Shown: positions 1 through 64,000 of the stretch, piece after piece
How the letters are laid out: every line of letters starts with the position of its first letter
Position numbering within the stretch: the stretch's first letter is position 1
Assembly (NCBI RefSeq): GCF_002266855.1
Contig: NZ_NGJN01000006.1
Location: 186,001-250,000 of the forward strand
Direction: 5' to 3'
DNA length: 64,000 nt
From: Winogradskyella aurantia
Lineage (GTDB): Bacteria; Bacteroidota; Bacteroidia; Flavobacteriales; Flavobacteriaceae
Translations under genes and position numbers: made by a program
The notes under the pieces: model-generated
Told to the model about the DNA's origin: nothing
Databases searched by the model: none
The model's input: only the letters and a program-made list of their open reading frames with translations

Positions 1-817
1 CTTGGGTGTAAATGAAGGATAGGATAAAAGCGGCAAATCCAAAAGTGAACACTAAAGTGGCAAAGGTACTTGTTGCAATATCCACATTGCTCTCAACGGA
101 AAAATAAACATATATACCTATAATAACACTTGGAATCGAAACAATCAGAACTGATATCATAAAATTAAGAATGCCTATGACCAAACCAAATAAGATTACT
201 CGCCAAAATTGGGAAAAGGTAAAGTCGAAACCTTCTGAGATGGCTTCACCAAATGTTTTTTCAGTGGAAAAAATAGACATAAAGGTTAATCCGAATACGG
301 CCGCCATAGAAAAACTTAAACCGTATTGGATAATCATTCCAAGAAGAGGTATGAAAGAAACTATAACGGAAATAATTAAATACAGCAGATATAACAGTGC
401 GCCAATTAGAATAAAAATGATAATTGTTCCTAAATTATTAAGGATACTGTTCCAAATGGTTCTGGAATTAATAGTGCCCTCATTTTTAACGTATTGCGTA
501 ATATAAGCACTTGAAAAACTGTAATTAATTAACGAGGTTACAAATACTATGAATAACAATACAATAACTCCCGCAATAAAATAACTGTCGGATTCAACAG
601 TATTGCTCATGCCAAATCTAAAATCCCTACTTGCCAGGCCCATAAAGCCCGTTACTAATAAGTAGGCAGCAATAAGTGTAAGTATAATACTCACGGCATT
701 ATACTTTAGATACAAATTGGTGTAGGCTTTAAAATTATATTTTAAAAAAAGGAAGTAAGTGTTTATGATATCCCCAAAGGTGTTTCGGGTTCTAAGTTCA
801 ATATAGTTGTCGTTCAC
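1..817 (-). CDS. Multi-pass membrane protein, partial (3' end beyond window)
   Basis: A GTG start (815-817) overlaps the stop of the upstream SpoIIM-like gene by four bases (GTGA), so the two are translationally coupled. The frame stays open for 272 codons to the window edge; the C-terminus is missing. The translation is a string of hydrophobic helices separated by short polar loops. It resembles the DUF4013/glycerophosphodiester-phosphodiesterase-membrane-domain proteins that sit beside SpoIIM and RDD genes in flavobacteria. In those genomes the same locus continues with DUF4129, MoxR and DUF58 genes, which here would lie left of position 1. No catalytic motif is visible. The family name is an inference from context; that it is a real membrane protein gene is secure. 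Confidence 0.75.
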   Translation of the reverse strand, partial: MNDNYIELRTRNTFGDIINTYFLFLKYNFKAYTNLYLKYNAVSIILTLIAAYLLVTGFMGLASRDFRFGMSNTVESDSYFIAGVIVLLFIVFVTSLINYSFSSAYITQYVKNEGTINSRTIWNSILNNLGTIIIFILIGALLYLLYLIISVIVSFIPLLGMIIQYGLSFSMAAVFGLTFMSIFSTEKTFGEAISEGFDFTFSQFWRVILFGLVIGILNFMISVLIVSIPSVIIGIYVYFSVESNVDIATSTFATLVFTFGFAAFILSFIYTQ

Positions 818-1797
818 GAGTGATTAAGATTTGAATTTTGAATAGACTGGGCCTTATGAAGAAGAATAGGATAGGCGATATAATAATAAACAATAATAAA
901 AAGGGAAATGAAAATAATCCCATAAGAAATAAACCAGGGCATTTGTTGGCCATATCTAGTGATAAACCCTTCTATGAATCCAGCAATAATAAAAAAGGGA
1001 ATGGTACTCACTACGATTTTTAAACCGTCCTTAGCACCTTTAGTGAAAGCAACTCTTCGCGAATAGGTTTTTGGAAACAAAAAGCTATTTCCCATAACCA
1101 GGCCTGCACAACCCGCAATAACAATGACCGATATTTCTATGGTGCCATGCAGCCATACCGTTGAGGTTTTTTCTAAAATGCCATATGTGTAAAAAAAGGA
1201 TATAAAAGACCCCAGCATAATACCGTTACTAAATAAAACATATATGGTTCCGACACTAAAAAAAACTCCAAGCGCAAAGGCTATAATGGCCACTCTGATA
1301 TTGTTTATGGTAATTCCCAGAAACGAACCCATTCGGCTTCCACTTTTATAAACGGCCATAGGTTCACCATTTTCAATATTTTCAATGGTCATATTCACAT
1401 AAGAATCACCCAAAATCAATCTCACAAAAGAATCATCATTTAATGTTGAGACTACTCCGATAATTACGGCCGACATAAAAATTAAAAATGCATACAGTAA
1501 TATACTATGGTACTGCCTAAAAAAAAGTGGAAACTCGTCGCGCCAAAACGAAATAATCTTGTTTTTAGACTCTCGCTTCGTAATATATATTTTCTGATGG
1601 GCCTGTGAGGCAAGTGAATTTAAATACAATAAGGTCTTGCTTCCAGGATAATACGTTTGAGCGTAAGATAAGTCGTTGGTCAACTGAATATAGTAAGAGG
1701 CTAAATCATCCGGATTTATGTTAACATTATTGTTCAATGCCTTTTCAAAACCAATCCATTTTTCCTTATTTTGCCTAACGAAAGACGCCTCGCGCAT
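814..1797 (-). CDS. Stage II sporulation protein M (SpoIIM)-like membrane protein
   Basis: Integral membrane protein of about 327 residues. A basic cytoplasmic N-terminus (starting MREASFVRQN) is followed by about six hydrophobic segments, with the SpoIIM-family pattern of a polar soluble loop and then GxxLG and NGIMLG-like turns. The first ATG of the frame is at 1854, but the start at 1797 is preferred: homologues begin at this sequence, and the longer start would run into the divergent RDD gene at 1832. In non-sporulating Bacteroidota the family has no proven role and travels with RDD, MoxR and DUF58 genes, which suggests an envelope or membrane-assembly complex. It is coupled to the downstream membrane gene by a 4-bp overlap. 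Confidence 0.85.
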   Translation of the reverse strand: MREASFVRQNKEKWIGFEKALNNNVNINPDDLASYYIQLTNDLSYAQTYYPGSKTLLYLNSLASQAHQKIYITKRESKNKIISFWRDEFPLFFRQYHSILLYAFLIFMSAVIIGVVSTLNDDSFVRLILGDSYVNMTIENIENGEPMAVYKSGSRMGSFLGITINNIRVAIIAFALGVFFSVGTIYVLFSNGIMLGSFISFFYTYGILEKTSTVWLHGTIEISVIVIAGCAGLVMGNSFLFPKTYSRRVAFTKGAKDGLKIVVSTIPFFIIAGFIEGFITRYGQQMPWFISYGIIFISLFIIVYYYIAYPILLHKAQSIQNSNLNHS

Positions 1798-1831
1798 AAA
1801 CCACTTTAATTTAAAACGAATATACACCGCA

Positions 1832-2557
1832 ATGGGCAATTTAGCAATTAACACTGCACAAAATGTAAACCTAGATTATAAGTTAATTGGGCTCGGAGAA
1901 CGCGCTGTTGCATTTTTAATAGATGGTATTATAATCCTTACTTATATGACCATCATGGAAAACGTTATTGCTATTTCAGAGCTTTTCGACACGGACAGTT
2001 GGACAAGACGTGGTTTTCTAGGACTATTTCTATTACCAGCTTTTTTCTATTCCCTGATTTTCCACATATTATTTGGTGGGCAAACCATTGGTAAGATGAT
2101 AATGAAAATTAAGGTTGTTCGTCTGGATGGTGCACCTACCGAATGGTATAATCTTTTTGTAAGATGGATGCTGAGAATCGTTGACCTTTGGATTTTTTCT
2201 CCATCTATAGGGATACTTAGCATTTTACTTTCCGATAAAAAACAACGTATAGGTGATGCTGCTGCAGGTACTGTTGTAATAAGCGTGAAGCAAAAAGACA
2301 ATATATCTAGTACTATTTTAGAAGATATAAAAGATGATTATGAGCCCGTTTTTAATACCGTAACCCAGTTAACGGATAAAGATGTTAGGATTATAAAAGA
2401 AGCTTTTACCATTTCAAAGAGGACTAATGACTTTAAGACATTAACCCTGTTGAGAAACAAGATTTGTGATTTATTAAAAATTGAATCAGAACTATATGAT
2501 GTTCAGTTTATTGACACTATTCTGAAAGATTATAATTACTATACGCAAAACATGTAA
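1832..2557 (+). CDS. RDD family membrane protein
   Basis: About 241 residues. The RDD domain covers roughly residues 15-150. It opens with a basic/acidic helix (LGERAVAFLIDG, carrying the family Arg and Asp) and contains a GGQTIGKMIMKIKVV-type stretch and a conserved VRWMLR segment. About 80 acidic/basic cytoplasmic residues follow. The start at 1832 is chosen because the residues upstream in frame are antisense to the SpoIIM-like gene and do not resemble the family. Only 34 bp separate the two divergent starts, so they share one small promoter region. The stop overlaps the start of the next gene by one base (TAATG). RDD proteins are mostly uncharacterised; some act as Na+/H+ antiporters, and no such role is shown here. 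Confidence 0.88.
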   Translation: MGNLAINTAQNVNLDYKLIGLGERAVAFLIDGIIILTYMTIMENVIAISELFDTDSWTRRGFLGLFLLPAFFYSLIFHILFGGQTIGKMIMKIKVVRLDGAPTEWYNLFVRWMLRIVDLWIFSPSIGILSILLSDKKQRIGDAAAGTVVISVKQKDNISSTILEDIKDDYEPVFNTVTQLTDKDVRIIKEAFTISKRTNDFKTLTLLRNKICDLLKIESELYDVQFIDTILKDYNYYTQNM

Positions 2558-3180
2558 TGTTTATTCAGACTCTTGATATTTTAGGTACTATAGCATTTGC
2601 TATTTCTGGTGTTTTGGTTGCCATGAGTAAACGTATGGATGCTTTTGGGGTGTTTATAATAGCTTTTGTTACCGCTGTTGGAGGAGGCACGCTGAGAGAT
2701 GTTCTGATAGGTACTACGCCTGTCTTTTGGATGAAGGATATGACATTTATGGCTGTTATTGCAATCTCAGCATTTGTGGCGGTAGTATTTAGAAACGAAT
2801 TAAAACATCTTAGAAAATCATTGTTCTTATTTGATACCATTGGTATCGGACTTTACACTGTCATTGGAATAGAAAAAGGACTTAATGCAGAACTACATCC
2901 AACCATTTGTATTACCCTTGGTACAATTTCTGCTTGTTTTGGTGGTGTTATTAGGGATATTCTTTGTAATGAAATCCCTGTTATATTTAGAAAGGAAATC
3001 TACGCTACCGCTTGTATTGTTGGGGGACTTGTTTATTTTCTTCTCCGGGAATTCACGGGAGATATCAATTCTATTTTTCTCATCGCAGGTGGGGTAGTTA
3101 TTATGGTGAGGTTACTAGCGGTTATTTTTAAAATAAGGTTACCTAGTCTGTATAAGAAAAAGCAGAAATCAAAGGGCTAG
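2557..3180 (+). CDS. TRIC-type cation channel family protein (UPF0126)
   Basis: A 207-residue inner-membrane protein with two repeats of three helices, the prokaryotic TRIC/UPF0126 architecture. The hallmark glycine-rich turns are visible in both repeats: AVGGGTLRDVLIG around residue 45 and CFGGVIRDIL around residue 130, each with the Arg-Asp pair that follows the pore-lining helix. Known members form homotrimeric K+/Na+-permeable channels. The start overlaps the RDD stop by one base, implying co-transcription with RDD. The 3' end overlaps the convergent esterase gene by 4 bp. Confidence 0.9.
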   Translation: MFIQTLDILGTIAFAISGVLVAMSKRMDAFGVFIIAFVTAVGGGTLRDVLIGTTPVFWMKDMTFMAVIAISAFVAVVFRNELKHLRKSLFLFDTIGIGLYTVIGIEKGLNAELHPTICITLGTISACFGGVIRDILCNEIPVIFRKEIYATACIVGGLVYFLLREFTGDINSIFLIAGGVVIMVRLLAVIFKIRLPSLYKKKQKSKG

Positions 3181-4370
3181 TCTGTTTTTAACAACTCTTT
3201 TTTTTCTGAACTCGTCAAAAATGGACTTGCATTAATTTTCTCTTTATAAAGTTTGGTGTAATAATCCCTGTTTTTCTCATCTTTCGCAAGGTCATAGCAT
3301 TCAATAAGAAACGGATAAAAATCCAAATAATCTGGATAGTACTCTAAGCCCAGCTGTAAGAACGAAATGGCATTTTTAAAATCTTTGTTATGGTAGTAAA
3401 AGCTAGCGAAGGAAAAGATATGTGTTACGCTTGGATTTGCTTTTAAATTTAGACTTTGCTTTAATTTTGATAAGTCTTTTTTAAATTCGTCTATGGGTGT
3501 TTTTATGTCTTTATTTTCCAGTTTAACAAATAACCAATCGTCAATGATTTGGCCATAATTATCAAAAACAATTAAAAGGGCTTGTGGCACAGACATCCAA
3601 TAATTAGTGATGTGGTTTGCATTTATGGTATTGGTGTAGTTAAACTTTAAGTTTTTAGCAATTGTATTAGTCTTTAAATAGGTATCTAAAGCATCGTATT
3701 GCCTTTTGTAATTTTCTTCACCAATAGTCGTTCCAGTTGAAGCAAAATATTGGACATTAGTTTTGAAGTTGTTATCATTTGAGATAAAGTTTTCTAAATA
3801 ACCATCTTTTAGAGGTGTTTCTGAATAAAAACCACTCAAGGAAATGGCATTATCAATACGTGCTGTTTGACTCGTCAATAGATAGTTTACTAAAAAGGCT
3901 GTTCTAGAATGACCGATTAGGGTAATATGGTCATTAGCTTTGTAGTCTTTTTTAAGTATTGGGATAAGCTCTTCAAAAAGAAAATTTTCCATACGTTCTA
4001 GACCGGTCAAGCTATCGTTTTCTTTTTTTTGTGCCGATGTTCTATAGAATCTGTTTTTGTAATTAAAAGGAATGCCAACAATAAGAGTTGCTGGAATACT
4101 CGCCTCATTGGTTAACAAGTCGAAACTGTGCACGATTTTGGGATAGGTCATTTTATGCTGGCTATCGAAGACAATGGTAATAGGGTATTTGGTTGAAGAA
4201 TCCGCAAAATTGAAGGTTTCAGGTTTATGAATATTCAATGTTAAGCTATCCTGAAATTCCTCCGAATATAGGCTAAGGCTATCATTTGAATATAGCACGT
4301 AATTTTGAGCATATAATTGCGCTGTTGCAAATAATAATAGTACCGTTATTTTTAGTTGTAATGAATTCAT
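3177..4370 (-). CDS. Secreted alpha/beta-hydrolase esterase with C-terminal TPR-like region
   Basis: A 397-residue protein with a cleavable signal peptide (hydrophobic stretch ending LYAQ, residues 1-22). Residues about 40-270 have the esterase-D/enterochelin-esterase fold order (PF00756-like): IVFDSQHKM, then the nucleophile elbow GHSRT, then a late His region. The C-terminal 100 residues are helical (FASFYYHNKDFKNAISFLQLGLEYYP) and look like one or two TPR units, a combination common in flavobacterial putative esterases. The substrate cannot be told from sequence. It lies 7 bp downstream of the cyclophilin gene on the same strand, so probably in one operon. Confidence 0.82.
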   Translation of the reverse strand: MNSLQLKITVLLLFATAQLYAQNYVLYSNDSLSLYSEEFQDSLTLNIHKPETFNFADSSTKYPITIVFDSQHKMTYPKIVHSFDLLTNEASIPATLIVGIPFNYKNRFYRTSAQKKENDSLTGLERMENFLFEELIPILKKDYKANDHITLIGHSRTAFLVNYLLTSQTARIDNAISLSGFYSETPLKDGYLENFISNDNNFKTNVQYFASTGTTIGEENYKRQYDALDTYLKTNTIAKNLKFNYTNTINANHITNYWMSVPQALLIVFDNYGQIIDDWLFVKLENKDIKTPIDEFKKDLSKLKQSLNLKANPSVTHIFSFASFYYHNKDFKNAISFLQLGLEYYPDYLDFYPFLIECYDLAKDEKNRDYYTKLYKEKINASPFLTSSEKKELLKTD

Positions 4371-4377
4371 AACGAGG

Positions 4378-5085
4378 TTATTCGATTACTTCAATTTTTC
4401 TAATGTACACATTTTTTAGAGGCCAATCACCCTCATCCGTTTCTACACTAGCAATTTTGTCCACAACATCCATACCTTTTGTCACTTCCCCAAATACGGT
4501 GTAACCCTCATCTAAATAGTCAGCACCACCTTGACGTTGTACTATAAAGAATTGAAAAGGAGAGGCTAGTTTATAGGCGTTTTCAATTTCACTACTAGGC
4601 ATCGAGACCGCGCCTCGTTTGTGAGTATAGCCACGTTTGGTGTCAGGAGGTAAAAGGTATTTTCCGATTTTTCGACGTCGCTTTGCGATGTTGTAATCAT
4701 CACTGCTACCCCCTTGTATCACAAAGTTCTTGACGACGCGGTAAAACTGTGTGCCATTAAAATAGTTTCGTTTGGTTAAATAAATAAAATTAGCCCTATG
4801 AAATCTTGTTTTATCATACAGCTGTATATCTATGGTACCAAAATCAGTAGTCACCCTCACCTTATCATCATCATGGTTGTTACTGTATTCTAAAAAGAAT
4901 TCCATTGCGTTTTCGTCTGTTAAAACAGGATAGTCTGGAGTGGGTTTTACATTGGCTTTTTTTAAGGGTTTTTGTTTAAGGCTATCTGAATCTTTCGCAA
5001 CAGTGTTAGTTGATTTTTTCGTAGTTTTATTATCTTCACAATTCCATAAAAAAAGGACCAAACTAGCAAAATATAGGAATCTCAT
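4378..5085 (-). CDS. Cyclophilin-type peptidyl-prolyl isomerase lipoprotein
   Basis: About 235 residues. The short signal sequence ends in a lipobox (LFLWNC; Cys 16 from the chosen Met), so the protein is predicted to be lipid-anchored in the envelope. The cyclophilin domain occupies about residues 80-235, with FHRANFIYL, the substrate-site FYRVVKNFVIQGG and the SPFQFFIVQ stretch recognisable. It would catalyse cis-trans isomerisation of prolyl bonds in exported proteins. An upstream ATG at 5112 is possible but would bury the signal peptide and overlap the divergent Nudix gene. With the start at 5085, the two divergent start codons are one base apart. Confidence 0.88.
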   Translation of the reverse strand: MRFLYFASLVLFLWNCEDNKTTKKSTNTVAKDSDSLKQKPLKKANVKPTPDYPVLTDENAMEFFLEYSNNHDDDKVRVTTDFGTIDIQLYDKTRFHRANFIYLTKRNYFNGTQFYRVVKNFVIQGGSSDDYNIAKRRRKIGKYLLPPDTKRGYTHKRGAVSMPSSEIENAYKLASPFQFFIVQRQGGADYLDEGYTVFGEVTKGMDVVDKIASVETDEGDWPLKNVYIRKIEVIE

Positions 5086-5086
5086 A

Positions 5087-5728
5087 ATGATTTTTGATAG
5101 GTTTTTAGACACGTTTGTAAAAGTAAAACATCTTGATCTTTTTGGCGAATCCTCACACGCTAAAATGTCACCACCCTATCGAATAGAACTTGCGAGAAAA
5201 ATGGCAGAAAAGGCAAAATTTGCCAAGAAAGCTGGAGTTTTGGCATTATTTTATCCAAGCCTACAGAATGAAACATATCTCGTATTAATACTGCGTAAGA
5301 GTTATAAAGGGGTACATTCTGCCCAAGTAGGGTTTCCAGGTGGAAAATATGAAGACGAAGATAAAAACTTGATGATAACTGCTTTGCGCGAAGCAAAGGA
5401 AGAGGTAGGTGTTCCTGAGAAAACGGTTAAGGTCATTCGGGACATAACACCTTTATACATTCCACCAAGTAATTTTATGGTACACCCTTATCTAGGAGTT
5501 TCAGAATATACACCACATTTCAGAAAGCAAGATGAAGAGGTGGAGGCAATCCTTGAAGTTAATCTTGAGGACTTTTTAAATCCAACAAATATCATCAAAA
5601 CCAAAGTGCCCACCTCATACAATGTCTCTGTAGAAGTACCTGCCTTTAAACTCAATGGCCATATCGTTTGGGGCGCAACGGCAATGATGTTGGGTGAAAT
5701 AAAAGACTTGTTAAAAGAGGTTTTGTAG
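5087..5728 (+). CDS. Nudix hydrolase, CoA pyrophosphatase type
   Basis: About 213 residues. The UPF0035/CoA-pyrophosphatase signature is visible: LRKSYKGVHSAQVGFPGGK followed by the Nudix box ending ALREAKEEVGV. The Glu residues of REAKEE bind the metals. The family cleaves CoA and CoA esters to phosphopantetheine and 3',5'-ADP. The ATG at 5087 is chosen because flavobacterial homologues begin with the same FDRFL...FGESSHAKM(S/A)PP pattern; upstream in-frame residues are antisense to the cyclophilin gene. A promoter for the next gene begins inside the last codons (TTTG at 5722). Confidence 0.88.
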   Translation: MIFDRFLDTFVKVKHLDLFGESSHAKMSPPYRIELARKMAEKAKFAKKAGVLALFYPSLQNETYLVLILRKSYKGVHSAQVGFPGGKYEDEDKNLMITALREAKEEVGVPEKTVKVIRDITPLYIPPSNFMVHPYLGVSEYTPHFRKQDEEVEAILEVNLEDFLNPTNIIKTKVPTSYNVSVEVPAFKLNGHIVWGATAMMLGEIKDLLKEVL

Positions 5729-5750
5729 GTATCTTTATTTATTACATTTG
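5722..5750 (+). promoter_or_regulatory. Flavobacterial promoter for the acyltransferase gene
   Basis: TTTG at 5722-5725, 17 nt, then TACATTTG at 5743-5750, matching the Bacteroidota sigma-ABfr consensus (TTG / TAnnTTTG). The acyltransferase ATG is 26 nt downstream. Pattern match only. Confidence 0.5.
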
Positions 5751-5776
5751 TATTTCAGATAAACTAGAAATTATTT

Positions 5777-6577
5777 ATGGGATTATTTAAAACCAACCCT
5801 TTTGGTCATATTCTTTTTGTAAAAAAATGGTTGATCAGAATATTAGGGTTACTCACCCATAGACGATTTAGAGGCTTCAACGAACTGCAAATTGAAGGCT
5901 CTGAGGTTATCAAGAATTTACCTGACACCAATGTATTGTTCATTTCTAATCATCAGACGTATTTTGCTGATGTTATTGCCATGTTTCATGTGTTTAATGC
6001 CGGTTTAAGTGGACGTTTGGATAGCATTAAGAATGTGGGATATTTATGGAATCCCAAACTCAATATTTACTATGTGGCGGCAAAGGAAACAATGAAGTCG
6101 GGCTTACTTCCAAAAATTTTCGCTTACACTGGTTCAATCAGTATTGAGCGCACCTGGCGGTCTAAAGGTCAGGATGTCAATAGGCAAGTTAAGATGAGTG
6201 ATATTAGCGCTATAAAAAAGGCTTTAGACGATGGATGGGTGATAACATTTCCCCAAGGCACTACGACACCTTTTAAGCCAATTAGAAAAGGTACTGCGCA
6301 TATCATAAAAACCTACAAACCTATTGTGGTACCTATTGTTATTGATGGTTTTAGACGTTCATTTGATAAAAAAGGGCTAAGGGTAAAAAAGAAGAATATC
6401 TATCAATCCATGGAGATTAAGGAGCCTCTGAAAATAGACTATGAAAATGAGAGTATAGCCGAGATTGTCGAGAAAATTGAATACGCCATAGAGCAGCATC
6501 CTTCATTTTTAAAAGTGATACCTGAGGACGAGCTTCAAGAAAAGGAACGTCTTAATAGAGAATTACGCGATTGGTAA
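5777..6577 (+). CDS. 1-acyl-glycerol-3-phosphate acyltransferase (PlsC)-like protein
   Basis: 266 residues with one N-terminal hydrophobic segment and a PlsC acyltransferase domain over about residues 50-210. The catalytic block reads NHQTYFADV, where five rather than the classical four residues separate His from Asp. The second block is FPQGTTTPFKPIRKGTAHI, corresponding to FPEGTRS. A basic block (RVKKKN) follows. Expected to transfer an acyl chain to a lysophospholipid or related lipid at the inner membrane. It has its own promoter, and no operon partner follows on this strand. The acyl acceptor is uncertain because this subfamily also includes aminolipid acyltransferases. Confidence 0.82.
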   Translation: MGLFKTNPFGHILFVKKWLIRILGLLTHRRFRGFNELQIEGSEVIKNLPDTNVLFISNHQTYFADVIAMFHVFNAGLSGRLDSIKNVGYLWNPKLNIYYVAAKETMKSGLLPKIFAYTGSISIERTWRSKGQDVNRQVKMSDISAIKKALDDGWVITFPQGTTTPFKPIRKGTAHIIKTYKPIVVPIVIDGFRRSFDKKGLRVKKKNIYQSMEIKEPLKIDYENESIAEIVEKIEYAIEQHPSFLKVIPEDELQEKERLNRELRDW

Positions 6578-6595
6578 TAGCTTTGAAGACCAAAA

Positions 6596-7228
6596 TTAAA
6601 TTTCAAGTTTTTTTAGTTCTTCATAATTGCGGTTAAGTCGTTTTAGTAATATGCCGTATAGTAATCTGTAAAAGAGCCAAATAACAACGACAAAAATACC
6701 CATTACAACAACAGTAATAATGAATAACACTAGCATCTGAGTACTATTCATTCCGGCGACTTGGCTATGGAACTCGCTATTTTCATTAAATTCAAAGTAT
6801 AACGATAGCGGTACGGAAATAAAAATCATTACTAGATTATAGAGCACATAGTATTTAATTACTTTACGTGTCTTCAAAATGCTTTCCATTAATTTTTTAG
6901 CATTGTCTGTAGAGGAAATGGATTTATGTGAAATATAAAGTAGGCAAACAAATAAAAAAACAACCAAAAAACTAAAAACGGTAAGTGCCACAAAAATTGG
7001 ATCTTCATAACTGGCGTCCAAACGTTCTTTCAAATTATCAGAGAACGTATATGGTACGTAACTGATAAGAATCCAAAATATAAGCTCCGCTACGCTTATA
7101 TAGAACAAGGTTTTTACTATAGAGGATGATTTTTTATGTAGCATCTGATATATATCTGACACTTGATAATTCTTAAAGCTAGCACCCTCTTTGTTCCAGT
7201 CTTTTTTTAATAAATCTAATTCATCCAT
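6596..7228 (-). CDS. Four-helix membrane protein, likely partner of the ECF sigma factor
   Basis: A 210-residue protein. A charged N-terminus of about 40 residues (MDELDLLKKDW) is followed by four hydrophobic helices in two pairs and a basic/acidic C-terminal tail (RLNRNYEELKKLEI). It starts 4 bp after the ECF sigma stop on the same strand. Flavobacterial proteins of this shape regularly follow sigma-70 family genes and are often loosely annotated; an anti-sigma role is inferred from position and topology. No zinc-binding HxxxCxxC motif or FecR domain is present. Confidence 0.7.
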   Translation of the reverse strand: MDELDLLKKDWNKEGASFKNYQVSDIYQMLHKKSSSIVKTLFYISVAELIFWILISYVPYTFSDNLKERLDASYEDPIFVALTVFSFLVVFLFVCLLYISHKSISSTDNAKKLMESILKTRKVIKYYVLYNLVMIFISVPLSLYFEFNENSEFHSQVAGMNSTQMLVLFIITVVVMGIFVVVIWLFYRLLYGILLKRLNRNYEELKKLEI

Positions 7229-7232
7229 ACAT

Positions 7233-7727
7233 TTACGGATTTAGTATAGTTTTCAATTTCTTTTTTATGCGATTCATCTTTACGCGAGCATTTACTTCGG
7301 TTATACCTAATGTTTCGCTTATTTCTTTATAATCTTTATCTTCAAGATAAAGAAAGATTAATGCTTTTTCAATGTCATTGAGTTGACGGATGGCATTGTA
7401 CAGGAGTTTTAATTGTTGCTCTTCCGTGTCATCATATTTCTCGGCTTTGATTTTAAACTGAACACTATCAAAGGCTTGAGTTTTTATTCGTCTTTTTGAT
7501 TTCCTGTACAGTGTAATTGCCGTATTCAATCCCACACGATACATCCATGTACTAAATTTAGAATCTCCCCTAAACTTAGGATAGGCGCGCCATAATTGTA
7601 TGGTTATCTCTTGAAACAAATCATTGTGCGCATCTACATTATCTGTATACAAACGACATACTTTGTGCACAATGTTTTGATGTTTCTGCAGCTGCTCAAC
7701 AAAACTATGTTCAAGTTCTTTATTCAA
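7233..7727 (-). CDS. RNA polymerase ECF-type sigma-70 factor
   Basis: 164 residues with the two ECF modules. Region 2 covers about residues 20-90 (HNDLFQEITIQLWRAYPKFRGDSKFSTWMYRVGLNTAI, with the FSTWMYRVGLN core that melts promoter DNA). Region 4 covers residues 105-160 (LNDIEKALIFLYLEDKDYKEISETLGITEVNARVKMNRIKKKLK, the helix-turn-helix that reads the -35 region). The next gene, 4 bp downstream, encodes a membrane protein that may hold the factor inactive. Confidence 0.92.
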   Translation of the reverse strand: MNKELEHSFVEQLQKHQNIVHKVCRLYTDNVDAHNDLFQEITIQLWRAYPKFRGDSKFSTWMYRVGLNTAITLYRKSKRRIKTQAFDSVQFKIKAEKYDDTEEQQLKLLYNAIRQLNDIEKALIFLYLEDKDYKEISETLGITEVNARVKMNRIKKKLKTILNP

Positions 7728-7766
7728 TTGATGAAATTGGTTAGTTACTTCATTAGTAGCTGTAAC

Positions 7767-8474
7767 CTATGTATTGTTACACTTTGATTTTATAATTCCT
7801 AACACGATTAAATATTGGGCAATCGCATAGGTGATTATTATGCTAATATTTGAAAAGGGCATAGGCTTATAGAATTTATCGAGTGCTAGTATACTATCAG
7901 AAAGCATAAAGAAAATAGAACCTGTGAAAACAAGTTTAAAACTCACCGTATTAACCTTTTCTTTTCGTAAGAAAGCTGTTGTGGCCATGGTTAAAATAAC
8001 CAACATATAAATAACAACCGGAATGAGCATGTCACCTAAGCCAGTGTGTAAATAATAAAAAAGCACCATAGCGTATAGAAATAGGATTACAATACATCTA
8101 AAAGGGGATATTTTAGAATTCCGTTGCTTCAAAAAAACAAGAATATACATGACATGAGCGAGAAGAAAGGCAACCAATCCTAAGGTGAAATAATGTTCCC
8201 AAATATGAACAAACATCAATAAAATATCGCCGATAAGTGCGAAAATCAAAGCGGTAATGGTGAAAAATCGAATATAGCTTCTAGAATGGAATGTTTTTAC
8301 GAATAAAAAAATAAGACTCGCTACTATGGCCGGTTTGGCAATATAATGGGTGTAGGTTAATGATAAAGAGCTAGAAGTTACAAGTTCTAAAAAGACAATA
8401 ATAAGGAACAAGATGGTGAATTGCTTCTCGGTTGCTGTAAGCATAAAACGTAGTCTTTGAGCAAATATATTCAA
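7767..8474 (-). CDS. Lysoplasmalogenase (YhhN/TMEM86) family membrane protein
   Basis: 235 residues with about eight hydrophobic helices in the YhhN pattern (YIAKPAIVASLIFLFVK; ALIFALIGDILLMF; FTGSIFFMLSDSILALDKFY). The Asp in GDILLM and the SDSILA block are family hallmarks. Characterised members hydrolyse the vinyl-ether bond of lysoplasmalogen, but many bacterial homologues have no proven substrate. A second ATG at 8442-8444 would give a protein ten residues shorter and fits homologue starts about equally well. It lies upstream of the sigma-factor gene with about 40 bp between. Confidence 0.85.
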   Translation of the reverse strand: MNIFAQRLRFMLTATEKQFTILFLIIVFLELVTSSSLSLTYTHYIAKPAIVASLIFLFVKTFHSRSYIRFFTITALIFALIGDILLMFVHIWEHYFTLGLVAFLLAHVMYILVFLKQRNSKISPFRCIVILFLYAMVLFYYLHTGLGDMLIPVVIYMLVILTMATTAFLRKEKVNTVSFKLVFTGSIFFMLSDSILALDKFYKPMPFSNISIIITYAIAQYLIVLGIIKSKCNNT

Positions 8475-8583
8475 TTCATCATTTAATTATTACAGTTCGG
8501 TAAATTTGAATTTCAATCCCGTTTCACTTTTTAGAGATTTGTGTCAGTAAAATCATAATTGATTTATTATCAGCAATCAAAAA

Positions 8584-10734
8584 ATGAAACAGTTAATAAT
8601 CATATTCTTATTAAGTTTTGTACAATACGGCACATCACAAGTCACCATTTCAGGCAAGGTAGTAGACACTAACAATCAACCTATTCAAGGCGCTAATGTT
8701 TATTTAGACGGCACTTATGATGGCGATACAACTAATGACAATGGTGATTTTCTCTTTTTAACCGAGGAAGAGGGTAAGCAAGTTTTGATAGTGTCCTTTT
8801 TGTCTTTTGAGTCTAAGACTATTTATGAAGATGTTTCAAAATTGTCCAACCTTCAGATTAAGTTAAGAGAGGATGTAGAGTCGCTGGATGCTGTTGTACT
8901 TAACGCTGGTACCTTTGAGGCTAACGATAATAGCAAAGTGTCAGTCTTAAAGCCTTTGGATGTAGTAACAACGGCAAGCGCCTTAGGCGATTTTGTTGGT
9001 GCCTTACAAACGCTTCCAGGAACATCTAATGTTGCTGAAGACGGACGTTTGTTCGTAAGAGGTGGTAATGCAGATGAAACCCAAATATTTATTGATGGTA
9101 TCCGCGTATTTACGCCATATACCCCAACAACAAATAACATCCCAACTAGGGGGCGTTATTCGCCCTTTCTCTTTGATGGTATTACATTTTCAACAGGCGG
9201 GTATTCCTCGGAGTTTGGGCAGGCGCTATCTAGTGTTTTGCTACTGAATACAATTGATGAGCCTGATCAGGAAAAAACAGATATTGGGCTTTTGTCGGTT
9301 GGAGCATCTTTGGGGAATACCCAAAAATGGGAGAGGTCATCTTTGAGTTTTAATGCTAGTTATATAAACCTAGCACCATACCTAGCTGTTTTCAAAGACC
9401 GTAATGATTGGGAAACGCCGTTTGTCGCAGCACAAGGCGAAACCGTTTTTAGACAGCGTTTTAATCAAGGTATATTTAAATTCTATGCCGCATTTGACTC
9501 AACTAAATTTGAGCTGACACAAGAGGATATAAATCTTGATGAAGGCTTAAGGGTTTCTTTAAACAATAATAATTTCTATTTAAATTCCTCATATAAAGGC
9601 GTTCTTGGCAACAACTGGTCCATAACTTCGGGATTGAGCTATACCTATGCCAATAATAAAATCGATGTAGATTCAAGCGATATAGGTAATAGGGAAAATT
9701 CGGCCCATTTTAAATTGAAGTTTAAGAAACGATTTAACAGCCGATTTAAACTAAGTTTTGGAGCAGAACAATTCCTAACGACGTTTGATGAAAATTTTCA
9801 AGCGCAAGCAGTGGATGAAACTTTTGACTTTGATAATAATATTTCAGCGGGCTTTGCGGAGGCCGATGTCATTTTCTCAAAAAAAATGGCCCTTAAGGTT
9901 GGTCTGCGGGCAGATTACAGTGATATCTTTAAAACAACTGATATAGCACCGCGTGCAGCCTTGGCTTATAAGGTGTCAGATAACGGTCAATTTTCTATAG
10001 CCTATGGTAATTTCTTTCAGAACCCAAATAGTTCGGTATTAAAGTTTGAACAGGATTTGCAGTCGCAAAAAACTACACACTACATTTTAAACTATCAATA
10101 TGTGGATAATGGAAAAATATTTAGGGCAGAAGCCTACAGAAAGGATTATGATAACCTGGTTAGATTTGACACAGATTTTGAAATGCCTATGAGTAACTTT
10201 GATTCAAACGGAACTGGATTTGCCCAAGGTTTGGATTTATTTTGGCGGGATAATACAAGTATTAATAATTTAGACTACTGGATTAGTTATTCTTATTTAG
10301 ACACCGAACGCCTTGATGGAAATTTTCCAAAACCAGCTCAGCCCGCCTTTGCAACCAATCATAATTTTTCCATTGTGGGCAAGTATTGGATAGATAGCTT
10401 AAAAAGCCAACTTGGTTTGGCTTATGTTTTTTCTTCTGGCCGACCTTATACAGATCCTAACCAAAATGACTTTTTAGGAGAACGTACAAAGCCGTTTAAC
10501 AGTTTAAGTCTTAATTGGGCCTATTTATTGGACCAACAAAAGATTTTGTATTTCTCGGTAAATAATGTTTTGGGTTTTAAAAATATAAATGGCTATCAAT
10601 ATGCCAATACACCAGATTTGAATGGACAATTCAATCGAAGAGCCCTAAGACCAGCTGCCGATCAATTCTTTTTTGTTGGCTTCTTTTGGACGATCAGTGA
10701 AAATGGCAACGACAATCAACTGAATAATCTTTAA
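8584..10734 (+). CDS. TonB-dependent receptor with carboxypeptidase-like N-terminal domain
   Basis: 716-residue outer-membrane receptor. Signal peptide residues 1-18 (ending TSQ). A carboxypeptidase-D-regulatory-like beta-sandwich follows (VTISGKVVDTNNQPIQGANVYLDG, residues 20-105). Then comes a plug domain (ALQTLPGTSNVAEDGRLFVRGGNADETQIFIDGIRV, residues about 125-210) and a 22-strand-type barrel ending in an aromatic-rich terminus. There is no N-terminal signalling extension. The substrate is unknown. A TonB gene follows in the same direction 92 bp later, the clear functional neighbour. Confidence 0.9.
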   Translation: MKQLIIIFLLSFVQYGTSQVTISGKVVDTNNQPIQGANVYLDGTYDGDTTNDNGDFLFLTEEEGKQVLIVSFLSFESKTIYEDVSKLSNLQIKLREDVESLDAVVLNAGTFEANDNSKVSVLKPLDVVTTASALGDFVGALQTLPGTSNVAEDGRLFVRGGNADETQIFIDGIRVFTPYTPTTNNIPTRGRYSPFLFDGITFSTGGYSSEFGQALSSVLLLNTIDEPDQEKTDIGLLSVGASLGNTQKWERSSLSFNASYINLAPYLAVFKDRNDWETPFVAAQGETVFRQRFNQGIFKFYAAFDSTKFELTQEDINLDEGLRVSLNNNNFYLNSSYKGVLGNNWSITSGLSYTYANNKIDVDSSDIGNRENSAHFKLKFKKRFNSRFKLSFGAEQFLTTFDENFQAQAVDETFDFDNNISAGFAEADVIFSKKMALKVGLRADYSDIFKTTDIAPRAALAYKVSDNGQFSIAYGNFFQNPNSSVLKFEQDLQSQKTTHYILNYQYVDNGKIFRAEAYRKDYDNLVRFDTDFEMPMSNFDSNGTGFAQGLDLFWRDNTSINNLDYWISYSYLDTERLDGNFPKPAQPAFATNHNFSIVGKYWIDSLKSQLGLAYVFSSGRPYTDPNQNDFLGERTKPFNSLSLNWAYLLDQQKILYFSVNNVLGFKNINGYQYANTPDLNGQFNRRALRPAADQFFFVGFFWTISENGNDNQLNNL

Positions 10735-10826
10735 ACTGTTAAAATAGTGGTTTTTAGGTAAACATGACTTTTATCATGAATTTTAAGCGATATGATGATT
10801 AGCTTTATACTATAAAATTAAACGTC

Positions 10827-11552
10827 ATGGAATTCAAGAAGAACCCAAAAGCCAATGTAGGTCGAAACAGCAGTTTATTTTTTGCTGTTGGCTTAAACGT
10901 AATGTTACTCCTTACATACTTAGGATTAGAACATAAGACTTACGACAAAGAAACTACTAAGATTGACATCTTAATGTTAACGGAACAATTGGAAGAGGAT
11001 ATACCAATTACTAATATAAATATTCCTCCACCACCTCCACCAAAACAAATTGTTACCGAATCTATTCAAATTGTTGAGGATGTTGCCGAGATAGAAGAAA
11101 CCGTCGTTGAGAGCACTGAACTAGGACAAGACGATATAATTGAAGAGCGCGTAGTAAGTGTAGACGAAGTTGAGGTAGAAGAAGTAGAAGAAGATATTGA
11201 AGTGCCTTTTGCGGTTATTGAGCAAGTGCCAATATTTCCTGGTTGTACAGGCAATAACGCTGAGTTAAAGGCTTGTTTTCAAAGAAAAATGCAAGAGCAT
11301 CTACTAAAGAATTTTGAGTATCCCGATGCTGCTCAAGAGCTTAATATTCAAGGTAAAGTATATGTGTTCTTTTTAATAGATAAGAATGGCAAGGTGGATA
11401 AAATAAAATCCAGAGGTCCAGATAAACTTTTAATAGGTGAGGCAGAAAGAATTATCAGTTTACTTCCTAAAATGGAGCCTGGTAAACAACGCAATAGACC
11501 AGTGGGCGTACCTTATAGTATTCCAATTAACTTTAAGCTACGAGCACAGTAA
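10827..11552 (+). CDS. tonB: Energy transducer TonB
   Basis: 241 residues. One transmembrane helix near residues 17-33 anchors the protein in the inner membrane. A periplasmic linker follows with a hexaproline (NIPPPPPPKQ, near residue 70) and an unusually acidic stretch rich in Val-Glu (near residues 110-130). The TonB C-terminal domain occupies the last 90 residues (YPDAAQELNIQGKVYVFFLIDKNGKV...PKMEPGKQRNRPVGVPYSIPINF). The segment VPIFPGC preceding it is typical of Bacteroidota TonB. It transmits proton-motive force to outer-membrane receptors such as the one encoded just upstream. Confidence 0.92.
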   Translation: MEFKKNPKANVGRNSSLFFAVGLNVMLLLTYLGLEHKTYDKETTKIDILMLTEQLEEDIPITNINIPPPPPPKQIVTESIQIVEDVAEIEETVVESTELGQDDIIEERVVSVDEVEVEEVEEDIEVPFAVIEQVPIFPGCTGNNAELKACFQRKMQEHLLKNFEYPDAAQELNIQGKVYVFFLIDKNGKVDKIKSRGPDKLLIGEAERIISLLPKMEPGKQRNRPVGVPYSIPINFKLRAQ

Positions 11553-11601
11553 AAATTAAACTTAAGCATAACACTTGGTTTAGAGTAATTTGATTGATGA
11601 C

Positions 11602-11624
11602 AAACCCCTTGAAAAAGGGGTTTT
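11602..11624. terminator. Bidirectional terminator between tonB and the acetyltransferase gene
   Basis: A perfect 9-bp stem (11602-11610 with 11615-11623), loop GAAA, GC core and flanking T and A runs. It sits 50 bp past the tonB stop and immediately past the stop of the convergent gene. Confidence 0.75.
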
Positions 11625-11625
11625 G

Positions 11626-12141
11626 TTAGTTATATGGGTTTTTAATTGTATACCAATTGCAGGGTGTCTTATCGTAAATAAAAGTACCTGAAGCTGTCAT
11701 TCCAATTTTTTTTAAAATATGGTTACTAGATGCGTGGTTAACATCTGCAGCAGCACAAATTTCCGTTAAATTTAATTCGTGAAATCCGTAATTAATTGAG
11801 GCCTCTGCTGCTTCGGTGGCGTAACCATTTCCCCAAAACTGCTCTTTTAAACGATACCCTAAATCGTAATAGCTAAAATCTTTACGCACATTTTGTTCAA
11901 ATTTTAGACCAGACCAACCAATAAATTCTTTAGAGTCTTTTTTGATTATGGCTAATCGTCCGATTCCATAACGTTCATATTGCTCTAAAATATTTAAAAT
12001 TATCTGCTCGGATTCTGCAATGGATGTCACAGGTTGGTTCCCTAAAAATTGATGAACTTTTGGATTGGAATCCAATTCAAAAAAATCTTGAACGTCATTT
12101 TTGGTAATCCGTCTTAAGATAAGTTGTTTGGTTTCTATCAA
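11626..12141 (-). CDS. GNAT family N-acetyltransferase (RimJ/RimL-like)
   Basis: 171 residues covering one GNAT domain: the N-terminal strand METKQLILRRITKNDV-type opening, acceptor loop, then the acetyl-CoA-binding helix region (LGYRLKEQFWGNGYATEAAEASINYGF) and the NHASSNHILKKIGM block typical of RimJ/RimL-type enzymes. It would transfer acetyl from acetyl-CoA to an N-terminal or small-molecule amine; the acceptor cannot be predicted. It lies 19 bp downstream of the thioredoxin-like gene on the same strand, probably co-transcribed. Confidence 0.9.
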   Translation of the reverse strand: MIETKQLILRRITKNDVQDFFELDSNPKVHQFLGNQPVTSIAESEQIILNILEQYERYGIGRLAIIKKDSKEFIGWSGLKFEQNVRKDFSYYDLGYRLKEQFWGNGYATEAAEASINYGFHELNLTEICAAADVNHASSNHILKKIGMTASGTFIYDKTPCNWYTIKNPYN

Positions 12142-12160
12142 TGCTTTCAGTTTTGATTTT

Positions 12161-12718
12161 TTACGTTATCCACTTAATGTTACAGCCCATACTTGGCTTT
12201 TGATTGGGGTTAATGGATGTTTTGTGTATTAAGGACTCTATAGCTGATCTCAAATCCTTTCCGGTAACAGGAATGCCATTTCCAGGTCTTGAGTCATCCA
12301 ATTGACCAGTATAGACTAATTCTAAGTTCTTATTGAATAAAAAGAAGTCTGGTGTGCAGGCCGCGTCATAGGCTTTGGCTACCTCTTGGGTTTCATCGTA
12401 TAGATAGGGAAAGGGGTATTTGAGTTCTATGGCCTTTTTCTTCATTAGTTCAGGCCGGTCTTGCGGATAGTTCCCCACATCATTACTAGAAATTGCTATA
12501 CACTTAATGCCTTGATTTATAAAGTCATTAGCTAGTTTTACAAGTTCTTTATTAACGTGAATTACAAATGGGCAATGGTTGCAGATGAACATGATTAAGG
12601 TGCCTTTATCCCCAACGAGTTCATCTAAGGATTTATGGGTATCGTCTATGGTGTCTAGAAGTTTAAATTTTGGTGCTACCGTTCCAAGTGGTAGCATATT
12701 TGAAGGTGTTAAAGCCAT
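12161..12718 (-). CDS. Thioredoxin-family / AhpC-TSA redoxin
   Basis: 185 residues with a thioredoxin fold. The redox motif is CNHC in FICNHCPFVIHVNKEL (near residues 46-50), followed by the AISSNDVGNYPQDRPE and YDETQEVAKAYDAACTPDFFLF blocks, including the cis-Pro region. No signal peptide is visible, so it is probably cytoplasmic. This subgroup is widespread in bacteria as a 'thioredoxin family protein' of unknown partner. It is transcribed divergently from the csaA-like gene, with 33 bp between start codons. Confidence 0.87.
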   Translation of the reverse strand: MALTPSNMLPLGTVAPKFKLLDTIDDTHKSLDELVGDKGTLIMFICNHCPFVIHVNKELVKLANDFINQGIKCIAISSNDVGNYPQDRPELMKKKAIELKYPFPYLYDETQEVAKAYDAACTPDFFLFNKNLELVYTGQLDDSRPGNGIPVTGKDLRSAIESLIHKTSINPNQKPSMGCNIKWIT

Positions 12719-12751
12719 TGATTTTAAATTAAAAATGAATAATTTTAGTCC

Positions 12752-13087
12752 ATGGAAAAGATAATAACATTTGAAGACTTCACAAAGGTCGATTTACGTG
12801 TAGGTACAATAACAGAAGTCCATGATTTTCCCAAGGCTAAAAAACCAGCCTATCAACTTACCATAGATTTTGGTGAATTAGGAATAAAAAAGTCTTCAGC
12901 TCAAATAACCACTTTATATACTAGGGAAGATTTACTTAACAAACAGATTATTGCTGTGGTTAATTTTCCTAAGAAGCAGATTTCCGACTTTATGAGCGCG
13001 TGCTTGGTAATCGGTGCTGTTAAGACAAACGAGGTCTATTTACTACATCCTGAAACTAAAGTAAAAAATGGCACGCAAGTATCTTGA
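12752..13087 (+). CDS. csaA: tRNA-binding CsaA-like protein
   Basis: 111 residues forming a single EMAP-II/Trbp111-type OB fold: FEDFTKVDLRVGTI at the start, the VNFPKKQISDFMSACLVIGA block, and a short C-terminus. CsaA proteins are dimers that bind tRNA and have export-related chaperone activity in Bacillus. Length and motifs match the family closely. Confidence 0.9.
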   Translation: MEKIITFEDFTKVDLRVGTITEVHDFPKAKKPAYQLTIDFGELGIKKSSAQITTLYTREDLLNKQIIAVVNFPKKQISDFMSACLVIGAVKTNEVYLLHPETKVKNGTQVS

Positions 13088-13155
13088 ACAATTGTTATTG
13101 TTTTAATTTTTTTAAAGCCAAACAAATCACCTTTTATCCTCGGGGAAATGGGTAA

Positions 13156-15666
13156 TTACATTTCTTGCCTAAAGAAGATAGCATTCATGAACAGCTTGTT
13201 GGTACCATACCAAAATGCTCTAAAATTGGTATTATCGGTAAATGCAATAATAGTACCTCTGCCCAAATTTCCAATCTTTAAAGGCACCGTCTGTGCAAGA
13301 CTATCCAGGTTTTTATCAGAGATATACCCACTTAATAAAGGCTTTTCTGTGTATTGAATAGGGTTGTTGTAGCTATTTTTATCAGGTTTCACAAAAAGGC
13401 TTGTGTTTCTAAACATGGCAAGTTCATCATTTTTATAGCCAAAGTTGATTGGGTGAGAACGGTCTATCACGGTATTAAAAATAGCACCTCCTATAACTTG
13501 TGCACCTCTAAAGTTCCTTCTGTCTTCATAACTTATGTTTTTCGCAGTAAGCTTATTGGTCTTAAAATCAATTTTCATTAACTTTTTATCATTTAACCAT
13601 TTTAAACTGTTTCTATAGGCAATGATAGTGCCGCCATTTTCAATCCATGTCTTCAATTTTTTGGTATTATTTTCATTCAGACCACCGTAAGAATTTACCA
13701 TTATTATAGCATTATATCTGCTTAAATTAGTACGGCCTAAATTTTTTGTATCTAGTTTAGTTACAGTTATATCGTAACGGGTATCTAATAAATGCCAAAT
13801 CTCACCAGCATCGTAGGACGTGAAGCCATCCCCCACGAGTAAAGCTATCTGGGGCTTATTTAAAGCTCTAAAATTATTGCTGCCTAAGTCAATTCCATCG
13901 TTTAGGCCCGTAGAAACGGCATGGATAGTAATATGACTTTCTTGTGCAGCACGGTTTAAAATAGTGTAGATTTCTGAATCCGATAATCGCTGATTTTGTA
14001 CAGGAATCATTATGCTTCCATAGTCATAAGTTTTTCCATTCGCCTTAAATGGTTTCATGCTCACTTTTACCCTTAACCCTTTTTCAAGAATGGTATTTAG
14101 AAGTTTTGGTGAATAATATTCATGCCACTCAAACAAATAAGCATAGTTACTTTTGGCAGTAACACCGCCTTCGCGATGCTTTAGTTTTTCAACCAAATTA
14201 TCAGCATTGGATGTTGAGGTTTCTGCGAAATCAAGATTAAATGCTAACGGAAATGTCCAAGCCGAAATATCATAAAATAAACTATCTTGAAACGTGGTTC
14301 GCTTTTCAAACATTGCATTTATTAGTCTCGTATTTTTTTGGTTTTTAGGAACAATGTAGCTGTACCCTTTTTTAAATGTTTTTCCATCAACTTCAAAATC
14401 GGACTGTAATTCATGAAATTTAATTTGATGGCGCTCTAATATTTCAGCTAAATGATAGGTTTTAGCAGCATCTTTCTCATCTCCAAAAACAATAGCGTCT
14501 TTACCTGCTTTATTAGCCTCTTTTCGTGCATTTTCAAAGAAATTATACTGATATTCTAATAATTCCTCACGCATTTTATTTGCCGCCTCCAAAGTTGAGA
14601 GTGCAGCGGTAAATTGGTTTCTAATGGTAAATGGAAATGTTAGAATGCCATTGTCGCTTTCTTGCATGTGCCCGCGGGAGCTTGCTTGTTCAAATAAAAT
14701 TCCAATACCTCCATTAATATCTGGAAAGGTTGAGCCTTTTCCGTAATAAAAATCGTCATAACTTTCCTCAGAATAATATAACGAGCCAATTTTGTCAAGA
14801 GCTTTTGCGTGATATTGGGCAATACCTTTGGTAAGTTCTTGGTTTAGCTTAGGCGTTAAAGGATGTGTTCTTGAAGGAATACCGGGTTGAAAAAAGAAAC
14901 TAGAATTGGTTCCCATTTCGTGGTGGTCTGTTAAAACATTGGGCAACCAACGGTGAAACGTATTAATGCGTGCTCTTGACTCTGGTAGCTGAGCTGGAAG
15001 CCAATCTCTGTTTAGGTCGAACCAATAATGATTGGTTCGTCCACCAGGCCACACCTCATCGTATTCCCGATCGTTGGCATCTGGGTTAAGGTTCATGTTT
15101 CTATTTGTATTCGCCCAATAAGCAAAGCGCTGGAGCCCATCTGGGTTGTAGGAAGGGTCAAATAGAATAACGGTATTAGCTAACAGCTTTTCTATTTCAG
15201 AACCTTCAGCGGCGGCCAAATAATAAGCGACCAACAACGCAGCATTAGCACCACTAGGTTCGTTGCCATGAATGGAAAAGCCTTGGTACACAATAATGGG
15301 TCTAGTGGTTATATCAGTATCCTCGCCTTCCGTTGATTTAATATGTGTTTCTCGTATGGTGTCTATCTTTAATTGATTCTCTGGAGATGTAATGGTTAAA
15401 AGTAATAAGGGTCTACCTTCAAAGGTTTGTCCTGTTTCAGTGAGCTTTATTCTATCAGAAGCATCAGCTAAAGCATACATGTACTGAACTAATTTATCAT
15501 GGGTAATATGCCATTCGCCAACATCGTGCCTTATAATGCTTTTAGGGGTAGGGATTGATGGATTATAACTTACATCTGTTGGAAGGTAATAGGATAGATC
15601 CGTTTGATAATTTTGAGAAAATAAAGTTGTAGTAAAAACCAGAATCACCAGAACTGTTCTGTACAT
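13156..15666 (-). CDS. Secreted M14-family zinc carboxypeptidase
   Basis: About 836 residues from the preferred start MYRTVLVIL (15664-15666), which gives a clean signal peptide ending LFSQ; in-frame codons upstream cross a terminator hairpin. The M14 domain fills the N-terminal 350 residues. Zinc ligands are the H and E of IHGNEPSG and the later His of TDHHEMG, with catalytic Glu in FEQASSRG. The C-terminal half contains a class-I glutamine-amidotransferase-like Rossmann region (ALLVGDGFTSYDAG...IIMVNSYGG) and ends in a beta-rich segment. This is the usual architecture of large flavobacterial M14 peptidases that digest proteins outside the cell or in the periplasm. Confidence 0.9.
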   Translation of the reverse strand: MYRTVLVILVFTTTLFSQNYQTDLSYYLPTDVSYNPSIPTPKSIIRHDVGEWHITHDKLVQYMYALADASDRIKLTETGQTFEGRPLLLLTITSPENQLKIDTIRETHIKSTEGEDTDITTRPIIVYQGFSIHGNEPSGANAALLVAYYLAAAEGSEIEKLLANTVILFDPSYNPDGLQRFAYWANTNRNMNLNPDANDREYDEVWPGGRTNHYWFDLNRDWLPAQLPESRARINTFHRWLPNVLTDHHEMGTNSSFFFQPGIPSRTHPLTPKLNQELTKGIAQYHAKALDKIGSLYYSEESYDDFYYGKGSTFPDINGGIGILFEQASSRGHMQESDNGILTFPFTIRNQFTAALSTLEAANKMREELLEYQYNFFENARKEANKAGKDAIVFGDEKDAAKTYHLAEILERHQIKFHELQSDFEVDGKTFKKGYSYIVPKNQKNTRLINAMFEKRTTFQDSLFYDISAWTFPLAFNLDFAETSTSNADNLVEKLKHREGGVTAKSNYAYLFEWHEYYSPKLLNTILEKGLRVKVSMKPFKANGKTYDYGSIMIPVQNQRLSDSEIYTILNRAAQESHITIHAVSTGLNDGIDLGSNNFRALNKPQIALLVGDGFTSYDAGEIWHLLDTRYDITVTKLDTKNLGRTNLSRYNAIIMVNSYGGLNENNTKKLKTWIENGGTIIAYRNSLKWLNDKKLMKIDFKTNKLTAKNISYEDRRNFRGAQVIGGAIFNTVIDRSHPINFGYKNDELAMFRNTSLFVKPDKNSYNNPIQYTEKPLLSGYISDKNLDSLAQTVPLKIGNLGRGTIIAFTDNTNFRAFWYGTNKLFMNAIFFRQEM

Positions 15667-15693
15667 AAATAGTCTATTTAAGTTAGAGCCTAA

Positions 15694-15723
15694 AAATAAA
15701 AAAACCGTTACGAGGGGTAACGG
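15694..15723 (-). terminator. Terminator of the PUR-protein gene
   Basis: Read on the minus strand, a 7-bp GC-rich stem (15717-15723 with 15705-15711, loop 5 nt) is followed by a run of T residues. It lies 27 bp beyond the stop at 15751 and before the peptidase start. Confidence 0.75.
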
Positions 15724-15750
15724 CTTTTTATTATAATTTAACACTATATG

Positions 15751-16143
15751 TTAGATATCGTCAAAGCTAATGTCAGTGAAACTGTCTGTGCTTTTGTTGC
15801 TGTCTTCAGGTGTTTTAGATTCTTGCTTTACAAAATCATCCTCTTTTTTAAAATCTTTCTGATGACGTTCGCTAATTACTTCTTCACCTTTTTCGTTAAT
15901 GATATAGTCAGTCATTTCAGTAAGAATTTCCCTAAACTCCGTAAAGTCTTCCTTGTATAGATAAATCTTGTGTTTCTTGTAATGGTAGGACCCATCTTCG
16001 TTGGTGAATTTCTTACTTTCAGTAATAGTTAAATAATAATCTCCTGCCTTAGTAGCTCTTACATCAAAGAAATAGGTACGACGACCAGCACGCAAAACTT
16101 TGGAATAGATTTCCTCCTTATCCATCATTTCATAATCACTCAT
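15751..16143 (-). CDS. PUR-family DNA/RNA-binding protein (DUF3276)
   Basis: 130 residues. Residues about 8-80 form the PUR repeat (IYSKVLRAGRRTYFFDVRATKAGDYYLTITESKKF), followed by a helix and an acidic, disordered tail. DUF3276 proteins occur in Bacteroidota and spirochaetes; the Borrelia member EbfC-partner/BpuR binds nucleic acids. A role as a global nucleic-acid-binding protein is inferred from the family. It has its own strong terminator and is separated from the upstream ABC gene by 63 bp. Confidence 0.88.
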   Translation of the reverse strand: MSDYEMMDKEEIYSKVLRAGRRTYFFDVRATKAGDYYLTITESKKFTNEDGSYHYKKHKIYLYKEDFTEFREILTEMTDYIINEKGEEVISERHQKDFKKEDDFVKQESKTPEDSNKSTDSFTDISFDDI

Positions 16144-16206
16144 AATTCAATCTTAAATTTAAATTTCCATCCAAAAATCTAAAAAAAAAGTAAAGTAACC
16201 AACAAA

Positions 16207-17964
16207 TTACAACATTTCTTTTTCTGAGAGTTGGTTGATGTAGAGCTCCCTGTAATAACCGTCAGTATTGATTAAGCTATCGTGATTACCTGATTGAATT
16301 ACCCTACCGTCTTCCAATACTATAATTTGGTCCGCATTTTTGGCAGAAGAGACACGGTGACTTACTATTATTGTTGTCTTGTCCTTGGTTAATTTCACCA
16401 AATTCTTAAGTATCTTTTCTTCAGTCTCTGTGTCAACAGCAGATAAGCAATCGTCAAACAAAAGAATTTGTGGCTTTTTAATTATAGCTCTTGCAATAGA
16501 CACACGTTGTTTTTGACCGCCGGAAAGTGTTATGCCACGTTCACCCAAAACTGTATCATAACCTTTACTGAACTCAATAATATTTTTATGGACTCTAGCA
16601 TTTTTAGCCGCTTCTATCACTTCATCATCTGTAGCGTCCTCTTTACCAAATTTTATATTGTTCTTAATACTGTCAGAAAACAAAAAGGCATCTTGTGGCA
16701 CATATCCAATACTATGCCTTAGGCTGTAAAGGTTGAGTACTGAAATGGGTGTGTCATCTATTAATATCTCACCGCTATCAATGTCATGTAAGCGTCCTAT
16801 AAGGTCTAAAATTGTGGATTTACCTGATCCGGTTTTCCCCAGAATAGCTAAAGTGTCTCCGGACTTTAATGTGAAACTCACGTCCTTTAGAGCTTCTATA
16901 TTGGTGTCGGGATAAACAAATGAAACATGTTTAAATTCAATATCTCCTTTAATTGGTGTAAGCTCGGTAGTTTGGTTCTTAATCTCAGGTTCGGTTTGTA
17001 AAAATTCATTAATGCGTTGTTGAGACGCTTCTGCTTGCTGAACTAGGGAGGTGACCCAACCAACCGTAGCAACAGGCCAGGTGAGCATATTTACATAAAT
17101 AATAAATTCGGCGATAGTTCCTATGTTTTCAATTTCTCCGTTAATGTATTGTATACCACCTATATAGATAACCAGTAGGTTACTGATTCCAATTAGAAGA
17201 ATCATCATTGGAAAGAATAATGCCTGAACCTTGGTTAAATTTATCTGTTTTTGCCTGTTTTGTGCAGAGAGGTTTTCAAATTCGTAATTCGTCCTAGGTT
17301 CTATACCATATGATTTAATGACAGAGATACCGCTAAAGGTCTCCTGAGTATAAGTTGATAAGGTAGATAAAGATTGCTGAACAATGGTGCTGCGTTTATT
17401 GATCAGTCGACTCAATTTATATATAGCCACAGATAAAATAGGTAAAGGAAGCAATGTATATAAGGTTAATTTAGGTGCTGTGTTAATCATGTAAATCAAG
17501 GCCACCACAAACAAGGTTATGGTATTCATGGTGTACATAATGGCAGGGCCAACATACATTCTTACTTTACCAACGTCTTCACTTATGCGATTCATAAGGT
17601 CTCCTGTTCGGTTTGATTTGTAAAAATTTAAGGAGAGAACCTGATAATGTTCGTAGATTTCGTTTTTTAAATCGTATTCGATGTATCTGGAAACATTAAT
17701 GATGGTTTGCCGCATGAGGAAGGTGAATAAGCCCGCAATAATTGCCGCCCCTAAGAGGTAGAGTATATTCACCATCAATTCTTCTTTAAACAATACCTGT
17801 GAAATCTTGCCATTTAATCGGTCTGATACAACATTAATAGAAGAACCTATAAGTCTGGGCGTGAATAAGGCAAAAATCTTTGCGATAATGGTAATTATAA
17901 TCCCAATGATTAATCGGTAACGGTACTTAAAAAAGTATTTGTTGAGGTGCTTAAGTGCTTTCAT
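16207..17964 (-). CDS. ABC exporter, fused permease and ATPase
   Basis: 585 residues. Six transmembrane helices (residues 1-310, ABC type-1 exporter domain) are followed by a nucleotide-binding domain (about 340-575). Walker A is GKTGSGKST, the signature is LSGGQKQRVS, and the H-loop is SHRVS. Walker B reads ILLFDDCLSAVD, so the usual catalytic Glu after the Walker B Asp is Asp. Half-transporters of this kind work as dimers and export lipids or drugs; no partner half is adjacent. The gene is divergent from leucine dehydrogenase. Confidence 0.92.
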   Translation of the reverse strand: MKALKHLNKYFFKYRYRLIIGIIITIIAKIFALFTPRLIGSSINVVSDRLNGKISQVLFKEELMVNILYLLGAAIIAGLFTFLMRQTIINVSRYIEYDLKNEIYEHYQVLSLNFYKSNRTGDLMNRISEDVGKVRMYVGPAIMYTMNTITLFVVALIYMINTAPKLTLYTLLPLPILSVAIYKLSRLINKRSTIVQQSLSTLSTYTQETFSGISVIKSYGIEPRTNYEFENLSAQNRQKQINLTKVQALFFPMMILLIGISNLLVIYIGGIQYINGEIENIGTIAEFIIYVNMLTWPVATVGWVTSLVQQAEASQQRINEFLQTEPEIKNQTTELTPIKGDIEFKHVSFVYPDTNIEALKDVSFTLKSGDTLAILGKTGSGKSTILDLIGRLHDIDSGEILIDDTPISVLNLYSLRHSIGYVPQDAFLFSDSIKNNIKFGKEDATDDEVIEAAKNARVHKNIIEFSKGYDTVLGERGITLSGGQKQRVSIARAIIKKPQILLFDDCLSAVDTETEEKILKNLVKLTKDKTTIIVSHRVSSAKNADQIIVLEDGRVIQSGNHDSLINTDGYYRELYINQLSEKEML

Positions 17965-17980
17965 AATGCATTTGGTCGGT

Positions 17981-17988
17981 CAAAAGTA
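17981..17988 (-). promoter_or_regulatory. Candidate -7 element of the ABC exporter gene
   Basis: On the minus strand TACTTTTG fits TAnnTTTG and lies about 17 nt from the exporter ATG. No clear -33 TTG at the expected distance, so the call is weak. Confidence 0.3.
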
Positions 17989-18017
17989 TTACGATTATCC
18001 TATTTTACCGTTAATAT

Positions 18018-18049
18018 TTTGCTAATCCTCTATTAATAAATTAATTTTG
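18018..18049 (+). promoter_or_regulatory. Flavobacterial promoter of the leucine dehydrogenase gene
   Basis: TTTG at 18018-18021, 20 nt, then TAATTTTG at 18042-18049. Both elements match the Bacteroidota consensus; the ATG follows 49 nt later. Confidence 0.6.
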
Positions 18050-18098
18050 CAAACCGTTTTTAAACAATTTTCAAACGGCCTTAAATCTAACTTTTATT

Positions 18099-19202
18099 AT
18101 GACTTTAGAAGTTGTTACTTCAAAAGAATTAACTCATGAGGACCCCGTTTTTGGTCAGTCTTCTTTTGATGATCACGAACAAATTGTTTTTTGCCAAGAT
18201 AAAGATACTGGTTTAAAAGCAATAATTGGTATACACAGTACAGTTTTGGGACCAGCTTTAGGTGGTACCAGAATGTGGCACTATAATAATGAATGGGAAG
18301 CACTCAACGATGTTTTGCGCCTATCTCGAGGGATGACGTTTAAGTCAGCGATAACAGGATTAAATCTAGGTGGGGGAAAAGCAGTTATCATAGGTAATGC
18401 CAAAACACAAAAAACACCTGAACTAATGAGACGTTTTGGTGAGTTTGTGCACTCTCTAAGCGGAAAATATATCACGGCGGAAGATGTGGGTATGGAAACA
18501 GAGGATATGGATATTGTAAGGGAAGTGACACCTTATGTTACGGGCATATCTGAAAGTAAAGGGGGAGCAGGTAATCCTTCTCCAATCACAGCCTATGGTG
18601 TTTTTATGGGAATGAAAGCGGCTGCTAAATTTAAGTTTGGATCGGATATTCTTGAAGATAAAAACATATATGTTCAGGGTATTGGTAATGTTGGTGAAGC
18701 TTTAGTAGAGCATCTTGTTAACGAAGGTGCCAAAGTTACTATCGCCGATATAAGCCAAGAGCGACTTGAAGAAGTGCGTTCTAAATATGATGTTACTATT
18801 TACGGTGGTCTGGACATTTATTCGGAGCCTATGGATATTTATGCGCCATGTGCATTAGGAGCTACCATTAACGATGACACTATATACAAACTGCAAGCTA
18901 AGATTGTAGCAGGAGCCGCAAACAATCAATTAGCAGATGAAGCAAAACACGGTCGTATTTTGCAAGAAAGAGGTATTGTTTATGCACCTGATTTCCTAAT
19001 TAACGCAGGTGGTATTATCAATGTGTACGCAGAACTTGAAAATTATGACAAGCAAGAAATAATGCGTAAGACTGAAAACATTTACAATACGACCTTAGAA
19101 ATTTTAGACAATGCGAAAGTGAATAACCTAACCACACACAACGCAGCATTAAATATCGCTAGAGAGCGAATAGAAACGAGAAAAAGAGAAAATTCTAAAT
19201 AA
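18099..19202 (+). CDS. Leucine dehydrogenase (Glu/Leu/Phe/Val dehydrogenase family)
   Basis: 367 residues. The N-terminal substrate domain carries LGPALGGTRMW and GLNLGGGKAVI (the Lys of GGGK is the catalytic/substrate Lys). The C-terminal Rossmann domain carries GIGNVGEALVEHL, followed by AGAANNQLAD. It oxidatively deaminates leucine and related branched-chain amino acids to 2-oxo acids with NAD+, or runs in reverse. The length matches leucine dehydrogenase (about 365) rather than glutamate dehydrogenase. Own promoter and terminator, so probably monocistronic. Confidence 0.92.
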   Translation: MTLEVVTSKELTHEDPVFGQSSFDDHEQIVFCQDKDTGLKAIIGIHSTVLGPALGGTRMWHYNNEWEALNDVLRLSRGMTFKSAITGLNLGGGKAVIIGNAKTQKTPELMRRFGEFVHSLSGKYITAEDVGMETEDMDIVREVTPYVTGISESKGGAGNPSPITAYGVFMGMKAAAKFKFGSDILEDKNIYVQGIGNVGEALVEHLVNEGAKVTIADISQERLEEVRSKYDVTIYGGLDIYSEPMDIYAPCALGATINDDTIYKLQAKIVAGAANNQLADEAKHGRILQERGIVYAPDFLINAGGIINVYAELENYDKQEIMRKTENIYNTTLEILDNAKVNNLTTHNAALNIARERIETRKRENSK

Positions 19203-19225
19203 TTTTTTTCAGAATTAAATAATAG

Positions 19226-19233
19226 TATTTTTG
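19226..19233 (+). promoter_or_regulatory. Candidate -7 element upstream of nusB
   Basis: TATTTTTG fits TAnnTTTG. It directly abuts the terminator hairpin of the preceding gene (starting at 19235), so a transcript begun here would start inside the hairpin. No -33 TTG is seen. Confidence 0.35.
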
Positions 19234-19234
19234 C

Positions 19235-19266
19235 AAGGTGAACCAATTGACGGTTCACCTTTTTTT
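19235..19266 (+). terminator. Terminator after leucine dehydrogenase
   Basis: A perfect 10-bp stem (19235-19244 with 19252-19261), 7-nt loop, then an uninterrupted T tract. It lies 33 bp past the stop codon at 19202. Confidence 0.85.
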
Positions 19267-19299
19267 AATAATCACTTAGACTAAAGAAGTTCTTTTAAC

Positions 19300-20244
19300 A
19301 TGCTAAATCGAAGACATATCAGAATTAAGGTGATGCAATCCCTGTATGCTTTTATGGGAACTGAAAGCGATGATCTTGTAAAAGATGAAAAGTTCTTGCT
19401 TCATAGTTTAGATGGCATGTATGATTTATACCTATCGATTTTTGCTTTACTAGGCGAACTGCATAAAAAGGGAAAAAGTTACAACGAGAAAGTTCAAAAG
19501 AAGCTTCTTAATAATTCCCCCGAAGACAAACTCAATACAAAATTTGCAGACAATCAAGTTCTTAGCCTGATCATTGGTAACTCAAAACTTCAGGAATTAA
19601 TCACAAAACGAAAATTGAATTTTTGGGATCTGGACTTTGAGTATGTGGATATTATATTTAAAGAGATAAAAAACAGTGGTATATATAAGGATTATGCCAA
19701 TGATGAGGTCTTTAGTTTTGAAAAGGATAAGCAATTCATCATTAATATCTACACAGAAGTCATTGCGCCCAATGAAAAGTTGTACGACTACTTTGAAGAT
19801 AAGCAACTAACATGGGTTGACGATTTACCAATTGTCAACACAACTATTTTAAAGCTGCTCAGAAAATTAAAGCTTACCTCGCCTGAAACATTTCTTTTAC
19901 CTGAATTATACAAGGACCACGATGATAAGATATTCGCAAAAGATCTATTAAATAAAACACGGCTTAACGATTCTAGTTTTTTAAATGAAATTTCATCAAA
20001 AACAAAAAATTGGGATACGGAACGTTTGGCGTATATAGATATGGTCTTATTAAAAATGGCACTTTGTGAGTTTCAAAAATTTCCATCCATTCCTCATAAA
20101 GTCACAATAAACGAATATCTAGAAATTGCAAAAGAATATTCAACGCCAAAGAGCAGTATTTTTATAAATGGAATTCTTGATCGAATCGTTAAAGAGTATC
20201 AATTAGAAGGGCTGTATCCAAAATCGGGCAGAGGATTATTTTAG
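19300..20244 (+). CDS. nusB: Transcription antitermination factor NusB, long Bacteroidota form
   Basis: 314 residues, roughly twice the length of E. coli NusB. The N-terminus (LNRRHIRIKVMQSLYAF) keeps the family RNA-binding Arg-rich helix. The C-terminal 120 residues hold the second half of the fold (ERLAYIDMVLLKMALCEFQKFPSIPHKVTINEYLEIAKEYSTPKSSIFINGILDRI). The central insertion of about 130 residues is characteristic of Bacteroidota. It binds boxA RNA with NusE (S10) in rRNA antitermination. Confidence 0.93.
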   Translation: MLNRRHIRIKVMQSLYAFMGTESDDLVKDEKFLLHSLDGMYDLYLSIFALLGELHKKGKSYNEKVQKKLLNNSPEDKLNTKFADNQVLSLIIGNSKLQELITKRKLNFWDLDFEYVDIIFKEIKNSGIYKDYANDEVFSFEKDKQFIINIYTEVIAPNEKLYDYFEDKQLTWVDDLPIVNTTILKLLRKLKLTSPETFLLPELYKDHDDKIFAKDLLNKTRLNDSSFLNEISSKTKNWDTERLAYIDMVLLKMALCEFQKFPSIPHKVTINEYLEIAKEYSTPKSSIFINGILDRIVKEYQLEGLYPKSGRGLF

Positions 20245-20320
20245 ACCCCCTAATATGTTTAAAATTCTTACAAAAAAGATTAACTGAACGATAAAAGTTT
20301 CAATTGGAATAAATTATTAT

Positions 20321-20328
20321 TACCTTTG
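20321..20328 (+). promoter_or_regulatory. Candidate -7 element of the DUF1573-yajC operon
   Basis: TACCTTTG fits TAnnTTTG, 43 nt before the ATG. The nearest TTG (20304-20306) is only 14 nt upstream, shorter than usual. Confidence 0.35.
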
Positions 20329-20371
20329 GCGGCTGTAATAAACAAACAATTAATAATTAAAAAACATAGCA

Positions 20372-20929
20372 ATGAAAAAAGTAATTTTAGGATTAGGAGC
20401 ATTGTGCATGATAGCATTTACGTCTTGTAAAGACAATGCAGCTAGTAAAATTAAATCTGAGAATGTAGCAGTTGCGGCGGAAAGAGATGCCAATGCTGGG
20501 GATTTTCCGGTTATAAGTTTTGATAAAACGGAACATGATTTTGGAACTATCGAAAATGGAACTCCGGTTGAAACGACATTCAAATATACCAACTCAGGTA
20601 ATTCAATGCTTGTTGTGAGTAATATAAAAAGTACCTGTGGTTGTACAGTACCTTCTAATTGGACAAAAGAAGTTGCACCAGGTGAAACTGGAGAATTTAC
20701 TGTGAAGTTTAACGGTAAAGGTAACGGAAATAAAGTGACCAAGTCAGTAACTATGACGACCAACACAGAGAAAGGTCAAGAAGTTGTGAAGATTATGGCT
20801 TTTGTTGAAAAAGATCCAAACGCTCCAACTAAAGCTGCAACACCTGCTGCTAATTCAATGAATCCTTTAGCTACGCCTGTAAGAAAGTCATCGACACAAC
20901 CAGGCCACGAAGGTCATAACCACGATTAA
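20372..20929 (+). CDS. DUF1573 domain lipoprotein
   Basis: 185 residues. Signal peptide with lipobox FTSC (Cys 20), so lipid-anchored. A single DUF1573 immunoglobulin-like domain covers about residues 48-150, with the hallmark HDFGTIENGTPVETTFKYTN, STCGCTVP and PGETGEF blocks. A Pro/Ala linker and His-rich C-terminus (PGHEGHNHD) follow. The function of the domain is unknown; it is abundant in Bacteroidota envelopes. It lies 10 bp upstream of yajC, and this order is conserved in the phylum. Confidence 0.9.
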   Translation: MKKVILGLGALCMIAFTSCKDNAASKIKSENVAVAAERDANAGDFPVISFDKTEHDFGTIENGTPVETTFKYTNSGNSMLVVSNIKSTCGCTVPSNWTKEVAPGETGEFTVKFNGKGNGNKVTKSVTMTTNTEKGQEVVKIMAFVEKDPNAPTKAATPAANSMNPLATPVRKSSTQPGHEGHNHD

Positions 20930-20939
20930 TAAAACATAA

Positions 20940-21230
20940 ATGGAAGGATTAACCTCATTTTTACCCTTTATAGCCATTTTTGCGGTTATGTATTTTTTTA
21001 TGATAGCGCCGCAAATGAAACGCGCTAAACAAGAAAAGAAGTTTGCGAGTGCTTTGAAGCGAGGTGATAAAATCATCACAAAAAGTGGAATGCACGGAAA
21101 GATTCTTGATTTAAATGACAAGGACAATAGTTGCGTAATCGAAACTTTAGCCGGAAAAATAAAGTTTGATCGTTCAGCTATATCAATGGAAATGAGTAAG
21201 AAGCTTAATGCTCCAGAAACAAAGAAATAA
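20940..21230 (+). CDS. yajC: Preprotein translocase accessory subunit YajC
   Basis: 96 residues. A short periplasmic N-terminus and one transmembrane helix (LPFIAIFAVMYFFMIAP) precede the cytoplasmic YajC domain (QMKRAKQEKKFASALKRGDKIITKSGMHGKILDLND). It associates with SecDF at the Sec translocon. Length and motifs match the family. It is the last gene of the operon and is followed by a terminator. Confidence 0.95.
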   Translation: MEGLTSFLPFIAIFAVMYFFMIAPQMKRAKQEKKFASALKRGDKIITKSGMHGKILDLNDKDNSCVIETLAGKIKFDRSAISMEMSKKLNAPETKK

Positions 21231-21250
21231 AAGACGTATTAATATCTTTT

Positions 21251-21278
21251 AAATCCGCTCCTACGAGCGGATTTTTTT
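21251..21278 (+). terminator. Terminator after yajC
   Basis: A perfect 10-bp stem (21251-21260 with 21265-21274), loop CTAC, then a T run. It lies 20 bp past the yajC stop. Confidence 0.85.
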
Positions 21279-21395
21279 ATTTATACGACATTAGATTAGT
21301 TTTAAAACGAGCTTGATTATTAATAAGTCTCAGAAAAATCTGGCTGATTTTTTCTTGAATTGAACTCATTATTTAATGCGTCGAAGTTTCAGACA

Positions 21396-22628
21396 TTATT
21401 TATTTTTTTTCGCGGTTAGCTCAACTATTTTACAAATTACCTCTACTGCTTTTATCATGCTTTCTACAGGCACATACTCATAGCGACCATGAAAGTTGTG
21501 TCCTCCTGCAAAAATATTTGGGCAGGGGAGTCCCATGTATGACAATTGCGAGCCATCGGTACCACCACGTATAGGTTTTATTAAAGGTTTTATGTCTAGT
21601 GATTTCATAGCTTCTTCGGCGATGTCCACAATATGTTTAACTGGCTCCACCTGTTCCTTCATGTTGTAGTATTGGTCGTTTATTTCGATAGTGAAAATTT
21701 CAGATTCATACTTTGAGTTTAAGTCTTCAGCAATTTTCTTAATTAAGGCCTTACGGGCTTCAAACTTCTCCTTATCGTGATCTCTTATGATATACTGCAA
21801 CTTGGTATCTTCAACCTTACCTTCAATTTTCGTAAGATGGAAAAAGCCCTCATATCCTTCTGTATGCTCAGGTGTTTCAAGTCTGGGAAGGGCGTTGATG
21901 AATTCCGTGGCATAGTACATGCTATTCACCATTTTTCCTTTGGCATAGCCTGGATGCACAATTTTTCCTTTGACGTTTACAATAGCCTCTGCGGCATTAA
22001 AATTTTCATATTCTAGTTCTCCCACTTGACTACCATCCATGGTATAAGCCCAATCTGCGCCAAATTTTTCCACGTCAAATTTATGGGCGCCACGTCCAAT
22101 TTCTTCGTCTGGAGTAAAACCAACCTTAATATCACCGTGCTTAATTTCTGGATGGTTGATTAGATATTCCATAGCCGTTACTATTTCTGTTATTCCGGCT
22201 TTGTCATCAGCCCCAAGTAATGTAGTACCATCGGTTGTTATTAAGGTCTGACCTTTATAGAGCAATAAGTCCTCAAAATAATTTGGCGATAAAACAATTC
22301 CTTTTTCCTTATTGAGAATAATATCCTTACCATCATAGTTTTCTATGATTTGTGGCTTAACGTTGGCACCCGTAAAATCAGGAGATGTATCAAAATGGGC
22401 TATAAAGCCAATGGTAGGCACCTTGTGGTCTACGTTGCTCGGTAAGGTTGCCATGATATAGGCGTTGTCATCAATTGACACATCACTCATACCTATCGCA
22501 TTTAATTCATCTACCAACTTGTTGGCCAAATCCCATTGTTTTATGGTACTGGGTGTAGTGTTAGAATTAGGGTCTGATTCTGTATCGATGGTAACATAGC
22601 TTATAAATCTGCGGATAATTGATTGCAT
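21396..22628 (-). CDS. pepT: Peptidase T (tripeptide aminopeptidase)
   Basis: 410 residues, the standard PepT length. M20-family di-zinc ligands are visible in order: [12 protein letters not shown] (His), [10 protein letters not shown] (bridging Asp), TPDEEIG (catalytic and ligand Glu), TMDGSQVG (Asp) and [11 protein letters not shown] (C-terminal His). It removes the N-terminal residue of tripeptides in the cytoplasm. It stands alone between the yajC terminator and the divergent RND operon. Confidence 0.95.
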
Positions 22629-22742
22629 AATATCTTGTATTTATGTAGGGAAAAATACCATGTTTGGCTGATAAATTTAGGCATAATTTGAACTTTTTTT
22701 AAAATATAAATTACATTAGCATTTCATTAACGTATTAAGACT

Positions 22743-25082
22743 ATGCGTCACACTTTCCTTATAATTGCTTTAACCTTCAGTATTTGTCTACTAAACGCTC
22801 AAAAAAGCACTTTTAATATCGGATTTTTACTAGACAATACTAATTCTGAAATAGACTCTTTATTAAACCATTTGGAGGATGAAATTACGGCAGTTGTAGG
22901 TGAGGATGCCGTGGTAAGCTTTTCGAAAACTAATCGGTTGGTTAATAATTTTGATAAAGCCATCGCCACGAAAAATTACGAACAGTATCTAGAAGGAGAT
23001 ATTGACATCATTATTGCCTTTGGGATTGTAAACAATGCAACGCTTTATAAACGACAGAATTATCCAAAGCCTACCATAGTATTCGGATTATTAAGTACTG
23101 AATTACTTCAGGAAATTGAATTGAAAGAAGATATTGAAAATTACATTTCAATAGTAACTACCCAATCTTACCGGGAAGATTTAGAATATCTGATTGAGTT
23201 GGCTAAACCAAAACGGATTGGCGTTGTACTTGAAGCCGGTTATTTAACAAGTTCGCCTGTTGAATCCATCTTTGATAAAATAGGAACTGATTTACAATTT
23301 GAACCAAAATTTATTCCCTTTGAAAAATTCGAAGATATTACTGCAAATCTAGATGATATTGATGCCCTTTATCTTGCCGGGGGTTATTATTTGGAAAGTG
23401 ATGAAATAAGAGAATTGGCAGAGCTTTTAATTGAAAAAAAGATACCTTCATTTACGGCCAATCCAATAAATGATGTTGAGAATGGTATTTTGGCTACAAA
23501 CCATGACAAGGCCTCGCTAGAACAATTCTTTAGACGTATAGCGCTCGCTGTGGAGACAATAGTTAATGGTAACACCATGGAAGGTTTAGGTGTGAGGTTA
23601 GAAACCAATAAAGCACTAACTATCAATTATAACACCGCCGACCGCATAGGCTTGCCTTTAAAGTATAGCTTAATAGCAACAACTGATTTTATTGGTGACC
23701 CAAAGAAAAAGGTCGCTGATAAGACTTATAATTTGGTCGCTGTTATGCAAGAGGCAATAATTGAAAATTTACAACTAGAAACCTTTAGACAAGATATTGA
23801 ACTTACAGATAAAGATGTTCAATTGAGTAAAAGTGAATATTTGCCCGATGTGTCTGCTAATGCTGCTGGTAATTATACCGACCCTGCTATAGCTGAGTTA
23901 GGGTTTGGTCAAACACCAGAAGTTCAGACCATTGGTAATGTGGGTTTAAATCAGTTGGTATTTTCGAATGCGGCTAATGCAAATATTACCATACAGAGAG
24001 CTTTAAGGGATGCTCAACAAGAGAATTATAATAGCGAAGAATTAAATACTGTTTTCAGTGCTGCCCAAGCTTACTTTACCGCTTTAATTTTAAAGGCAAA
24101 CCTCAGCATTCAGAACCAAAACCTTGGATTAACCAAGTATAATTTAAAAATAGCCGAAGAAAATTACGAAGCAGGTCAAGCAGGTAAGTCTGATGTGTTG
24201 AGGTTTAGGTCAGAAATGGCCCAGAATACTCAACAAATGGTGGAGGCTGTAAACCAACTGGAGCAGGCTTTTTACAATCTAAATTTTATTTTGAATAATC
24301 CGATAGAATCTAAAATTGATGTTGAGGAAGCTGAACTTTTAGAAGGTGTTTTTGAAAACTACAATTATAAACAGTTAGGTACATTTTTAGATGACCCTAC
24401 ATTAAGACTGCCATTTGTTAAGTTTTTGGTACAAGAGGCGATGAACAATGCACCTGAGCTAAAGGTATTAGATTATAATTTAGAAGCCACCAAGCGATCA
24501 GAACGCTTATTTGGTGCTGGACGATTTTTGCCAACTGTTGCATTGCAAGGACAGTATAATTATGAATTTAGTCGATCTGGAGTTGGTTCAACATTCCTAG
24601 GTGGAAGAACTAGGCCAAAAGATTTCTACACCTTTGGCCTCAATGTTACATTGCCTATTTTCAACCAAAACAAACAGAACATCAATCAACAGATTGCAGA
24701 GATTCAAACAAAGCAACTCAACGTTAGCAAGGACAATTTGAAATTAAATATTGAAAAAAATATTAATGATGCCGTACTCAATATCATTAACCAAATATCC
24801 AATATCCAACTTTCAAAAGTATTTGAAGAAACCGCAAAAGAAGCTTTAGAATTAACGCAAACGTCTTATGCCAGTGGAGCTGTAAATATTGTGCAGCTTT
24901 TAGACGCTCAGAATAATTACTTGCAAGCGCAGTTGGCTAGCGCAAATGCAACCTACAATTATTTACTAACCTCGTTACAATTAGAACGATTTTTAGGTAC
25001 ATTTTTTCTATTACAAACAGAGGGAGAACGCGACGATTTTAGAAAGCGTTTTTTAGAGTTTACGCAATCAAATAACGACTAA
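22743..25082 (+). CDS. Fusion of ABC-type substrate-binding domain with TolC-family outer-membrane efflux protein
   Basis: 779 residues, far longer than a usual 430-490-residue TolC. A signal peptide (ends LLNAQ) is followed at about residues 22-320 by a type-1 periplasmic-binding fold resembling the ABC_sub_bind/TrpX group: IGFLLD at the start, PTIVFGLLS, PKRIGVVLEAG, DIDALYLAGG, and a closing segment (LGVRLETNKALTINYNTADRIGLPL) that matches the end of that family. From about 330 the protein is a TolC repeat pair, with coiled-coil and barrel segments (NYEAGQAGKSDVLRFR; SYASGAVNIVQLLDAQNNYLQAQLA). It opens an RND operon and sits 10 bp before the adaptor gene. The binding domain would lie in the periplasm at the TolC equator. 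Ligand unknown. Confidence 0.87.
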   Translation: MRHTFLIIALTFSICLLNAQKSTFNIGFLLDNTNSEIDSLLNHLEDEITAVVGEDAVVSFSKTNRLVNNFDKAIATKNYEQYLEGDIDIIIAFGIVNNATLYKRQNYPKPTIVFGLLSTELLQEIELKEDIENYISIVTTQSYREDLEYLIELAKPKRIGVVLEAGYLTSSPVESIFDKIGTDLQFEPKFIPFEKFEDITANLDDIDALYLAGGYYLESDEIRELAELLIEKKIPSFTANPINDVENGILATNHDKASLEQFFRRIALAVETIVNGNTMEGLGVRLETNKALTINYNTADRIGLPLKYSLIATTDFIGDPKKKVADKTYNLVAVMQEAIIENLQLETFRQDIELTDKDVQLSKSEYLPDVSANAAGNYTDPAIAELGFGQTPEVQTIGNVGLNQLVFSNAANANITIQRALRDAQQENYNSEELNTVFSAAQAYFTALILKANLSIQNQNLGLTKYNLKIAEENYEAGQAGKSDVLRFRSEMAQNTQQMVEAVNQLEQAFYNLNFILNNPIESKIDVEEAELLEGVFENYNYKQLGTFLDDPTLRLPFVKFLVQEAMNNAPELKVLDYNLEATKRSERLFGAGRFLPTVALQGQYNYEFSRSGVGSTFLGGRTRPKDFYTFGLNVTLPIFNQNKQNINQQIAEIQTKQLNVSKDNLKLNIEKNINDAVLNIINQISNIQLSKVFEETAKEALELTQTSYASGAVNIVQLLDAQNNYLQAQLASANATYNYLLTSLQLERFLGTFFLLQTEGERDDFRKRFLEFTQSNND

Positions 25083-25092
25083 TCATATAACT

Positions 25093-26175
25093 ATGAACAT
25101 ACAACAATACCTGACCTTAAGTTGCCTTCTTATTCTAATGGTGTCTTGTAAAGATAAAGAAGCACCTCAAGAAAAACTTGTTAGACCCGTAAAATATGAG
25201 AAGGTCACTTATTTAGGAGGCGACAAAAGCAGGGTTTTTAGTGGTACAGCTAAAACCGAAAAAATCATAAATCTTAGCTTTAGGAGTAGTGGTATCATTA
25301 CCATGCTAGATATGAAGTTGGGCCAGAAAGTAAAGAAAGGTCAGCTTCTGGGAAAATTAGATAATGTGTCTGCACGGCTAAATTACGAGTCGGCCATTGA
25401 GCAGAAAAATAGTTCTGAATCTCAAATGAATACGGCAAAGCTCAATTTAAATCGGGTAAGAAAGCTCTATGAAAAAGGAAGTGCTTCCTTAAGCGATTAC
25501 GAAGATGCCAAGAACTCATATCGAACGGCTGTTGCCAGTTTTGAATCAGCAAAGCGAAGTGTAGCCATTCAACAAGACCAAATTCAATTTGGCTATCTCT
25601 ATGCACCAGAGGATGGTGCTATTGCTTCGGTGATTGCAGAGATTGATGAAAATGTATCACCGGGACAGCAAATAGCGGTCTTAAATGCAGGGTCTGCAAT
25701 AGAGATAAGCTTAGGGATTCCGGAATCTGTAATAAATGCGGTTAAAAAGGATATGATAGTTATGGTAGATTTTACAGCCATACCTAATGAAAAGTTTGAA
25801 GCCGTTGTTACAGAGGTTGCTCCTGCATTGGATGTAAATACATCCACATATCCTGTAACCGTTCAAATTAAAGATTCAGACGAACGCATAAAAAGCGGAA
25901 TGGCCTCAAATGTATTTTTTGAATTTAAGGAAGATTCTGTCACCGAGAGGGTTATAGTGGTTCCGGCTAGTGCTGTTGGTGAAAACTCAGAGGGTAGATT
26001 TGTATTTTTAGTTGAAGATGAGGGAGACAAAACAATGGTTAAAAAGCACACCATTGAAATCGGGGAATTAACACCTCAGGGATTTGAGGTGAAAAAAGGA
26101 CTCAAAAAAGGACAAAAAGTAGCTACGGCTGGCTTACAGACTTTACTTGACGGGCAAGAGGTAAAATTAAAATAA
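25093..26175 (+). CDS. RND efflux periplasmic adaptor lipoprotein
   Basis: 360 residues. Lipobox MVSC (Cys 19) anchors it to the membrane. The MFP order is clear: first barrel/lipoyl half (FRSSGIITMLDMKLGQKVKKGQLLGKLDN), a helical hairpin (about residues 95-160), second lipoyl half (QFGYLYAPEDGAIASVIAEIDENVSPGQQI), beta-barrel domain, and membrane-proximal domain ending LQTLLDGQEVKLK. It bridges the RND pump and the TolC-type protein encoded on either side. The next gene starts 5 bp downstream. Confidence 0.93.
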   Translation: MNIQQYLTLSCLLILMVSCKDKEAPQEKLVRPVKYEKVTYLGGDKSRVFSGTAKTEKIINLSFRSSGIITMLDMKLGQKVKKGQLLGKLDNVSARLNYESAIEQKNSSESQMNTAKLNLNRVRKLYEKGSASLSDYEDAKNSYRTAVASFESAKRSVAIQQDQIQFGYLYAPEDGAIASVIAEIDENVSPGQQIAVLNAGSAIEISLGIPESVINAVKKDMIVMVDFTAIPNEKFEAVVTEVAPALDVNTSTYPVTVQIKDSDERIKSGMASNVFFEFKEDSVTERVIVVPASAVGENSEGRFVFLVEDEGDKTMVKKHTIEIGELTPQGFEVKKGLKKGQKVATAGLQTLLDGQEVKLK

Positions 26176-26180
26176 GGTAA

Positions 26181-29100
26181 ATGAATTTAGCAGAGTTTTC
26201 AATAAATAGAAATCGTATTACATTTACTGTACTTGCCACTATAATCTTAATGGGCTTAGTGATGTATCAGTCTCTTTCAAGGGATAGTATGCCACCATAT
26301 ACGGTAAGGGTAGCCACTATTGTATCTTCATTTCCAGGGTCGAGCCCCGAGCGGGTTGAACAACTGGTAACGGACAAAGTAGAAAAGGTTACTCAAGAAT
26401 TACCAGAGCTAAAGGAAGTAACAAGTACCTCTCGGTCAGGTTTGTCAGTAGTTACGGTTGAGCTAAAAGACGAAGTTAAGCCTGAAGATTTACAGGCGGT
26501 TTGGGACCGTTTAAGGCGAAAGCTAGAAAAAATACAAGGACTTCCGGAAGGTGTAAAACCCGATTTAGATGACGATGGTATTGGAGAGGTTTTTGGCATT
26601 GCAGTGGGCTTAATAACAGATGGGTTTTCATATGCTGAAGCTAAAGATTATGTCGATGATATTAAAGATGACCTTATAAAACTTGATTTAGCTGCTAAGG
26701 TTGAACTGGGAGGTGTTCAAGATGAACGTGTTTTTGTAGAGTTCGATAATTCTAGATTAAAGGAATATGGTCTATCCTCTTCAAAGCTTCAAAGCATTAT
26801 TGGATCTACGAATATTCTGAGTTCTGGAGGTCAAGTAAATCTTGGGAACGAACGCATTATATTAGAACCTACAGGAAACTTCAATTCAGTAAAAGAAATT
26901 GAGCGTATGCTCGTACCTGTTGGCGATGGCAGCCAATTGGTTTATCTAGGAGATATAACCACCGTGGTTAAAGGCTATATAGACCCGCCTAGCCAGGTAG
27001 TGACAGTAAATGGACAAAAAGCGATTTCACTTCATATTAGCCTAAAAACGGGCGCAAATATTATTCAATTGGGAGAGGATATAGATTCCGTACTAAATGA
27101 ATGGAGAGAGCGCTTACCCGTAGGATTGGAGTTAAAACGCCTATCCTCTTTAGATTCCTATATTGATAATAAGATTAGTGACTTTATTGTCAATCTTATT
27201 CAATCTATAGTTATAGTATTAGTGGTGATGCTTATTTTTCTTGGTATAAGAACAGGAGGTATTATTGCAAGCCTCATTCCTATGGTAACGATTATGACAC
27301 TAATGCTCATGGGTGTTCTAGATATGGGATTAAATCAGGTTACGCTTGCTGCTTTAATTATGGCTCTTGGTATGATGGTAGATAATGCTATCGTTGTGGC
27401 TGAAACCATTATGGTAAAAATGGAAAATGGCATTGAAGCAAAAAAAGCTGCAGTAGATGCCTGTGGCGAATTGTTTACGCCATTATTAATATCAACATTA
27501 ACCACGTCTGCTGCATTTTTGGCATTTTATTTAGCAGAATCTACAATGGGAGATATTGTAGGGCCAATTTTTGTGGTAATCTCCTTGGCACTCTTGTCTT
27601 CCTGGATTTTAGCCCTAACGGTTATAACCTTACTTTGTTTTCTTTTCCTTAAGATTACACCCAAAGGGGATAAAAAACCAAGTTTTATAGACAGGATAAT
27701 TGAAAAGTTAAAAGGCTATTACAAAGATCTCATTTTACTGGCATTATCATATAAGCGTCTTGTATTGATAGGAATATTGGCTTGTTTTATACTTTCCTTA
27801 TACGGTTTTGGTTTTATTCCTTTTATTTTTTTTCCGGACAGTGATAGAAATATGGTAACTGTAGATATTAATTTACCGCAAGGGACGCGGATTGAGGCTA
27901 CCCAAAGGTTGATTGCGGATATGGAAGATTATATCGTTAGTGATCTTTTGGTTAATGAAAATAGACCTAATGGAATAAAAGACTGGTCCTCTTACATTGG
28001 AGCAGGTCCTGAATCTTATGACCTCGGATATACACCAGATGAACCTGATGCCAGTTATGCACATATGCTGATAAATACATCCGACTTTGTTTACAATAAT
28101 GATATTGTGGAGAGGCTAGATGAATTTAGTTTTAATAGTTTTCCTAATGCAGATATTAAGGTTGGACTCCTAGGTTCAGGTGGTGGTGGAACGCCTATTG
28201 AAATTAAAGTTTCTGGTAAAAATCCAGACCAGTTAGCAATTTTATCAGAATCAGTTAAGCAGAAGTTAACATCAATTTCTGGGACTAAAAATGTTAAGGA
28301 TGATTGGGGTCCAAAAACTAAGAAGTTTGTAGTTAGGATAGATCAAAATAAAGCGCAATTAGCTGGGATTTCGAGTGCCGATATAGCAACATCCTTGCAA
28401 ACAGTTCTCGATGGTTTTAAAACTGGTGAATATAGGGAAGATGATAAGTCAATTCCTATTATGATGCGAGGAAATGAAAGCCAGCAACAAACTTTGGCGT
28501 CCATAGAAACGTTGAATATCTATGCGCAAAATTCTGGTAAAAGTGTGCCCTTGCTGCAAGTTGCTAGCATAGAACCGCAATGGCAGTATGCTAAAATCAA
28601 ACGATTAGATATTGATCGCACTATTGTAATTAGTAGTGAGTTAAATACAGACGGAAACGCCTCTGCTATTATGAAAGAAGTTACTCCTTGGATTGAAGAG
28701 GTTTCAAAAACATGGCCAGAAGGGTATACCTATAAATTTGGTGGTGACGCCGAAAATACCGCAGAGAATATGGGAGCCGTTTTGGGCTATTTGCCTTTGT
28801 CTGGCTTTATAATCATATTGTTATTGATTATTCAGTTTAATTCGGTCAGAAAAACAATTATGGTTGCCTCAACCATTCCATTGGGAATTATAGGCGTAGT
28901 TATTGGTTTATTGATTTTTCAACAACCCTTCGGATTTATGCCGTTTTTAGGTGTGATTTCATTGGCAGGTATAGTAATTAATAATGCCATTGTTTTAATC
29001 GACAGAATTCAAATTGAAGAAACTGAAATTAACAGACCTATACAAGATGCTATTATTGCTGCCTGTCTTCAGCGATTCAGACCTATTTTGTTAGCCACAT

Positions 29101-29297
29101 TTACAACGGTTCTCGGTCTTATCCCATTATATTTAAGCGGTGGTGATATGTGGGAAGGTATGGCCGTAAGTATTATGATTGGATTATTGTTTGGTACTGT
29201 AATCACGCTACTTTTCATTCCTTCATTTTATAGTGTACTGTTTAAGGTCTCTTATAAGGATTACACATTTAACGAGTCAATTTTAAAGGAAACCTAA
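26181..29297 (+). CDS. RND efflux permease (AcrB/HAE1-like)
   Basis: 1038 residues, the usual RND length, with twelve predicted transmembrane helices in two sets of six and two large periplasmic loops. TM4 reads ALGMMVDNAIVVAETIM: the first proton-relay Asp of AcrB is present but the second is Asn, as in the NolG/SwrC-like branch. A Gly-rich loop (LLGSGGGGTPIEIKV) sits in the second porter domain. Substrate class (drug, lipid, metabolite) cannot be told; the heavy-metal CusA motifs are absent. It is the pump of the three-part efflux system encoded with the genes upstream. Confidence 0.93.
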   Translation: MNLAEFSINRNRITFTVLATIILMGLVMYQSLSRDSMPPYTVRVATIVSSFPGSSPERVEQLVTDKVEKVTQELPELKEVTSTSRSGLSVVTVELKDEVKPEDLQAVWDRLRRKLEKIQGLPEGVKPDLDDDGIGEVFGIAVGLITDGFSYAEAKDYVDDIKDDLIKLDLAAKVELGGVQDERVFVEFDNSRLKEYGLSSSKLQSIIGSTNILSSGGQVNLGNERIILEPTGNFNSVKEIERMLVPVGDGSQLVYLGDITTVVKGYIDPPSQVVTVNGQKAISLHISLKTGANIIQLGEDIDSVLNEWRERLPVGLELKRLSSLDSYIDNKISDFIVNLIQSIVIVLVVMLIFLGIRTGGIIASLIPMVTIMTLMLMGVLDMGLNQVTLAALIMALGMMVDNAIVVAETIMVKMENGIEAKKAAVDACGELFTPLLISTLTTSAAFLAFYLAESTMGDIVGPIFVVISLALLSSWILALTVITLLCFLFLKITPKGDKKPSFIDRIIEKLKGYYKDLILLALSYKRLVLIGILACFILSLYGFGFIPFIFFPDSDRNMVTVDINLPQGTRIEATQRLIADMEDYIVSDLLVNENRPNGIKDWSSYIGAGPESYDLGYTPDEPDASYAHMLINTSDFVYNNDIVERLDEFSFNSFPNADIKVGLLGSGGGGTPIEIKVSGKNPDQLAILSESVKQKLTSISGTKNVKDDWGPKTKKFVVRIDQNKAQLAGISSADIATSLQTVLDGFKTGEYREDDKSIPIMMRGNESQQQTLASIETLNIYAQNSGKSVPLLQVASIEPQWQYAKIKRLDIDRTIVISSELNTDGNASAIMKEVTPWIEEVSKTWPEGYTYKFGGDAENTAENMGAVLGYLPLSGFIIILLLIIQFNSVRKTIMVASTIPLGIIGVVIGLLIFQQPFGFMPFLGVISLAGIVINNAIVLIDRIQIEETEINRPIQDAIIAACLQRFRPILLATFTTVLGLIPLYLSGGDMWEGMAVSIMIGLLFGTVITLLFIPSFYSVLFKVSYKDYTFNESILKET

Positions 29298-29300
29298 TTC

Positions 29301-29966
29301 TTGATTACCAAGCTCTATCCATATCGATTCGAGATGTTTCTTATAACACTATTCGCTATTTTATTTGGCTCATTATTTGTGCCAAATATCTGGTTTGAGA
29401 ATTGGGTTTCTCCAATTTTGCTAATTTCTAACTTAGCAATAGGAGTTGTTTTAGTATCCAAGAAGAGATTTTTGTACATAGTTTTGTTAGTGTTATTAAT
29501 TCTAACTTTTTTAATACAAGTTAGGGATGCTTTTACAGAAACCCTTAACACATCCTTAAGCCTCCTTAAATTAGCGTGTTACTTTTTGTTTTATGCTATA
29601 GTCTCGCTTGAAATCATCAAACAGGTAGCTAAAGCAAAGAGTATAAAGAGCAATGTAATCTTGGGTTTGATTAGTGGTTACATTTCCCTAGGGTTACTGG
29701 CTTTTTTCATGTTTCTCACCATTGAAATAATTGAGCCAAATTCGTTTTCTGGATTAGTGTTGGAGGTAGATGCAAATTTGAATCTTAAAGAACAGCTACT
29801 TTATTTTAGCTACGTAACTTTATTAACTATTGGTTACGGTGAAATTGTACCAGTTTCAGAATTGGCTCAGAAAGGAGCTATATTAGTGGCATTAATTGGG
29901 CAATTTTATTTAGTCATCCTTACTGCTATCGTGGTAGGAAAATATATTAATCAACAATCAGAATAA
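29301..29966 (+). CDS. Ion channel of the two-TM potassium channel family
   Basis: 221 residues from a TTG start 3 bp after the RND stop; an ATG at 29334 would give 210 residues. The last third holds the pore: a P-loop with filter TIGYGE (TxGYG signature) between two helices, and there are about four hydrophobic helices before it. There is no RCK/TrkA-N regulatory domain. The intergenic distance implies co-transcription with the efflux genes. K+ selectivity is inferred from the GYG filter. Confidence 0.82.
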   Translation: MITKLYPYRFEMFLITLFAILFGSLFVPNIWFENWVSPILLISNLAIGVVLVSKKRFLYIVLLVLLILTFLIQVRDAFTETLNTSLSLLKLACYFLFYAIVSLEIIKQVAKAKSIKSNVILGLISGYISLGLLAFFMFLTIEIIEPNSFSGLVLEVDANLNLKEQLLYFSYVTLLTIGYGEIVPVSELAQKGAILVALIGQFYLVILTAIVVGKYINQQSE

Positions 29967-29987
29967 TTTAATTTTAAAACTCTTGAT

Positions 29988-30416
29988 ATGAGAACTTCAC
30001 AACTAGTATTAACGATTATTTGTTTTTGTATAACCGCATTGAGTTTAGCTCAAAAATCTCAGAAACAAATTAATTTAGAAAAGAATCGGGTTCAAATTTT
30101 TAATGATGAAGAGCGCGCTAATGTTCAATATCATTTTTATGAGAAAACCCAAGATTTAAAATTGAGTGATAAGGTTGAAGCAGAATATTATAGGATTATT
30201 GTTTATTATGTTTATGATATGGCTCGATTAGATGACAAAGATCAAGATAATACCGATGGGGAGATTAGAACCAAAATGAAAGCTCTTGTCAAGAAAATGG
30301 ATAAGGAGGTAAAACCGATTTTAAGCCCTGAGCAGTATAAAATGCACCAACAAAACTTTAGGGATGTACTTCAAAGTGCATACAGAGCCCGTAATTGGGA
30401 GTGGGATATGGATTAA
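29988..30416 (+). CDS. Small secreted protein of unknown function
   Basis: 142 residues with a signal peptide (MRTSQLVLTIICFCITALSLAQ). The mature part is charged and helical, with YRIIVYYVYDMARLDDKD in the middle and LSPEQYKMHQQNFRDVLQSAY near the end. That last part resembles the 'LTPEQ' pattern of periplasmic Spy/LTXXQ-like proteins, but the match is too short to assign. It begins 21 bp after the channel gene and is probably the last gene of the RND operon. Confidence 0.7.
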   Translation: MRTSQLVLTIICFCITALSLAQKSQKQINLEKNRVQIFNDEERANVQYHFYEKTQDLKLSDKVEAEYYRIIVYYVYDMARLDDKDQDNTDGEIRTKMKALVKKMDKEVKPILSPEQYKMHQQNFRDVLQSAYRARNWEWDMD

Positions 30417-30425
30417 ACCATATTA

Positions 30426-31451
30426 TTACTCTTTAAACTGTAGCGTTTTTACTTTTCCCGCCCGCATAACAGTTATTTCAAACTTAGGATTATCTGTTAA
30501 GTTTTTCGCAAATTCACTCAGTTCAACTAGGGTGGAATCATCTAGATGAAACTTGATATCATTAAAACTTAAGATAATATCTCCACCTAGAATTAATTTT
30601 TTTCCGTTGATAAGAGCTTCCGTATTTCCTCCTTTTACGCCCATTCTACCGAAGATGGAAGAAGAGGATACGCGTTGAACAAGAAGGCCATGTTTTTGAG
30701 GGAGATTAAAAATTTTTGCTTCATTTTCTGACAAGGAATGCATGTCTGCACCAAACCATGGCATATTGTTGTTTATAAGTAGTTTTAAGGCAAGATTTGA
30801 ACTGCTTGCGTAACCAATTCCATCAAATCCGCCAAACTGAGTGGTTATATAACTTACAATACCAACAACTTCACCTTTTAAATTAAACATTGGACCACCA
30901 GAGTTCCCTTGATTGATAGCCGCATCTGTTTGAATAAATTCGGTTGTTGTAAAGGGGTTTTTACCTAGATTAGTCCTTCTAAAACTGCTCACGTATCCAG
31001 AAGATAGGGATGATGTTAATCCGTACGGCGAACCAACAATGAAAATTTGTTCTCCTATTTTGAGTTCATCAGAATTTCCTAATTCAACAGTAACCGGGTT
31101 AAACCTTGGTCTAAATAGCTCAAGTAATGCGATATCTGCAGATTTATATGAGGAGACTACTTTAGCTGGGATAACTTCGCCATCTTCAAACTGGACCTGT
31201 AATCTTTCGGGCACCTTGACTACATGTGCTGCAGTTATAATGTGTTTATCGGAAATCATAAAACCAGACCCAAGACCATTCTGGTCAACTTGCTTACTTT
31301 GGTTGTTTGCTGTAGTTAGAATGTCTTTTTCTGTTGTAAAAATAACTACAACAGCAGGACTCACTTTTTCATATAATCCCGAAAGGTCTTGAGCGGAAAG
31401 TCCGTTTAAGAAATAGGCTAAGGTTAGAATTACGACAAATGATTTTCTCAT
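30426..31451 (-). CDS. HtrA/Deg-like trypsin-type serine protease
   Basis: 341 residues. Signal peptide residues 1-20 (ends LSAQ). An S1C chymotrypsin-fold domain follows with His76 (TAAHVV), Asp106 (SADIALLE) and Ser184 (GNSGGP). The C-terminal 100 residues form one PDZ-like module (LILGGDIILSFNDIKF). It is shorter than DegP (two PDZ) and closer to DegS/HhoA size, but has a cleavable signal rather than a clear anchor. It would act as a periplasmic quality-control protease. Confidence 0.9.
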   Translation of the reverse strand: MRKSFVVILTLAYFLNGLSAQDLSGLYEKVSPAVVVIFTTEKDILTTANNQSKQVDQNGLGSGFMISDKHIITAAHVVKVPERLQVQFEDGEVIPAKVVSSYKSADIALLELFRPRFNPVTVELGNSDELKIGEQIFIVGSPYGLTSSLSSGYVSSFRRTNLGKNPFTTTEFIQTDAAINQGNSGGPMFNLKGEVVGIVSYITTQFGGFDGIGYASSSNLALKLLINNNMPWFGADMHSLSENEAKIFNLPQKHGLLVQRVSSSSIFGRMGVKGGNTEALINGKKLILGGDIILSFNDIKFHLDDSTLVELSEFAKNLTDNPKFEITVMRAGKVKTLQFKE

Positions 31452-31486
31452 TTCGAAAAAAAATTAAATTTTAATTAAGATTTATA

Positions 31487-31527
31487 ATTACAAAAAGCCT
31501 TAAACAACGTTTAAGGCTTTTTGTAAT
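31487..31527 (-). terminator. Long hairpin terminator after the universal stress protein gene
   Basis: A perfect 19-bp inverted repeat (31487-31505 with 31509-31527) with a 3-nt loop and a T-rich 3' arm on the minus strand. It begins 11 bp past the stop at 31539. Confidence 0.85.
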
Positions 31528-31538
31528 TTTCAAAGGTA

Positions 31539-32369
31539 TTATTTTTTAAATGTTATCACGGGTAATTTAGAATGATTTACCAAATCTTCAGATATGCTGC
31601 CACCAAAGAAATGACTTAATCCCGTTCTTCCGTGGGTAATCATAGCCAAAGCATCAGCATTAACACGTTTGGCATAATTCATTACGCCATCTTCCACATT
31701 ATGGTCTGATGTAAGTGCAATATTATCTCTTATATGCTCTAGTTTGCCAAGCTTAATAAATTCTTCAACTTGCTCATTAATTTCATCGGTACTCATAAAA
31801 CTTAAGTTAGGTAAGTTAATATGGAGTAGAGTCACTTTTGAACCGAGTTCTTTTAGTGCGCCTAATGCCACCTTAACAGCGGGAATGCTATCCTCTTCAA
31901 AATCGGTAGCTAAAACAATATTTTCAAAATTTACTGAAGATGGTTTAGATTTCACAACTAAAACAGGTGTATTGCTATAACGCACCACTTTTTCAGTATT
32001 GGAGCCTGTAAAAATTCCATCATAATCGCTATGTCCTCTAGAACCAATAACCACCAAATCGGCGTCTACATCCTTGGCCACTTCAGATACTTCCTTTAGA
32101 ACTTTATGGTGTTTAATCATTGGAGTAACAGTTAGGTCCTCCAAATAGGGTTTATCTAAAAAATCTTCGAAATTCTTATTGGCTACCATCAACATAAATG
32201 CCATTTCCTCACTTTTTTCTGAGCTCGATGATGTAAAAATAGATTCAGATAGTTCAAGCATGTGCATCACAATTAATTCTGAATTATGTTCTTTGGCTAG
32301 GGCAGCTGCAGTTTCTAGGGCGTATTCTGAATGTAATGAGAAATCTACAGGAATTATAATTTTTTTCAT
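31539..32369 (-). CDS. Universal stress protein, tandem UspA domains
   Basis: About 276 residues from MKKIIIPVDFS (32367-32369). Residues upstream in frame look untranslated, and two-domain Usp proteins begin exactly here. Domain 1 (residues 1-140) has the nucleotide-binding loop VIGSRGHSDYDGIFTGSNTEKVVRYSNTPVLVV. Domain 2 (150-276) has a matching MITHGRTGLSHFFGGSISEDLV. The Gly-x2-Gly-x9-Gly(S/T) pattern suggests ATP binding. Cytoplasmic; role in stress adaptation inferred from the family. Confidence 0.9.
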   Translation of the reverse strand: MKKIIIPVDFSLHSEYALETAAALAKEHNSELIVMHMLELSESIFTSSSSEKSEEMAFMLMVANKNFEDFLDKPYLEDLTVTPMIKHHKVLKEVSEVAKDVDADLVVIGSRGHSDYDGIFTGSNTEKVVRYSNTPVLVVKSKPSSVNFENIVLATDFEEDSIPAVKVALGALKELGSKVTLLHINLPNLSFMSTDEINEQVEEFIKLGKLEHIRDNIALTSDHNVEDGVMNYAKRVNADALAMITHGRTGLSHFFGGSISEDLVNHSKLPVITFKK

Positions 32370-32462
32370 AATGTCTTTTGATTTAATTATTGGCTTAAAG
32401 GTAAACAATTGACAATAATTAAATAATGACAAATGACAGTTAATGTTAAAATTATACTGCCG

Positions 32463-32499
32463 TTTGAATCCTAAAATCCATACGGGATGCTTATTTTTG
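32463..32499 (+). promoter_or_regulatory. Candidate promoter of pyrD
   Basis: TATTTTTG at 32492-32499, with TTTG at 32463-32466 (25 nt spacing, slightly long). The pyrD ATG is 19 nt downstream. Confidence 0.4.
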
Positions 32500-32517
32500 C
32501 ATAGCAAATAAGAGCTC

Positions 32518-33540
32518 ATGTACAAAGCACTAATCCGCCCAATTTTATTTCAATTCGACCCTGAAAACGTCCATCATTTTACCTTTAGTTTAATTAGGAT
32601 TTTGTTTAAGCTCCCTGGTGTTAAAAGCTTATTTAAAAAACTCTATGTTGTTGATGATAAATCGTTAGAGCGCCAAGTATTTGGATTGACTTTCAAGAAT
32701 CCTGTTGGTCTCGCAGCGGGTTTTGACAAAGATGCTAAGCTTTACAATGAGCTATCAAATTTTGGATTTGGGTTTATAGAAATTGGAACATTAACTCCAA
32801 AACCACAGGAGGGCAATCCCAAAAAACGATTATTTAGACTTAAGGAAGACGCTGCGATTATTAACAGAATGGGTTTTAATAATGGTGGCGTTTTGGAAGC
32901 TGTAGCACGTCTTAAAAAAAATAAAGGGGTATTAATAGGGGGTAACATAGGAAAGAACAAGGTGACCCCTAACGAAACTGCTGTAGAAGACTATGAAATC
33001 TGTTTTAAGGCCTTGTTTGACTATGTGGACTATTTTGTGGTAAATGTGAGTTCCCCGAATACGCCTAACCTAAGGGAATTACAGGATAAGGAGCCATTAA
33101 CTAAATTATTGAAGCAGTTACAAGTCTTAAATTTTCAAAAAGAAAAAAGCAAACCTATTCTACTAAAAATCGCACCAGATTTAACGGATGAACAACTTTT
33201 AGATATTATTGATATTGTCTCTGAAACAAAAATAGATGGTGTTATAGCCACCAATACCACCATTTCTAGGGAAGGTCTTCGAAGTGAAAATAAAGAGGAA
33301 ATAGGTGGATTAAGCGGGAAACCATTAAAACAGCGTTCTACAGAGGTAATAAGATTTTTAAGTGAAAAGAGCAATAAAGCATTTCCAATAATCGGAGTAG
33401 GCGGTATAAATTCTTCTGAAGATGCTATGGAAAAGATTGAAGCTGGAGCCGACCTTGTCCAGGTCTACACAGGGTTTGTTTATGAAGGTCCCGCTTTGAT
33501 AAAACAAATAAACAAAGCTTTACTTAATTATAGAAAGTGA
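32518..33540 (+). CDS. pyrD: Dihydroorotate dehydrogenase (quinone), class 2
   Basis: 340 residues. An N-terminal helix pair (residues 1-40) for membrane/quinone contact marks class 2. The FMN-barrel motifs are present: [35 protein letters not shown], the active-site [14 protein letters not shown] with catalytic Ser, and the phosphate-binding [35 protein letters not shown]. It oxidises dihydroorotate to orotate in pyrimidine synthesis at the inner membrane. Its stop overlaps the next start by 4 bp (GTGA). Confidence 0.96.
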
Positions 33541-34154
33541 GCGTTGAAACACTTATAGCATTCGTTGGAGCTACAACCCTACTTGCAATTTCTCCTGGGC
33601 CTGATAATATTTATGTTTTAATTCAGAGTTTGACCAATGGAAAAGCATCCGGATTGGCAACCGTCTCGGGTTTAATAACGGGCTGTATAATACATACAAC
33701 GTTGTTGGCATTTGGTGTGTCTGCCATTATTAAGGAAAACGACACTATTTTTTTTGGTATTAAGGTGTTTGGTGCTATATACTTACTATTTCTTGCTTAC
33801 AAGGTCTACAGGTCTGATTCCAATATTGATTTTGATTCTGGCCAAGCCCCTAGAAAAAGTTATAAGGGATTATTTATTCAAGGGTTTTTTATGAATGTCT
33901 TAAACCCAAAGGTCACCATTTTCTTTTTGGCGTTTTTCCCTGGGTTTTTATTCAGTGAAGAGTTAAGTACGATTTGGCAATTCTATATCCTTGGTGGTAT
34001 TTTTATGGTGGTGTCTTTTGTTATTTTTTCAGCGATTGCACTTTTGGCGGGTCAAATTAAAACCTATACCATGAGTCATAAAAATTCTAGCCTTGTATTT
34101 AAATGGCTTCAAATAGTGGTATTTATTGGTATTGCTATTTTTATCTTGTTGTAG
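33537..34154 (+). CDS. LysE/RhtB family amino-acid exporter
   Basis: 205 residues with six hydrophobic helices. The N-terminal [32 protein letters not shown] block is the LysE/RhtB hallmark, with a later [22 protein letters not shown]. The GTG start overlaps the pyrD stop by 4 bp, indicating translational coupling. The exported substrate (amino acid or derivative) cannot be assigned. Confidence 0.9.
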
Positions 34155-34207
34155 TAACTCAATCTAAAAATCAAATACTAAAATCAATAAATAATTCTTG
34201 TATATAG

Positions 34208-34215
34208 TATCTTTG
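34208..34215 (+). promoter_or_regulatory. Candidate -7 element of the HMG-CoA lyase gene
   Basis: TATCTTTG fits TAnnTTTG and ends 5 nt before the ATG, so a transcript from it would be leaderless or nearly so. No -33 TTG at the right distance. Confidence 0.35.
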
Positions 34216-34220
34216 AGGCA

Positions 34221-35084
34221 ATGAATAGTACGGTAAAACTTATAGAGTGCCCACGCGATGCCATGCAAGGCATAAAGGACTTTATTCCTACAGATAAAAA
34301 AGTACAATACATCCAATCATTATTGCGTGTGGGTTTTGATACTATAGATTTTGGAAGTTTTGTTTCGCCTAAGGCTATACCGCAAATGGTAGATACCGCT
34401 GAGGTACTCTCTAAGTTAGATTTAAGTAAAACCGAAAGCAAACTTCTGGCAATTATTGCCAACACTAGGGGAGCTAAAGATGCCGCTCAACATAATGAAA
34501 TCAATTACTTAGGATTTCCATTTTCAATTTCAGAGAATTTTCAAATGCGTAATACGCATAAAACCATAGCCCAATCTGTAGATACCCTAAAAGAGATATT
34601 GGAGATTGCGCACAAATCAAATAAGGAAGTGGTAGTCTATATCTCTATGGGATTTGGAAACCCTTATGGTGATCCTTGGAACGTGGAAATAGTAGGTGAT
34701 TGGACGGAACGGCTTGCAAAAATGGGTGTAAAGATTTTATCACTGAGTGATACTATTGGAAGTTCTGATCCTGAAAATATAGATTACTTATTCTCAAACC
34801 TCATCCCTCAATATCGGGAAATTGAGTTTGGTGCACATTTACATACCACACCTTCCACTTGGTTTGAAAAGATAGATTCAGCCTACAGAGCTGGTTGCCG
34901 CAGATTTGATGGGGCTATACAAGGATTTGGTGGCTGCCCGATGGCAAAGGATGAACTCACAGGCAATATGCCAACAGAGAAAATGCTCTCGTACTTTACC
35001 CAAAAAAAAGCCCATAGCCTTAATGCCATGAGCTTTGAAAGTGCTTATAACGAAGCTACAAAAATATTCACCGTATATCATTAA
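34221..35084 (+). CDS. Hydroxymethylglutaryl-CoA lyase-like enzyme
   Basis: 287 residues, a TIM-barrel HMGL-like domain. The divalent-metal motif PRDAMQG (canonical PRDGLQ) is at residue 11, GAHLHTTP supplies the two metal His residues, and GFGGCPMAKDELTGNMPTE contains the active-site Cys of the C-terminal loop. Expected to split HMG-CoA into acetyl-CoA and acetoacetate in leucine breakdown, which fits the leucine dehydrogenase at 18 kb, though the two are not linked. Isopropylmalate/homocitrate synthase is unlikely given the length and GGCP loop. Confidence 0.88.
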   Translation: MNSTVKLIECPRDAMQGIKDFIPTDKKVQYIQSLLRVGFDTIDFGSFVSPKAIPQMVDTAEVLSKLDLSKTESKLLAIIANTRGAKDAAQHNEINYLGFPFSISENFQMRNTHKTIAQSVDTLKEILEIAHKSNKEVVVYISMGFGNPYGDPWNVEIVGDWTERLAKMGVKILSLSDTIGSSDPENIDYLFSNLIPQYREIEFGAHLHTTPSTWFEKIDSAYRAGCRRFDGAIQGFGGCPMAKDELTGNMPTEKMLSYFTQKKAHSLNAMSFESAYNEATKIFTVYH

Positions 35085-35260
35085 TTTTTTCTAATTAACC
35101 TTTAGATTTATTGTCTAAATTTCACCACTAATTCATTGGGAATTATTGGTTTACTTTAGCTCCTTGTCATCCTTGAGATTGCTCTTTTAAAATCTAAAAG
35201 GAGTTTAAAATACTTATAATCAATATATTAAAACCATATTTAAATTTAATCTAAATAAAC

Positions 35261-35291
35261 TTTGTAGGTTTCGTTCTGGTTATTATTTTTG
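35261..35291 (+). promoter_or_regulatory. Flavobacterial promoter of the DUF4856-imelysin-HTTM-receptor operon
   Basis: TTTG at 35261-35264, 19 nt, TATTTTTG at 35284-35291, with the first ATG 59 nt later. A good match to the consensus, in a 266-bp intergenic region with no other clear signal. Confidence 0.6.
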
Positions 35292-35350
35292 CACAAATTA
35301 TTTATAACAAGTCTTAATAAGAATAATAAATATCAAAAATTGATTCAGAA

Positions 35351-36460
35351 ATGAGTAAGAAGTTAGCCTTAAATTTACTAGTAGCAGGAGCCTTATTTAC
35401 CTCTTGTTCAAACGATGATGGTATTCCAGTAGAACCAACATTAGATATTCCAAATGAATACATTTCTATGGATTTTGATGCCAATGTTGTAGCTGAAAAC
35501 ACAGTCATTAACCAGTTGACAGAACTGACTTCTGCACTAAACGATGCAGAAGCTAATGCGCAAACCTCAACCGTAGGACCGATTGATTACCCTACATCGT
35601 TATCTGCAGTAACGTTACCAAATTATAGAACTTTAGTAACCGATTGGTTAACAGAATTGGTGAGTTCAGCAAATTCAGCTGATGGATTCCAAAATCCAGG
35701 ATTTGGCAATATGCCGGCAATGAATCAAGAGGGAGGTCTTTTGGGGACGCGTTTATTAGATGAGTATGGTTTGGAATTAGAGCAAATGATAGAGAAAGGT
35801 ACTTTTGGTGCTGCTTTATATAATCATGCCCTAACAATTATCAATGGCGACCTTACAGATCCAGGAGTTATTGATAAATTAGTGGAAATCCATGGTACAG
35901 ATATCGCTTTTAATCCATCTGAGACTACAGCTGCTGCAACTTATTCGAGAAGACGCTCTAATTTAGAGAATCAAACGGGCTTTTTCTATAACATCAAATC
36001 TAATTTAATCACGGCTAAAGCCGCCATACAAGCTGGAAGCGAATTTAATGATGTAAGAGACCAAGCGCTTGCAGATTATTTAAAGAATTGGGAACAGTCA
36101 AACTTTGCAACGGTAATATTTTATTGTAATGCAACAAAAGATCAATTGACCGCCGCTTTTGCCTTGGCAGACGGTCCAGATAAAGAAATTGCACTTGGAA
36201 ACGCGATGCATGCGTACGCTGAAGGTGTTGCCTTTGCACACGGATTTAAAGGCCTATCAAACAAGATAATCACAGATGCTGAAATCGATAGTGTGTTGGA
36301 GAAATTGTTAGCAATTGAAGGGCAAAACCCACAGAGTCACAGATTTTTAAATGAGATAGAGTTATTTGCCAATTTAGATGCTGTTATTGACGATTTACAA
36401 GATATCTACGGTTTCACAGATGCCGAGGTCACTAGCTTCTTCGTAAACAATAATCCTTAA
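35351..36460 (+). CDS. DUF4856 domain lipoprotein
   Basis: 369 residues. Lipobox FTSC (Cys 19). The mature protein is mostly helical, with YPTSLSAVTLPNYRTLVTDWL, GTRLLDEYGLELEQMIEKG and HAYAEGVAFAHGFKGL blocks typical of DUF4856. Repeated His/Glu/Asp-bearing helices resemble the imelysin fold, which fits its position directly before the imelysin gene. Flavobacterial genomes commonly pair these two. A surface or periplasmic metal-binding role is plausible but unproven. Confidence 0.85.
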   Translation: MSKKLALNLLVAGALFTSCSNDDGIPVEPTLDIPNEYISMDFDANVVAENTVINQLTELTSALNDAEANAQTSTVGPIDYPTSLSAVTLPNYRTLVTDWLTELVSSANSADGFQNPGFGNMPAMNQEGGLLGTRLLDEYGLELEQMIEKGTFGAALYNHALTIINGDLTDPGVIDKLVEIHGTDIAFNPSETTAAATYSRRRSNLENQTGFFYNIKSNLITAKAAIQAGSEFNDVRDQALADYLKNWEQSNFATVIFYCNATKDQLTAAFALADGPDKEIALGNAMHAYAEGVAFAHGFKGLSNKIITDAEIDSVLEKLLAIEGQNPQSHRFLNEIELFANLDAVIDDLQDIYGFTDAEVTSFFVNNNP

Positions 36461-36485
36461 TATTTAATAAAAGGCACAAAATTTT

Positions 36486-36515
36486 ACAGAAAATTGCCTT
36501 GCAATGATTTTCTGT
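36486..36515 (+). other. Intra-operon hairpin between the DUF4856 and imelysin genes
   Basis: Imperfect inverted repeat: 36486-36497 pairs with 36501-36515 over 12 bp, with a 3-nt bulge and 3-nt loop. There is no T tract, so it looks like an mRNA-processing or stabilising element rather than a terminator. Confidence 0.4.
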
Positions 36516-36534
36516 TAGAATAAAAAAAGAAAAA

Positions 36535-37665
36535 ATGATGAGAGCTTTAAAACTTATTTTTCCATTTATCATGCTCTGTTGTGTTGCGATGTACAGCTGT
36601 AGTGATGAAGATTCCGACAATGGCGTAAATGTTGATAACTTTGATAGGCAGGTGATGTTGTTCAATTGGGCAGATGCCATAATTATTCCAGCTTATCAAG
36701 ATTTTAATACGAAAGTGAATTCTTTAAAAGAGGCTTCCGATACTTTTGAGGCCTCACCAAATTCTGCCAATTTTAATGTACTTCGCCAAAGGTGGGAAGA
36801 TGCCTACATCACATGGCAAAATGTTTCAATGTTCAATATTGGACCAGCCCAATCTAACTTTCTAAGAAGTTTTCTTAATATTTATCCGACAAATACGGTG
36901 AATATTGATGCGAACATTAATTCTGGTAACTACGCCTTACAAGACATAAATAGCAATGACGAACAAGGCTTTCCAGCTTTAGATTACTTACTTTATGGTT
37001 TAGCCGAAACAGATAGCGATATACTTCAGTTTTATACAACAAATGCAAATGCGGATAATTATTTGACGTATTTAACCGATGTTGTAAATCGTATTGATGT
37101 ATTAACGAATGAAGTGGTTTCTGAATGGGAAGGAGACTACAGGGCAACCTTTGTAAACAATAGTGGCAACTCGGCAAATAGCTCAACAAATGTGCTAGTG
37201 AACGAATACATGAAATATTATGAAGTTTTTTTTAGAAATGGTAAAATAGGAACACCGGCAGGTGTATTTTCTGCAGGTATGCAAATACCAGAAAATGTAG
37301 AGGCATTTTATAAAAAAGATTTATCTAAAACGCTTTGTCTTGCAGCATTAGATGCCTTACAGAATTTTTTTAGGGGAAGCAGATATAACCAAACCTCCAC
37401 TATTGAAAGTTTAGAGAGCTATTTAGATTTCTTGAACACTATGAAAAACGGTGAAGATTTATCATTACTCATCAACAATCAGTTTGATACTTCACGAGTA
37501 TTGATTTCTGTACTCGATGATAATTTTTATCAGCAAATTAATTCCGATAATACAGCCATGCTTGAAGCTTTTGAAGCGCTTCAAGATAATGTGGTGTTTT
37601 TGAAATCAGATATGATGTCCGCTTTAAATATTAACATCGCGTTTGAAAGCAACGACGGAGATTAG
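36535..37665 (+). CDS. Imelysin (peptidase M75)-family lipoprotein
   Basis: 376 residues. Lipobox MYSC (Cys 22). The all-helical imelysin domain covers about residues 38-365, with RQRWEDAYITWQN and the centre motif QGFPALDYLLYG. In canonical imelysins the centre reads GxHxxE; here the His is Pro148 and the Glu is Asp150. A later block (LSKTLCLAALDALQNFFRGSRY) is the second half of the pseudo-repeat. Imelysin-like lipoproteins (IrpA, EfeO relatives) are iron-regulated and linked to iron uptake; none is a proven peptidase. The HTTM gene starts 3 bp downstream. Confidence 0.88.
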   Translation: MMRALKLIFPFIMLCCVAMYSCSDEDSDNGVNVDNFDRQVMLFNWADAIIIPAYQDFNTKVNSLKEASDTFEASPNSANFNVLRQRWEDAYITWQNVSMFNIGPAQSNFLRSFLNIYPTNTVNIDANINSGNYALQDINSNDEQGFPALDYLLYGLAETDSDILQFYTTNANADNYLTYLTDVVNRIDVLTNEVVSEWEGDYRATFVNNSGNSANSSTNVLVNEYMKYYEVFFRNGKIGTPAGVFSAGMQIPENVEAFYKKDLSKTLCLAALDALQNFFRGSRYNQTSTIESLESYLDFLNTMKNGEDLSLLINNQFDTSRVLISVLDDNFYQQINSDNTAMLEAFEALQDNVVFLKSDMMSALNINIAFESNDGD

Positions 37666-37668
37666 GCT

Positions 37669-39030
37669 GTGTTCAATTCAATAACGACATATTTAAAACA
37701 TCCTGTAAAGGCCGCTCCACTGGCGGTCTTTCGAATTTTATTTGGTGGTTTAATGTTATTTTCTACCCTTAGGTTTCTATCTCAGAACTGGGTAGAGACC
37801 TATTATATCTACCCTACTGTCCATTTTAAATATTTTGGTTTTGAGTTTGTTAGAGACTTTGGAGAATACACATACATCCTTTATGCTATTACATTATTGG
37901 CGTCAGTTGGAATACTATTAGGCTATAAATACAGATTGAGCACTGTATTACTTTTCTTAAGTTTTACGTATTGTGAACTCATCGATAAGACCTATTACCT
38001 TAATCATTATTATTTTGTCAGTATCATTGGGTTTTTACTCATTTTTTTGCCGGCGAATGCTTATTTTTCTATGGATGCCAAACGACATCCTAAAATTGCA
38101 TTTACACATATTCCTCGCTACAACATATTTGTCATCCAATTGATGCTGTGTATTGTTTATTTCTATGCAGGTTTGGCCAAGCTAAATTCTGATTGGTTAC
38201 TTAGGGCTATGCCTTTGCAGATATGGTTACCATCACTTTACGATTTACCAGTTCTTGGAGACTTGTTTCAAAAACAATGGATGCACTATGTGATGAGCTG
38301 GAGTGGTATGCTTTATGATCTATCCATTCCTTTTCTATTGTTTTCTAAACGAACACGGTTATTCGCTTTTTTGTTAGTTGTGGTATTTCACGTTTTAACG
38401 CGTGTTCTTTTTCCCATTGGTATTTTTCCATATGTCATGATTTTGTCGACCTTAATATTTTTTAATGCCACACTACACGAAAAAATCATATCAGGTTTGA
38501 GTCGGCTATTTAAAATAAAGGACAGCTCAAGAATAAAAAGGCTGAGGTGGGTTCCAAATTTAAGAAACCAATCAATAGCTTTGCTTTTTATCTTTTTTTT
38601 TGCCTTTCAGCTCATTTTTCCCTTCAGGTATCTCCTCTATCCTGACGAATTGTTTTGGACGGAAGAGGGCTATCGCTATTCATGGCGTGTTATGTTGATG
38701 GAAAAAGGGGGATATGTACAATATAAAATTGTAGATCCTGAAACTAAAAATTGGTTTTATGTCAACCATCATGAGTTTTTAACTGACTATCAAGAAAAAC
38801 AATTGCGCACGCAGGCCGACTTTATTTTAGAATTCGCTCATTTTTTAGAAGGCCATTTTAGAACTAAGGGTATTAAAAACCCTGAAGTGTACGTAGATAG
38901 TTTCATTTCCTTAAACGGACGTTTAAGCCAGAGATTCATTGACCCTAATATTGATTTAACCAAAATAAAAGACAGTTGGAAGCACAAAGATTGGATTCTT
39001 CCTTTCAACGATACTATTTATGGATTTTAA
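37669..39030 (+). CDS. HTTM-domain membrane protein, vitamin K-dependent gamma-carboxylase-like
   Basis: 453 residues from a GTG start 3 bp after the imelysin stop. The first 320 residues hold multiple transmembrane helices of the HTTM domain. The motif IDKTYYLNHYYF (Lys107, His113) matches the DK(T/S)xxxNHxY signature of the gamma-carboxylase family, including the Lys regarded as the catalytic base in the human enzyme. A soluble C-terminal part (residues 325-453) follows, with RYSWRVMLMEKGG and DPETKNWFYVN, the beta-rich region found in the family. Bacterial homologues have no established substrate. The 3' end overlaps the receptor gene by 11 bp. Confidence 0.85.
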   Translation: MFNSITTYLKHPVKAAPLAVFRILFGGLMLFSTLRFLSQNWVETYYIYPTVHFKYFGFEFVRDFGEYTYILYAITLLASVGILLGYKYRLSTVLLFLSFTYCELIDKTYYLNHYYFVSIIGFLLIFLPANAYFSMDAKRHPKIAFTHIPRYNIFVIQLMLCIVYFYAGLAKLNSDWLLRAMPLQIWLPSLYDLPVLGDLFQKQWMHYVMSWSGMLYDLSIPFLLFSKRTRLFAFLLVVVFHVLTRVLFPIGIFPYVMILSTLIFFNATLHEKIISGLSRLFKIKDSSRIKRLRWVPNLRNQSIALLFIFFFAFQLIFPFRYLLYPDELFWTEEGYRYSWRVMLMEKGGYVQYKIVDPETKNWFYVNHHEFLTDYQEKQLRTQADFILEFAHFLEGHFRTKGIKNPEVYVDSFISLNGRLSQRFIDPNIDLTKIKDSWKHKDWILPFNDTIYGF

Positions 39031-41500
39031 AAGATTACTTATATGCATATTATGTGTAATTAGCACTTTAGCTCATGCACAATATAAATTATCAGGTACG
39101 GTTTTGGACGAAACTTCTGAAGCGCCTATTCCTTATATCCAAATATTTGATACTACCTCTGGAAAAGACACTACTAGCGGAAAAAATGGCATTTTTCAAT
39201 TAGAAAATTTGAAGCCTGGCTTCCATACGCTTGTATTCTATAATGACGATTATGCTTGGTATGAGAGAACCATTGAAGTTAATGAAGACAAAATAATTAC
39301 CGTAAAAGTAAAAAAATCCAATAGCCTATCGGAAGTTGTGATTCAAGCTAAGCGAAGAGCTATATTCGACCTAAAACGCGCTAAGGATGTTGAAGGTACC
39401 ACCATATATGCTGGTAAAAAGAATGAGGTTATTTTAGTAGACCAAATCGTTGGTAATAAAAGTAACAGTAATGCACGACAGATATTTGCTCAAGTGGTTG
39501 GACTTAATATTTACGAAAGTACTAATAGCGGTTTACAACTTTCTATTGGCGGTAGAGGATTAGATCCTAATCGATCGTCTAATTTCAACACAAGGCAAAA
39601 CGGATATGACATTAGTGCAGATGTTTTGGGTTATCCTGAAAGCTATTACACGCCGCCTGTAGAGGCTTTAGAAGAAATTCAGGTTTTACGCGGTGCCGCA
39701 TCATTACAATATGGAACACAGTTTGGTGGTTTGTTGAATTTCAAATTAAGAGCGCCATCCCAAAGACCACTCGAGATTGTAACGCGCCAGAGCTGGGATA
39801 CTAATTCTGGTTTTTCAACATTTAATAGTTTTAGCGGTACCAACGGAAAATTTAGCCATTATACTTATGTGTCTTATAAAAATAATCTAGACCAAGCACC
39901 TAGACCTAACATGAGTTTAGAAGCATTTAATGCGTTCACAAATCTAAACTATAAGCTTTCTGACAAAACATCTATTGGTATAGAATACACGCATTTAAGT
40001 TATACAGCGCAACAACCAGGGGGTCTCACTGATTTTCAGTTTTACCGAGATCCAGACTTTAGCAATAGAACCAGAAATTGGTTTAAGGTTAATTGGAACC
40101 TCCTTACCGCTAAGCTAAACCATAAATTTTCCGAAGATGACGAATTTAATGCCATATTATGGGGAATGAACTCATCGCGCAGTGCTATTGGTTTCAGAAC
40201 AAATCGTGTATCTCAGGAGGATGATTTAGATGAACCACGAGACTTACAGGTTGGAAATTTTCGTAATTGGGGTGCGGAATTACGCTACTTAAAAAACTAT
40301 GCCATTGGCACTAAAAATTCTACGTTGCTGGTAGGTAGTAAGTATTACCAAGCTTTTAATGAAGAACGTCAAGGCCCTGGCACAAATGGTAATGATCCTA
40401 ATTTTAATTTTATTGATTATGATATTGAAGACTTACCGACCGAGTTAAGACAGTCTGATTTTGACTTTCCTAATCTAAATGTAGCTCTCTTTGCTGAAAA
40501 TATTTTTTACCTATCCGATAAATTCTCATTGACACCGGGTATTCGTTTTGAATATATAAAAACGGAAAGTGAAGGGACTTTCCGTGCAGTAAATCGAGAT
40601 TTAGCAGGTAATCCCATATTAGATTCAACATTTGAGGATAACAGAACTCGCGAACGTAATATTTTACTTTTAGGTATAGGCGCTGGCTTTAAACCAACTG
40701 AAAATTTAGAGGTGTACGGTAATTTTTCACAGAATTATCGTTCGGTGACCTTTAGTGACATTCGTATAATTAATCCAGCACTTCAAGTCGACCCAAATAT
40801 TAAAGATGAAAGTGGATTTACGGCAGATTTAGGTATTAGAGGGCGTTACAAAAACGTGTTGTCTTATGACGCCAATGTATTCGGTTTACTCTACCGAGAT
40901 AAAATTGATGAAGTATTGCGTACATCTACGCGGATAAATGCTTTTGGTGAGGAAGTAGAAGATGGACAAATTGTTAGATTTAGAGGAAATATAGGTACTG
41001 CATTTACCTACGGTTTTGAGAGTTTATTGGACTGGAATTTAAGGGAAACCTTTTTTGAAAATAAAGCTGAATATCGCTTTAATTATTATATCAATTTAGC
41101 ATTGATTCAGTCAGAATTCACAGCGTCTGAAGTTCCAGGTGTTGAAGGTAACGAATTACCTTTTGTACCCAATATCAATTTAAGAACAGGTTTTAAAATG
41201 GGTTATAGAAACATTTTGGTAGATTTACAATATTCATATTTATCTAGACAATATACAGATGCTTCAAATGCGCCACAAGATACAGATGACAATGTCAGCG
41301 GTATTATAGGGGCCATTCCAGCATATTCTGTTTTTGATTTATCATTATCATACCGTTATAGAAAATGGACCCTAGAAACAGGAATAAATAATTTCCTAGA
41401 TACCCAATATTTTACCCAACGTGCCACTGGGTACCCCGGTCCAGGCATCATTCCTGCTTTGCCTAGAAGTTATTATATGACCTTGCAATTCAAAATTTAA
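39020..41500 (+). CDS. TonB-dependent receptor, FecA-like
   Basis: 826 residues. Signal peptide (ends LAHAQ), then a carboxypeptidase-like beta-sandwich (YKLSGTVLDETSEAPIPYIQIFD, residues 22-105). The plug domain carries NARQIFAQVVGLNIYESTNSGLQLSIGGRG and EEIQVLRGAASLQYGTQFGG, patterns of the iron-dicitrate/siderophore receptor group. The barrel ends in a typical terminal Ile (MTLQFKI). It lacks the sigma-interacting signalling domain. As the last gene of an imelysin operon it is most likely a metal or metallophore receptor. Confidence 0.9.
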   Translation: MDFKRLLICILCVISTLAHAQYKLSGTVLDETSEAPIPYIQIFDTTSGKDTTSGKNGIFQLENLKPGFHTLVFYNDDYAWYERTIEVNEDKIITVKVKKSNSLSEVVIQAKRRAIFDLKRAKDVEGTTIYAGKKNEVILVDQIVGNKSNSNARQIFAQVVGLNIYESTNSGLQLSIGGRGLDPNRSSNFNTRQNGYDISADVLGYPESYYTPPVEALEEIQVLRGAASLQYGTQFGGLLNFKLRAPSQRPLEIVTRQSWDTNSGFSTFNSFSGTNGKFSHYTYVSYKNNLDQAPRPNMSLEAFNAFTNLNYKLSDKTSIGIEYTHLSYTAQQPGGLTDFQFYRDPDFSNRTRNWFKVNWNLLTAKLNHKFSEDDEFNAILWGMNSSRSAIGFRTNRVSQEDDLDEPRDLQVGNFRNWGAELRYLKNYAIGTKNSTLLVGSKYYQAFNEERQGPGTNGNDPNFNFIDYDIEDLPTELRQSDFDFPNLNVALFAENIFYLSDKFSLTPGIRFEYIKTESEGTFRAVNRDLAGNPILDSTFEDNRTRERNILLLGIGAGFKPTENLEVYGNFSQNYRSVTFSDIRIINPALQVDPNIKDESGFTADLGIRGRYKNVLSYDANVFGLLYRDKIDEVLRTSTRINAFGEEVEDGQIVRFRGNIGTAFTYGFESLLDWNLRETFFENKAEYRFNYYINLALIQSEFTASEVPGVEGNELPFVPNINLRTGFKMGYRNILVDLQYSYLSRQYTDASNAPQDTDDNVSGIIGAIPAYSVFDLSLSYRYRKWTLETGINNFLDTQYFTQRATGYPGPGIIPALPRSYYMTLQFKI

Positions 41501-41701
41501 CCAAGCGTGGTATCTTATTATCAATTGATTTGTTAGGCCTACTTTCCTTAGGATTAAATATAGTTAAGGTTTTTCATTATTGATAAAATTATATTTTTAA
41601 TTAAAGATTTTCATATTAGATATGGACCATCAGTAGGGACCATTGAAAATCATTGGGAATTATTTAGCGTTTCAGAATAAATTTTAATGCAAAAAAAACC
41701 T

Positions 41702-41709
41702 TAGATTTG
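41702..41709 (+). promoter_or_regulatory. Candidate -7 element of guaB
   Basis: TAGATTTG fits TAnnTTTG, 23 nt before the ATG; no -33 TTG at standard spacing. Confidence 0.4.
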
Positions 41710-41732
41710 CACGCAATTATATCTTAATTGCC

Positions 41733-43205
41733 ATGATAGCACATCAAAATAAAATCTTAGGTGAAGGTCTTACCTATGATGACGTCCTTTTAGTTCCAGC
41801 GTATTCAGAAGTACTACCGCGCGAGGTAAATATCCAAACTAAATTCACTAGAAATATCACTATTAATATTCCAGTAGTTTCGGCTGCTATGGATACGGTT
41901 ACGGAGAGTAAAATGGCCATAGCTATGGCTCGTGAAGGAGGTATAGGTGTATTGCACAAGAACATGACCATAGCTCAGCAAGCCGCTAAGGTGCGTAAGG
42001 TAAAGCGCGCAGAAAGTGGCATGATTATAGACCCTGTAACTTTAACATTAAATGCTACTGTTCTCGATGCTAATAATGCGATGAGAGAGCACAGTATCGG
42101 TGGTATCCCGATTGTGGACGATAGCGGTATATTAAAAGGAATTGTTACCAATAGAGATTTGCGTTTTGAACACGATGAGAAAAGACCTATCGTTGAGGTA
42201 ATGACCGGAAGTGATTTAGTCACCGCACCTGCAGGAACATCTCTAAAAGATGCTGAAGCTATTTTGCAAAAACATAAGATTGAAAAACTACTCATTGTAG
42301 ACAAGGATTATAAATTAGTAGGACTTATTACTTTTAGGGATATCACTAAGGTAACCCAAAAGCCTTTAGCGAATAAGGATACCTATGGCCGTCTGCGCGT
42401 TGCCGCAGCTGTCGGAGTTACCTTCGATGTAATTGAAAGGGTAGAAGCTTTGGTTAATGCCGGGGTTGACGCCGTAGTTATCGACACAGCTCATGGACAT
42501 ACTAAAGGAGTAGTCGATGTTCTTAAAAGTGTAAAACATAAATTTCCAAAGTTAGACGTTATTGTGGGTAATATTGCCACGGCTGAAGCAGCTAAGTATT
42601 TAGTAGAAGCTGGTGCAGACGCTGTTAAAGTGGGTATTGGTCCAGGGTCAATTTGTACAACACGTGTGGTAGCTGGTGTAGGTTTTCCTCAATTCTCGGC
42701 TGTTCTTGAAGTAGCTAACGCCATTAAGGGAACAGGTGTACCTGTAATTGCAGATGGAGGTATTCGTTATACAGGGGATATCCCAAAATCTATAGCTGCT
42801 GGAGCTGATACGGTAATGTTAGGCTCTTTATTGGCAGGAACAAAGGAAAGTCCGGGTGAAACTATTATATACGAAGGCCGCAAATTTAAATCGTATCGTG
42901 GTATGGGTTCTGTTGAAGCTATGAAAGAAGGAAGTAAAGACCGTTATTTCCAAGACGTTGAGGATGATATTAAAAAATTGGTCCCCGAAGGCATCGTAGG
43001 TAGGGTCCCATATAAAGGCGAGCTCTACGAAAGTATCCATCAGTTTGTAGGTGGCTTAAAAGCCGGCATGGGGTATTGTGGCGCTAAAGACATTGCAACT
43101 CTAAAAGAATCTGGACGCTTTATAAAAATCACCTCAAGTGGAATTAATGAAAGTCATCCACACGATGTTACAATCACCAAGGAAGCTCCAAATTATTCGA
43201 GATAG
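41733..43205 (+). CDS. guaB: Inosine-5'-monophosphate dehydrogenase
   Basis: 490 residues with the standard layout: N-terminal barrel segment ([17 protein letters not shown]), a CBS-domain pair (about residues 95-210), and the rest of the barrel. The catalytic loop is [15 protein letters not shown] with active-site Cys; the phosphate site [11 protein letters not shown] and the flap region ([14 protein letters not shown]) follow. It converts IMP to XMP with NAD+, the first committed step to GTP. A small membrane-protein gene follows 2 bp after the stop. Confidence 0.97.
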
Positions 43206-43207
43206 CA

Positions 43208-43405
43208 ATGCAAATGACTAAGCCAAATAAATTGATTCTGTTAGCTGCAGCTCTGATAATAGCCAGTATTGTAGTTGTATTGTATAATGACTTACAATAT
43301 AACGTATGGGCTTTTGTCTTAAAAATATCAGGACTTTCTGTATTTATGTACGCACTCTATCTCCAGGCCAAACAAAAGAAAGATAAAAAAGAGGACTTGT
43401 CATAG
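43208..43405 (+). CDS. Small two-helix membrane protein of unknown function
   Basis: 65 residues: a short basic N-terminus, two hydrophobic helices (LILLAAALIIASIVVVLY and AFVLKISGLSVFMYALYLQ) and a lysine-rich cytoplasmic tail. It starts 2 bp after guaB and is probably co-transcribed. No recognised domain. Confidence 0.65.
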   Translation: MQMTKPNKLILLAAALIIASIVVVLYNDLQYNVWAFVLKISGLSVFMYALYLQAKQKKDKKEDLS

Positions 43406-43479
43406 AATAGTCCGCCATAAGTGGGTACGTTAACGCATTTTTAGCATTTTGATTTAGGACTTAATGCTTTAATTCCTTG

Positions 43480-43487
43480 TATCTTTG
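43480..43487 (+). promoter_or_regulatory. Candidate -7 element of carotenoid cluster A
   Basis: TATCTTTG fits TAnnTTTG and ends 7 nt before the desaturase ATG; the start site would be at or next to the ATG. The nearest upstream TTG (43449-43451) is 28 nt away, longer than usual. Confidence 0.4.
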
Positions 43488-43494
43488 TTTTGAA

Positions 43495-44973
43495 ATGAAA
43501 CAACAAAAAGTTATTGTTATTGGTGCAGGAATCTCCGGTCTAGCAACGTCTATTCGATTAAGGTCACAAGGCTATGATGTTTCAGTGTTTGAGGCCAATT
43601 CCTATCCCGGTGGTAAGCTAACCGCATTTTCAGCTGAAGGCTATCGTTTTGATATGGGACCATCACTCTTTACGATGCCACAGTTTGTGGAGGAATTGTT
43701 TAAAGTAGCTGACAAACCGATAAGCGATTACTTTGAGTACAAAAAGAAGGAAGTGGTCTGCAATTACTTCTATGAAGATGGCACTACCTTTTCAGCCTTA
43801 GCAGACGAGGAAAAATTTGCGGAACAGGCTGCAAAAACATTTGAGGTAGATGAAGCTACGGTCCTAAACTACCTGCATAGAAGTAAATCTAAGTACGACC
43901 TTACTGCTTCTCTTTTTCTGGAGAAATCCTTGCATAAAACGAGTACCTACCTTTCAAAGGACACATTAAAAGCTATTTTTAACATCAATAGCTTAGACCT
44001 CAATACCACCTTGTCCAATTATAATGCTAAGGTATTTAAGGATGAGCGTTTACAGCAATTTTATAATCGTTTTGCCACTTATAATGGGTCATCACCGTAC
44101 CAAACACCGGGCATAATGTCCATGATACCTCACTTAGAGCAATATTTCGGAACCTATATTCCGAAGGGTGGTATGCACCAAATTAGTATGAGTCTTTACA
44201 CATTGGCCCAAGATATCGGCGTAAAATTTCACCTTAATACTAATGTCGATGAAATCTTAGTAGAGAAATCAAAAGCGGCTGGCATTATAGCAAATGGGAA
44301 ACACATTTATGCTGATATTGTAGTATCTAATTCGGATGTGGTACCAACCTACAGAAGGCTTTTGAAAGGCCATAAGGCACCAGAGCGTATCTTGAAACAG
44401 CCACGAAGTAGTTCCGCCTTAATTTTTTATTGGGGTATTACCAGAGAGTTTCCAGAGCTTGATTTGCATAATATCTTTTTCTCAAAGGACTACGAGACAG
44501 AGTTTGATTATATCTTTAATAAAAAAGAGGTGCATCACGACCCCACAGTCTACATCAATATTACATCGAAGGATGTACCCAAAGATGCTCCAGATGGTTG
44601 CGAGAATTGGTTTACTATGATAAATGTACCAAGCAACACAGGTCAAGATTGGGGTAGTATTATAAAAGCGGCAAGGCAAAACATAATTACTAAGGTAAGC
44701 CGATTACTTAATGAAGATATCTCCAAACTTATCACATATGAAGCTGTTTTAGATCCAAAAAGTATAGAATCTAAAACCCAGAGTTATCAAGGGGCTTTAT
44801 ACGGTGCATCCAGCAATAATAAATACGCAGCCTTTCTTAGGCATCCTAATTTTAAACAAAGTATTAAAAACTTATATTTCTGTGGTGGAAGTGTACATCC
44901 GGGTGGTGGTATTCCTTTATGTTTGTTGTCAGGTAAAATTGTTTCAGAACTTATACAAAAAGCCAACCAATAG
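43495..44973 (+). CDS. crtD: CrtI/CrtD-type carotenoid desaturase, probable carotenoid 3,4-desaturase
   Basis: 492 residues from MKQQKVIVIGAG. The dinucleotide motif is GAGISGLATSIRLRSQGYDVSVFEA, the second FAD block is FDMGPSLFTMPQFVEEL, and the C-terminal FAD signature is YFCGGSVHPGGGIPLCLLSGKI. The bacterial phytoene desaturase family includes both CrtI and CrtD. This copy is assigned CrtD because it is followed directly by cruF and crtY, while the copy at 57.7 kb sits with crtB. CrtD introduces the C-3,4 double bond after 1-hydroxylation by CruF. The two copies are clearly diverged, so this is not a recent duplication. Confidence 0.8.
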   Translation: MKQQKVIVIGAGISGLATSIRLRSQGYDVSVFEANSYPGGKLTAFSAEGYRFDMGPSLFTMPQFVEELFKVADKPISDYFEYKKKEVVCNYFYEDGTTFSALADEEKFAEQAAKTFEVDEATVLNYLHRSKSKYDLTASLFLEKSLHKTSTYLSKDTLKAIFNINSLDLNTTLSNYNAKVFKDERLQQFYNRFATYNGSSPYQTPGIMSMIPHLEQYFGTYIPKGGMHQISMSLYTLAQDIGVKFHLNTNVDEILVEKSKAAGIIANGKHIYADIVVSNSDVVPTYRRLLKGHKAPERILKQPRSSSALIFYWGITREFPELDLHNIFFSKDYETEFDYIFNKKEVHHDPTVYINITSKDVPKDAPDGCENWFTMINVPSNTGQDWGSIIKAARQNIITKVSRLLNEDISKLITYEAVLDPKSIESKTQSYQGALYGASSNNKYAAFLRHPNFKQSIKNLYFCGGSVHPGGGIPLCLLSGKIVSELIQKANQ

Positions 44974-45608
44974 TGGTGACACCTAAATTAAAAATACGTC
45001 TTTCCATTGCTCTGATTTGGTTATTTACAGTCTCAGGTATCGTAGGTATTTTATCAGAGACGTATCGCGATTGGTTTTTAGCGTTAACACCGCTAAACCT
45101 AATGCTCACCTTTTTAATTTTATTGTGGAATATAAGAGACTTCAAAAGAAAGTATATCCTCGCTTTTGCCATCCCTTTTATTTTGGGCTTTACAACAGAG
45201 GCTCTTGGTGTTAACTACGGATTGATTTTTGGCAACTACACTTATGGTGAAAACTTAGGCTATAAAATTATGGGAGTACCCATTATGATTTGTTTTAATT
45301 GGGCTTTGCTCACTGCAGTTACTGCTGATATATCAAAGCGTATTGCAAAGCACAGTGCTATAAGTGCTATTATTGGTGGTGGTTTAATGACTATATTAGA
45401 CGTTTTATTAGAAATTTCTGCGCCAAAATTTGATTTTTGGGAGTTTGAGAATGGTATAGTACCTCTGCAAAATTATTTAGGATGGTTCATTACGGCTTTT
45501 GTGGCACATTTGGGCTATCAATATTTTAAGGTAAAAACGAACCTAACTGTTTCTTGGCATGTACTAATTTCTATTGCTGTGTTTTTTACAGTGTTTATTT
45601 TCTTTTAA
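44973..45608 (+). CDS. cruF: Carotenoid 1,2-hydratase, CruF family
   Basis: 211 residues with about six hydrophobic helices. The PF04240 landmarks are clear: FTTEALGVNYGLIFGNYTYGENLGYKIMGVPIMI, LTAVTADI and WEFENGIVPLQNYLGWFI. CruF adds water across the 1,2 double bond of an acyclic psi end of lycopene or gamma-carotene, giving a tertiary hydroxyl. The GTG start overlaps the desaturase stop by one base (TAGTG), and the stop abuts the crtY ATG, so all three genes are tightly coupled. Confidence 0.88.
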   Translation: MVTPKLKIRLSIALIWLFTVSGIVGILSETYRDWFLALTPLNLMLTFLILLWNIRDFKRKYILAFAIPFILGFTTEALGVNYGLIFGNYTYGENLGYKIMGVPIMICFNWALLTAVTADISKRIAKHSAISAIIGGGLMTILDVLLEISAPKFDFWEFENGIVPLQNYLGWFITAFVAHLGYQYFKVKTNLTVSWHVLISIAVFFTVFIFF

Positions 45609-46748
45609 ATGATAAAAGCAGACTATATCATATTGGGAGCCGGTGCTTCAGGATTGTTATTAGCATATCGAATGGCAAATGACGCTTTCTTTGACGGTAT
45701 GTCAATCATAATTTTAGATAAGGAAGAGGATAAAGGTAATGATAGAACATGGTGCTACTGGGAGGAGGGCACAGGTGAATGGGATGATATTCTACATAAG
45801 ACGTGGAGTAAAATTTACTTTGGGAGTAAATGGTTCTCGAGCGAAATACCCTTAAAGTCCTATAGCTATAAAATGATTAGAAGTGAGAGCTTTTACCAAA
45901 GGCTTTGGAAGACCATAAATTCAAAATCAAATATACATTTTCATAAAGCTGAAGTTTCAGCTATTGAAAATTTAGAAAGCAGCGTTCAGATTCAATCCAA
46001 TGATGGTGTGTTTGAAGGAAAAAAGGTATTTAATAGCTTAATGTTGAACGATGAATTGAATCGCCAACAGAAGTACCCTGTATTGCAGCAGCATTTTGTG
46101 GGTTGGTTTATCAAAACAAAAACACCTTATTTTGATGCTGATGTGGCGACATTTATGGATTTTGACATTCCACAAAAAGGTAATACACGCTTTATGTATA
46201 TATTACCGACAAGTAAAACCGAAGCCTTATTTGAATACACCTTGTTTTCAAAGCAACTACTGCCTAAAAGTGAATATGAAAATGCCATTAAGGTCTATTT
46301 AGATGAAAAGGGAATTATAGATTATACCATCGAAGAGAAAGAGTATGGATCTATACCAATGACATCCTACAAATTTCATAAGCATAATTCAAAGAATCTT
46401 CTTCATATAGGAACAGCTGGTGGCTGGACAAAGGCAAGCACAGGCTATACGTTTAGAAATACTACTAAAAAAACAAAATCTTTAATTGAGTATTTGAAAA
46501 GTGGTTCAGATTTAAGTGGTTTTGAAAGTAAATCGAGATTTTGGTTTTATGATATGCTAATGCTTGATGTACTTGCTGAAAATAATGATATGGGATCGCG
46601 TCTATTTTCAAGTTTATTCAAGAAGTCAAAGCTCAAAACCATATTCCGTTTTTTAGATGAAGAGTCTAATTTTGCAGAAGAAGTAAGTATTATGGCCTCG
46701 GTTCCTTCTGGAAAGTTTATAAAGGCACTGTTCAATAGAATGTATTAA
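45609..46748 (+). CDS. crtY: Lycopene beta-cyclase, CrtY type
   Basis: 379 residues. FAD-binding N-terminus (DYIILGAGASGLLLAYRM), then NDRTWCYWEEG matching the family RTW motif, then SIPMTSYKFHKHNSKNLLHIGTAGGWTKASTGYTF, matching the conserved G-x-A-G-G-x2-x-P/A-x-T-G-Y/F block. It cyclises a psi end group to a beta ring without net redox change. With CruF acting on the other end, the predicted product is monocyclic. The 3' end overlaps the convergent gene by 4 bp. Confidence 0.9.
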   Translation: MIKADYIILGAGASGLLLAYRMANDAFFDGMSIIILDKEEDKGNDRTWCYWEEGTGEWDDILHKTWSKIYFGSKWFSSEIPLKSYSYKMIRSESFYQRLWKTINSKSNIHFHKAEVSAIENLESSVQIQSNDGVFEGKKVFNSLMLNDELNRQQKYPVLQQHFVGWFIKTKTPYFDADVATFMDFDIPQKGNTRFMYILPTSKTEALFEYTLFSKQLLPKSEYENAIKVYLDEKGIIDYTIEEKEYGSIPMTSYKFHKHNSKNLLHIGTAGGWTKASTGYTFRNTTKKTKSLIEYLKSGSDLSGFESKSRFWFYDMLMLDVLAENNDMGSRLFSSLFKKSKLKTIFRFLDEESNFAEEVSIMASVPSGKFIKALFNRMY

Positions 46749-46981
46749 TCTTGGTAGACCTGACCGCGATGCGGTTTTAAGGCATCCCGAATAGGAATCA
46801 TTTCAGATTCCCAAACAACTAAAAACGCAATGCTGTGCATATCACTGTAAATTTCGGTGCCAGTTAAGGTTATGTTCAGGTTGTTATTTTTGATGTAGTC
46901 TTGAAGATGTGTTAAGTGATGCTCAGCAGTTTTTTTACTTGTAGGACCTCTGAAGTCCCAAATAAGTTTAAGTTGTCGCAT
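46745..46981 (-). CDS. Small conserved protein of unknown function
   Basis: 78 residues (MRQLKLIWDFRGPTSKKTAEHHLTHLQDYI ... VVWESEMIPIRDALKPHRGQVYQD). It looks like a small alpha/beta protein with a compact ferredoxin-like strand-helix pattern and no membrane segment. It overlaps the end of the SRPBCC gene by 14 bp, so it is very likely translated from the same mRNA. I do not recognise a domain. Confidence 0.7.
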   Translation of the reverse strand: MRQLKLIWDFRGPTSKKTAEHHLTHLQDYIKNNNLNITLTGTEIYSDMHSIAFLVVWESEMIPIRDALKPHRGQVYQD

Positions 46982-47429
46982 AATTTACCGAAGTTCCGTG
47001 TTCCACAAAGTTTTTGAAATTAGTCATATACTTAAGAGACTGCTTTTTAAAAGCATTTGGCATAAAAAATAACATGGCACGCATAAAAAAGGTAGTTGGT
47101 TGGAATTCACTCTTTGATATCCACTCGGTTTGAGATTCTCCAATACTTTGAAAATAATTCTGTTGAATATTGTGAATGCCTTTAGTACTATAAGTAAGAT
47201 ATAATTTTTTTGGGAGCTCATTTTTTGTAACAGTTTCTATCAGTTCCATTTTTCGGTTTCCAAAGTCATATTTCAATTTCATTTTTGCACCAAATTCTCC
47301 CGGTGTACCTGAAATATGCTCTACCGAAATCAAACCCTCTTGCCAATGCTTCATATTATCAACCGAGTTGATTTTCTTTGTAACTTCGACAATAGGTTTG
47401 TCAACCACAATTTTAGTTGTGTATTTCAT
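46968..47429 (-). CDS. SRPBCC-fold (START-like) protein
   Basis: 153 residues. The order KYTTKIVVDKPIVEVTKKINSVDNMKHWQEGLISVEHISG, then a beta run and a long C-terminal helix (KKQSLKYMTNFKNFVEHG), fits the SRPBCC helix-grip fold, which holds a hydrophobic ligand. No catalytic residues are known for this subgroup. Co-transcribed with the 78-residue gene; convergent to crtY. Confidence 0.8.
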   Translation of the reverse strand: MKYTTKIVVDKPIVEVTKKINSVDNMKHWQEGLISVEHISGTPGEFGAKMKLKYDFGNRKMELIETVTKNELPKKLYLTYSTKGIHNIQQNYFQSIGESQTEWISKSEFQPTTFFMRAMLFFMPNAFKKQSLKYMTNFKNFVEHGTSVNYATT

Positions 47430-47983
47430 AATTGATTTTAGTTGTAGGACTAAGATAAGAAACCGTTTGAAACTTTATGTAATTTTATTTACTGATGTCA
47501 TGGAGGTAGCTACCTTTAAATTTCTAATAGACTGTTTAAAATGGTTTTCAACTAAATTAAAGATTTCCCAACGGATTTGTTGTGTTTATGGTAACCTATG
47601 ATTCACATTTTGAGCCTACAGCTTTTCCCCTTGAACTATTATGGTATAAGGTAGTATTTTTCACATGGTCGATGCCTTTTTTGTTTTCCGATGCGACTAC
47701 AAATGCATAGTTGATATTATTTCATAAATAAAGCTTGTAATAAGAATCCCTAGATATTGAATCCTCCTTATTTGAGCCTCTGCAAAGTAGACAAAATCTG
47801 TTATGCAGTTATAAGTTTGTAAGAGCATTGCAATATTTCAGATAAATAAATGTTAGAAAACTAAAAATGAATAACTTTTGAATAATTGAAAAAGCCCAAT
47901 TACAAACATTTTAAATGTGGTTATTTATATTATTTTTGCTGTGCTTCAGAACAAGATGTGTTAAAATTAAACTGAAATATTAG
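47430..47983. other. 554-bp intergenic region with possible gene remnant
   Basis: No full gene. Near 47588-47710 both strands hold short uninterrupted frames of about 40 residues with protein-like composition. The plus frame begins MVTYDSHFEPT. The minus frame includes SENKKGIDHVKNTTLYHN and ends CES before a stop. Either may be a remnant of a lost gene. A promoter element for the next gene lies at 47931-47938. I see nothing else in it. Confidence 0.4.
47931..47938 (+). promoter_or_regulatory. Candidate -7 element of the SurA-like operon
   Basis: TATTTTTG fits TAnnTTTG, 45 nt before the ATG. No -33 TTG in range. Confidence 0.4.
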
Positions 47984-49933
47984 ATGATGAAGATTCATAA
48001 TTTTATACTTTTAGTAATAGCTTTTTTTACAATTAACTTCTGCACTGCACAAAGTAATGAGGAGATATTGATGCGTGTAGATGATGTACCCATCGAAGCA
48101 TCAGAATTTTTAAGGGTTTACAACAAAAATCTTGACTTGGTTAAGGACGAAAGCCAAAAAGATATCGATACGTATCTTCAGCTTTTTGTTGAATATCAAC
48201 TCAAGTTACAGGAGGCGAAACGACTAAAGTTAGATGAGGATGCTATGTATAAAAGAGAGTTTCAGCGTTATAAAAAGCAGTTGACCAAAAACTACCTGAG
48301 TGAAAATAAAGTTACCGAGACCCTCGTAAAAGAAGCCTACGAAAGAAGCGGAATAGATATTAATGCATCTCATGTCCTAGTGCGTCTTGATGAGACATCA
48401 AAAGACACGATTAATGCGTACAACGATGTCCTAGCCCTTAGGAACCGTATATTGGAAGAGGGTTTTGAAGAGGTTAAAAAGGATGTACATGACGGCAAGT
48501 CCATATTTCTAGAGGATTTGGGCTACTTTTCTGCATTTAAAATGGTGTATGATTTTGAAACAGCTGCCTACAATACCCCTGTAGGACAGATATCCATGCC
48601 CTTTAGAACTCAATTTGGTTACCATGCTGTTCTTGTAAAGGATAAACGACCATCTCGAGGTACTATAACGGCAGCCCACATTATGATTGCCTTGAAGCAG
48701 AAGGATTCTACTGTAGTTCCAGAACAGAGAATACAGGAAATTTACACAAAACTTAAGCAAGGTGACAGCTTTGAGTCGCTTGCCAAACAGTTTTCAGACG
48801 ATAAAAGCTCGGCTAGAAATGGTGGTGCATTAGCGCCTTTTAAAAGTGGTCAACTCAATTCGGTGGCCTTTGAAGACCAGGCGTTTTCCTTAAGAAATAA
48901 TGGAGATGTTAGCGAGCCCTTTAAAACAGATTATGGATGGCATATCGTAAAGCGTATTAAATTAGAGCCATTAAAGGATTTTAAAGAATTAAAGCCCTCT
49001 TTAGAAAATAGGGTAAAAAGAGATTCGCGCTCTAAATTGATAAATACGGCAATGGTAGATGAGTTAAAGAGACGTTATGATATCATCTATGAAAATGGGT
49101 GTAAGAAGTATTTCAATTCTATCATAACAGATGAATTCTTTAAGAATAGCTGGAAAATGCCAGACTCTATCGATAAAGATAAAATGATATTTAAAATAAA
49201 TAATAGAACATTTACGTATGGGCAATTTGGTGGATTCCTTACAGCAGCACAACGCAAATATTTCAATAAGGAGATACCTGTAAAAATAATTGTTGATAAT
49301 GCATATGACGACTTCTTCGAAAAATCTATCCTCAAGTTCAGGGAGGATAATCTTGAGTTGGAAAACGAGGAATTTGCCAATATCTTAAAAGAATATAGAG
49401 ACGGACTATTATTGTTTGATTTAATGGAAAAGGAAATATGGAACAAAGCCTCTAAGGATACCTTAGGTCTTAAAGCCTATTACGAAAAAAACAAGTCTAA
49501 CTACCGGTGGGATAAACGGGTTGATATGGTTATGGCAAGCTCTTCCAAAAAAGAAATAGTTATAAAGGCCAAAAAGATGATGGAAAAACTTAAACCTGAA
49601 GATGAAATTTCCAAAGCACTGAATACTGATGAAGTTCAAAATATCATATTTACAAAGGGTATCTATACAATCAATGATTCTAAATTGCCAGCTGATTTGA
49701 ACTTTGTGGAGGGCATTTCAAAGGTCTATAATCATAACGAGGCTTTTCATGTTCTTGATGTAAAAGAAATACTTTCAGAAGATATAAAAACATTTGAAGA
49801 GGCTCGAGGAAGCGTCATTAACGATTACCAAACAGAATTAGAGACAGAATGGCTTGATGGACTTAAATCTAGGTTTAGTGTTGAGATAAAACAGGATGTT
49901 TTAAATAGGATTAAGACTCAAGTAAAAGGATAA
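47984..49933 (+). CDS. Periplasmic peptidyl-prolyl isomerase with two parvulin domains
   Basis: 649 residues. Signal peptide (ends FCTAQ). An N-terminal SurA-like helical part precedes two rotamase domains. The first (about residues 120-225) contains INASHVLVRLDE and FGYHAVLVKDKRP; the second (about 225-330) contains TAAHIMIALKQK, the SFESLAKQFSDDKSSARNGGALAPF block and YGWHIVKRI. The remaining 300 residues are a chaperone-like helical region. It opens a cluster of three related proteins that probably guide outer-membrane proteins. An alternative ATG lies 3 bp downstream of the start. Confidence 0.88.
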   Translation: MMKIHNFILLVIAFFTINFCTAQSNEEILMRVDDVPIEASEFLRVYNKNLDLVKDESQKDIDTYLQLFVEYQLKLQEAKRLKLDEDAMYKREFQRYKKQLTKNYLSENKVTETLVKEAYERSGIDINASHVLVRLDETSKDTINAYNDVLALRNRILEEGFEEVKKDVHDGKSIFLEDLGYFSAFKMVYDFETAAYNTPVGQISMPFRTQFGYHAVLVKDKRPSRGTITAAHIMIALKQKDSTVVPEQRIQEIYTKLKQGDSFESLAKQFSDDKSSARNGGALAPFKSGQLNSVAFEDQAFSLRNNGDVSEPFKTDYGWHIVKRIKLEPLKDFKELKPSLENRVKRDSRSKLINTAMVDELKRRYDIIYENGCKKYFNSIITDEFFKNSWKMPDSIDKDKMIFKINNRTFTYGQFGGFLTAAQRKYFNKEIPVKIIVDNAYDDFFEKSILKFREDNLELENEEFANILKEYRDGLLLFDLMEKEIWNKASKDTLGLKAYYEKNKSNYRWDKRVDMVMASSSKKEIVIKAKKMMEKLKPEDEISKALNTDEVQNIIFTKGIYTINDSKLPADLNFVEGISKVYNHNEAFHVLDVKEILSEDIKTFEEARGSVINDYQTELETEWLDGLKSRFSVEIKQDVLNRIKTQVKG

Positions 49934-49938
49934 CATAA

Positions 49939-50793
49939 GTGACAAGGAAGTTTGTTTTAATACTGGCACTCACACTTATTTTTTTTGGATGTGATATTTT
50001 CAAAAAAACAGAGGAGGAAGATGTCATTGCTAGGGTCAATGAGTCTTATCTGTACAAAGAAGATATTAAAGACCTCGTTCCAGAAGGAACCTCTGCAGAA
50101 GACAGTACTTTTTTGGTCAGTTCTTATATAAATCGCTGGGCTACTCAATTGTTGTTGTTGGATGGTGCATTACAAAACCTTCCAGAGAAAAATCAAAACG
50201 ATTATTTAAAATTAGTTGAGCAATATAAAAATGACCTCTACACCAAAGCCTATCTCGATATCTTAGTTAAAAAAGCAATTGATACCGTTGTCAATAAAGA
50301 GGACGCCCAAAGGTTTTATGACGCCAATAAGGAATCGTTTAAACTAAATGATGACCTTATACAATTTAGGTATATTAATTTGCCCTTAAACCCAATTAAT
50401 TTAGACACAATACAGAACCGGTTTAGGCGTTTTGAGCCGAAGGATCAAAGGTATCTAGATTCAATCTCAGTACAATTTAAATCATACTTATTAAATGATT
50501 CCATTTGGGTTAAGCTGAACCAAGTCGTTGAGAAGCTACCAGTAATAACGTCAGAGAATAAGAATCAACTGTTAAAAAAATCTAATTTCTTAAAGATCAA
50601 AGACTCAATAAACTTATATTTGATGCAAGTGAACGATGTTCGATCACAAAACGATTACGCCCCTTTAGAATACGTAAATTCCTCAATTAAGCAAATTGTA
50701 ATCAATAAGCGAAAATTAGAGCTTATTAAGCAACTAGAAAACGACATAACTAAAGATGCAATTAAAAACAAGCAATTTGAAATCTACAAATAA
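49939..50793 (+). CDS. SurA-like chaperone lipoprotein lacking a parvulin domain
   Basis: 284 residues from a GTG start 5 bp after the previous stop. Lipobox FFGC (Cys 18) followed by Asp. The mature part (VIARVNESYLYKEDIKDLVPEG, then SSYINRWATQLLLLDGAL) resembles the N-terminal helical domain of SurA/PpiD. The later FYDANKESFKLNDDLIQFRYINLPLN is a linker normally seen before a rotamase domain, but none follows. Its last 38 bp overlap the surA gene, so the three genes form one operon. Confidence 0.78.
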   Translation: MTRKFVLILALTLIFFGCDIFKKTEEEDVIARVNESYLYKEDIKDLVPEGTSAEDSTFLVSSYINRWATQLLLLDGALQNLPEKNQNDYLKLVEQYKNDLYTKAYLDILVKKAIDTVVNKEDAQRFYDANKESFKLNDDLIQFRYINLPLNPINLDTIQNRFRRFEPKDQRYLDSISVQFKSYLLNDSIWVKLNQVVEKLPVITSENKNQLLKKSNFLKIKDSINLYLMQVNDVRSQNDYAPLEYVNSSIKQIVINKRKLELIKQLENDITKDAIKNKQFEIYK

Positions 50794-52195
50794 AACATTT
50801 ACAGTAGCGCTATTAGTCTTCTTTGGAAGTTTAGGAGCTCAAGAAATTATTCAAGATGCAACACCTGAAGTTAAAGTTAAGGACTCGGTAGTTAATTCAA
50901 CCAGGGTAAAGGTAGAGGGTGTCGCAGCCGTAGTTGGAGATTTTATAATTCTCGAGTCCGATTTAGACCGCGAGATTGCCCAATTGGAGGCCCAGGGTGC
51001 AGATTTAGAGGGTGTCACCCGTTGCGAACTTTTTGGAAGGCTCCTAGAAAGTAAACTATATGCTCACCAGGCCATTCAAGATAGCGTACTTGTCAATGAA
51101 CTATACATTCAATCTTTAGTAGAACAACAAATTCAAGGTATTTTGGGTCAGACTAAAGGTGATATGGAAGGACTACTGAAGTTCTATAAAAAAGATTCTG
51201 AAGAAGCCTTAAGGGAGGAGATGTATGAAATTAACAAAAATGCCTATCTAGCAAAGGAAATGCAGGATAAGGTAATAAATGAAATCGAGGTTACGCCTGA
51301 AGAAGTGCGTACATTTTTTAATGAAATACCAGAGGATGAACGACCAACTTTCGGAACGGAATTGAAGTTAGCCCAGATTGTTGTGATTCCGGAAGTAACC
51401 CAAGAAGCAAAACAAGCCGTTATTGATAAACTCAATGGATTTAAAAAAGATATTGAGGAAAATGGTTCTAGTTTCACTACCAAGGTGCTATTTTACACGG
51501 AAGATACAGCGTCAAAGCCAACAGGTGGAAAATATACGCTCAATAGAAAGCGTCCGAGAATGGTTAAGGAATTTAGGGATGTGGCGTTTTCGCTTCAAGA
51601 GGGTGAGATTTCAGATCCTTTTGAAACTGATTTTGGGTTTCACATTATACTACTAGAAAAAATACGAGGTCAGGAGTATGACGTAAGGCATATACTTATT
51701 CGACCAGACCTAACCCAGGAAGCTATACAAAAGGCAAAGGATGAAATTGAAAAAGTCCGGAAGATGCTTGTTGAAGGAGAAGTAACTTTTGCAGAGGCGG
51801 CGAGGGAATTTAGTGATGAAAAGGAAACCAAATTCGAAGGAGGGCAGCTTACCAATCCTATTACCCAAGACTTTAATTTTGAACTCACCAAAATGGAGCC
51901 TGAATTATATGCCCAGATTCAAGACCTAAAAGATGGCGAAATTAGCCCGATTTATCAAGACGAGGACAGAATAAACAGAATAAAGTTCAAGATTTTGACC
52001 GTAACAGATCGTATAGACGATCACAAAGCAGACTTTGCGAAGGACTATCTTAAAATCAAGGAATTGGCACTTCAGGATAAGCAAATTAAAGCCATTGAAA
52101 AATGGCAAAAGGAAACCATCATTGATACCTATGTTAAAGTAAATGGTGAGTATAGAGATTGTGAATTTCAAAGTAACTGGCTAAAAAACCAATAA
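50756..52195 (+). CDS. surA: SurA-type peptidyl-prolyl isomerase
   Basis: 479 residues. Signal peptide (TVALLVFFGSLGAQ), then the SurA N-terminal helical core (VKVEGVAAVVGDFIILESDLDREI). Two parvulin domains follow: KLAQIVVIPE...FGFHIILLEKIRG (about residues 200-310) and YDVRHILIRPDL...GEISPIYQDE (about 310-420). It would escort and isomerise outer-membrane proteins in the periplasm. The start at 50756 overlaps the lipoprotein gene by 38 bp; a MoxR ATPase gene follows 3 bp after the stop. Confidence 0.9.
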   Translation: MQLKTSNLKSTNKTFTVALLVFFGSLGAQEIIQDATPEVKVKDSVVNSTRVKVEGVAAVVGDFIILESDLDREIAQLEAQGADLEGVTRCELFGRLLESKLYAHQAIQDSVLVNELYIQSLVEQQIQGILGQTKGDMEGLLKFYKKDSEEALREEMYEINKNAYLAKEMQDKVINEIEVTPEEVRTFFNEIPEDERPTFGTELKLAQIVVIPEVTQEAKQAVIDKLNGFKKDIEENGSSFTTKVLFYTEDTASKPTGGKYTLNRKRPRMVKEFRDVAFSLQEGEISDPFETDFGFHIILLEKIRGQEYDVRHILIRPDLTQEAIQKAKDEIEKVRKMLVEGEVTFAEAAREFSDEKETKFEGGQLTNPITQDFNFELTKMEPELYAQIQDLKDGEISPIYQDEDRINRIKFKILTVTDRIDDHKADFAKDYLKIKELALQDKQIKAIEKWQKETIIDTYVKVNGEYRDCEFQSNWLKNQ

Positions 52196-52198
52196 TGT

Positions 52199-53152
52199 AT
52201 GTCTGATGTGTCCCTAATTGAAAACTTTGTCAGGAAATATGATGCGCTAAAAAAGGAAATAGCCAAGGTTATTATAGGGCAGGACGAGGTGATTGACCAA
52301 ATATTAATATCTATCTTTTCAGGAGGTCATTCCCTATTAATCGGTGTTCCCGGTCTGGCTAAAACCTTAATGGTAAATACAATAGCTCAGACTCTGGGGT
52401 TAGATTTTAAGCGAATTCAGTTTACACCAGATTTAATGCCCAGTGACATACTTGGGAGTGAGATTTTAGATGAAAATCGTCATTTTAAATTCATTAAAGG
52501 GCCCATTTTTGCTAATATTATCCTGGCTGATGAGATTAATAGAACACCTCCAAAAACTCAGGCAGCATTGTTAGAAGCTATGCAAGAGCGCGCTGTTACA
52601 GTGGCGGGACATCAATATAAATTAAATCTACCTTATTTCGTGTTGGCAACTCAAAATCCTATAGAGCAAGAAGGGACTTATCCTTTACCAGAGGCTCAGT
52701 TAGACCGTTTTATGTTTGCAATTCGTCTGGAGTATCCTTCTTTTCAGGAAGAGGTAGACGTTGTTAAAACGACCACTACAGACATTCAATCATCTGTTGA
52801 TGCTTTGTTTACAGGACAAGAAATCATTGATTTTCAAAATGTAATACGTCGTATCCCTGTGGCAGACAATGTAGTAGAGTATGCTGTTGCCCTTGTCGGA
52901 AAAACAAGGCCTAATGCTGATACGGCAGCAGAAATCGTTAAGGAATTTGTCGATTGGGGCGCAGGTCCAAGAGCTTCACAAAATTTAATCTTAGCTGCAA
53001 AAACTCACGCAGCAACAACAGGTAAGTTCTCACCAGATATAGAAAACATTCAAGCCATAGCAACGGGAATTCTAAGACACAGGATTATTAAAAACTACAA
53101 GGCGGAAGCTGAGGGTGTTACAGATGAACAAATTATTAAAAGTTTATTTTAG
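52199..53152 (+). CDS. MoxR-type AAA ATPase
   Basis: 317 residues. AAA_3 core: Walker A GVPGLAKT, Walker B FANIILADEINRTPPKTQAALLEAMQE (the MoxR signature), sensor-1 FVLATQNPIEQEGTYPLPEAQLDRFMF, and a C-terminal lid domain. MoxR ATPases act as chaperones, often with von Willebrand-factor-A or DUF58 proteins; no such partner is adjacent here. It follows surA by 3 bp, so it may belong to the periplasmic-folding operon. Confidence 0.93.
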   Translation: MSDVSLIENFVRKYDALKKEIAKVIIGQDEVIDQILISIFSGGHSLLIGVPGLAKTLMVNTIAQTLGLDFKRIQFTPDLMPSDILGSEILDENRHFKFIKGPIFANIILADEINRTPPKTQAALLEAMQERAVTVAGHQYKLNLPYFVLATQNPIEQEGTYPLPEAQLDRFMFAIRLEYPSFQEEVDVVKTTTTDIQSSVDALFTGQEIIDFQNVIRRIPVADNVVEYAVALVGKTRPNADTAAEIVKEFVDWGAGPRASQNLILAAKTHAATTGKFSPDIENIQAIATGILRHRIIKNYKAEAEGVTDEQIIKSLF

Positions 53153-53355
53153 TCTTTTATCTCAAGGATTAATAGCTATAATCTACGTTTAACAAAAACC
53201 AATTAATCTAAACCAGATTATTTATTAAATAATTAGCTTTTTGCTATAATCGTTGTTAGTTTTTAAAATTATCAAGATATTTTCAGTATAAAATTCATTT
53301 ATTTTCAATGAAAATTGAAATCCATTAAAGATTTTTAAAAACCTTTTAAAATTCG

Positions 53356-53363
53356 TAATTTTG
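53356..53363 (+). promoter_or_regulatory. Candidate -7 element of the aconitase gene
   Basis: TAATTTTG fits TAnnTTTG, 41 nt before the ATG; no clear -33 TTG. It lies in a 252-bp AT-rich gap with no other visible feature. Confidence 0.4.
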
Positions 53364-53404
53364 TGCTGCTTAAAAACAAATTATCAACCTTTTAAATATT
53401 CTTT

Positions 53405-55672
53405 ATGGCTTTTGATATTGATATGATAAAAAAGGTTTACGCAAACATGGCTGAGCGCGTTGATGCAGCTCGAAAAATTGTTGGTAAACCATTAACACTT
53501 TCTGAAAAAATACTTTATTCTCATTTATGGCAAGGAATGCCAACGGAGGGATTCACTCGAGGAAAAGATTATGTGGATTTTGCACCTGACCGTGTAGCGT
53601 GTCAAGATGCGACAGCTCAAATGGCCCTTTTACAGTTTATGCAAGCGGGTAAGCCTAAAGTAGCCGTTCCAACAACGGTTCACTGTGACCATTTAATTCA
53701 AGCTAAAAGTGGTGCTGCTGCCGATTTAAAACAGGCCAACAGTACGAGTAGCGAAGTTTTCAATTTTTTAGAATCAGTTTCAAATAAATATGGTATTGGG
53801 TTTTGGAAACCTGGTGCAGGTATTATCCATCAAGTAGTGTTAGAAAATTATGCATTTCCTGGCGGTATGATGATCGGTACAGATTCTCACACTGTGAATG
53901 CGGGAGGCCTTGGAATGGTTGCGATTGGTGTTGGCGGTGCAGATGCTGTTGATGTAATGGCCGGAATGGCTTGGGAGTTGAAATTCCCTAAATTGATAGG
54001 AGTAAGATTAACAGGTAAATTATCTGGTTGGACCGCTCCTAAGGATGTGATTTTAAAGGTTGCAGAAATTTTAACGGTTAAAGGTGGTACTGGTGCCATA
54101 GTTGAGTATTTTGGTCCTGGTGCGCTTTCTATGTCATGTACTGGTAAAGGAACCATCTGTAATATGGGAGCCGAAATTGGAGCCACAACATCAACATTTG
54201 GATATGATGACTCAATGGAACGTTATTTGCGTGCTACCGATAGGGAAGACGTAGCAGATGAAGCCAATAAAATAAGAGAATATTTAACGGCTGATGCAGA
54301 CGTCTACGAAAATCCAGAACATTATTTTGATCAGGTAATTGATATAAATCTATCTGAATTAGGACCATTACTCAATGGGCCATTTACCCCTGATTTATCG
54401 ACTACTGTTGGTCGTGAAATGACAGAAAAAGCTAAAGAACACGAATGGCCAATGAAAGTAGAATGGGGCCTTATTGGATCCTGTACGAACTCTTCTTATG
54501 AAGATTTGTCAAGAGCCTCTTCTATTGCTCAGCAGGCCTTAGATAAAGGTTTAAAAACAAAAGCTGAATTTGGAATTAACCCAGGTTCGGAGCAAGTACG
54601 CTACACGGCGGATAGAGATGGTATTCTTCAGGTTTTTGAAAAATTAGATGCAACTATTTTTACTAATGCCTGCGGACCATGCATAGGACAATGGGCACGC
54701 TATAGTGACCCCAAAAATGCACCCAAAAACAGCATAGTGCATTCTTTTAATAGAAATTTTGCTAAGCGTGCAGATGGAAATCCTAATACGCATGCGTTCG
54801 TGGCATCACCAGAAATTACTGCGGCTATTGCTATTGCGGGTCGTTTAGACTTTAACCCCATGACAGATACCTTAATCAATGAAAATGGGGAAGAGGTGAT
54901 GTTAGACGAACCAACAGGATGGGAATTACCGCCTAAAGGATTTGAGGTAAAGGAAAATGGCTATTTAGAGCCCGTGAAGGATGGTAGCTCTGTTGAGATT
55001 ACTGTGGATCCTAGCTCTGAGCGTTTGCAATTATTAACTCCATTTGAGCCTATTGGGGATACTATCACTGGGGCTAAACTATTGATAAAGGCCTTTGGGA
55101 AATGTACCACTGACCACATCTCCATGGCGGGTCCATGGTTACGCTTTAGAGGCCATTTAGACAATATAGCCAATAACACGCTTATCGGCGCGGTCAACGC
55201 TTTTAATAAAAAGACCAACTTTGTTAAAAATCAATTAACTGGAGAATATGGTGGTGTACCTGACACGCAACGCGATTATAAAAAGAACGGTATTTGGTCA
55301 GTTGTTGTGGGAGACCATAACTACGGAGAAGGTTCCTCAAGAGAGCATGCAGCCATGCAGCCTAGACATTTAGGAGTTGCTGCCGTTATTGTAAAATCCT
55401 TTGCAAGAATTCATGAAACAAACCTTAAGAAACAAGGAATGTTAGCATTGACGTTTGCAAATGAGTCAGACTATGATCTCATTCAAGAAGATGACGTCTT
55501 TAATTTTATAGACCTAAATGAATTTGCACCAGACAAACCATTACATGTCGAGGTGGTTCATTCCGATGGAAGCAAAGATGTTGTAGAGGTCAACCACACT
55601 TATAATGCCGCACAAATAAAATGGTATAATGAAGGTTCTGCGTTGAATTTGATTAAGAAACAGAACGCATAG
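53405..55672 (+). CDS. acn: Aconitate hydratase (mitochondrial-type)
   Basis: 755 residues, close to mitochondrial aconitase length (about 755-780) and shorter than AcnA/IRP1 or AcnB. The [4Fe-4S] ligands are visible in [11 protein letters not shown] and [32 protein letters not shown] and the C-terminal swivelling domain's [22 protein letters not shown] (substrate-binding Arg/Ser) are intact. It isomerises citrate and isocitrate in the TCA cycle. It has its own promoter and terminator, so it is monocistronic. Confidence 0.96.
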
Positions 55673-55692
55673 TTTTACTATTATATTAATTT

Positions 55693-55727
55693 AAGACTCC
55701 TGTTCCCATGGCACGGGAGTCTTTTTG
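55693..55727 (+). terminator. Terminator after aconitase
   Basis: An 11-bp stem (55693-55703 with 55713-55723, one G-U pair), 9-nt loop, then a T run. It lies 20 bp past the stop. Confidence 0.85.
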
Positions 55728-55739
55728 ATTATAAACGCA

Positions 55740-56315
55740 ATGAAATCAAGTCTATTAAAAAAAAGTAATATTGTTCTGCTACTTGTCCTTGCACTTCTTA
55801 TTATTCCACAAAGCAGGCAAGTTTTACAAATTTGGTTATTTAAGGGCTGGAGTTTTATTAATAAGTCCAATGTCATTGAAGAAAAAGATAGGGTTTCCAT
55901 ATCGGATTATAACTGGGATTTAGTATCTGAAGACGGCAAGAATTTCAATTTTAAGGAGACTCAAGGAGAAGTTGTATTTATAAATTTTTGGGCAACATGG
56001 TGTCCGCCATGCATTGCTGAAATGCCTAGTCTTCAGAAGCTTTATACGAGTTATGGAAATCGGGTGGTTTTTTTATTCATCACCAATGATGATTTCAAAG
56101 TGGTAAGAAGATTTAAGGACAAAAACAACTATAATTTCAAGGTGTATCAACCCATGGGTGCTATTCCAGATGAATTGATGGGTAGAACGATTCCAAGGAC
56201 GTTTATTATCAATAAAATGGGTGAAATTATTGTAGATGAAAGAGGGGTAATTAACTGGAATAGCGAAGCAATTAGAAAGCAATTAAATAAACTACTTTCA
56301 GTTAAACCTATTTAA
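55740..56315 (+). CDS. TlpA-like thiol-disulfide oxidoreductase
   Basis: 191 residues from the ATG at 55740; a TTG at 55725 lies inside the terminator tail and is unlikely. One N-terminal membrane anchor (NIVLLLVLALLIIP), then a periplasmic thioredoxin domain with the redox motif WCPPC in FINFWATWCPPCIAEMP and cis-Pro in GRTIPRTFIINKMG. It probably reduces periplasmic disulfides, for example in cytochrome c maturation. The 3' end overlaps the convergent crtZ gene by 8 bp. Confidence 0.9.
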   Translation: MKSSLLKKSNIVLLLVLALLIIPQSRQVLQIWLFKGWSFINKSNVIEEKDRVSISDYNWDLVSEDGKNFNFKETQGEVVFINFWATWCPPCIAEMPSLQKLYTSYGNRVVFLFITNDDFKVVRRFKDKNNYNFKVYQPMGAIPDELMGRTIPRTFIINKMGEIIVDERGVINWNSEAIRKQLNKLLSVKPI

Positions 56316-56754
56316 AATATTTTAAAGGCACTATAAGCATTCCAAAGTTTTCGCCTTCATCTTTTCCAAGATGTTTGTGATGGATTTTATGAGCCCGCCT
56401 TACGCCTCGCGCATATTTATTATCAATGTTACGTAACCATTTAAAGCGTTGGTGGATGAAAATATCATGAACTATGAAATAGGCTAGTCCGTAGACCATA
56501 ATACCTATCCCAATGGGTAAAAAATACCACAAATTTTGCTCGCCCCACAAATACCAACATCCCATTGAAACTACAGCATAAAAAATGAAGAAAGCATCAT
56601 TACGCTCAAACCAGCTTTTGTGGTCTTTATGATGATGGTCTTTGTGAAGACTCCAAAGGAATCCGTGCATTATGTATTTATGAGTAAACCATGCATTAAA
56701 TTCCATTACAAAAAACGTTAATAGGAAAATTAAAATCCAATAAACCGTGTGCAT
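56308..56754 (-). CDS. crtZ: Beta-carotene 3-hydroxylase, CrtZ type
   Basis: 148 residues with four hydrophobic helices. All four His clusters of the fatty-acid-hydroxylase/CrtZ di-iron family are present: HKYIMH (near residue 25), HKDHHH (near 37), HDIFIH (near 96) and HKIHH (near 122). It hydroxylates carbon 3 of the beta ring using O2. Last gene of the merR-crtI-crtB-crtZ cluster, 13 bp after crtB. Confidence 0.92.
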   Translation of the reverse strand: MHTVYWILIFLLTFFVMEFNAWFTHKYIMHGFLWSLHKDHHHKDHKSWFERNDAFFIFYAVVSMGCWYLWGEQNLWYFLPIGIGIMVYGLAYFIVHDIFIHQRFKWLRNIDNKYARGVRRAHKIHHKHLGKDEGENFGMLIVPLKYFK

Positions 56755-56767
56755 AATAAAATAGAAT

Positions 56768-57607
56768 TTACAACAAATTTAGTTGATATTTTACATAACT
56801 TCGAGTGAGTAGCTCTACTTTTTTGTAGTTAGGAACACGTATTCTAGCTGATTTGATTTCTAAGGCAGGTGTCTTTTTTAATTTATCCAATAACTTGCTG
56901 TAATAGCGGTAAGCCATAAAAACACCAAATCGAGCCTCGAGAGGTAATTTTTTGATTCCTTGAAGTCCTTTTGAAAAATCATTTTCTATATCCGTAATAA
57001 TCGCCTGCTTAGAAGCTTCATCTAACTGATTTAAATCTGTATTTGGGAAATACGTTCTACTTAAATCTTCAAAATCCGCCTTTAAATCTCTAAGAAAATT
57101 TACTTTTTGGAACGCAGAACCTAAACTCATGGCCGAAGATCTAAGGTCTTCATATTTCTCACTATCACCCTTAACAAATACCTTTAAGCACATTAAACCT
57201 ACCACGTCAGCAGAACCATAGATGTAATTTTTATATTCTTCATCAGTAAGATAATCTTTTTTATGAAGGTCTAGACGCATACTGTTCATAAAGGCGTCTA
57301 CCAAATGCCTGTCAATATTGTATTTGTGATAGGTCTCTTGAAATGAATTGAGAATAGGGTTTAAACTAATCTTTTCTTCCAGTGCATTATCCAAATCATT
57401 TTCAAAGCGCTTAAATAATGATTGTTTGTCATAATCATGAAATGTATCTACAATTTCATCCGCAAAACGAACGAAACCATAAATATTATAAATGTCCTGT
57501 CTAATACTATCTGATAGCATTTTCGTTGCCAGGGAAAAGGATGTACTGTAAGCGTTTGTAACTAGCTTACTACATTCTTTGGAGACGTTGTCAAAAATTG
57601 ATTTCAT
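56768..57607 (-). CDS. crtB: Phytoene synthase
   Basis: 279 residues, a squalene/phytoene-synthase fold. The first Asp-rich site is RFADEIVDTFHD (residues about 47-58), and the second is FQKVNFLRDLKADFEDLSRTYFP (near residue 165). SFSLATKML near residue 25 and RFGVFMAYRYY near 230 also fit. It condenses two geranylgeranyl diphosphates into 15-cis-phytoene. It follows crtI after 66 bp and precedes crtZ. Confidence 0.95.
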   Translation of the reverse strand: MKSIFDNVSKECSKLVTNAYSTSFSLATKMLSDSIRQDIYNIYGFVRFADEIVDTFHDYDKQSLFKRFENDLDNALEEKISLNPILNSFQETYHKYNIDRHLVDAFMNSMRLDLHKKDYLTDEEYKNYIYGSADVVGLMCLKVFVKGDSEKYEDLRSSAMSLGSAFQKVNFLRDLKADFEDLSRTYFPNTDLNQLDEASKQAIITDIENDFSKGLQGIKKLPLEARFGVFMAYRYYSKLLDKLKKTPALEIKSARIRVPNYKKVELLTRSYVKYQLNLL

Positions 57608-57673
57608 AGGTATTTTTTTCTTTTTAGCTTAAAAACTCTGCACAGAAATTTATAAACTATTGTCTAATATAAC

Positions 57674-59134
57674 TTAAACTTCATATTTTTCAATCAGTTC
57701 TGCTACTAACTTTCCTGATATTAGTGATGGCGGTACACCTGGTCCTGGCACAGTTAACTGTCCGGTAAAGTATAAGCCTTGCACTTTTTTACTTTTTAAC
57801 TTAGGTCTTAAAAAGGCGGTTTGCGTTAAGGTATTAGCCATCCCATAGGCATTACCTTTATAAGAATTGTAATCCTCCACAAAATCATTGACACAAAATG
57901 ATTCCTTAAACAGAATATTATTTTGTACACTCTGATTGGTTCGCTTTTCAAAACGATTAATGATAAGTTCAAAATACTGGTCTCTCAACTCAGGGGTGTC
58001 TTCAAGACCTGGTGCGATTGGAATTAAGAAAAAACCAGTCTCACACCCATCGGGCGCCATACTCTCGTCAGTCACCGATGGAAAATTCACATAAAATAAG
58101 GGGTCATGTGGCCATTGAGGCGTGTCATAGATTTCTTCTGCATGAGCTTCAAAATCAGTATCAAAAAATAGATTATGATGCTCTATATTATTCAACTTTT
58201 TATCAAATCCAACGTAGAATAACAAGGAGGAAGGAGCAAAGGTGCGCTTTTCCCAATAGGATTCTGAATATTGTCGGAACGTCTTATCTAACAAGGTTTC
58301 CGAATGATGATAGTCTGCACCACTTAAGACAATGTCCGATGCAATAAATTCTCCATTCACCGTAATTCCGTCTGCCTTGCCACTTTTCACATTAATTTTA
58401 TCAACAGGACTTTTGGTGTGAATTTCCACACCAAGACCCTCGGCAAGACTTTTCATAGCTTTTATTATTTCATACATCCCACCTCTAGGATGCCAGGTGC
58501 CCAGACCGAAATCCGCAAAATTCATAAAGCTGTAAAATGATGGCGTTTGGTTGGGCTTTGCTCCCAAAAATAAAACTGGAAACTCCAAAGTTGAAATCAA
58601 CTTCGGATTTTTAAAATTTTTGCGTACCTCAGAACTAATAGTCTTAAAAAATTGGTCTACGCGAGTTATGGTGTCTTTGGTTACCAATTCAAACGGTGAC
58701 AGGCCAGGTTTTAAAACTACTTTATTAATAGCAATATCATAATGTTCTTGGGCTCTAGCAATAAAGTTTCTCAATGGCTTTGAACTACCGGTCTCAATAC
58801 GCTCAAATTCAGCACAGATTTGATCCATATGGTCACCAATGGTGATGACTTCATCTGAAAAGAAAATTTTGTAGGCAGGACTTAACTTATCCAGTTCATA
58901 ATAATCACTTGTGCTTTTGCCGAAGTCATTAAAAAACTTTTCAAAAATATCTGGCATCCAATACCAGCTCGGGCCAATATCAAAGGTAAATCCATCTTTC
59001 AATAATTGTCTTGCCCGACCTCCTACGGTGTCATTCTTTTCGTAAACAGACACATCATATCCGGCTTTTGCTAAATAACAAGCCGCCGATAATGCCGAAA
59101 ATCCTGAGCCTATAATGGATACTGTTTTACTCAT
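57674..59134 (-). CDS. crtI: Phytoene desaturase (CrtI)
   Basis: 486 residues. The FAD motif is GSGFSALSAACYLAKAGYDVSVYEKNDTVGGRAR, followed by FDIGPSWYWMPDIFEKFF and the C-terminal GLYFTGQLTVPGPGVPPSLISGKLVAE signature. Located with crtB, it is assigned as the enzyme that makes four desaturations of phytoene to lycopene. Its 5' end overlaps the regulator's stop by 4 bp (ATGA), so it is translationally coupled to the regulator. Confidence 0.93.
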   Translation of the reverse strand: MSKTVSIIGSGFSALSAACYLAKAGYDVSVYEKNDTVGGRARQLLKDGFTFDIGPSWYWMPDIFEKFFNDFGKSTSDYYELDKLSPAYKIFFSDEVITIGDHMDQICAEFERIETGSSKPLRNFIARAQEHYDIAINKVVLKPGLSPFELVTKDTITRVDQFFKTISSEVRKNFKNPKLISTLEFPVLFLGAKPNQTPSFYSFMNFADFGLGTWHPRGGMYEIIKAMKSLAEGLGVEIHTKSPVDKINVKSGKADGITVNGEFIASDIVLSGADYHHSETLLDKTFRQYSESYWEKRTFAPSSLLFYVGFDKKLNNIEHHNLFFDTDFEAHAEEIYDTPQWPHDPLFYVNFPSVTDESMAPDGCETGFFLIPIAPGLEDTPELRDQYFELIINRFEKRTNQSVQNNILFKESFCVNDFVEDYNSYKGNAYGMANTLTQTAFLRPKLKSKKVQGLYFTGQLTVPGPGVPPSLISGKLVAELIEKYEV

Positions 59135-60042
59135 TTAATATGTTGTAGTTCTGATATTAAAGCCTCTATACTTTTAAATGGTTTTATTTTTTTAGGTAAT
59201 TGTTTTAAATCTATGGCATTTAGCATTTGTCCCAGAATCCAAAATTGTGTGCCATCATTCTTTAAAATTTTCGATTCAAATTCCTTAATGTAATCATCGA
59301 TATCATCTTTTTCTGGTTTAACCGTAAAATAGGAAATATAGATGATATCATCGTAATAATTTAAGAGATCTGTCAAGCTTTCCACAGGTACGCTTTGACC
59401 AAGAAAAATAGATTGATACCCTCTATTTACAATTTCGTGGTTAATAAACATCAATCCTAGTTCATGAATTTCGTTATCAGGCAAGTATAAAACAAAAGTT
59501 TTCCTAGATTTATTAATCTTCCTGGACTGAGCTATTTCCGTATTCACTAATATTTTTTGACGTATCAAGGTTGTCAAAAAATGTTCATGGGCTGGGGTAA
59601 TTGTATCCGTTTGCCACAATAAACCTATTTCTGTGAGTAAAGGAATAAATACGTCATAAAAAACCTTATCAAAGGATTTTTCTTTTAACAGGGACTCGTA
59701 GGTGTTGTAAAATAGTATTTGGTCAAAATTCAGCATCGCCAATTTAAAAGAATTGATAGCATGGCTTTCTATATTGTTTTGGGCAGCTATCTCCCTCACC
59801 AACAGAGGAATTTTGTGCTCCTGAATTGTTGCGATTTTTGATATCTTATAACCATTGTTATTTAGATAGCTAACATTTAATAACTTTTGAAAGCTAGCTA
59901 AGTCGTAATATCGAATATTCGTTTCGGTGCGTTTAGGCTGAAGTAAGTTGTAGCGTTTCTCCCAAATCCGTATAGTATGCGCTTTTATACCTGTTAGGTT
60001 TTCAAGATCTTTTATGCTAAACTTATTTTTAATATTGTTCAT
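59131..60042 (-). CDS. CarH/LitR-like MerR regulator with B12-binding domain
   Basis: 303 residues. The MerR winged helix-turn-helix covers residues 6-75 (FSIKDLENLTGIKAHTIRIWEKRY, ETNIRYYD). A helical bundle (B12_binding_2, about 90-175) contains the W-x9-E-H motif: Trp143, Glu153, His154. A Rossmann B12 domain (about 180-303) contains EIHELG with His193 at the position of the cobalt-binding His. These residues define adenosylcobalamin photoreceptors such as Thermus CarH. It leads the crtI-crtB-crtZ genes and probably represses them in the dark. The DNA target is unknown. Confidence 0.9.
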   Translation of the reverse strand: MNNIKNKFSIKDLENLTGIKAHTIRIWEKRYNLLQPKRTETNIRYYDLASFQKLLNVSYLNNNGYKISKIATIQEHKIPLLVREIAAQNNIESHAINSFKLAMLNFDQILFYNTYESLLKEKSFDKVFYDVFIPLLTEIGLLWQTDTITPAHEHFLTTLIRQKILVNTEIAQSRKINKSRKTFVLYLPDNEIHELGLMFINHEIVNRGYQSIFLGQSVPVESLTDLLNYYDDIIYISYFTVKPEKDDIDDYIKEFESKILKNDGTQFWILGQMLNAIDLKQLPKKIKPFKSIEALISELQHIK

Positions 60043-60055
60043 TTTTTAAAAAAAA

Positions 60056-60071
60056 TGTTTAAACAAAAATA
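60056..60071 (-). promoter_or_regulatory. Promoter and possible operator of the merR-crtI-crtB-crtZ operon
   Basis: On the minus strand TATTTTTG (60064-60071) fits TAnnTTTG. A perfect 10-bp palindrome TGTTTAAACA (60056-60065) overlaps its downstream end, where a bound repressor would block transcription. No -33 TTG at standard spacing. The operator role is inferred. Confidence 0.4.
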
Positions 60072-60171
60072 AGATTTATAGTTATATCAGGCATACAATT
60101 AACATAATTTAAATAAAATCCTCAGTGTTGTCGGATGCCTTAAACCTAATCAAGAATCAAAAAGGGAAAAG

Positions 60172-60256
60172 TGCGCACGAGAAGACTCGAACTTCCACGA
60201 CCTAAACGGCCACTGGCCCCTCAAGCCAGCGCGTCTACCAATTCCGCCACGTGCGC
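60172..60256 (-). tRNA. tRNA-Leu (anticodon GAG)
   Basis: 85 nt, class II cloverleaf. The acceptor stem GCGCACG pairs with CGTGCGC, the D arm contains AATTGGTAGACGC, the anticodon loop reads CTTGAGG giving GAG, a long variable arm is present, and the T arm contains GTTCGAGTC. The discriminator is A; CCA is not encoded. It follows tRNA-Lys on the same transcript after 53 bp. Confidence 0.95.
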
Positions 60257-60309
60257 AATAAAGAAGTCTAAAGATAAAAAAAAAGTTAAGCAAAAAGGCT
60301 TAACTTATG

Positions 60310-60382
60310 TGACCGGGCTGGGGCTCGAACCCAGGACCCTCTCCTTAAAAGGGAGATGCTCTACCAACTGAGCTACCCGGTC
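60310..60382 (-). tRNA. tRNA-Lys (anticodon UUU)
   Basis: 73 nt. Acceptor stem GACCGGG with CCCGGTC, D arm TAGCTCAGTTGGTAGAGCA, anticodon loop CTTTTAA giving UUU, T arm GGTTCGAGCC. Discriminator A, CCA not encoded. First of the two tRNAs after the promoter at 60409-60438. Confidence 0.95.
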
Positions 60383-60408
60383 AGTTTTTCGTTCTTTGAA
60401 CGAGGGTG

Positions 60409-60438
60409 CAAATATATAATGTTTAATTAATAAAACAA
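60409..60438 (-). promoter_or_regulatory. Promoter of the tRNA-Lys/tRNA-Leu unit
   Basis: On the minus strand TTG (60436-60438), 19 nt, TATATTTG (60409-60416). Full match to the Bacteroidota consensus, 26 nt before the tRNA-Lys 5' end. Confidence 0.65.
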
Positions 60439-60512
60439 TAGTTTTTTTAATTAAAATTTTCGTTTTTTTGCCCAGCTTTTCTTAGTAATTTAATAATCAA
60501 TTTATAACGAGG

Positions 60513-61034
60513 ATGATTATACTTTTAATAGGATACATGGGCTCTGGCAAAACCACCGTTGGTAAAAAGTTGGCTGATGTTTTAGATTTTGCTTTTGTGG
60601 ATTTAGATGAATATATCTCTGAAAAAGAGGAGTCATATATCAGCTCAATTTTTGATGAGAAGGGAGAGATTTATTTTAGAAAAAAAGAAAGTGAATATCT
60701 TGATTATATTTTAAAGTCTTCGGAAAATCTTGTTTTAGCTTTAGGTGGAGGAACGCCTTGTTATGGAGAAAATATGAGTTACATAAAAAATAATGAACAA
60801 GCTATATCATTTTACATCAAATTACCTATTCAAGACTTAACCAATAGGTTAATGACAGAAAAACAAAAAAGACCATTGATAAAGCATATGGCTACTAAAG
60901 ATGAACTGACTGAATTTATTGGGAAGCACCTTTTTGAAAGATCAGGATTTTACAGTGAAGCCGATTATACTATTAATGCAGCTAACAAAACGGTTGAGGA
61001 AATTACAGAAGCTATTGTTTTAAATTTAATCTAA
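60513..61034 (+). CDS. aroK: Shikimate kinase
   Basis: 173 residues. Walker A GYMGSGKTTVGKKLA, the substrate-site Asp in FVDLDEYI, the shikimate-binding Arg in FRKKESEYL, and LALGGGTPCY. The LID region (RLMTEKQKRPLI) supplies the ATP-contacting Arg. It phosphorylates shikimate in aromatic amino-acid synthesis. It overlaps the convergent PRTase gene by 9 bp. Confidence 0.95.
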   Translation: MIILLIGYMGSGKTTVGKKLADVLDFAFVDLDEYISEKEESYISSIFDEKGEIYFRKKESEYLDYILKSSENLVLALGGGTPCYGENMSYIKNNEQAISFYIKLPIQDLTNRLMTEKQKRPLIKHMATKDELTEFIGKHLFERSGFYSEADYTINAANKTVEEITEAIVLNLI

Positions 61035-61529
61035 ATATGCTTCATAAGGCTTTTTCGAAAGGTTTACATTAACATGCTCATATAACGAAGTAGAAAGGCT
61101 TATACCTTTGAAATCTGCCTTTACAGGATATTTTTTATGGTTTCTGTTTACTAGAACCGCCGTTTTAAATTGCTTTAGAGGTACGTCTAAAAAGTGCTTT
61201 ATGCCATAAATTAAGGTACTTCCTGAATTTAAGACATCATCAATCAAGACAATCGATTTATTGGCATAGTCCTTTTGATTCATTGAGGTTAAAACAGGTG
61301 TTGTAGGATTATTTTTATCAATTGTTACACGGCATAGGGTAGATTTAATTTCTGAAATCTTGTCGAGATTCGCTTTTATTTTTTTTGCCAATAAATAGCC
61401 GTTACTCTCTATACCAGCAATGACAAGGTCTTTCTCGTTCACATTGCTTTCATATATTTGATAGGCAATACGTTTAATCTTATGCTCTATGGTTTTATGA
61501 TTTAAAATGGTATTCTTCGCTAAGGCCAT
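61026..61529 (-). CDS. Phosphoribosyltransferase family protein (PyrR-like)
   Basis: 167 residues of type-I PRTase fold. The PRPP loop reads VLIDDVLNSGSTLIYGIKHF, preceded by the KDLVIAGIESNGYLLAKKI block. The length and the SGSTL rather than TGxT loop point to the PyrR-like group of Bacteroidota. UMP/uracil specificity is not shown. The start overlaps the stop of the upstream methyltransferase gene by one base. Confidence 0.88.
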   Translation of the reverse strand: MALAKNTILNHKTIEHKIKRIAYQIYESNVNEKDLVIAGIESNGYLLAKKIKANLDKISEIKSTLCRVTIDKNNPTTPVLTSMNQKDYANKSIVLIDDVLNSGSTLIYGIKHFLDVPLKQFKTAVLVNRNHKKYPVKADFKGISLSTSLYEHVNVNLSKKPYEAYLD

Positions 61530-62131
61530 TATGTCTTTTTTTCAAAGATAAAAAACAGTTCATTACCCAGTCTTTGTTTTATGGAATTAATTGATGGTTC
61601 TAAAACCTTTATATTAAAATCTTTCCTGAAAAGATTGCTGTATTCGGCCTTATTACCCCCAAACGGTGGGCCAGTTTCAGATAAAGGGAAATTAAATAAC
61701 AAGCCAACCAATTTGCCCTTGCTTTTCAAGAGCTTAGTCATTTGTTCGACATAGGCTTTTCGGAAACTTGGATGTAAGGCACAAAAGAAGGTTTGCTCAA
61801 TGATAACATCAAAGGTGTCTGAAATTTTAAAAAAATCAGTGTGAAGAAGCTGGTTTTCTGGGAAGTCCTTCAATCGAGTTTTTAAATTAGTCAAAGGTGT
61901 TTTAGCAATATCAGCAGCATAAATATGTTTAAACCCTAATTTCCATAAATACTCAATTTCATGGCTATTACCAGAACCAGGAACAAGTATTTTTACAGAC
62001 TTGTCTTGAAGCTGGTCAAAGTAAACTTTAAGAGGCAGCGATATATGCCCTATATCCCAACCAGTATCATTCTCCTTATATCTATTTTCCCAATAAGAGC
62101 TATTTAAATCATTCTTCTTCATAAAACCCAT
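61529..62131 (-). CDS. TPMT-family SAM-dependent methyltransferase
   Basis: 200 residues. The opening YWENRYKENDTGWDIGHISLPLKVYFDQL and the SAM site ILVPGSGNSHEIEYLWKLGF match thiopurine S-methyltransferase-type enzymes, with FDVIIEQTFFCALHP as the motif-IV region. An internal ATG at 62120-62122 could be the true start; both overlap the end of the S4 gene. The methyl acceptor is unknown. Confidence 0.87.
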   Translation of the reverse strand: MGFMKKNDLNSSYWENRYKENDTGWDIGHISLPLKVYFDQLQDKSVKILVPGSGNSHEIEYLWKLGFKHIYAADIAKTPLTNLKTRLKDFPENQLLHTDFFKISDTFDVIIEQTFFCALHPSFRKAYVEQMTKLLKSKGKLVGLLFNFPLSETGPPFGGNKAEYSNLFRKDFNIKVLEPSINSIKQRLGNELFFIFEKKT

Positions 62132-62477
62132 CTAAGTCACGTCTATCTTTTTTGGTTGGCCTTCCAGTACCCTTTTTTCTATAGTAATCTTTACTGAATT
62201 TTAATAGCTCTTGTGCTTCAAAAGACTCTTTAGGGGTGGTATCCGTTCTGTATATATCAACGAGCTTTGCTCCAACACGACTCTTAGGTAAATCATTTAT
62301 GGTTAACTTATAGGTGACTTGGTTTTTACGCACTTCTAATTGGTCCATGGCATAAACCTCACGTGATGGCTTTACGATATGACCATTAACCCTAACTCGA
62401 CCTTTTTTGCAAGCTTCAGTTGCTATATTCCTAGTTTTGTAGTATCTAACTGACCATAAAAATTTATCGACTCGCAT
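62109..62477 (-). CDS. S4-domain RNA-binding protein, Hsp15-like
   Basis: 122 residues. The S4 domain is at the N-terminus (MRVDKFLWSVRYYKTRNIATEACKKGRVRVNGHIVKPSREV), followed by a basic tail (SKDYYRKKGTGRPTKKDRRDLDGFYEEE). Hsp15 (HslR) binds stalled 50S subunits carrying nascent chains. First gene of the S4-methyltransferase-PRTase operon; its end overlaps the methyltransferase start. Confidence 0.92.
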   Translation of the reverse strand: MRVDKFLWSVRYYKTRNIATEACKKGRVRVNGHIVKPSREVYAMDQLEVRKNQVTYKLTINDLPKSRVGAKLVDIYRTDTTPKESFEAQELLKFSKDYYRKKGTGRPTKKDRRDLDGFYEEE

Positions 62478-62595
62478 ATATTTTCATTAAAATCTGCGTT
62501 ATTCTTGTAATGCAAAAATATTATAATATTGTATCTTGCGCAGCAATTTTATCTGTAATTATACAGGTAGATTAAATAAAATAAAAACTTTGAAA

Positions 62596-63654
62596 ATGAA
62601 AGTAATTAAATTTAGTGGTTTAATTCTCTTGCTCATAGGTTTATTAATGGCTTGCGAGGAAGAAGACCCAAGGACAGTAGATTTTGTAGAGCGAGATAGG
62701 ACAGAGCAACAAGCTGCTGACAAGGACTCTATATTACAATACCTATCAACCCATTATTACAATTCGGGCTTCTTTCAACAAGGCACGAATTATACCTATG
62801 AAGATATAGAAATTGCTGAATTACCAGTTGATGAGAACGGGAATTATCTTGATTTGCCAGATCCCGCTAATAACACCCTATTATTGAATGCTGTAGAAAC
62901 CTATACTTCCGTTTTTAGAGATACAGAATATGAGTACTACATCTTGAGGATAAATCAAGGAGGTGGCGAATCTCCGCAATTTACGGATGCAATAAGATAT
63001 AGATTTGAAGGAACTGTAATAGAGAGTCAAATAGTTTTTCAATCTATTAGCTCACCAGATATTTTAGATCTTCAGTCTGATGGATTTAGTACGTTAGGTG
63101 CTATAAGAGGGTGGCAATTGGTCATACCTTCATTTCAAACTTCGGAGGATTTCACTACGGGTATTGATGGTGTAGTTAATTTCAATAATTATGGGTTGGG
63201 TGTTATGTTTTTACCTTCCGGATTGGCTTATTTCTCTGGGGCTTTACCAGATTTGCCACAATATTCTAACCTAATTTTTAAATTTGAACTTTTACAATAT
63301 CAAGAGGTTGATCATGAGTCCGATGGCCTGCCTTCTTATGTTGAAGACTTAGATGCTAATTTATCAGTTATTGATGACGATACAGATGGGGATGGTATTG
63401 CAAACTACATCGATGGAAACGATGATGGTGATTCGGTTCTTACATTTAACGAATTACTGCCAACACAATATATTGTAGATACGACAATAGGAGAGACAGA
63501 GCCTGAGCTAGCAAGTAATGAATATGAACTTAACAGAACAACTGTTAATGGTATCATCACAATTAATACGGTTACTGCCGTGGATTCTAATGATGACGGC
63601 CTTCCCGATTATTTGGATCCTGAGATTGAAATAAATTACAATGAGGGTCAATAA
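62596..63654 (+). CDS. FKBP-type peptidyl-prolyl isomerase-like lipoprotein with Asp-rich repeats
   Basis: 352 residues from the ATG at 62596; the longer frame from 62536 lacks a signal peptide at its start. Lipobox LMAC (Cys 20). The FKBP domain covers about residues 110-235 (AIRYRFEGTVIESQIV, IRGWQLVIPSF, YGLGVMFLPSGLAYFSG, YSNLIFKFELL). It is followed by Asp-rich calcium-type repeats (DDDTDGDGIANYIDGNDDGD and SNDDGLPDYLDPE) like thrombospondin type-3 motifs. It is probably a surface-exposed lipoprotein. The C-terminal repeats extend beyond a standard FKBP. Confidence 0.82.
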   Translation: MKVIKFSGLILLLIGLLMACEEEDPRTVDFVERDRTEQQAADKDSILQYLSTHYYNSGFFQQGTNYTYEDIEIAELPVDENGNYLDLPDPANNTLLLNAVETYTSVFRDTEYEYYILRINQGGGESPQFTDAIRYRFEGTVIESQIVFQSISSPDILDLQSDGFSTLGAIRGWQLVIPSFQTSEDFTTGIDGVVNFNNYGLGVMFLPSGLAYFSGALPDLPQYSNLIFKFELLQYQEVDHESDGLPSYVEDLDANLSVIDDDTDGDGIANYIDGNDDGDSVLTFNELLPTQYIVDTTIGETEPELASNEYELNRTTVNGIITINTVTAVDSNDDGLPDYLDPEIEINYNEGQ

Positions 63655-63680
63655 AAATTTCGCAAGACTTTATTGATAAA

Positions 63681-63716
63681 AAAAAGCTGCCCATATAAAG
63701 CAGCTTTTTCTTTTTT
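63681..63716. terminator. Bidirectional terminator between the FKBP-like and porin-like genes
   Basis: A perfect 10-bp stem (63681-63690 with 63700-63709), 9-nt loop, with A and T runs on each side. It serves both convergent genes. Confidence 0.85.
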
Positions 63717-64000
63717 TAAAAGGCAACTGATAAACTGAGGATGAGTTGATCAGGTCTTGTATCTATTCTCCCTACCGTAGCGGGACCAAAGTTGTTGTCA
63801 ATAAAAGTGGCTTCATTCTCGTTGAACCCTCGCTCGTATCTCAAATCAATACCTATTTTATTGAAATTAACACCAACTCCAAAGTTTAGTCCCATGGAGA
63901 AATCATTTTCAATGTCATCAATAGTAATGCCGTCAAATTCTGAGTCTAAAATATATTGCAAGGAGGGTCCAGCAAAAACACTGAGCGGACCAATGACTTT
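63716..64000 (-). CDS. Outer-membrane beta-barrel protein, partial (5' end beyond window)
   Basis: Only the last 94 residues are in the window. They alternate polar and hydrophobic residues in beta-strand fashion (MGLNFGVGVNFNKIGIDLRYERGFN), and the chain ends SLSVAF with a terminal Phe, the outer-membrane insertion signal. It resembles the C-terminus of small flavobacterial porin-family proteins. The N-terminus is missing, so no signal peptide can be checked. Confidence 0.78.
   Translation of the reverse strand, partial: KVIGPLSVFAGPSLQYILDSEFDGITIDDIENDFSMGLNFGVGVNFNKIGIDLRYERGFNENEATFIDNNFGPATVGRIDTRPDQLILSLSVAF

Follow-up and report, generated by a model that had tools for sequence, protein, structure and literature searches.

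Why should the outer-membrane channel of an efflux pump carry, ahead of its first repeat, a periplasmic-binding domain of a kind otherwise used for nutrient import? The question is raised by one gene within a 64,000-nucleotide stretch of the genome of the marine flavobacterium Winogradskyella aurantia (hereafter the window; contig NZ_NGJN01000006.1, positions 186,001 to 250,000), and it is approached here through the gene itself, the predicted fold of its product, its neighbours and its relatives.

A single gene joins a binding domain to a TolC channel

The gene occupies 22743-25082 on the plus strand as one intact frame from ATG to stop, 779 aa long with 0 internal stops, and is separated by 114 bases from a divergent peptidase gene upstream. 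Its product begins with a putative signal peptide, continues with a periplasmic-binding domain of about 300 residues of the ABC_sub_bind/TrpX kind and ends in a complete TolC. Because C15 is preceded by I, no lipobox could be recognised by eye. Genes for an adaptor, an RND permease and an ion channel lie downstream in the same orientation, the successive gaps being 10, 5 and 3 bases. The features of the locus are:

22743..22802, plus strand: putative signal peptide, residues 1-20 of the fusion protein, without lipobox (sequence by eye)
22803..23696, plus strand: ABC_sub_bind / TrpX-type periplasmic-binding domain, about residues 21-318 (PF04392 in relatives, profile, fold, hhalign)
23697..23720, plus strand: short junction to TolC (alignment of 41 fused proteins)
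23721..25082, plus strand: TolC/outer membrane factor domain and stop (PF02321, TolC structure alignment)
25093..26175, plus strand: RND periplasmic adaptor (MFP), conserved beside the fusion (TIGR01730, 1.6e-67)
26181..29297, plus strand: RND permease (PF00873, 7.6e-164)
29301..29966, plus strand: ion-channel gene, listed with a TTG start and conserved in some of the loci (PF07885, 1e-9)

The fusion of binding domain and TolC is real and conserved, and we regard both the identity of the domains and the architecture as near certain. An initial annotation, made from the DNA alone, had described a 779-residue frame with one signal peptide in which the binding domain precedes TolC. The frame proved to be intact, the signal peptide is apparent by eye, and the domain order is borne out both in the window and in the sampled genomes, being present in 20/120 genomes of the family and 18/395 of the phylum. 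A frameshift or assembly error, the danger to which that annotation had itself pointed, was considered as the source of the fusion and rejected, given the intact frame and the recurrence of the same order in many separate genomes.

The N-terminal domain is kin to TrpX-type binding proteins

When searched alone, residues 21-325 matched no Pfam family, and no sequence in the PDB matched them below E 0.34. Among 32 related N-domains, seven matched PF04392 at E<=10, a threshold looser than the curated cut-off, the best of them at 2.7e-10. In one relative (L115) a single chain scored above the curated thresholds for PF04392 and PF02321 alike, the PF04392 score of another (L111) fell below the curated cut-off, and a Pfam search with a third (L043) returned no PF04392 match. 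A 19-row profile of fused domains run against the PDB retrieved 3LKV (5.8e-13), 6HNI (2.2e-8) and 3LFT (5.7e-8), with the next match at 0.44, and hhalign, comparing the fused domains with 16 plain ones from the phylum, gave a probability of 98.8 (E 9.4e-17). It is through the relatives, the profile-to-PDB search and hhalign, and not by the window sequence alone, that the domain falls within the PF04392 sequence profile. The TrpX-type match of the initial annotation thus holds as to identity, on the evidence of relatives, profile and fold, while the match itself is undetectable from the window sequence taken alone.

An AF2 model of residues 21-325, built from 13 sequences, reached a pLDDT of 83.9. 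With this model, all of the Foldseek ranks 1-5 were occupied by VC_1101, CD0873 and SP1069 (structures 3LKV, 6HNI and 3LFT among them), and VIA-align placed 3LKV at the top (Z 23.3, rmsd 3.6, 284 aligned), together with 6HNI (Z 22.8, rmsd 4.1, 282 aligned), 3LFT_B (Z 22.2, rmsd 3.7, 275 aligned) and, at rank 4, 6HNJ (Z 19.3, rmsd 6.6, 283 aligned). The rank after this TrpX-type set was taken by 6K1X, a single-lobe protein of Rhodothermus (Z 17.4, rmsd 2.5, 146 residues). As modelled, the domain would be two-lobed, with a type I binding-protein fold nearest that of 3LKV, 6HNI and 3LFT.

By profile and fold searches, then, the nearest kin of the N-terminal domain are the TrpX-type proteins VC_1101, CD0873 and SP1069. 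With TrpX, CD0873 and VC_1101 it has in common the predicted two-lobed build and a C-terminal stretch N..TA..IG; unlike them, it is fused to TolC, has mostly lost the signature residues and belongs to a genome without a PF02653 permease. Aromatic amino acids (Tyr, Phe, Trp) are bound by CD0873, VC_1101 and SP1069 (PMC6816091), and the studied PF04392-type proteins CD0873 and TrpX are parts of importers (PMC6816091, PMC9382623).

The channel half and its junction

The TolC half matches PF02321 at E 6.7e-55 in two stretches, with OEP repeats at 23745-24296 and 24426-24998, and several PDB TolC chains align with it from residue 330 of the fusion protein against chain residue 2. It is thus an outer membrane factor of full length with two OEP repeats, just as the initial annotation had read it, and when Pfam is searched by halves, as had been suggested there, PF02321 is returned for the TolC half and no family for the N-terminal half alone. 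The complete repeat pair, which spans about 450 residues and can be aligned with TolC starting at chain residue 2, is a likeness to TolC and OprM, from which the fusion protein differs in the 300-residue folded domain that precedes the channel. In the same genome the five other frames with the two OEP repeats but lacking an RND part measure 439-525 aa. Elsewhere in this genome (L116:3547-7866, minus strand, G000:C1) we observed a 1439-aa chain in which an RND permease (PF00873, 7.4e-274) is followed by a TolC repeat pair (PF02321, 5.8e-21).

The two halves are joined at a nearly fixed distance. The spacing from T298 to P368 is 71 residues in 32/41, 70 in 8/41 and 68 in 1/41 fused proteins, so that the junction length is constant within one residue in 40 of the 41, unlike the length of the N-domain itself, which varies from 294 to 313 residues. 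The junction is thus almost free of indels; from a floppy tether more variation might be anticipated.

As to where the N-domains would sit, the lipid-anchored N-terminal end of OprM arises from the equatorial domain (review PMC8277102), and YbjP, an extra periplasmic protein, is bound in three copies at the equatorial domain of TolC, in a 3:3 ratio (PMC13095208). Because the join lies where mature TolC begins, and in view of these two precedents, three N-domains likely form a ring around the TolC equator by analogy. The position at the channel equator proposed in the initial annotation is thereby made likely, from the site of the join and the OprM review (PMC8277102). The full-length AF2 monomer model, with a pLDDT of 54.8, is too poor to place the N-domain. 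The arrangement proposed from this analogy would be like that of TolC and YbjP in having an extra periplasmic part at the TolC equator, and unlike it in being fused to the channel, YbjP being a lipoprotein in its own right that belongs to the DUF3828 group (PMC13082787).

A tripartite RND operon

The nearest solved relatives of the RND permease are MexK (9XWG, 7.9e-168) and 6VEJ (1.9e-147), the latter of which we take to be TriC. Channel, adaptor and permease lie in one operon and thus make up a tripartite RND pump, and the claim that the fusion gene heads an RND operon, with adaptor and RND permease directly downstream, was correct. In its RND permease the operon is like MexJK of Pseudomonas (and TriABC). 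MexJK pairs with OprM or OpmH and has been linked to quorum-sensing signals (PMC9323910); here, unlike in MexJK, the channel heads the operon and bears a binding domain.

Adaptor and RND genes adjoin the fusion in 27 of the 28 whole-fusion loci with flanks (L022-L033, L048-L057 and L110-L115), the sole case without either being L053 (G296), within its 18 kb. Two further loci, L034 and L035, have both adaptor and RND, but there the contig ends within the fusion gene. At E<=1e-60 the adaptor is found in exactly the same 20 of the 120 family genomes as the fusion, in 21 copies of which the weakest scores 3.1e-100; 20 of these lie on the same contig, about 2.3 kb from N-domain start to start, and 1 on another contig. 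The ion-channel gene was found in 14 of 24 loci examined, and BLAST found none in 8 of the 10 loci L048-L057. In the window this gene (29301-29966, plus strand), right behind the RND gene, shows by eye a TIGYGE pore motif, and at 29988-30416 (plus strand) there is a secreted-looking protein of 142 aa, which matches nothing in Pfam or NCBIfam and a relative of which follows the operon in L022, L023 and L030. A defence library gave no match for the three proteins searched.

A PF02653 permease, presumably the cognate kind for TrpX-type binding proteins, was matched nowhere in the genome, the same search having found PF02653 in 12/14 known genomes that served as control; nor did the PF04392 Pfam model match in the genome. 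As the genome is without a PF02653 permease, the domain cannot serve an importer of the PF02653 kind. An importer's substrate-binding protein would be expected beside its cognate PF02653 permease, and the neighbours here are an adaptor and an RND permease. The remark in the initial annotation that no ABC permease is nearby is therefore borne out, for the PF02653 kind that was searched, across the whole genome.

Distribution and selection

The N-domain is present in 20 of 120 sampled family genomes at 21 loci, all in open frames of 778-829 aa save one of 413 aa that is cut by a contig end. A named collection yielded 12 near-complete relatives, 7 of them in Winogradskyella and 2 in Psychroserpens. 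Among 247 phylum genomes there were 12 matches, of which 10 are fused to TolC and 2 are plain tandem proteins, and a wider profile run on 395 phylum genomes, the samples overlapping, matched 23: 17 intact fusions, one fusion in two contig-end pieces (G507) and 5 proteins without TolC. The fusions in 18 of the 395 span 11 family codes. With the window N-domain as the sole query at E<=1e-3, a search in which distant members could escape, the plasmid collection gave no match.

Related domains also occur in other settings. Half-length, single-lobe ABC_sub_bind-like genes (L079:1210-1962 and L080:1354-1965, both plus strand) stand directly before genes that by eye resemble chemotaxis receptors, and in L077 and L082 an ABC_sub_bind-type domain fronts proteins that look by eye like sensor histidine kinases with PAS regions. 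Frames of 945-1271 aa in L061, L059 and L067 encode single chains with a membrane portion, permease-like by eye, that is followed by a tandem of two or three ABC_sub_bind domains.

Across 28 loci, tree distances of the N-domain correlate with those of the TolC half at 0.967, of the adaptor at 0.933 and of the RND permease at 0.856, these being plain correlations of related rows. The dN/dS ratio between the window and L022, where dS is saturated, is 0.066 for the N-domain and 0.016 for TolC, and between L026 and L033 it is 0.049 and 0.023, respectively. Purifying selection is strong on both halves of the fusion, and by both tree distances and dN/dS the N-domain evolves faster than the channel half. 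In quick trees of 60 and 52 domains, one branch parts fused from plain members with an SH-aLRT of 100 in both; nine near-copies are left out of the trees, and L076 and the tandem plain domains also from the second. As the trees are unrooted, the fused set may, but need not, have a single origin.

The ligand cleft has diverged

In TrpX of S. suis the residues with counterparts in studied proteins are A127, T108, T129, D152 and N233 (PMC9382623). We mapped T108, D152 and N233 onto the alignment by motif and spacing and left out A127 and T129, the mapping of which is ambiguous. The fused set comprised 41 rows, from which L004, L034 and L035 (contig-end cuts) and second loci of the same genomes are excluded and in which L002 and L032, which look like near-copies, are both counted. 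The position of T108 holds T in 16/16 plain vs 5/41 fused rows, that of D152 is acidic in 14/16 plain (13 E, 1 D) vs 5/41 fused rows (all E), and that of N233 holds N in 15/16 plain vs 0/41 fused rows, the D before it, which completes the D-N motif, being present in 16/16 and 0/41, respectively. By T108, D152 and N233, therefore, the fused rows do not class with TrpX-kind binders of aromatic amino acids.

The cleft side of the binding-protein fold is as a general rule formed by the C-terminal ends of strands, and cleft-side loops were accordingly assigned at those strand ends from DSSP of the AF2 model. In the fused set these loops are the least conserved with 5-residue windows (0.417 vs 0.496 for the rest, P 0.0036), and with 3-residue windows they score 0.442 vs 0.487 (P 0.116). 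In plain members the cleft-side loops score highest with 5-residue windows (0.631 vs 0.587), and with 3-residue windows the loops of the other side lie above them (0.639 vs 0.602). Within 15 Winogradskyella-like rows, conservation of the cleft loops is no lower than elsewhere (P 0.26). Among 31 Flavobacteriaceae-type rows, a subset that leaves out L020 of the same family code, the cleft-side residues are D31 in 29, G94 in 31, N98 in 29, S/N118 in 31, D/E120 in 31, S142 in 31, Y/F143 in 31 and E/D164 in 30. Elsewhere in the N-domain, conservation peculiar to fused proteins was seen at R264 (41/41), R265 (37/41) and L268 (40/41), and also at E47.

The low conservation of cleft loops in the fused set fits ligand loss as well as ligand change. 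From these alignments, the N-domain probably does not belong with the known binders of aromatic amino acids, and would either have been re-specialised by lineage or have ceased to bind. The initial annotation had envisaged that the domain might capture a ligand or gate the pump. With the residues for a TrpX-type amino-acid ligand mostly lost, ligand capture cannot be inferred from the family name, and the domain might bind either a different ligand or none.

Discussion

We propose, with a probability of about 0.45, that the N-terminal domain is a pump-dedicated TrpX-type module at the mature N-terminus of TolC, re-specialised to another ligand and modulating the channel or its export. The fusion protein would provide a dedicated tripartite RND pump of the MexK-like kind with its outer-membrane channel and would bear the two-lobed TrpX-type (PF04392) domain where mature TolC begins; in the trimer, three such domains would be disposed around the equatorial belt of the channel, beside the adaptor. 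Taken out of uptake service, the N-domain may have had its cleft turned from aromatic amino acids to another ligand, either an exported compound or a cue, and the opening and closing of its lobes might alter the engagement of channel and adaptor or favour the export of that ligand. Dedication to one pump is proposed on the grounds that adaptor and RND are present in 27/28 loci and the adaptor in the same 20/120 genomes. The absence of adaptor and pump from the 18 kb of L053 counts against it. For the proposal as a whole speak the cleft-side residues kept in the 31 Flavobacteriaceae-type rows, the purifying selection on the N-domain, the correlated tree distances, the nearly constant junction length and the genome without a PF02653 permease; against it count the loss of most TrpX signature residues, the poor conservation of cleft loops across the fused set with 5-residue windows and the faster change of the N-domain relative to the channel half.

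A close rival, which we likewise hold tentatively, is that a binding fold free of ligand acts as a docking collar, an equatorial structural module that would hold the adaptor in place, set the spacing of the channel in the envelope or tie channel and pump exclusively to each other. The loss of most signature ligand residues, the poor conservation of cleft loops across the family in 5-residue windows, a junction almost free of indels, the partnership with one adaptor and pump, the fused-only conservation of R264, R265, L268 and E47 away from the cleft, and the precedent of YbjP as an extra protein at the TolC equator (PMC13095208) are all consistent with such a collar; it is harder to reconcile with the near-invariance of cleft-side residues in the 31 Flavobacteriaceae-type rows and with the 15 Winogradskyella-like rows, in which the cleft loops are no less conserved (P 0.26).

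Collection of a substrate in the periplasm by the domain, with delivery to the pump or channel, appears improbable, even though capture proteins share its fold and family and the pump is an efflux-type RND. RND pumps are loaded from the side of the inner membrane, a long way from the channel equator, any contact between domain and RND is hypothetical, and the known ligand residues are mostly lost. Still less probable is a sensor acting in trans, with the domain signalling the presence of a ligand in the periplasm to some further component, for instance a regulator or the ion channel encoded next to the pump: elsewhere in the phylum PF04392 domains do stand, by eye, in kinase-like proteins (L077, L082) or beside chemotaxis-receptor-like genes (L079, L080), and the ion-channel gene does follow in 14/24 loci, but BLAST did not find it in 8/10 of the loci L048-L057. 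Finally, that an uptake protein of an ABC importer was joined to TolC by accident or assembly error is hardly credible, despite the importer role of the studied PF04392-type proteins (PMC6816091, PMC9382623), in the face of the same order in many separate genomes, a genome without a PF02653 permease, and purifying selection.

In the literature searched (titles and abstract starts, among the matches listed, with most subscription journals and preprints outside its scope) no description of a fusion between a binding protein and TolC was found, and in 300,000 of the 747,799 characters of the review PMC8277102 the terms 'periplasmic binding' and 'substrate-binding protein' are absent. PMC7565204 contains both Pfam numbers, PF04392 and PF02321. 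Since L115 passes both Pfam cut-offs, the architecture of PF04392 followed by PF02321 may already be displayed in domain databases.

To return to the preferred reading of a re-specialised, pump-dedicated module, the presence of a domain otherwise used for nutrient import at the exit channel of a pump suggests that the channel may sense or sort passing cargo. The usual view of TolC-type channels is of exit ducts that the adaptor opens. That this one is a ligand-responsive efflux channel, with three hinged domains which are attached at the equator by a join of fixed length and respond to a ligand in the periplasm by gating or selecting the exports of the MexK-like pump, is possible if somewhat doubtful; if true, an exit duct normally taken as passive would itself be regulated by a small molecule. 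The fusion, with one adaptor-RND pair and spread over 11 family codes, makes ligand sensing by an outer membrane factor directly testable, and it would represent importer parts reused in export, with a defined set of proteins for ligand finding.
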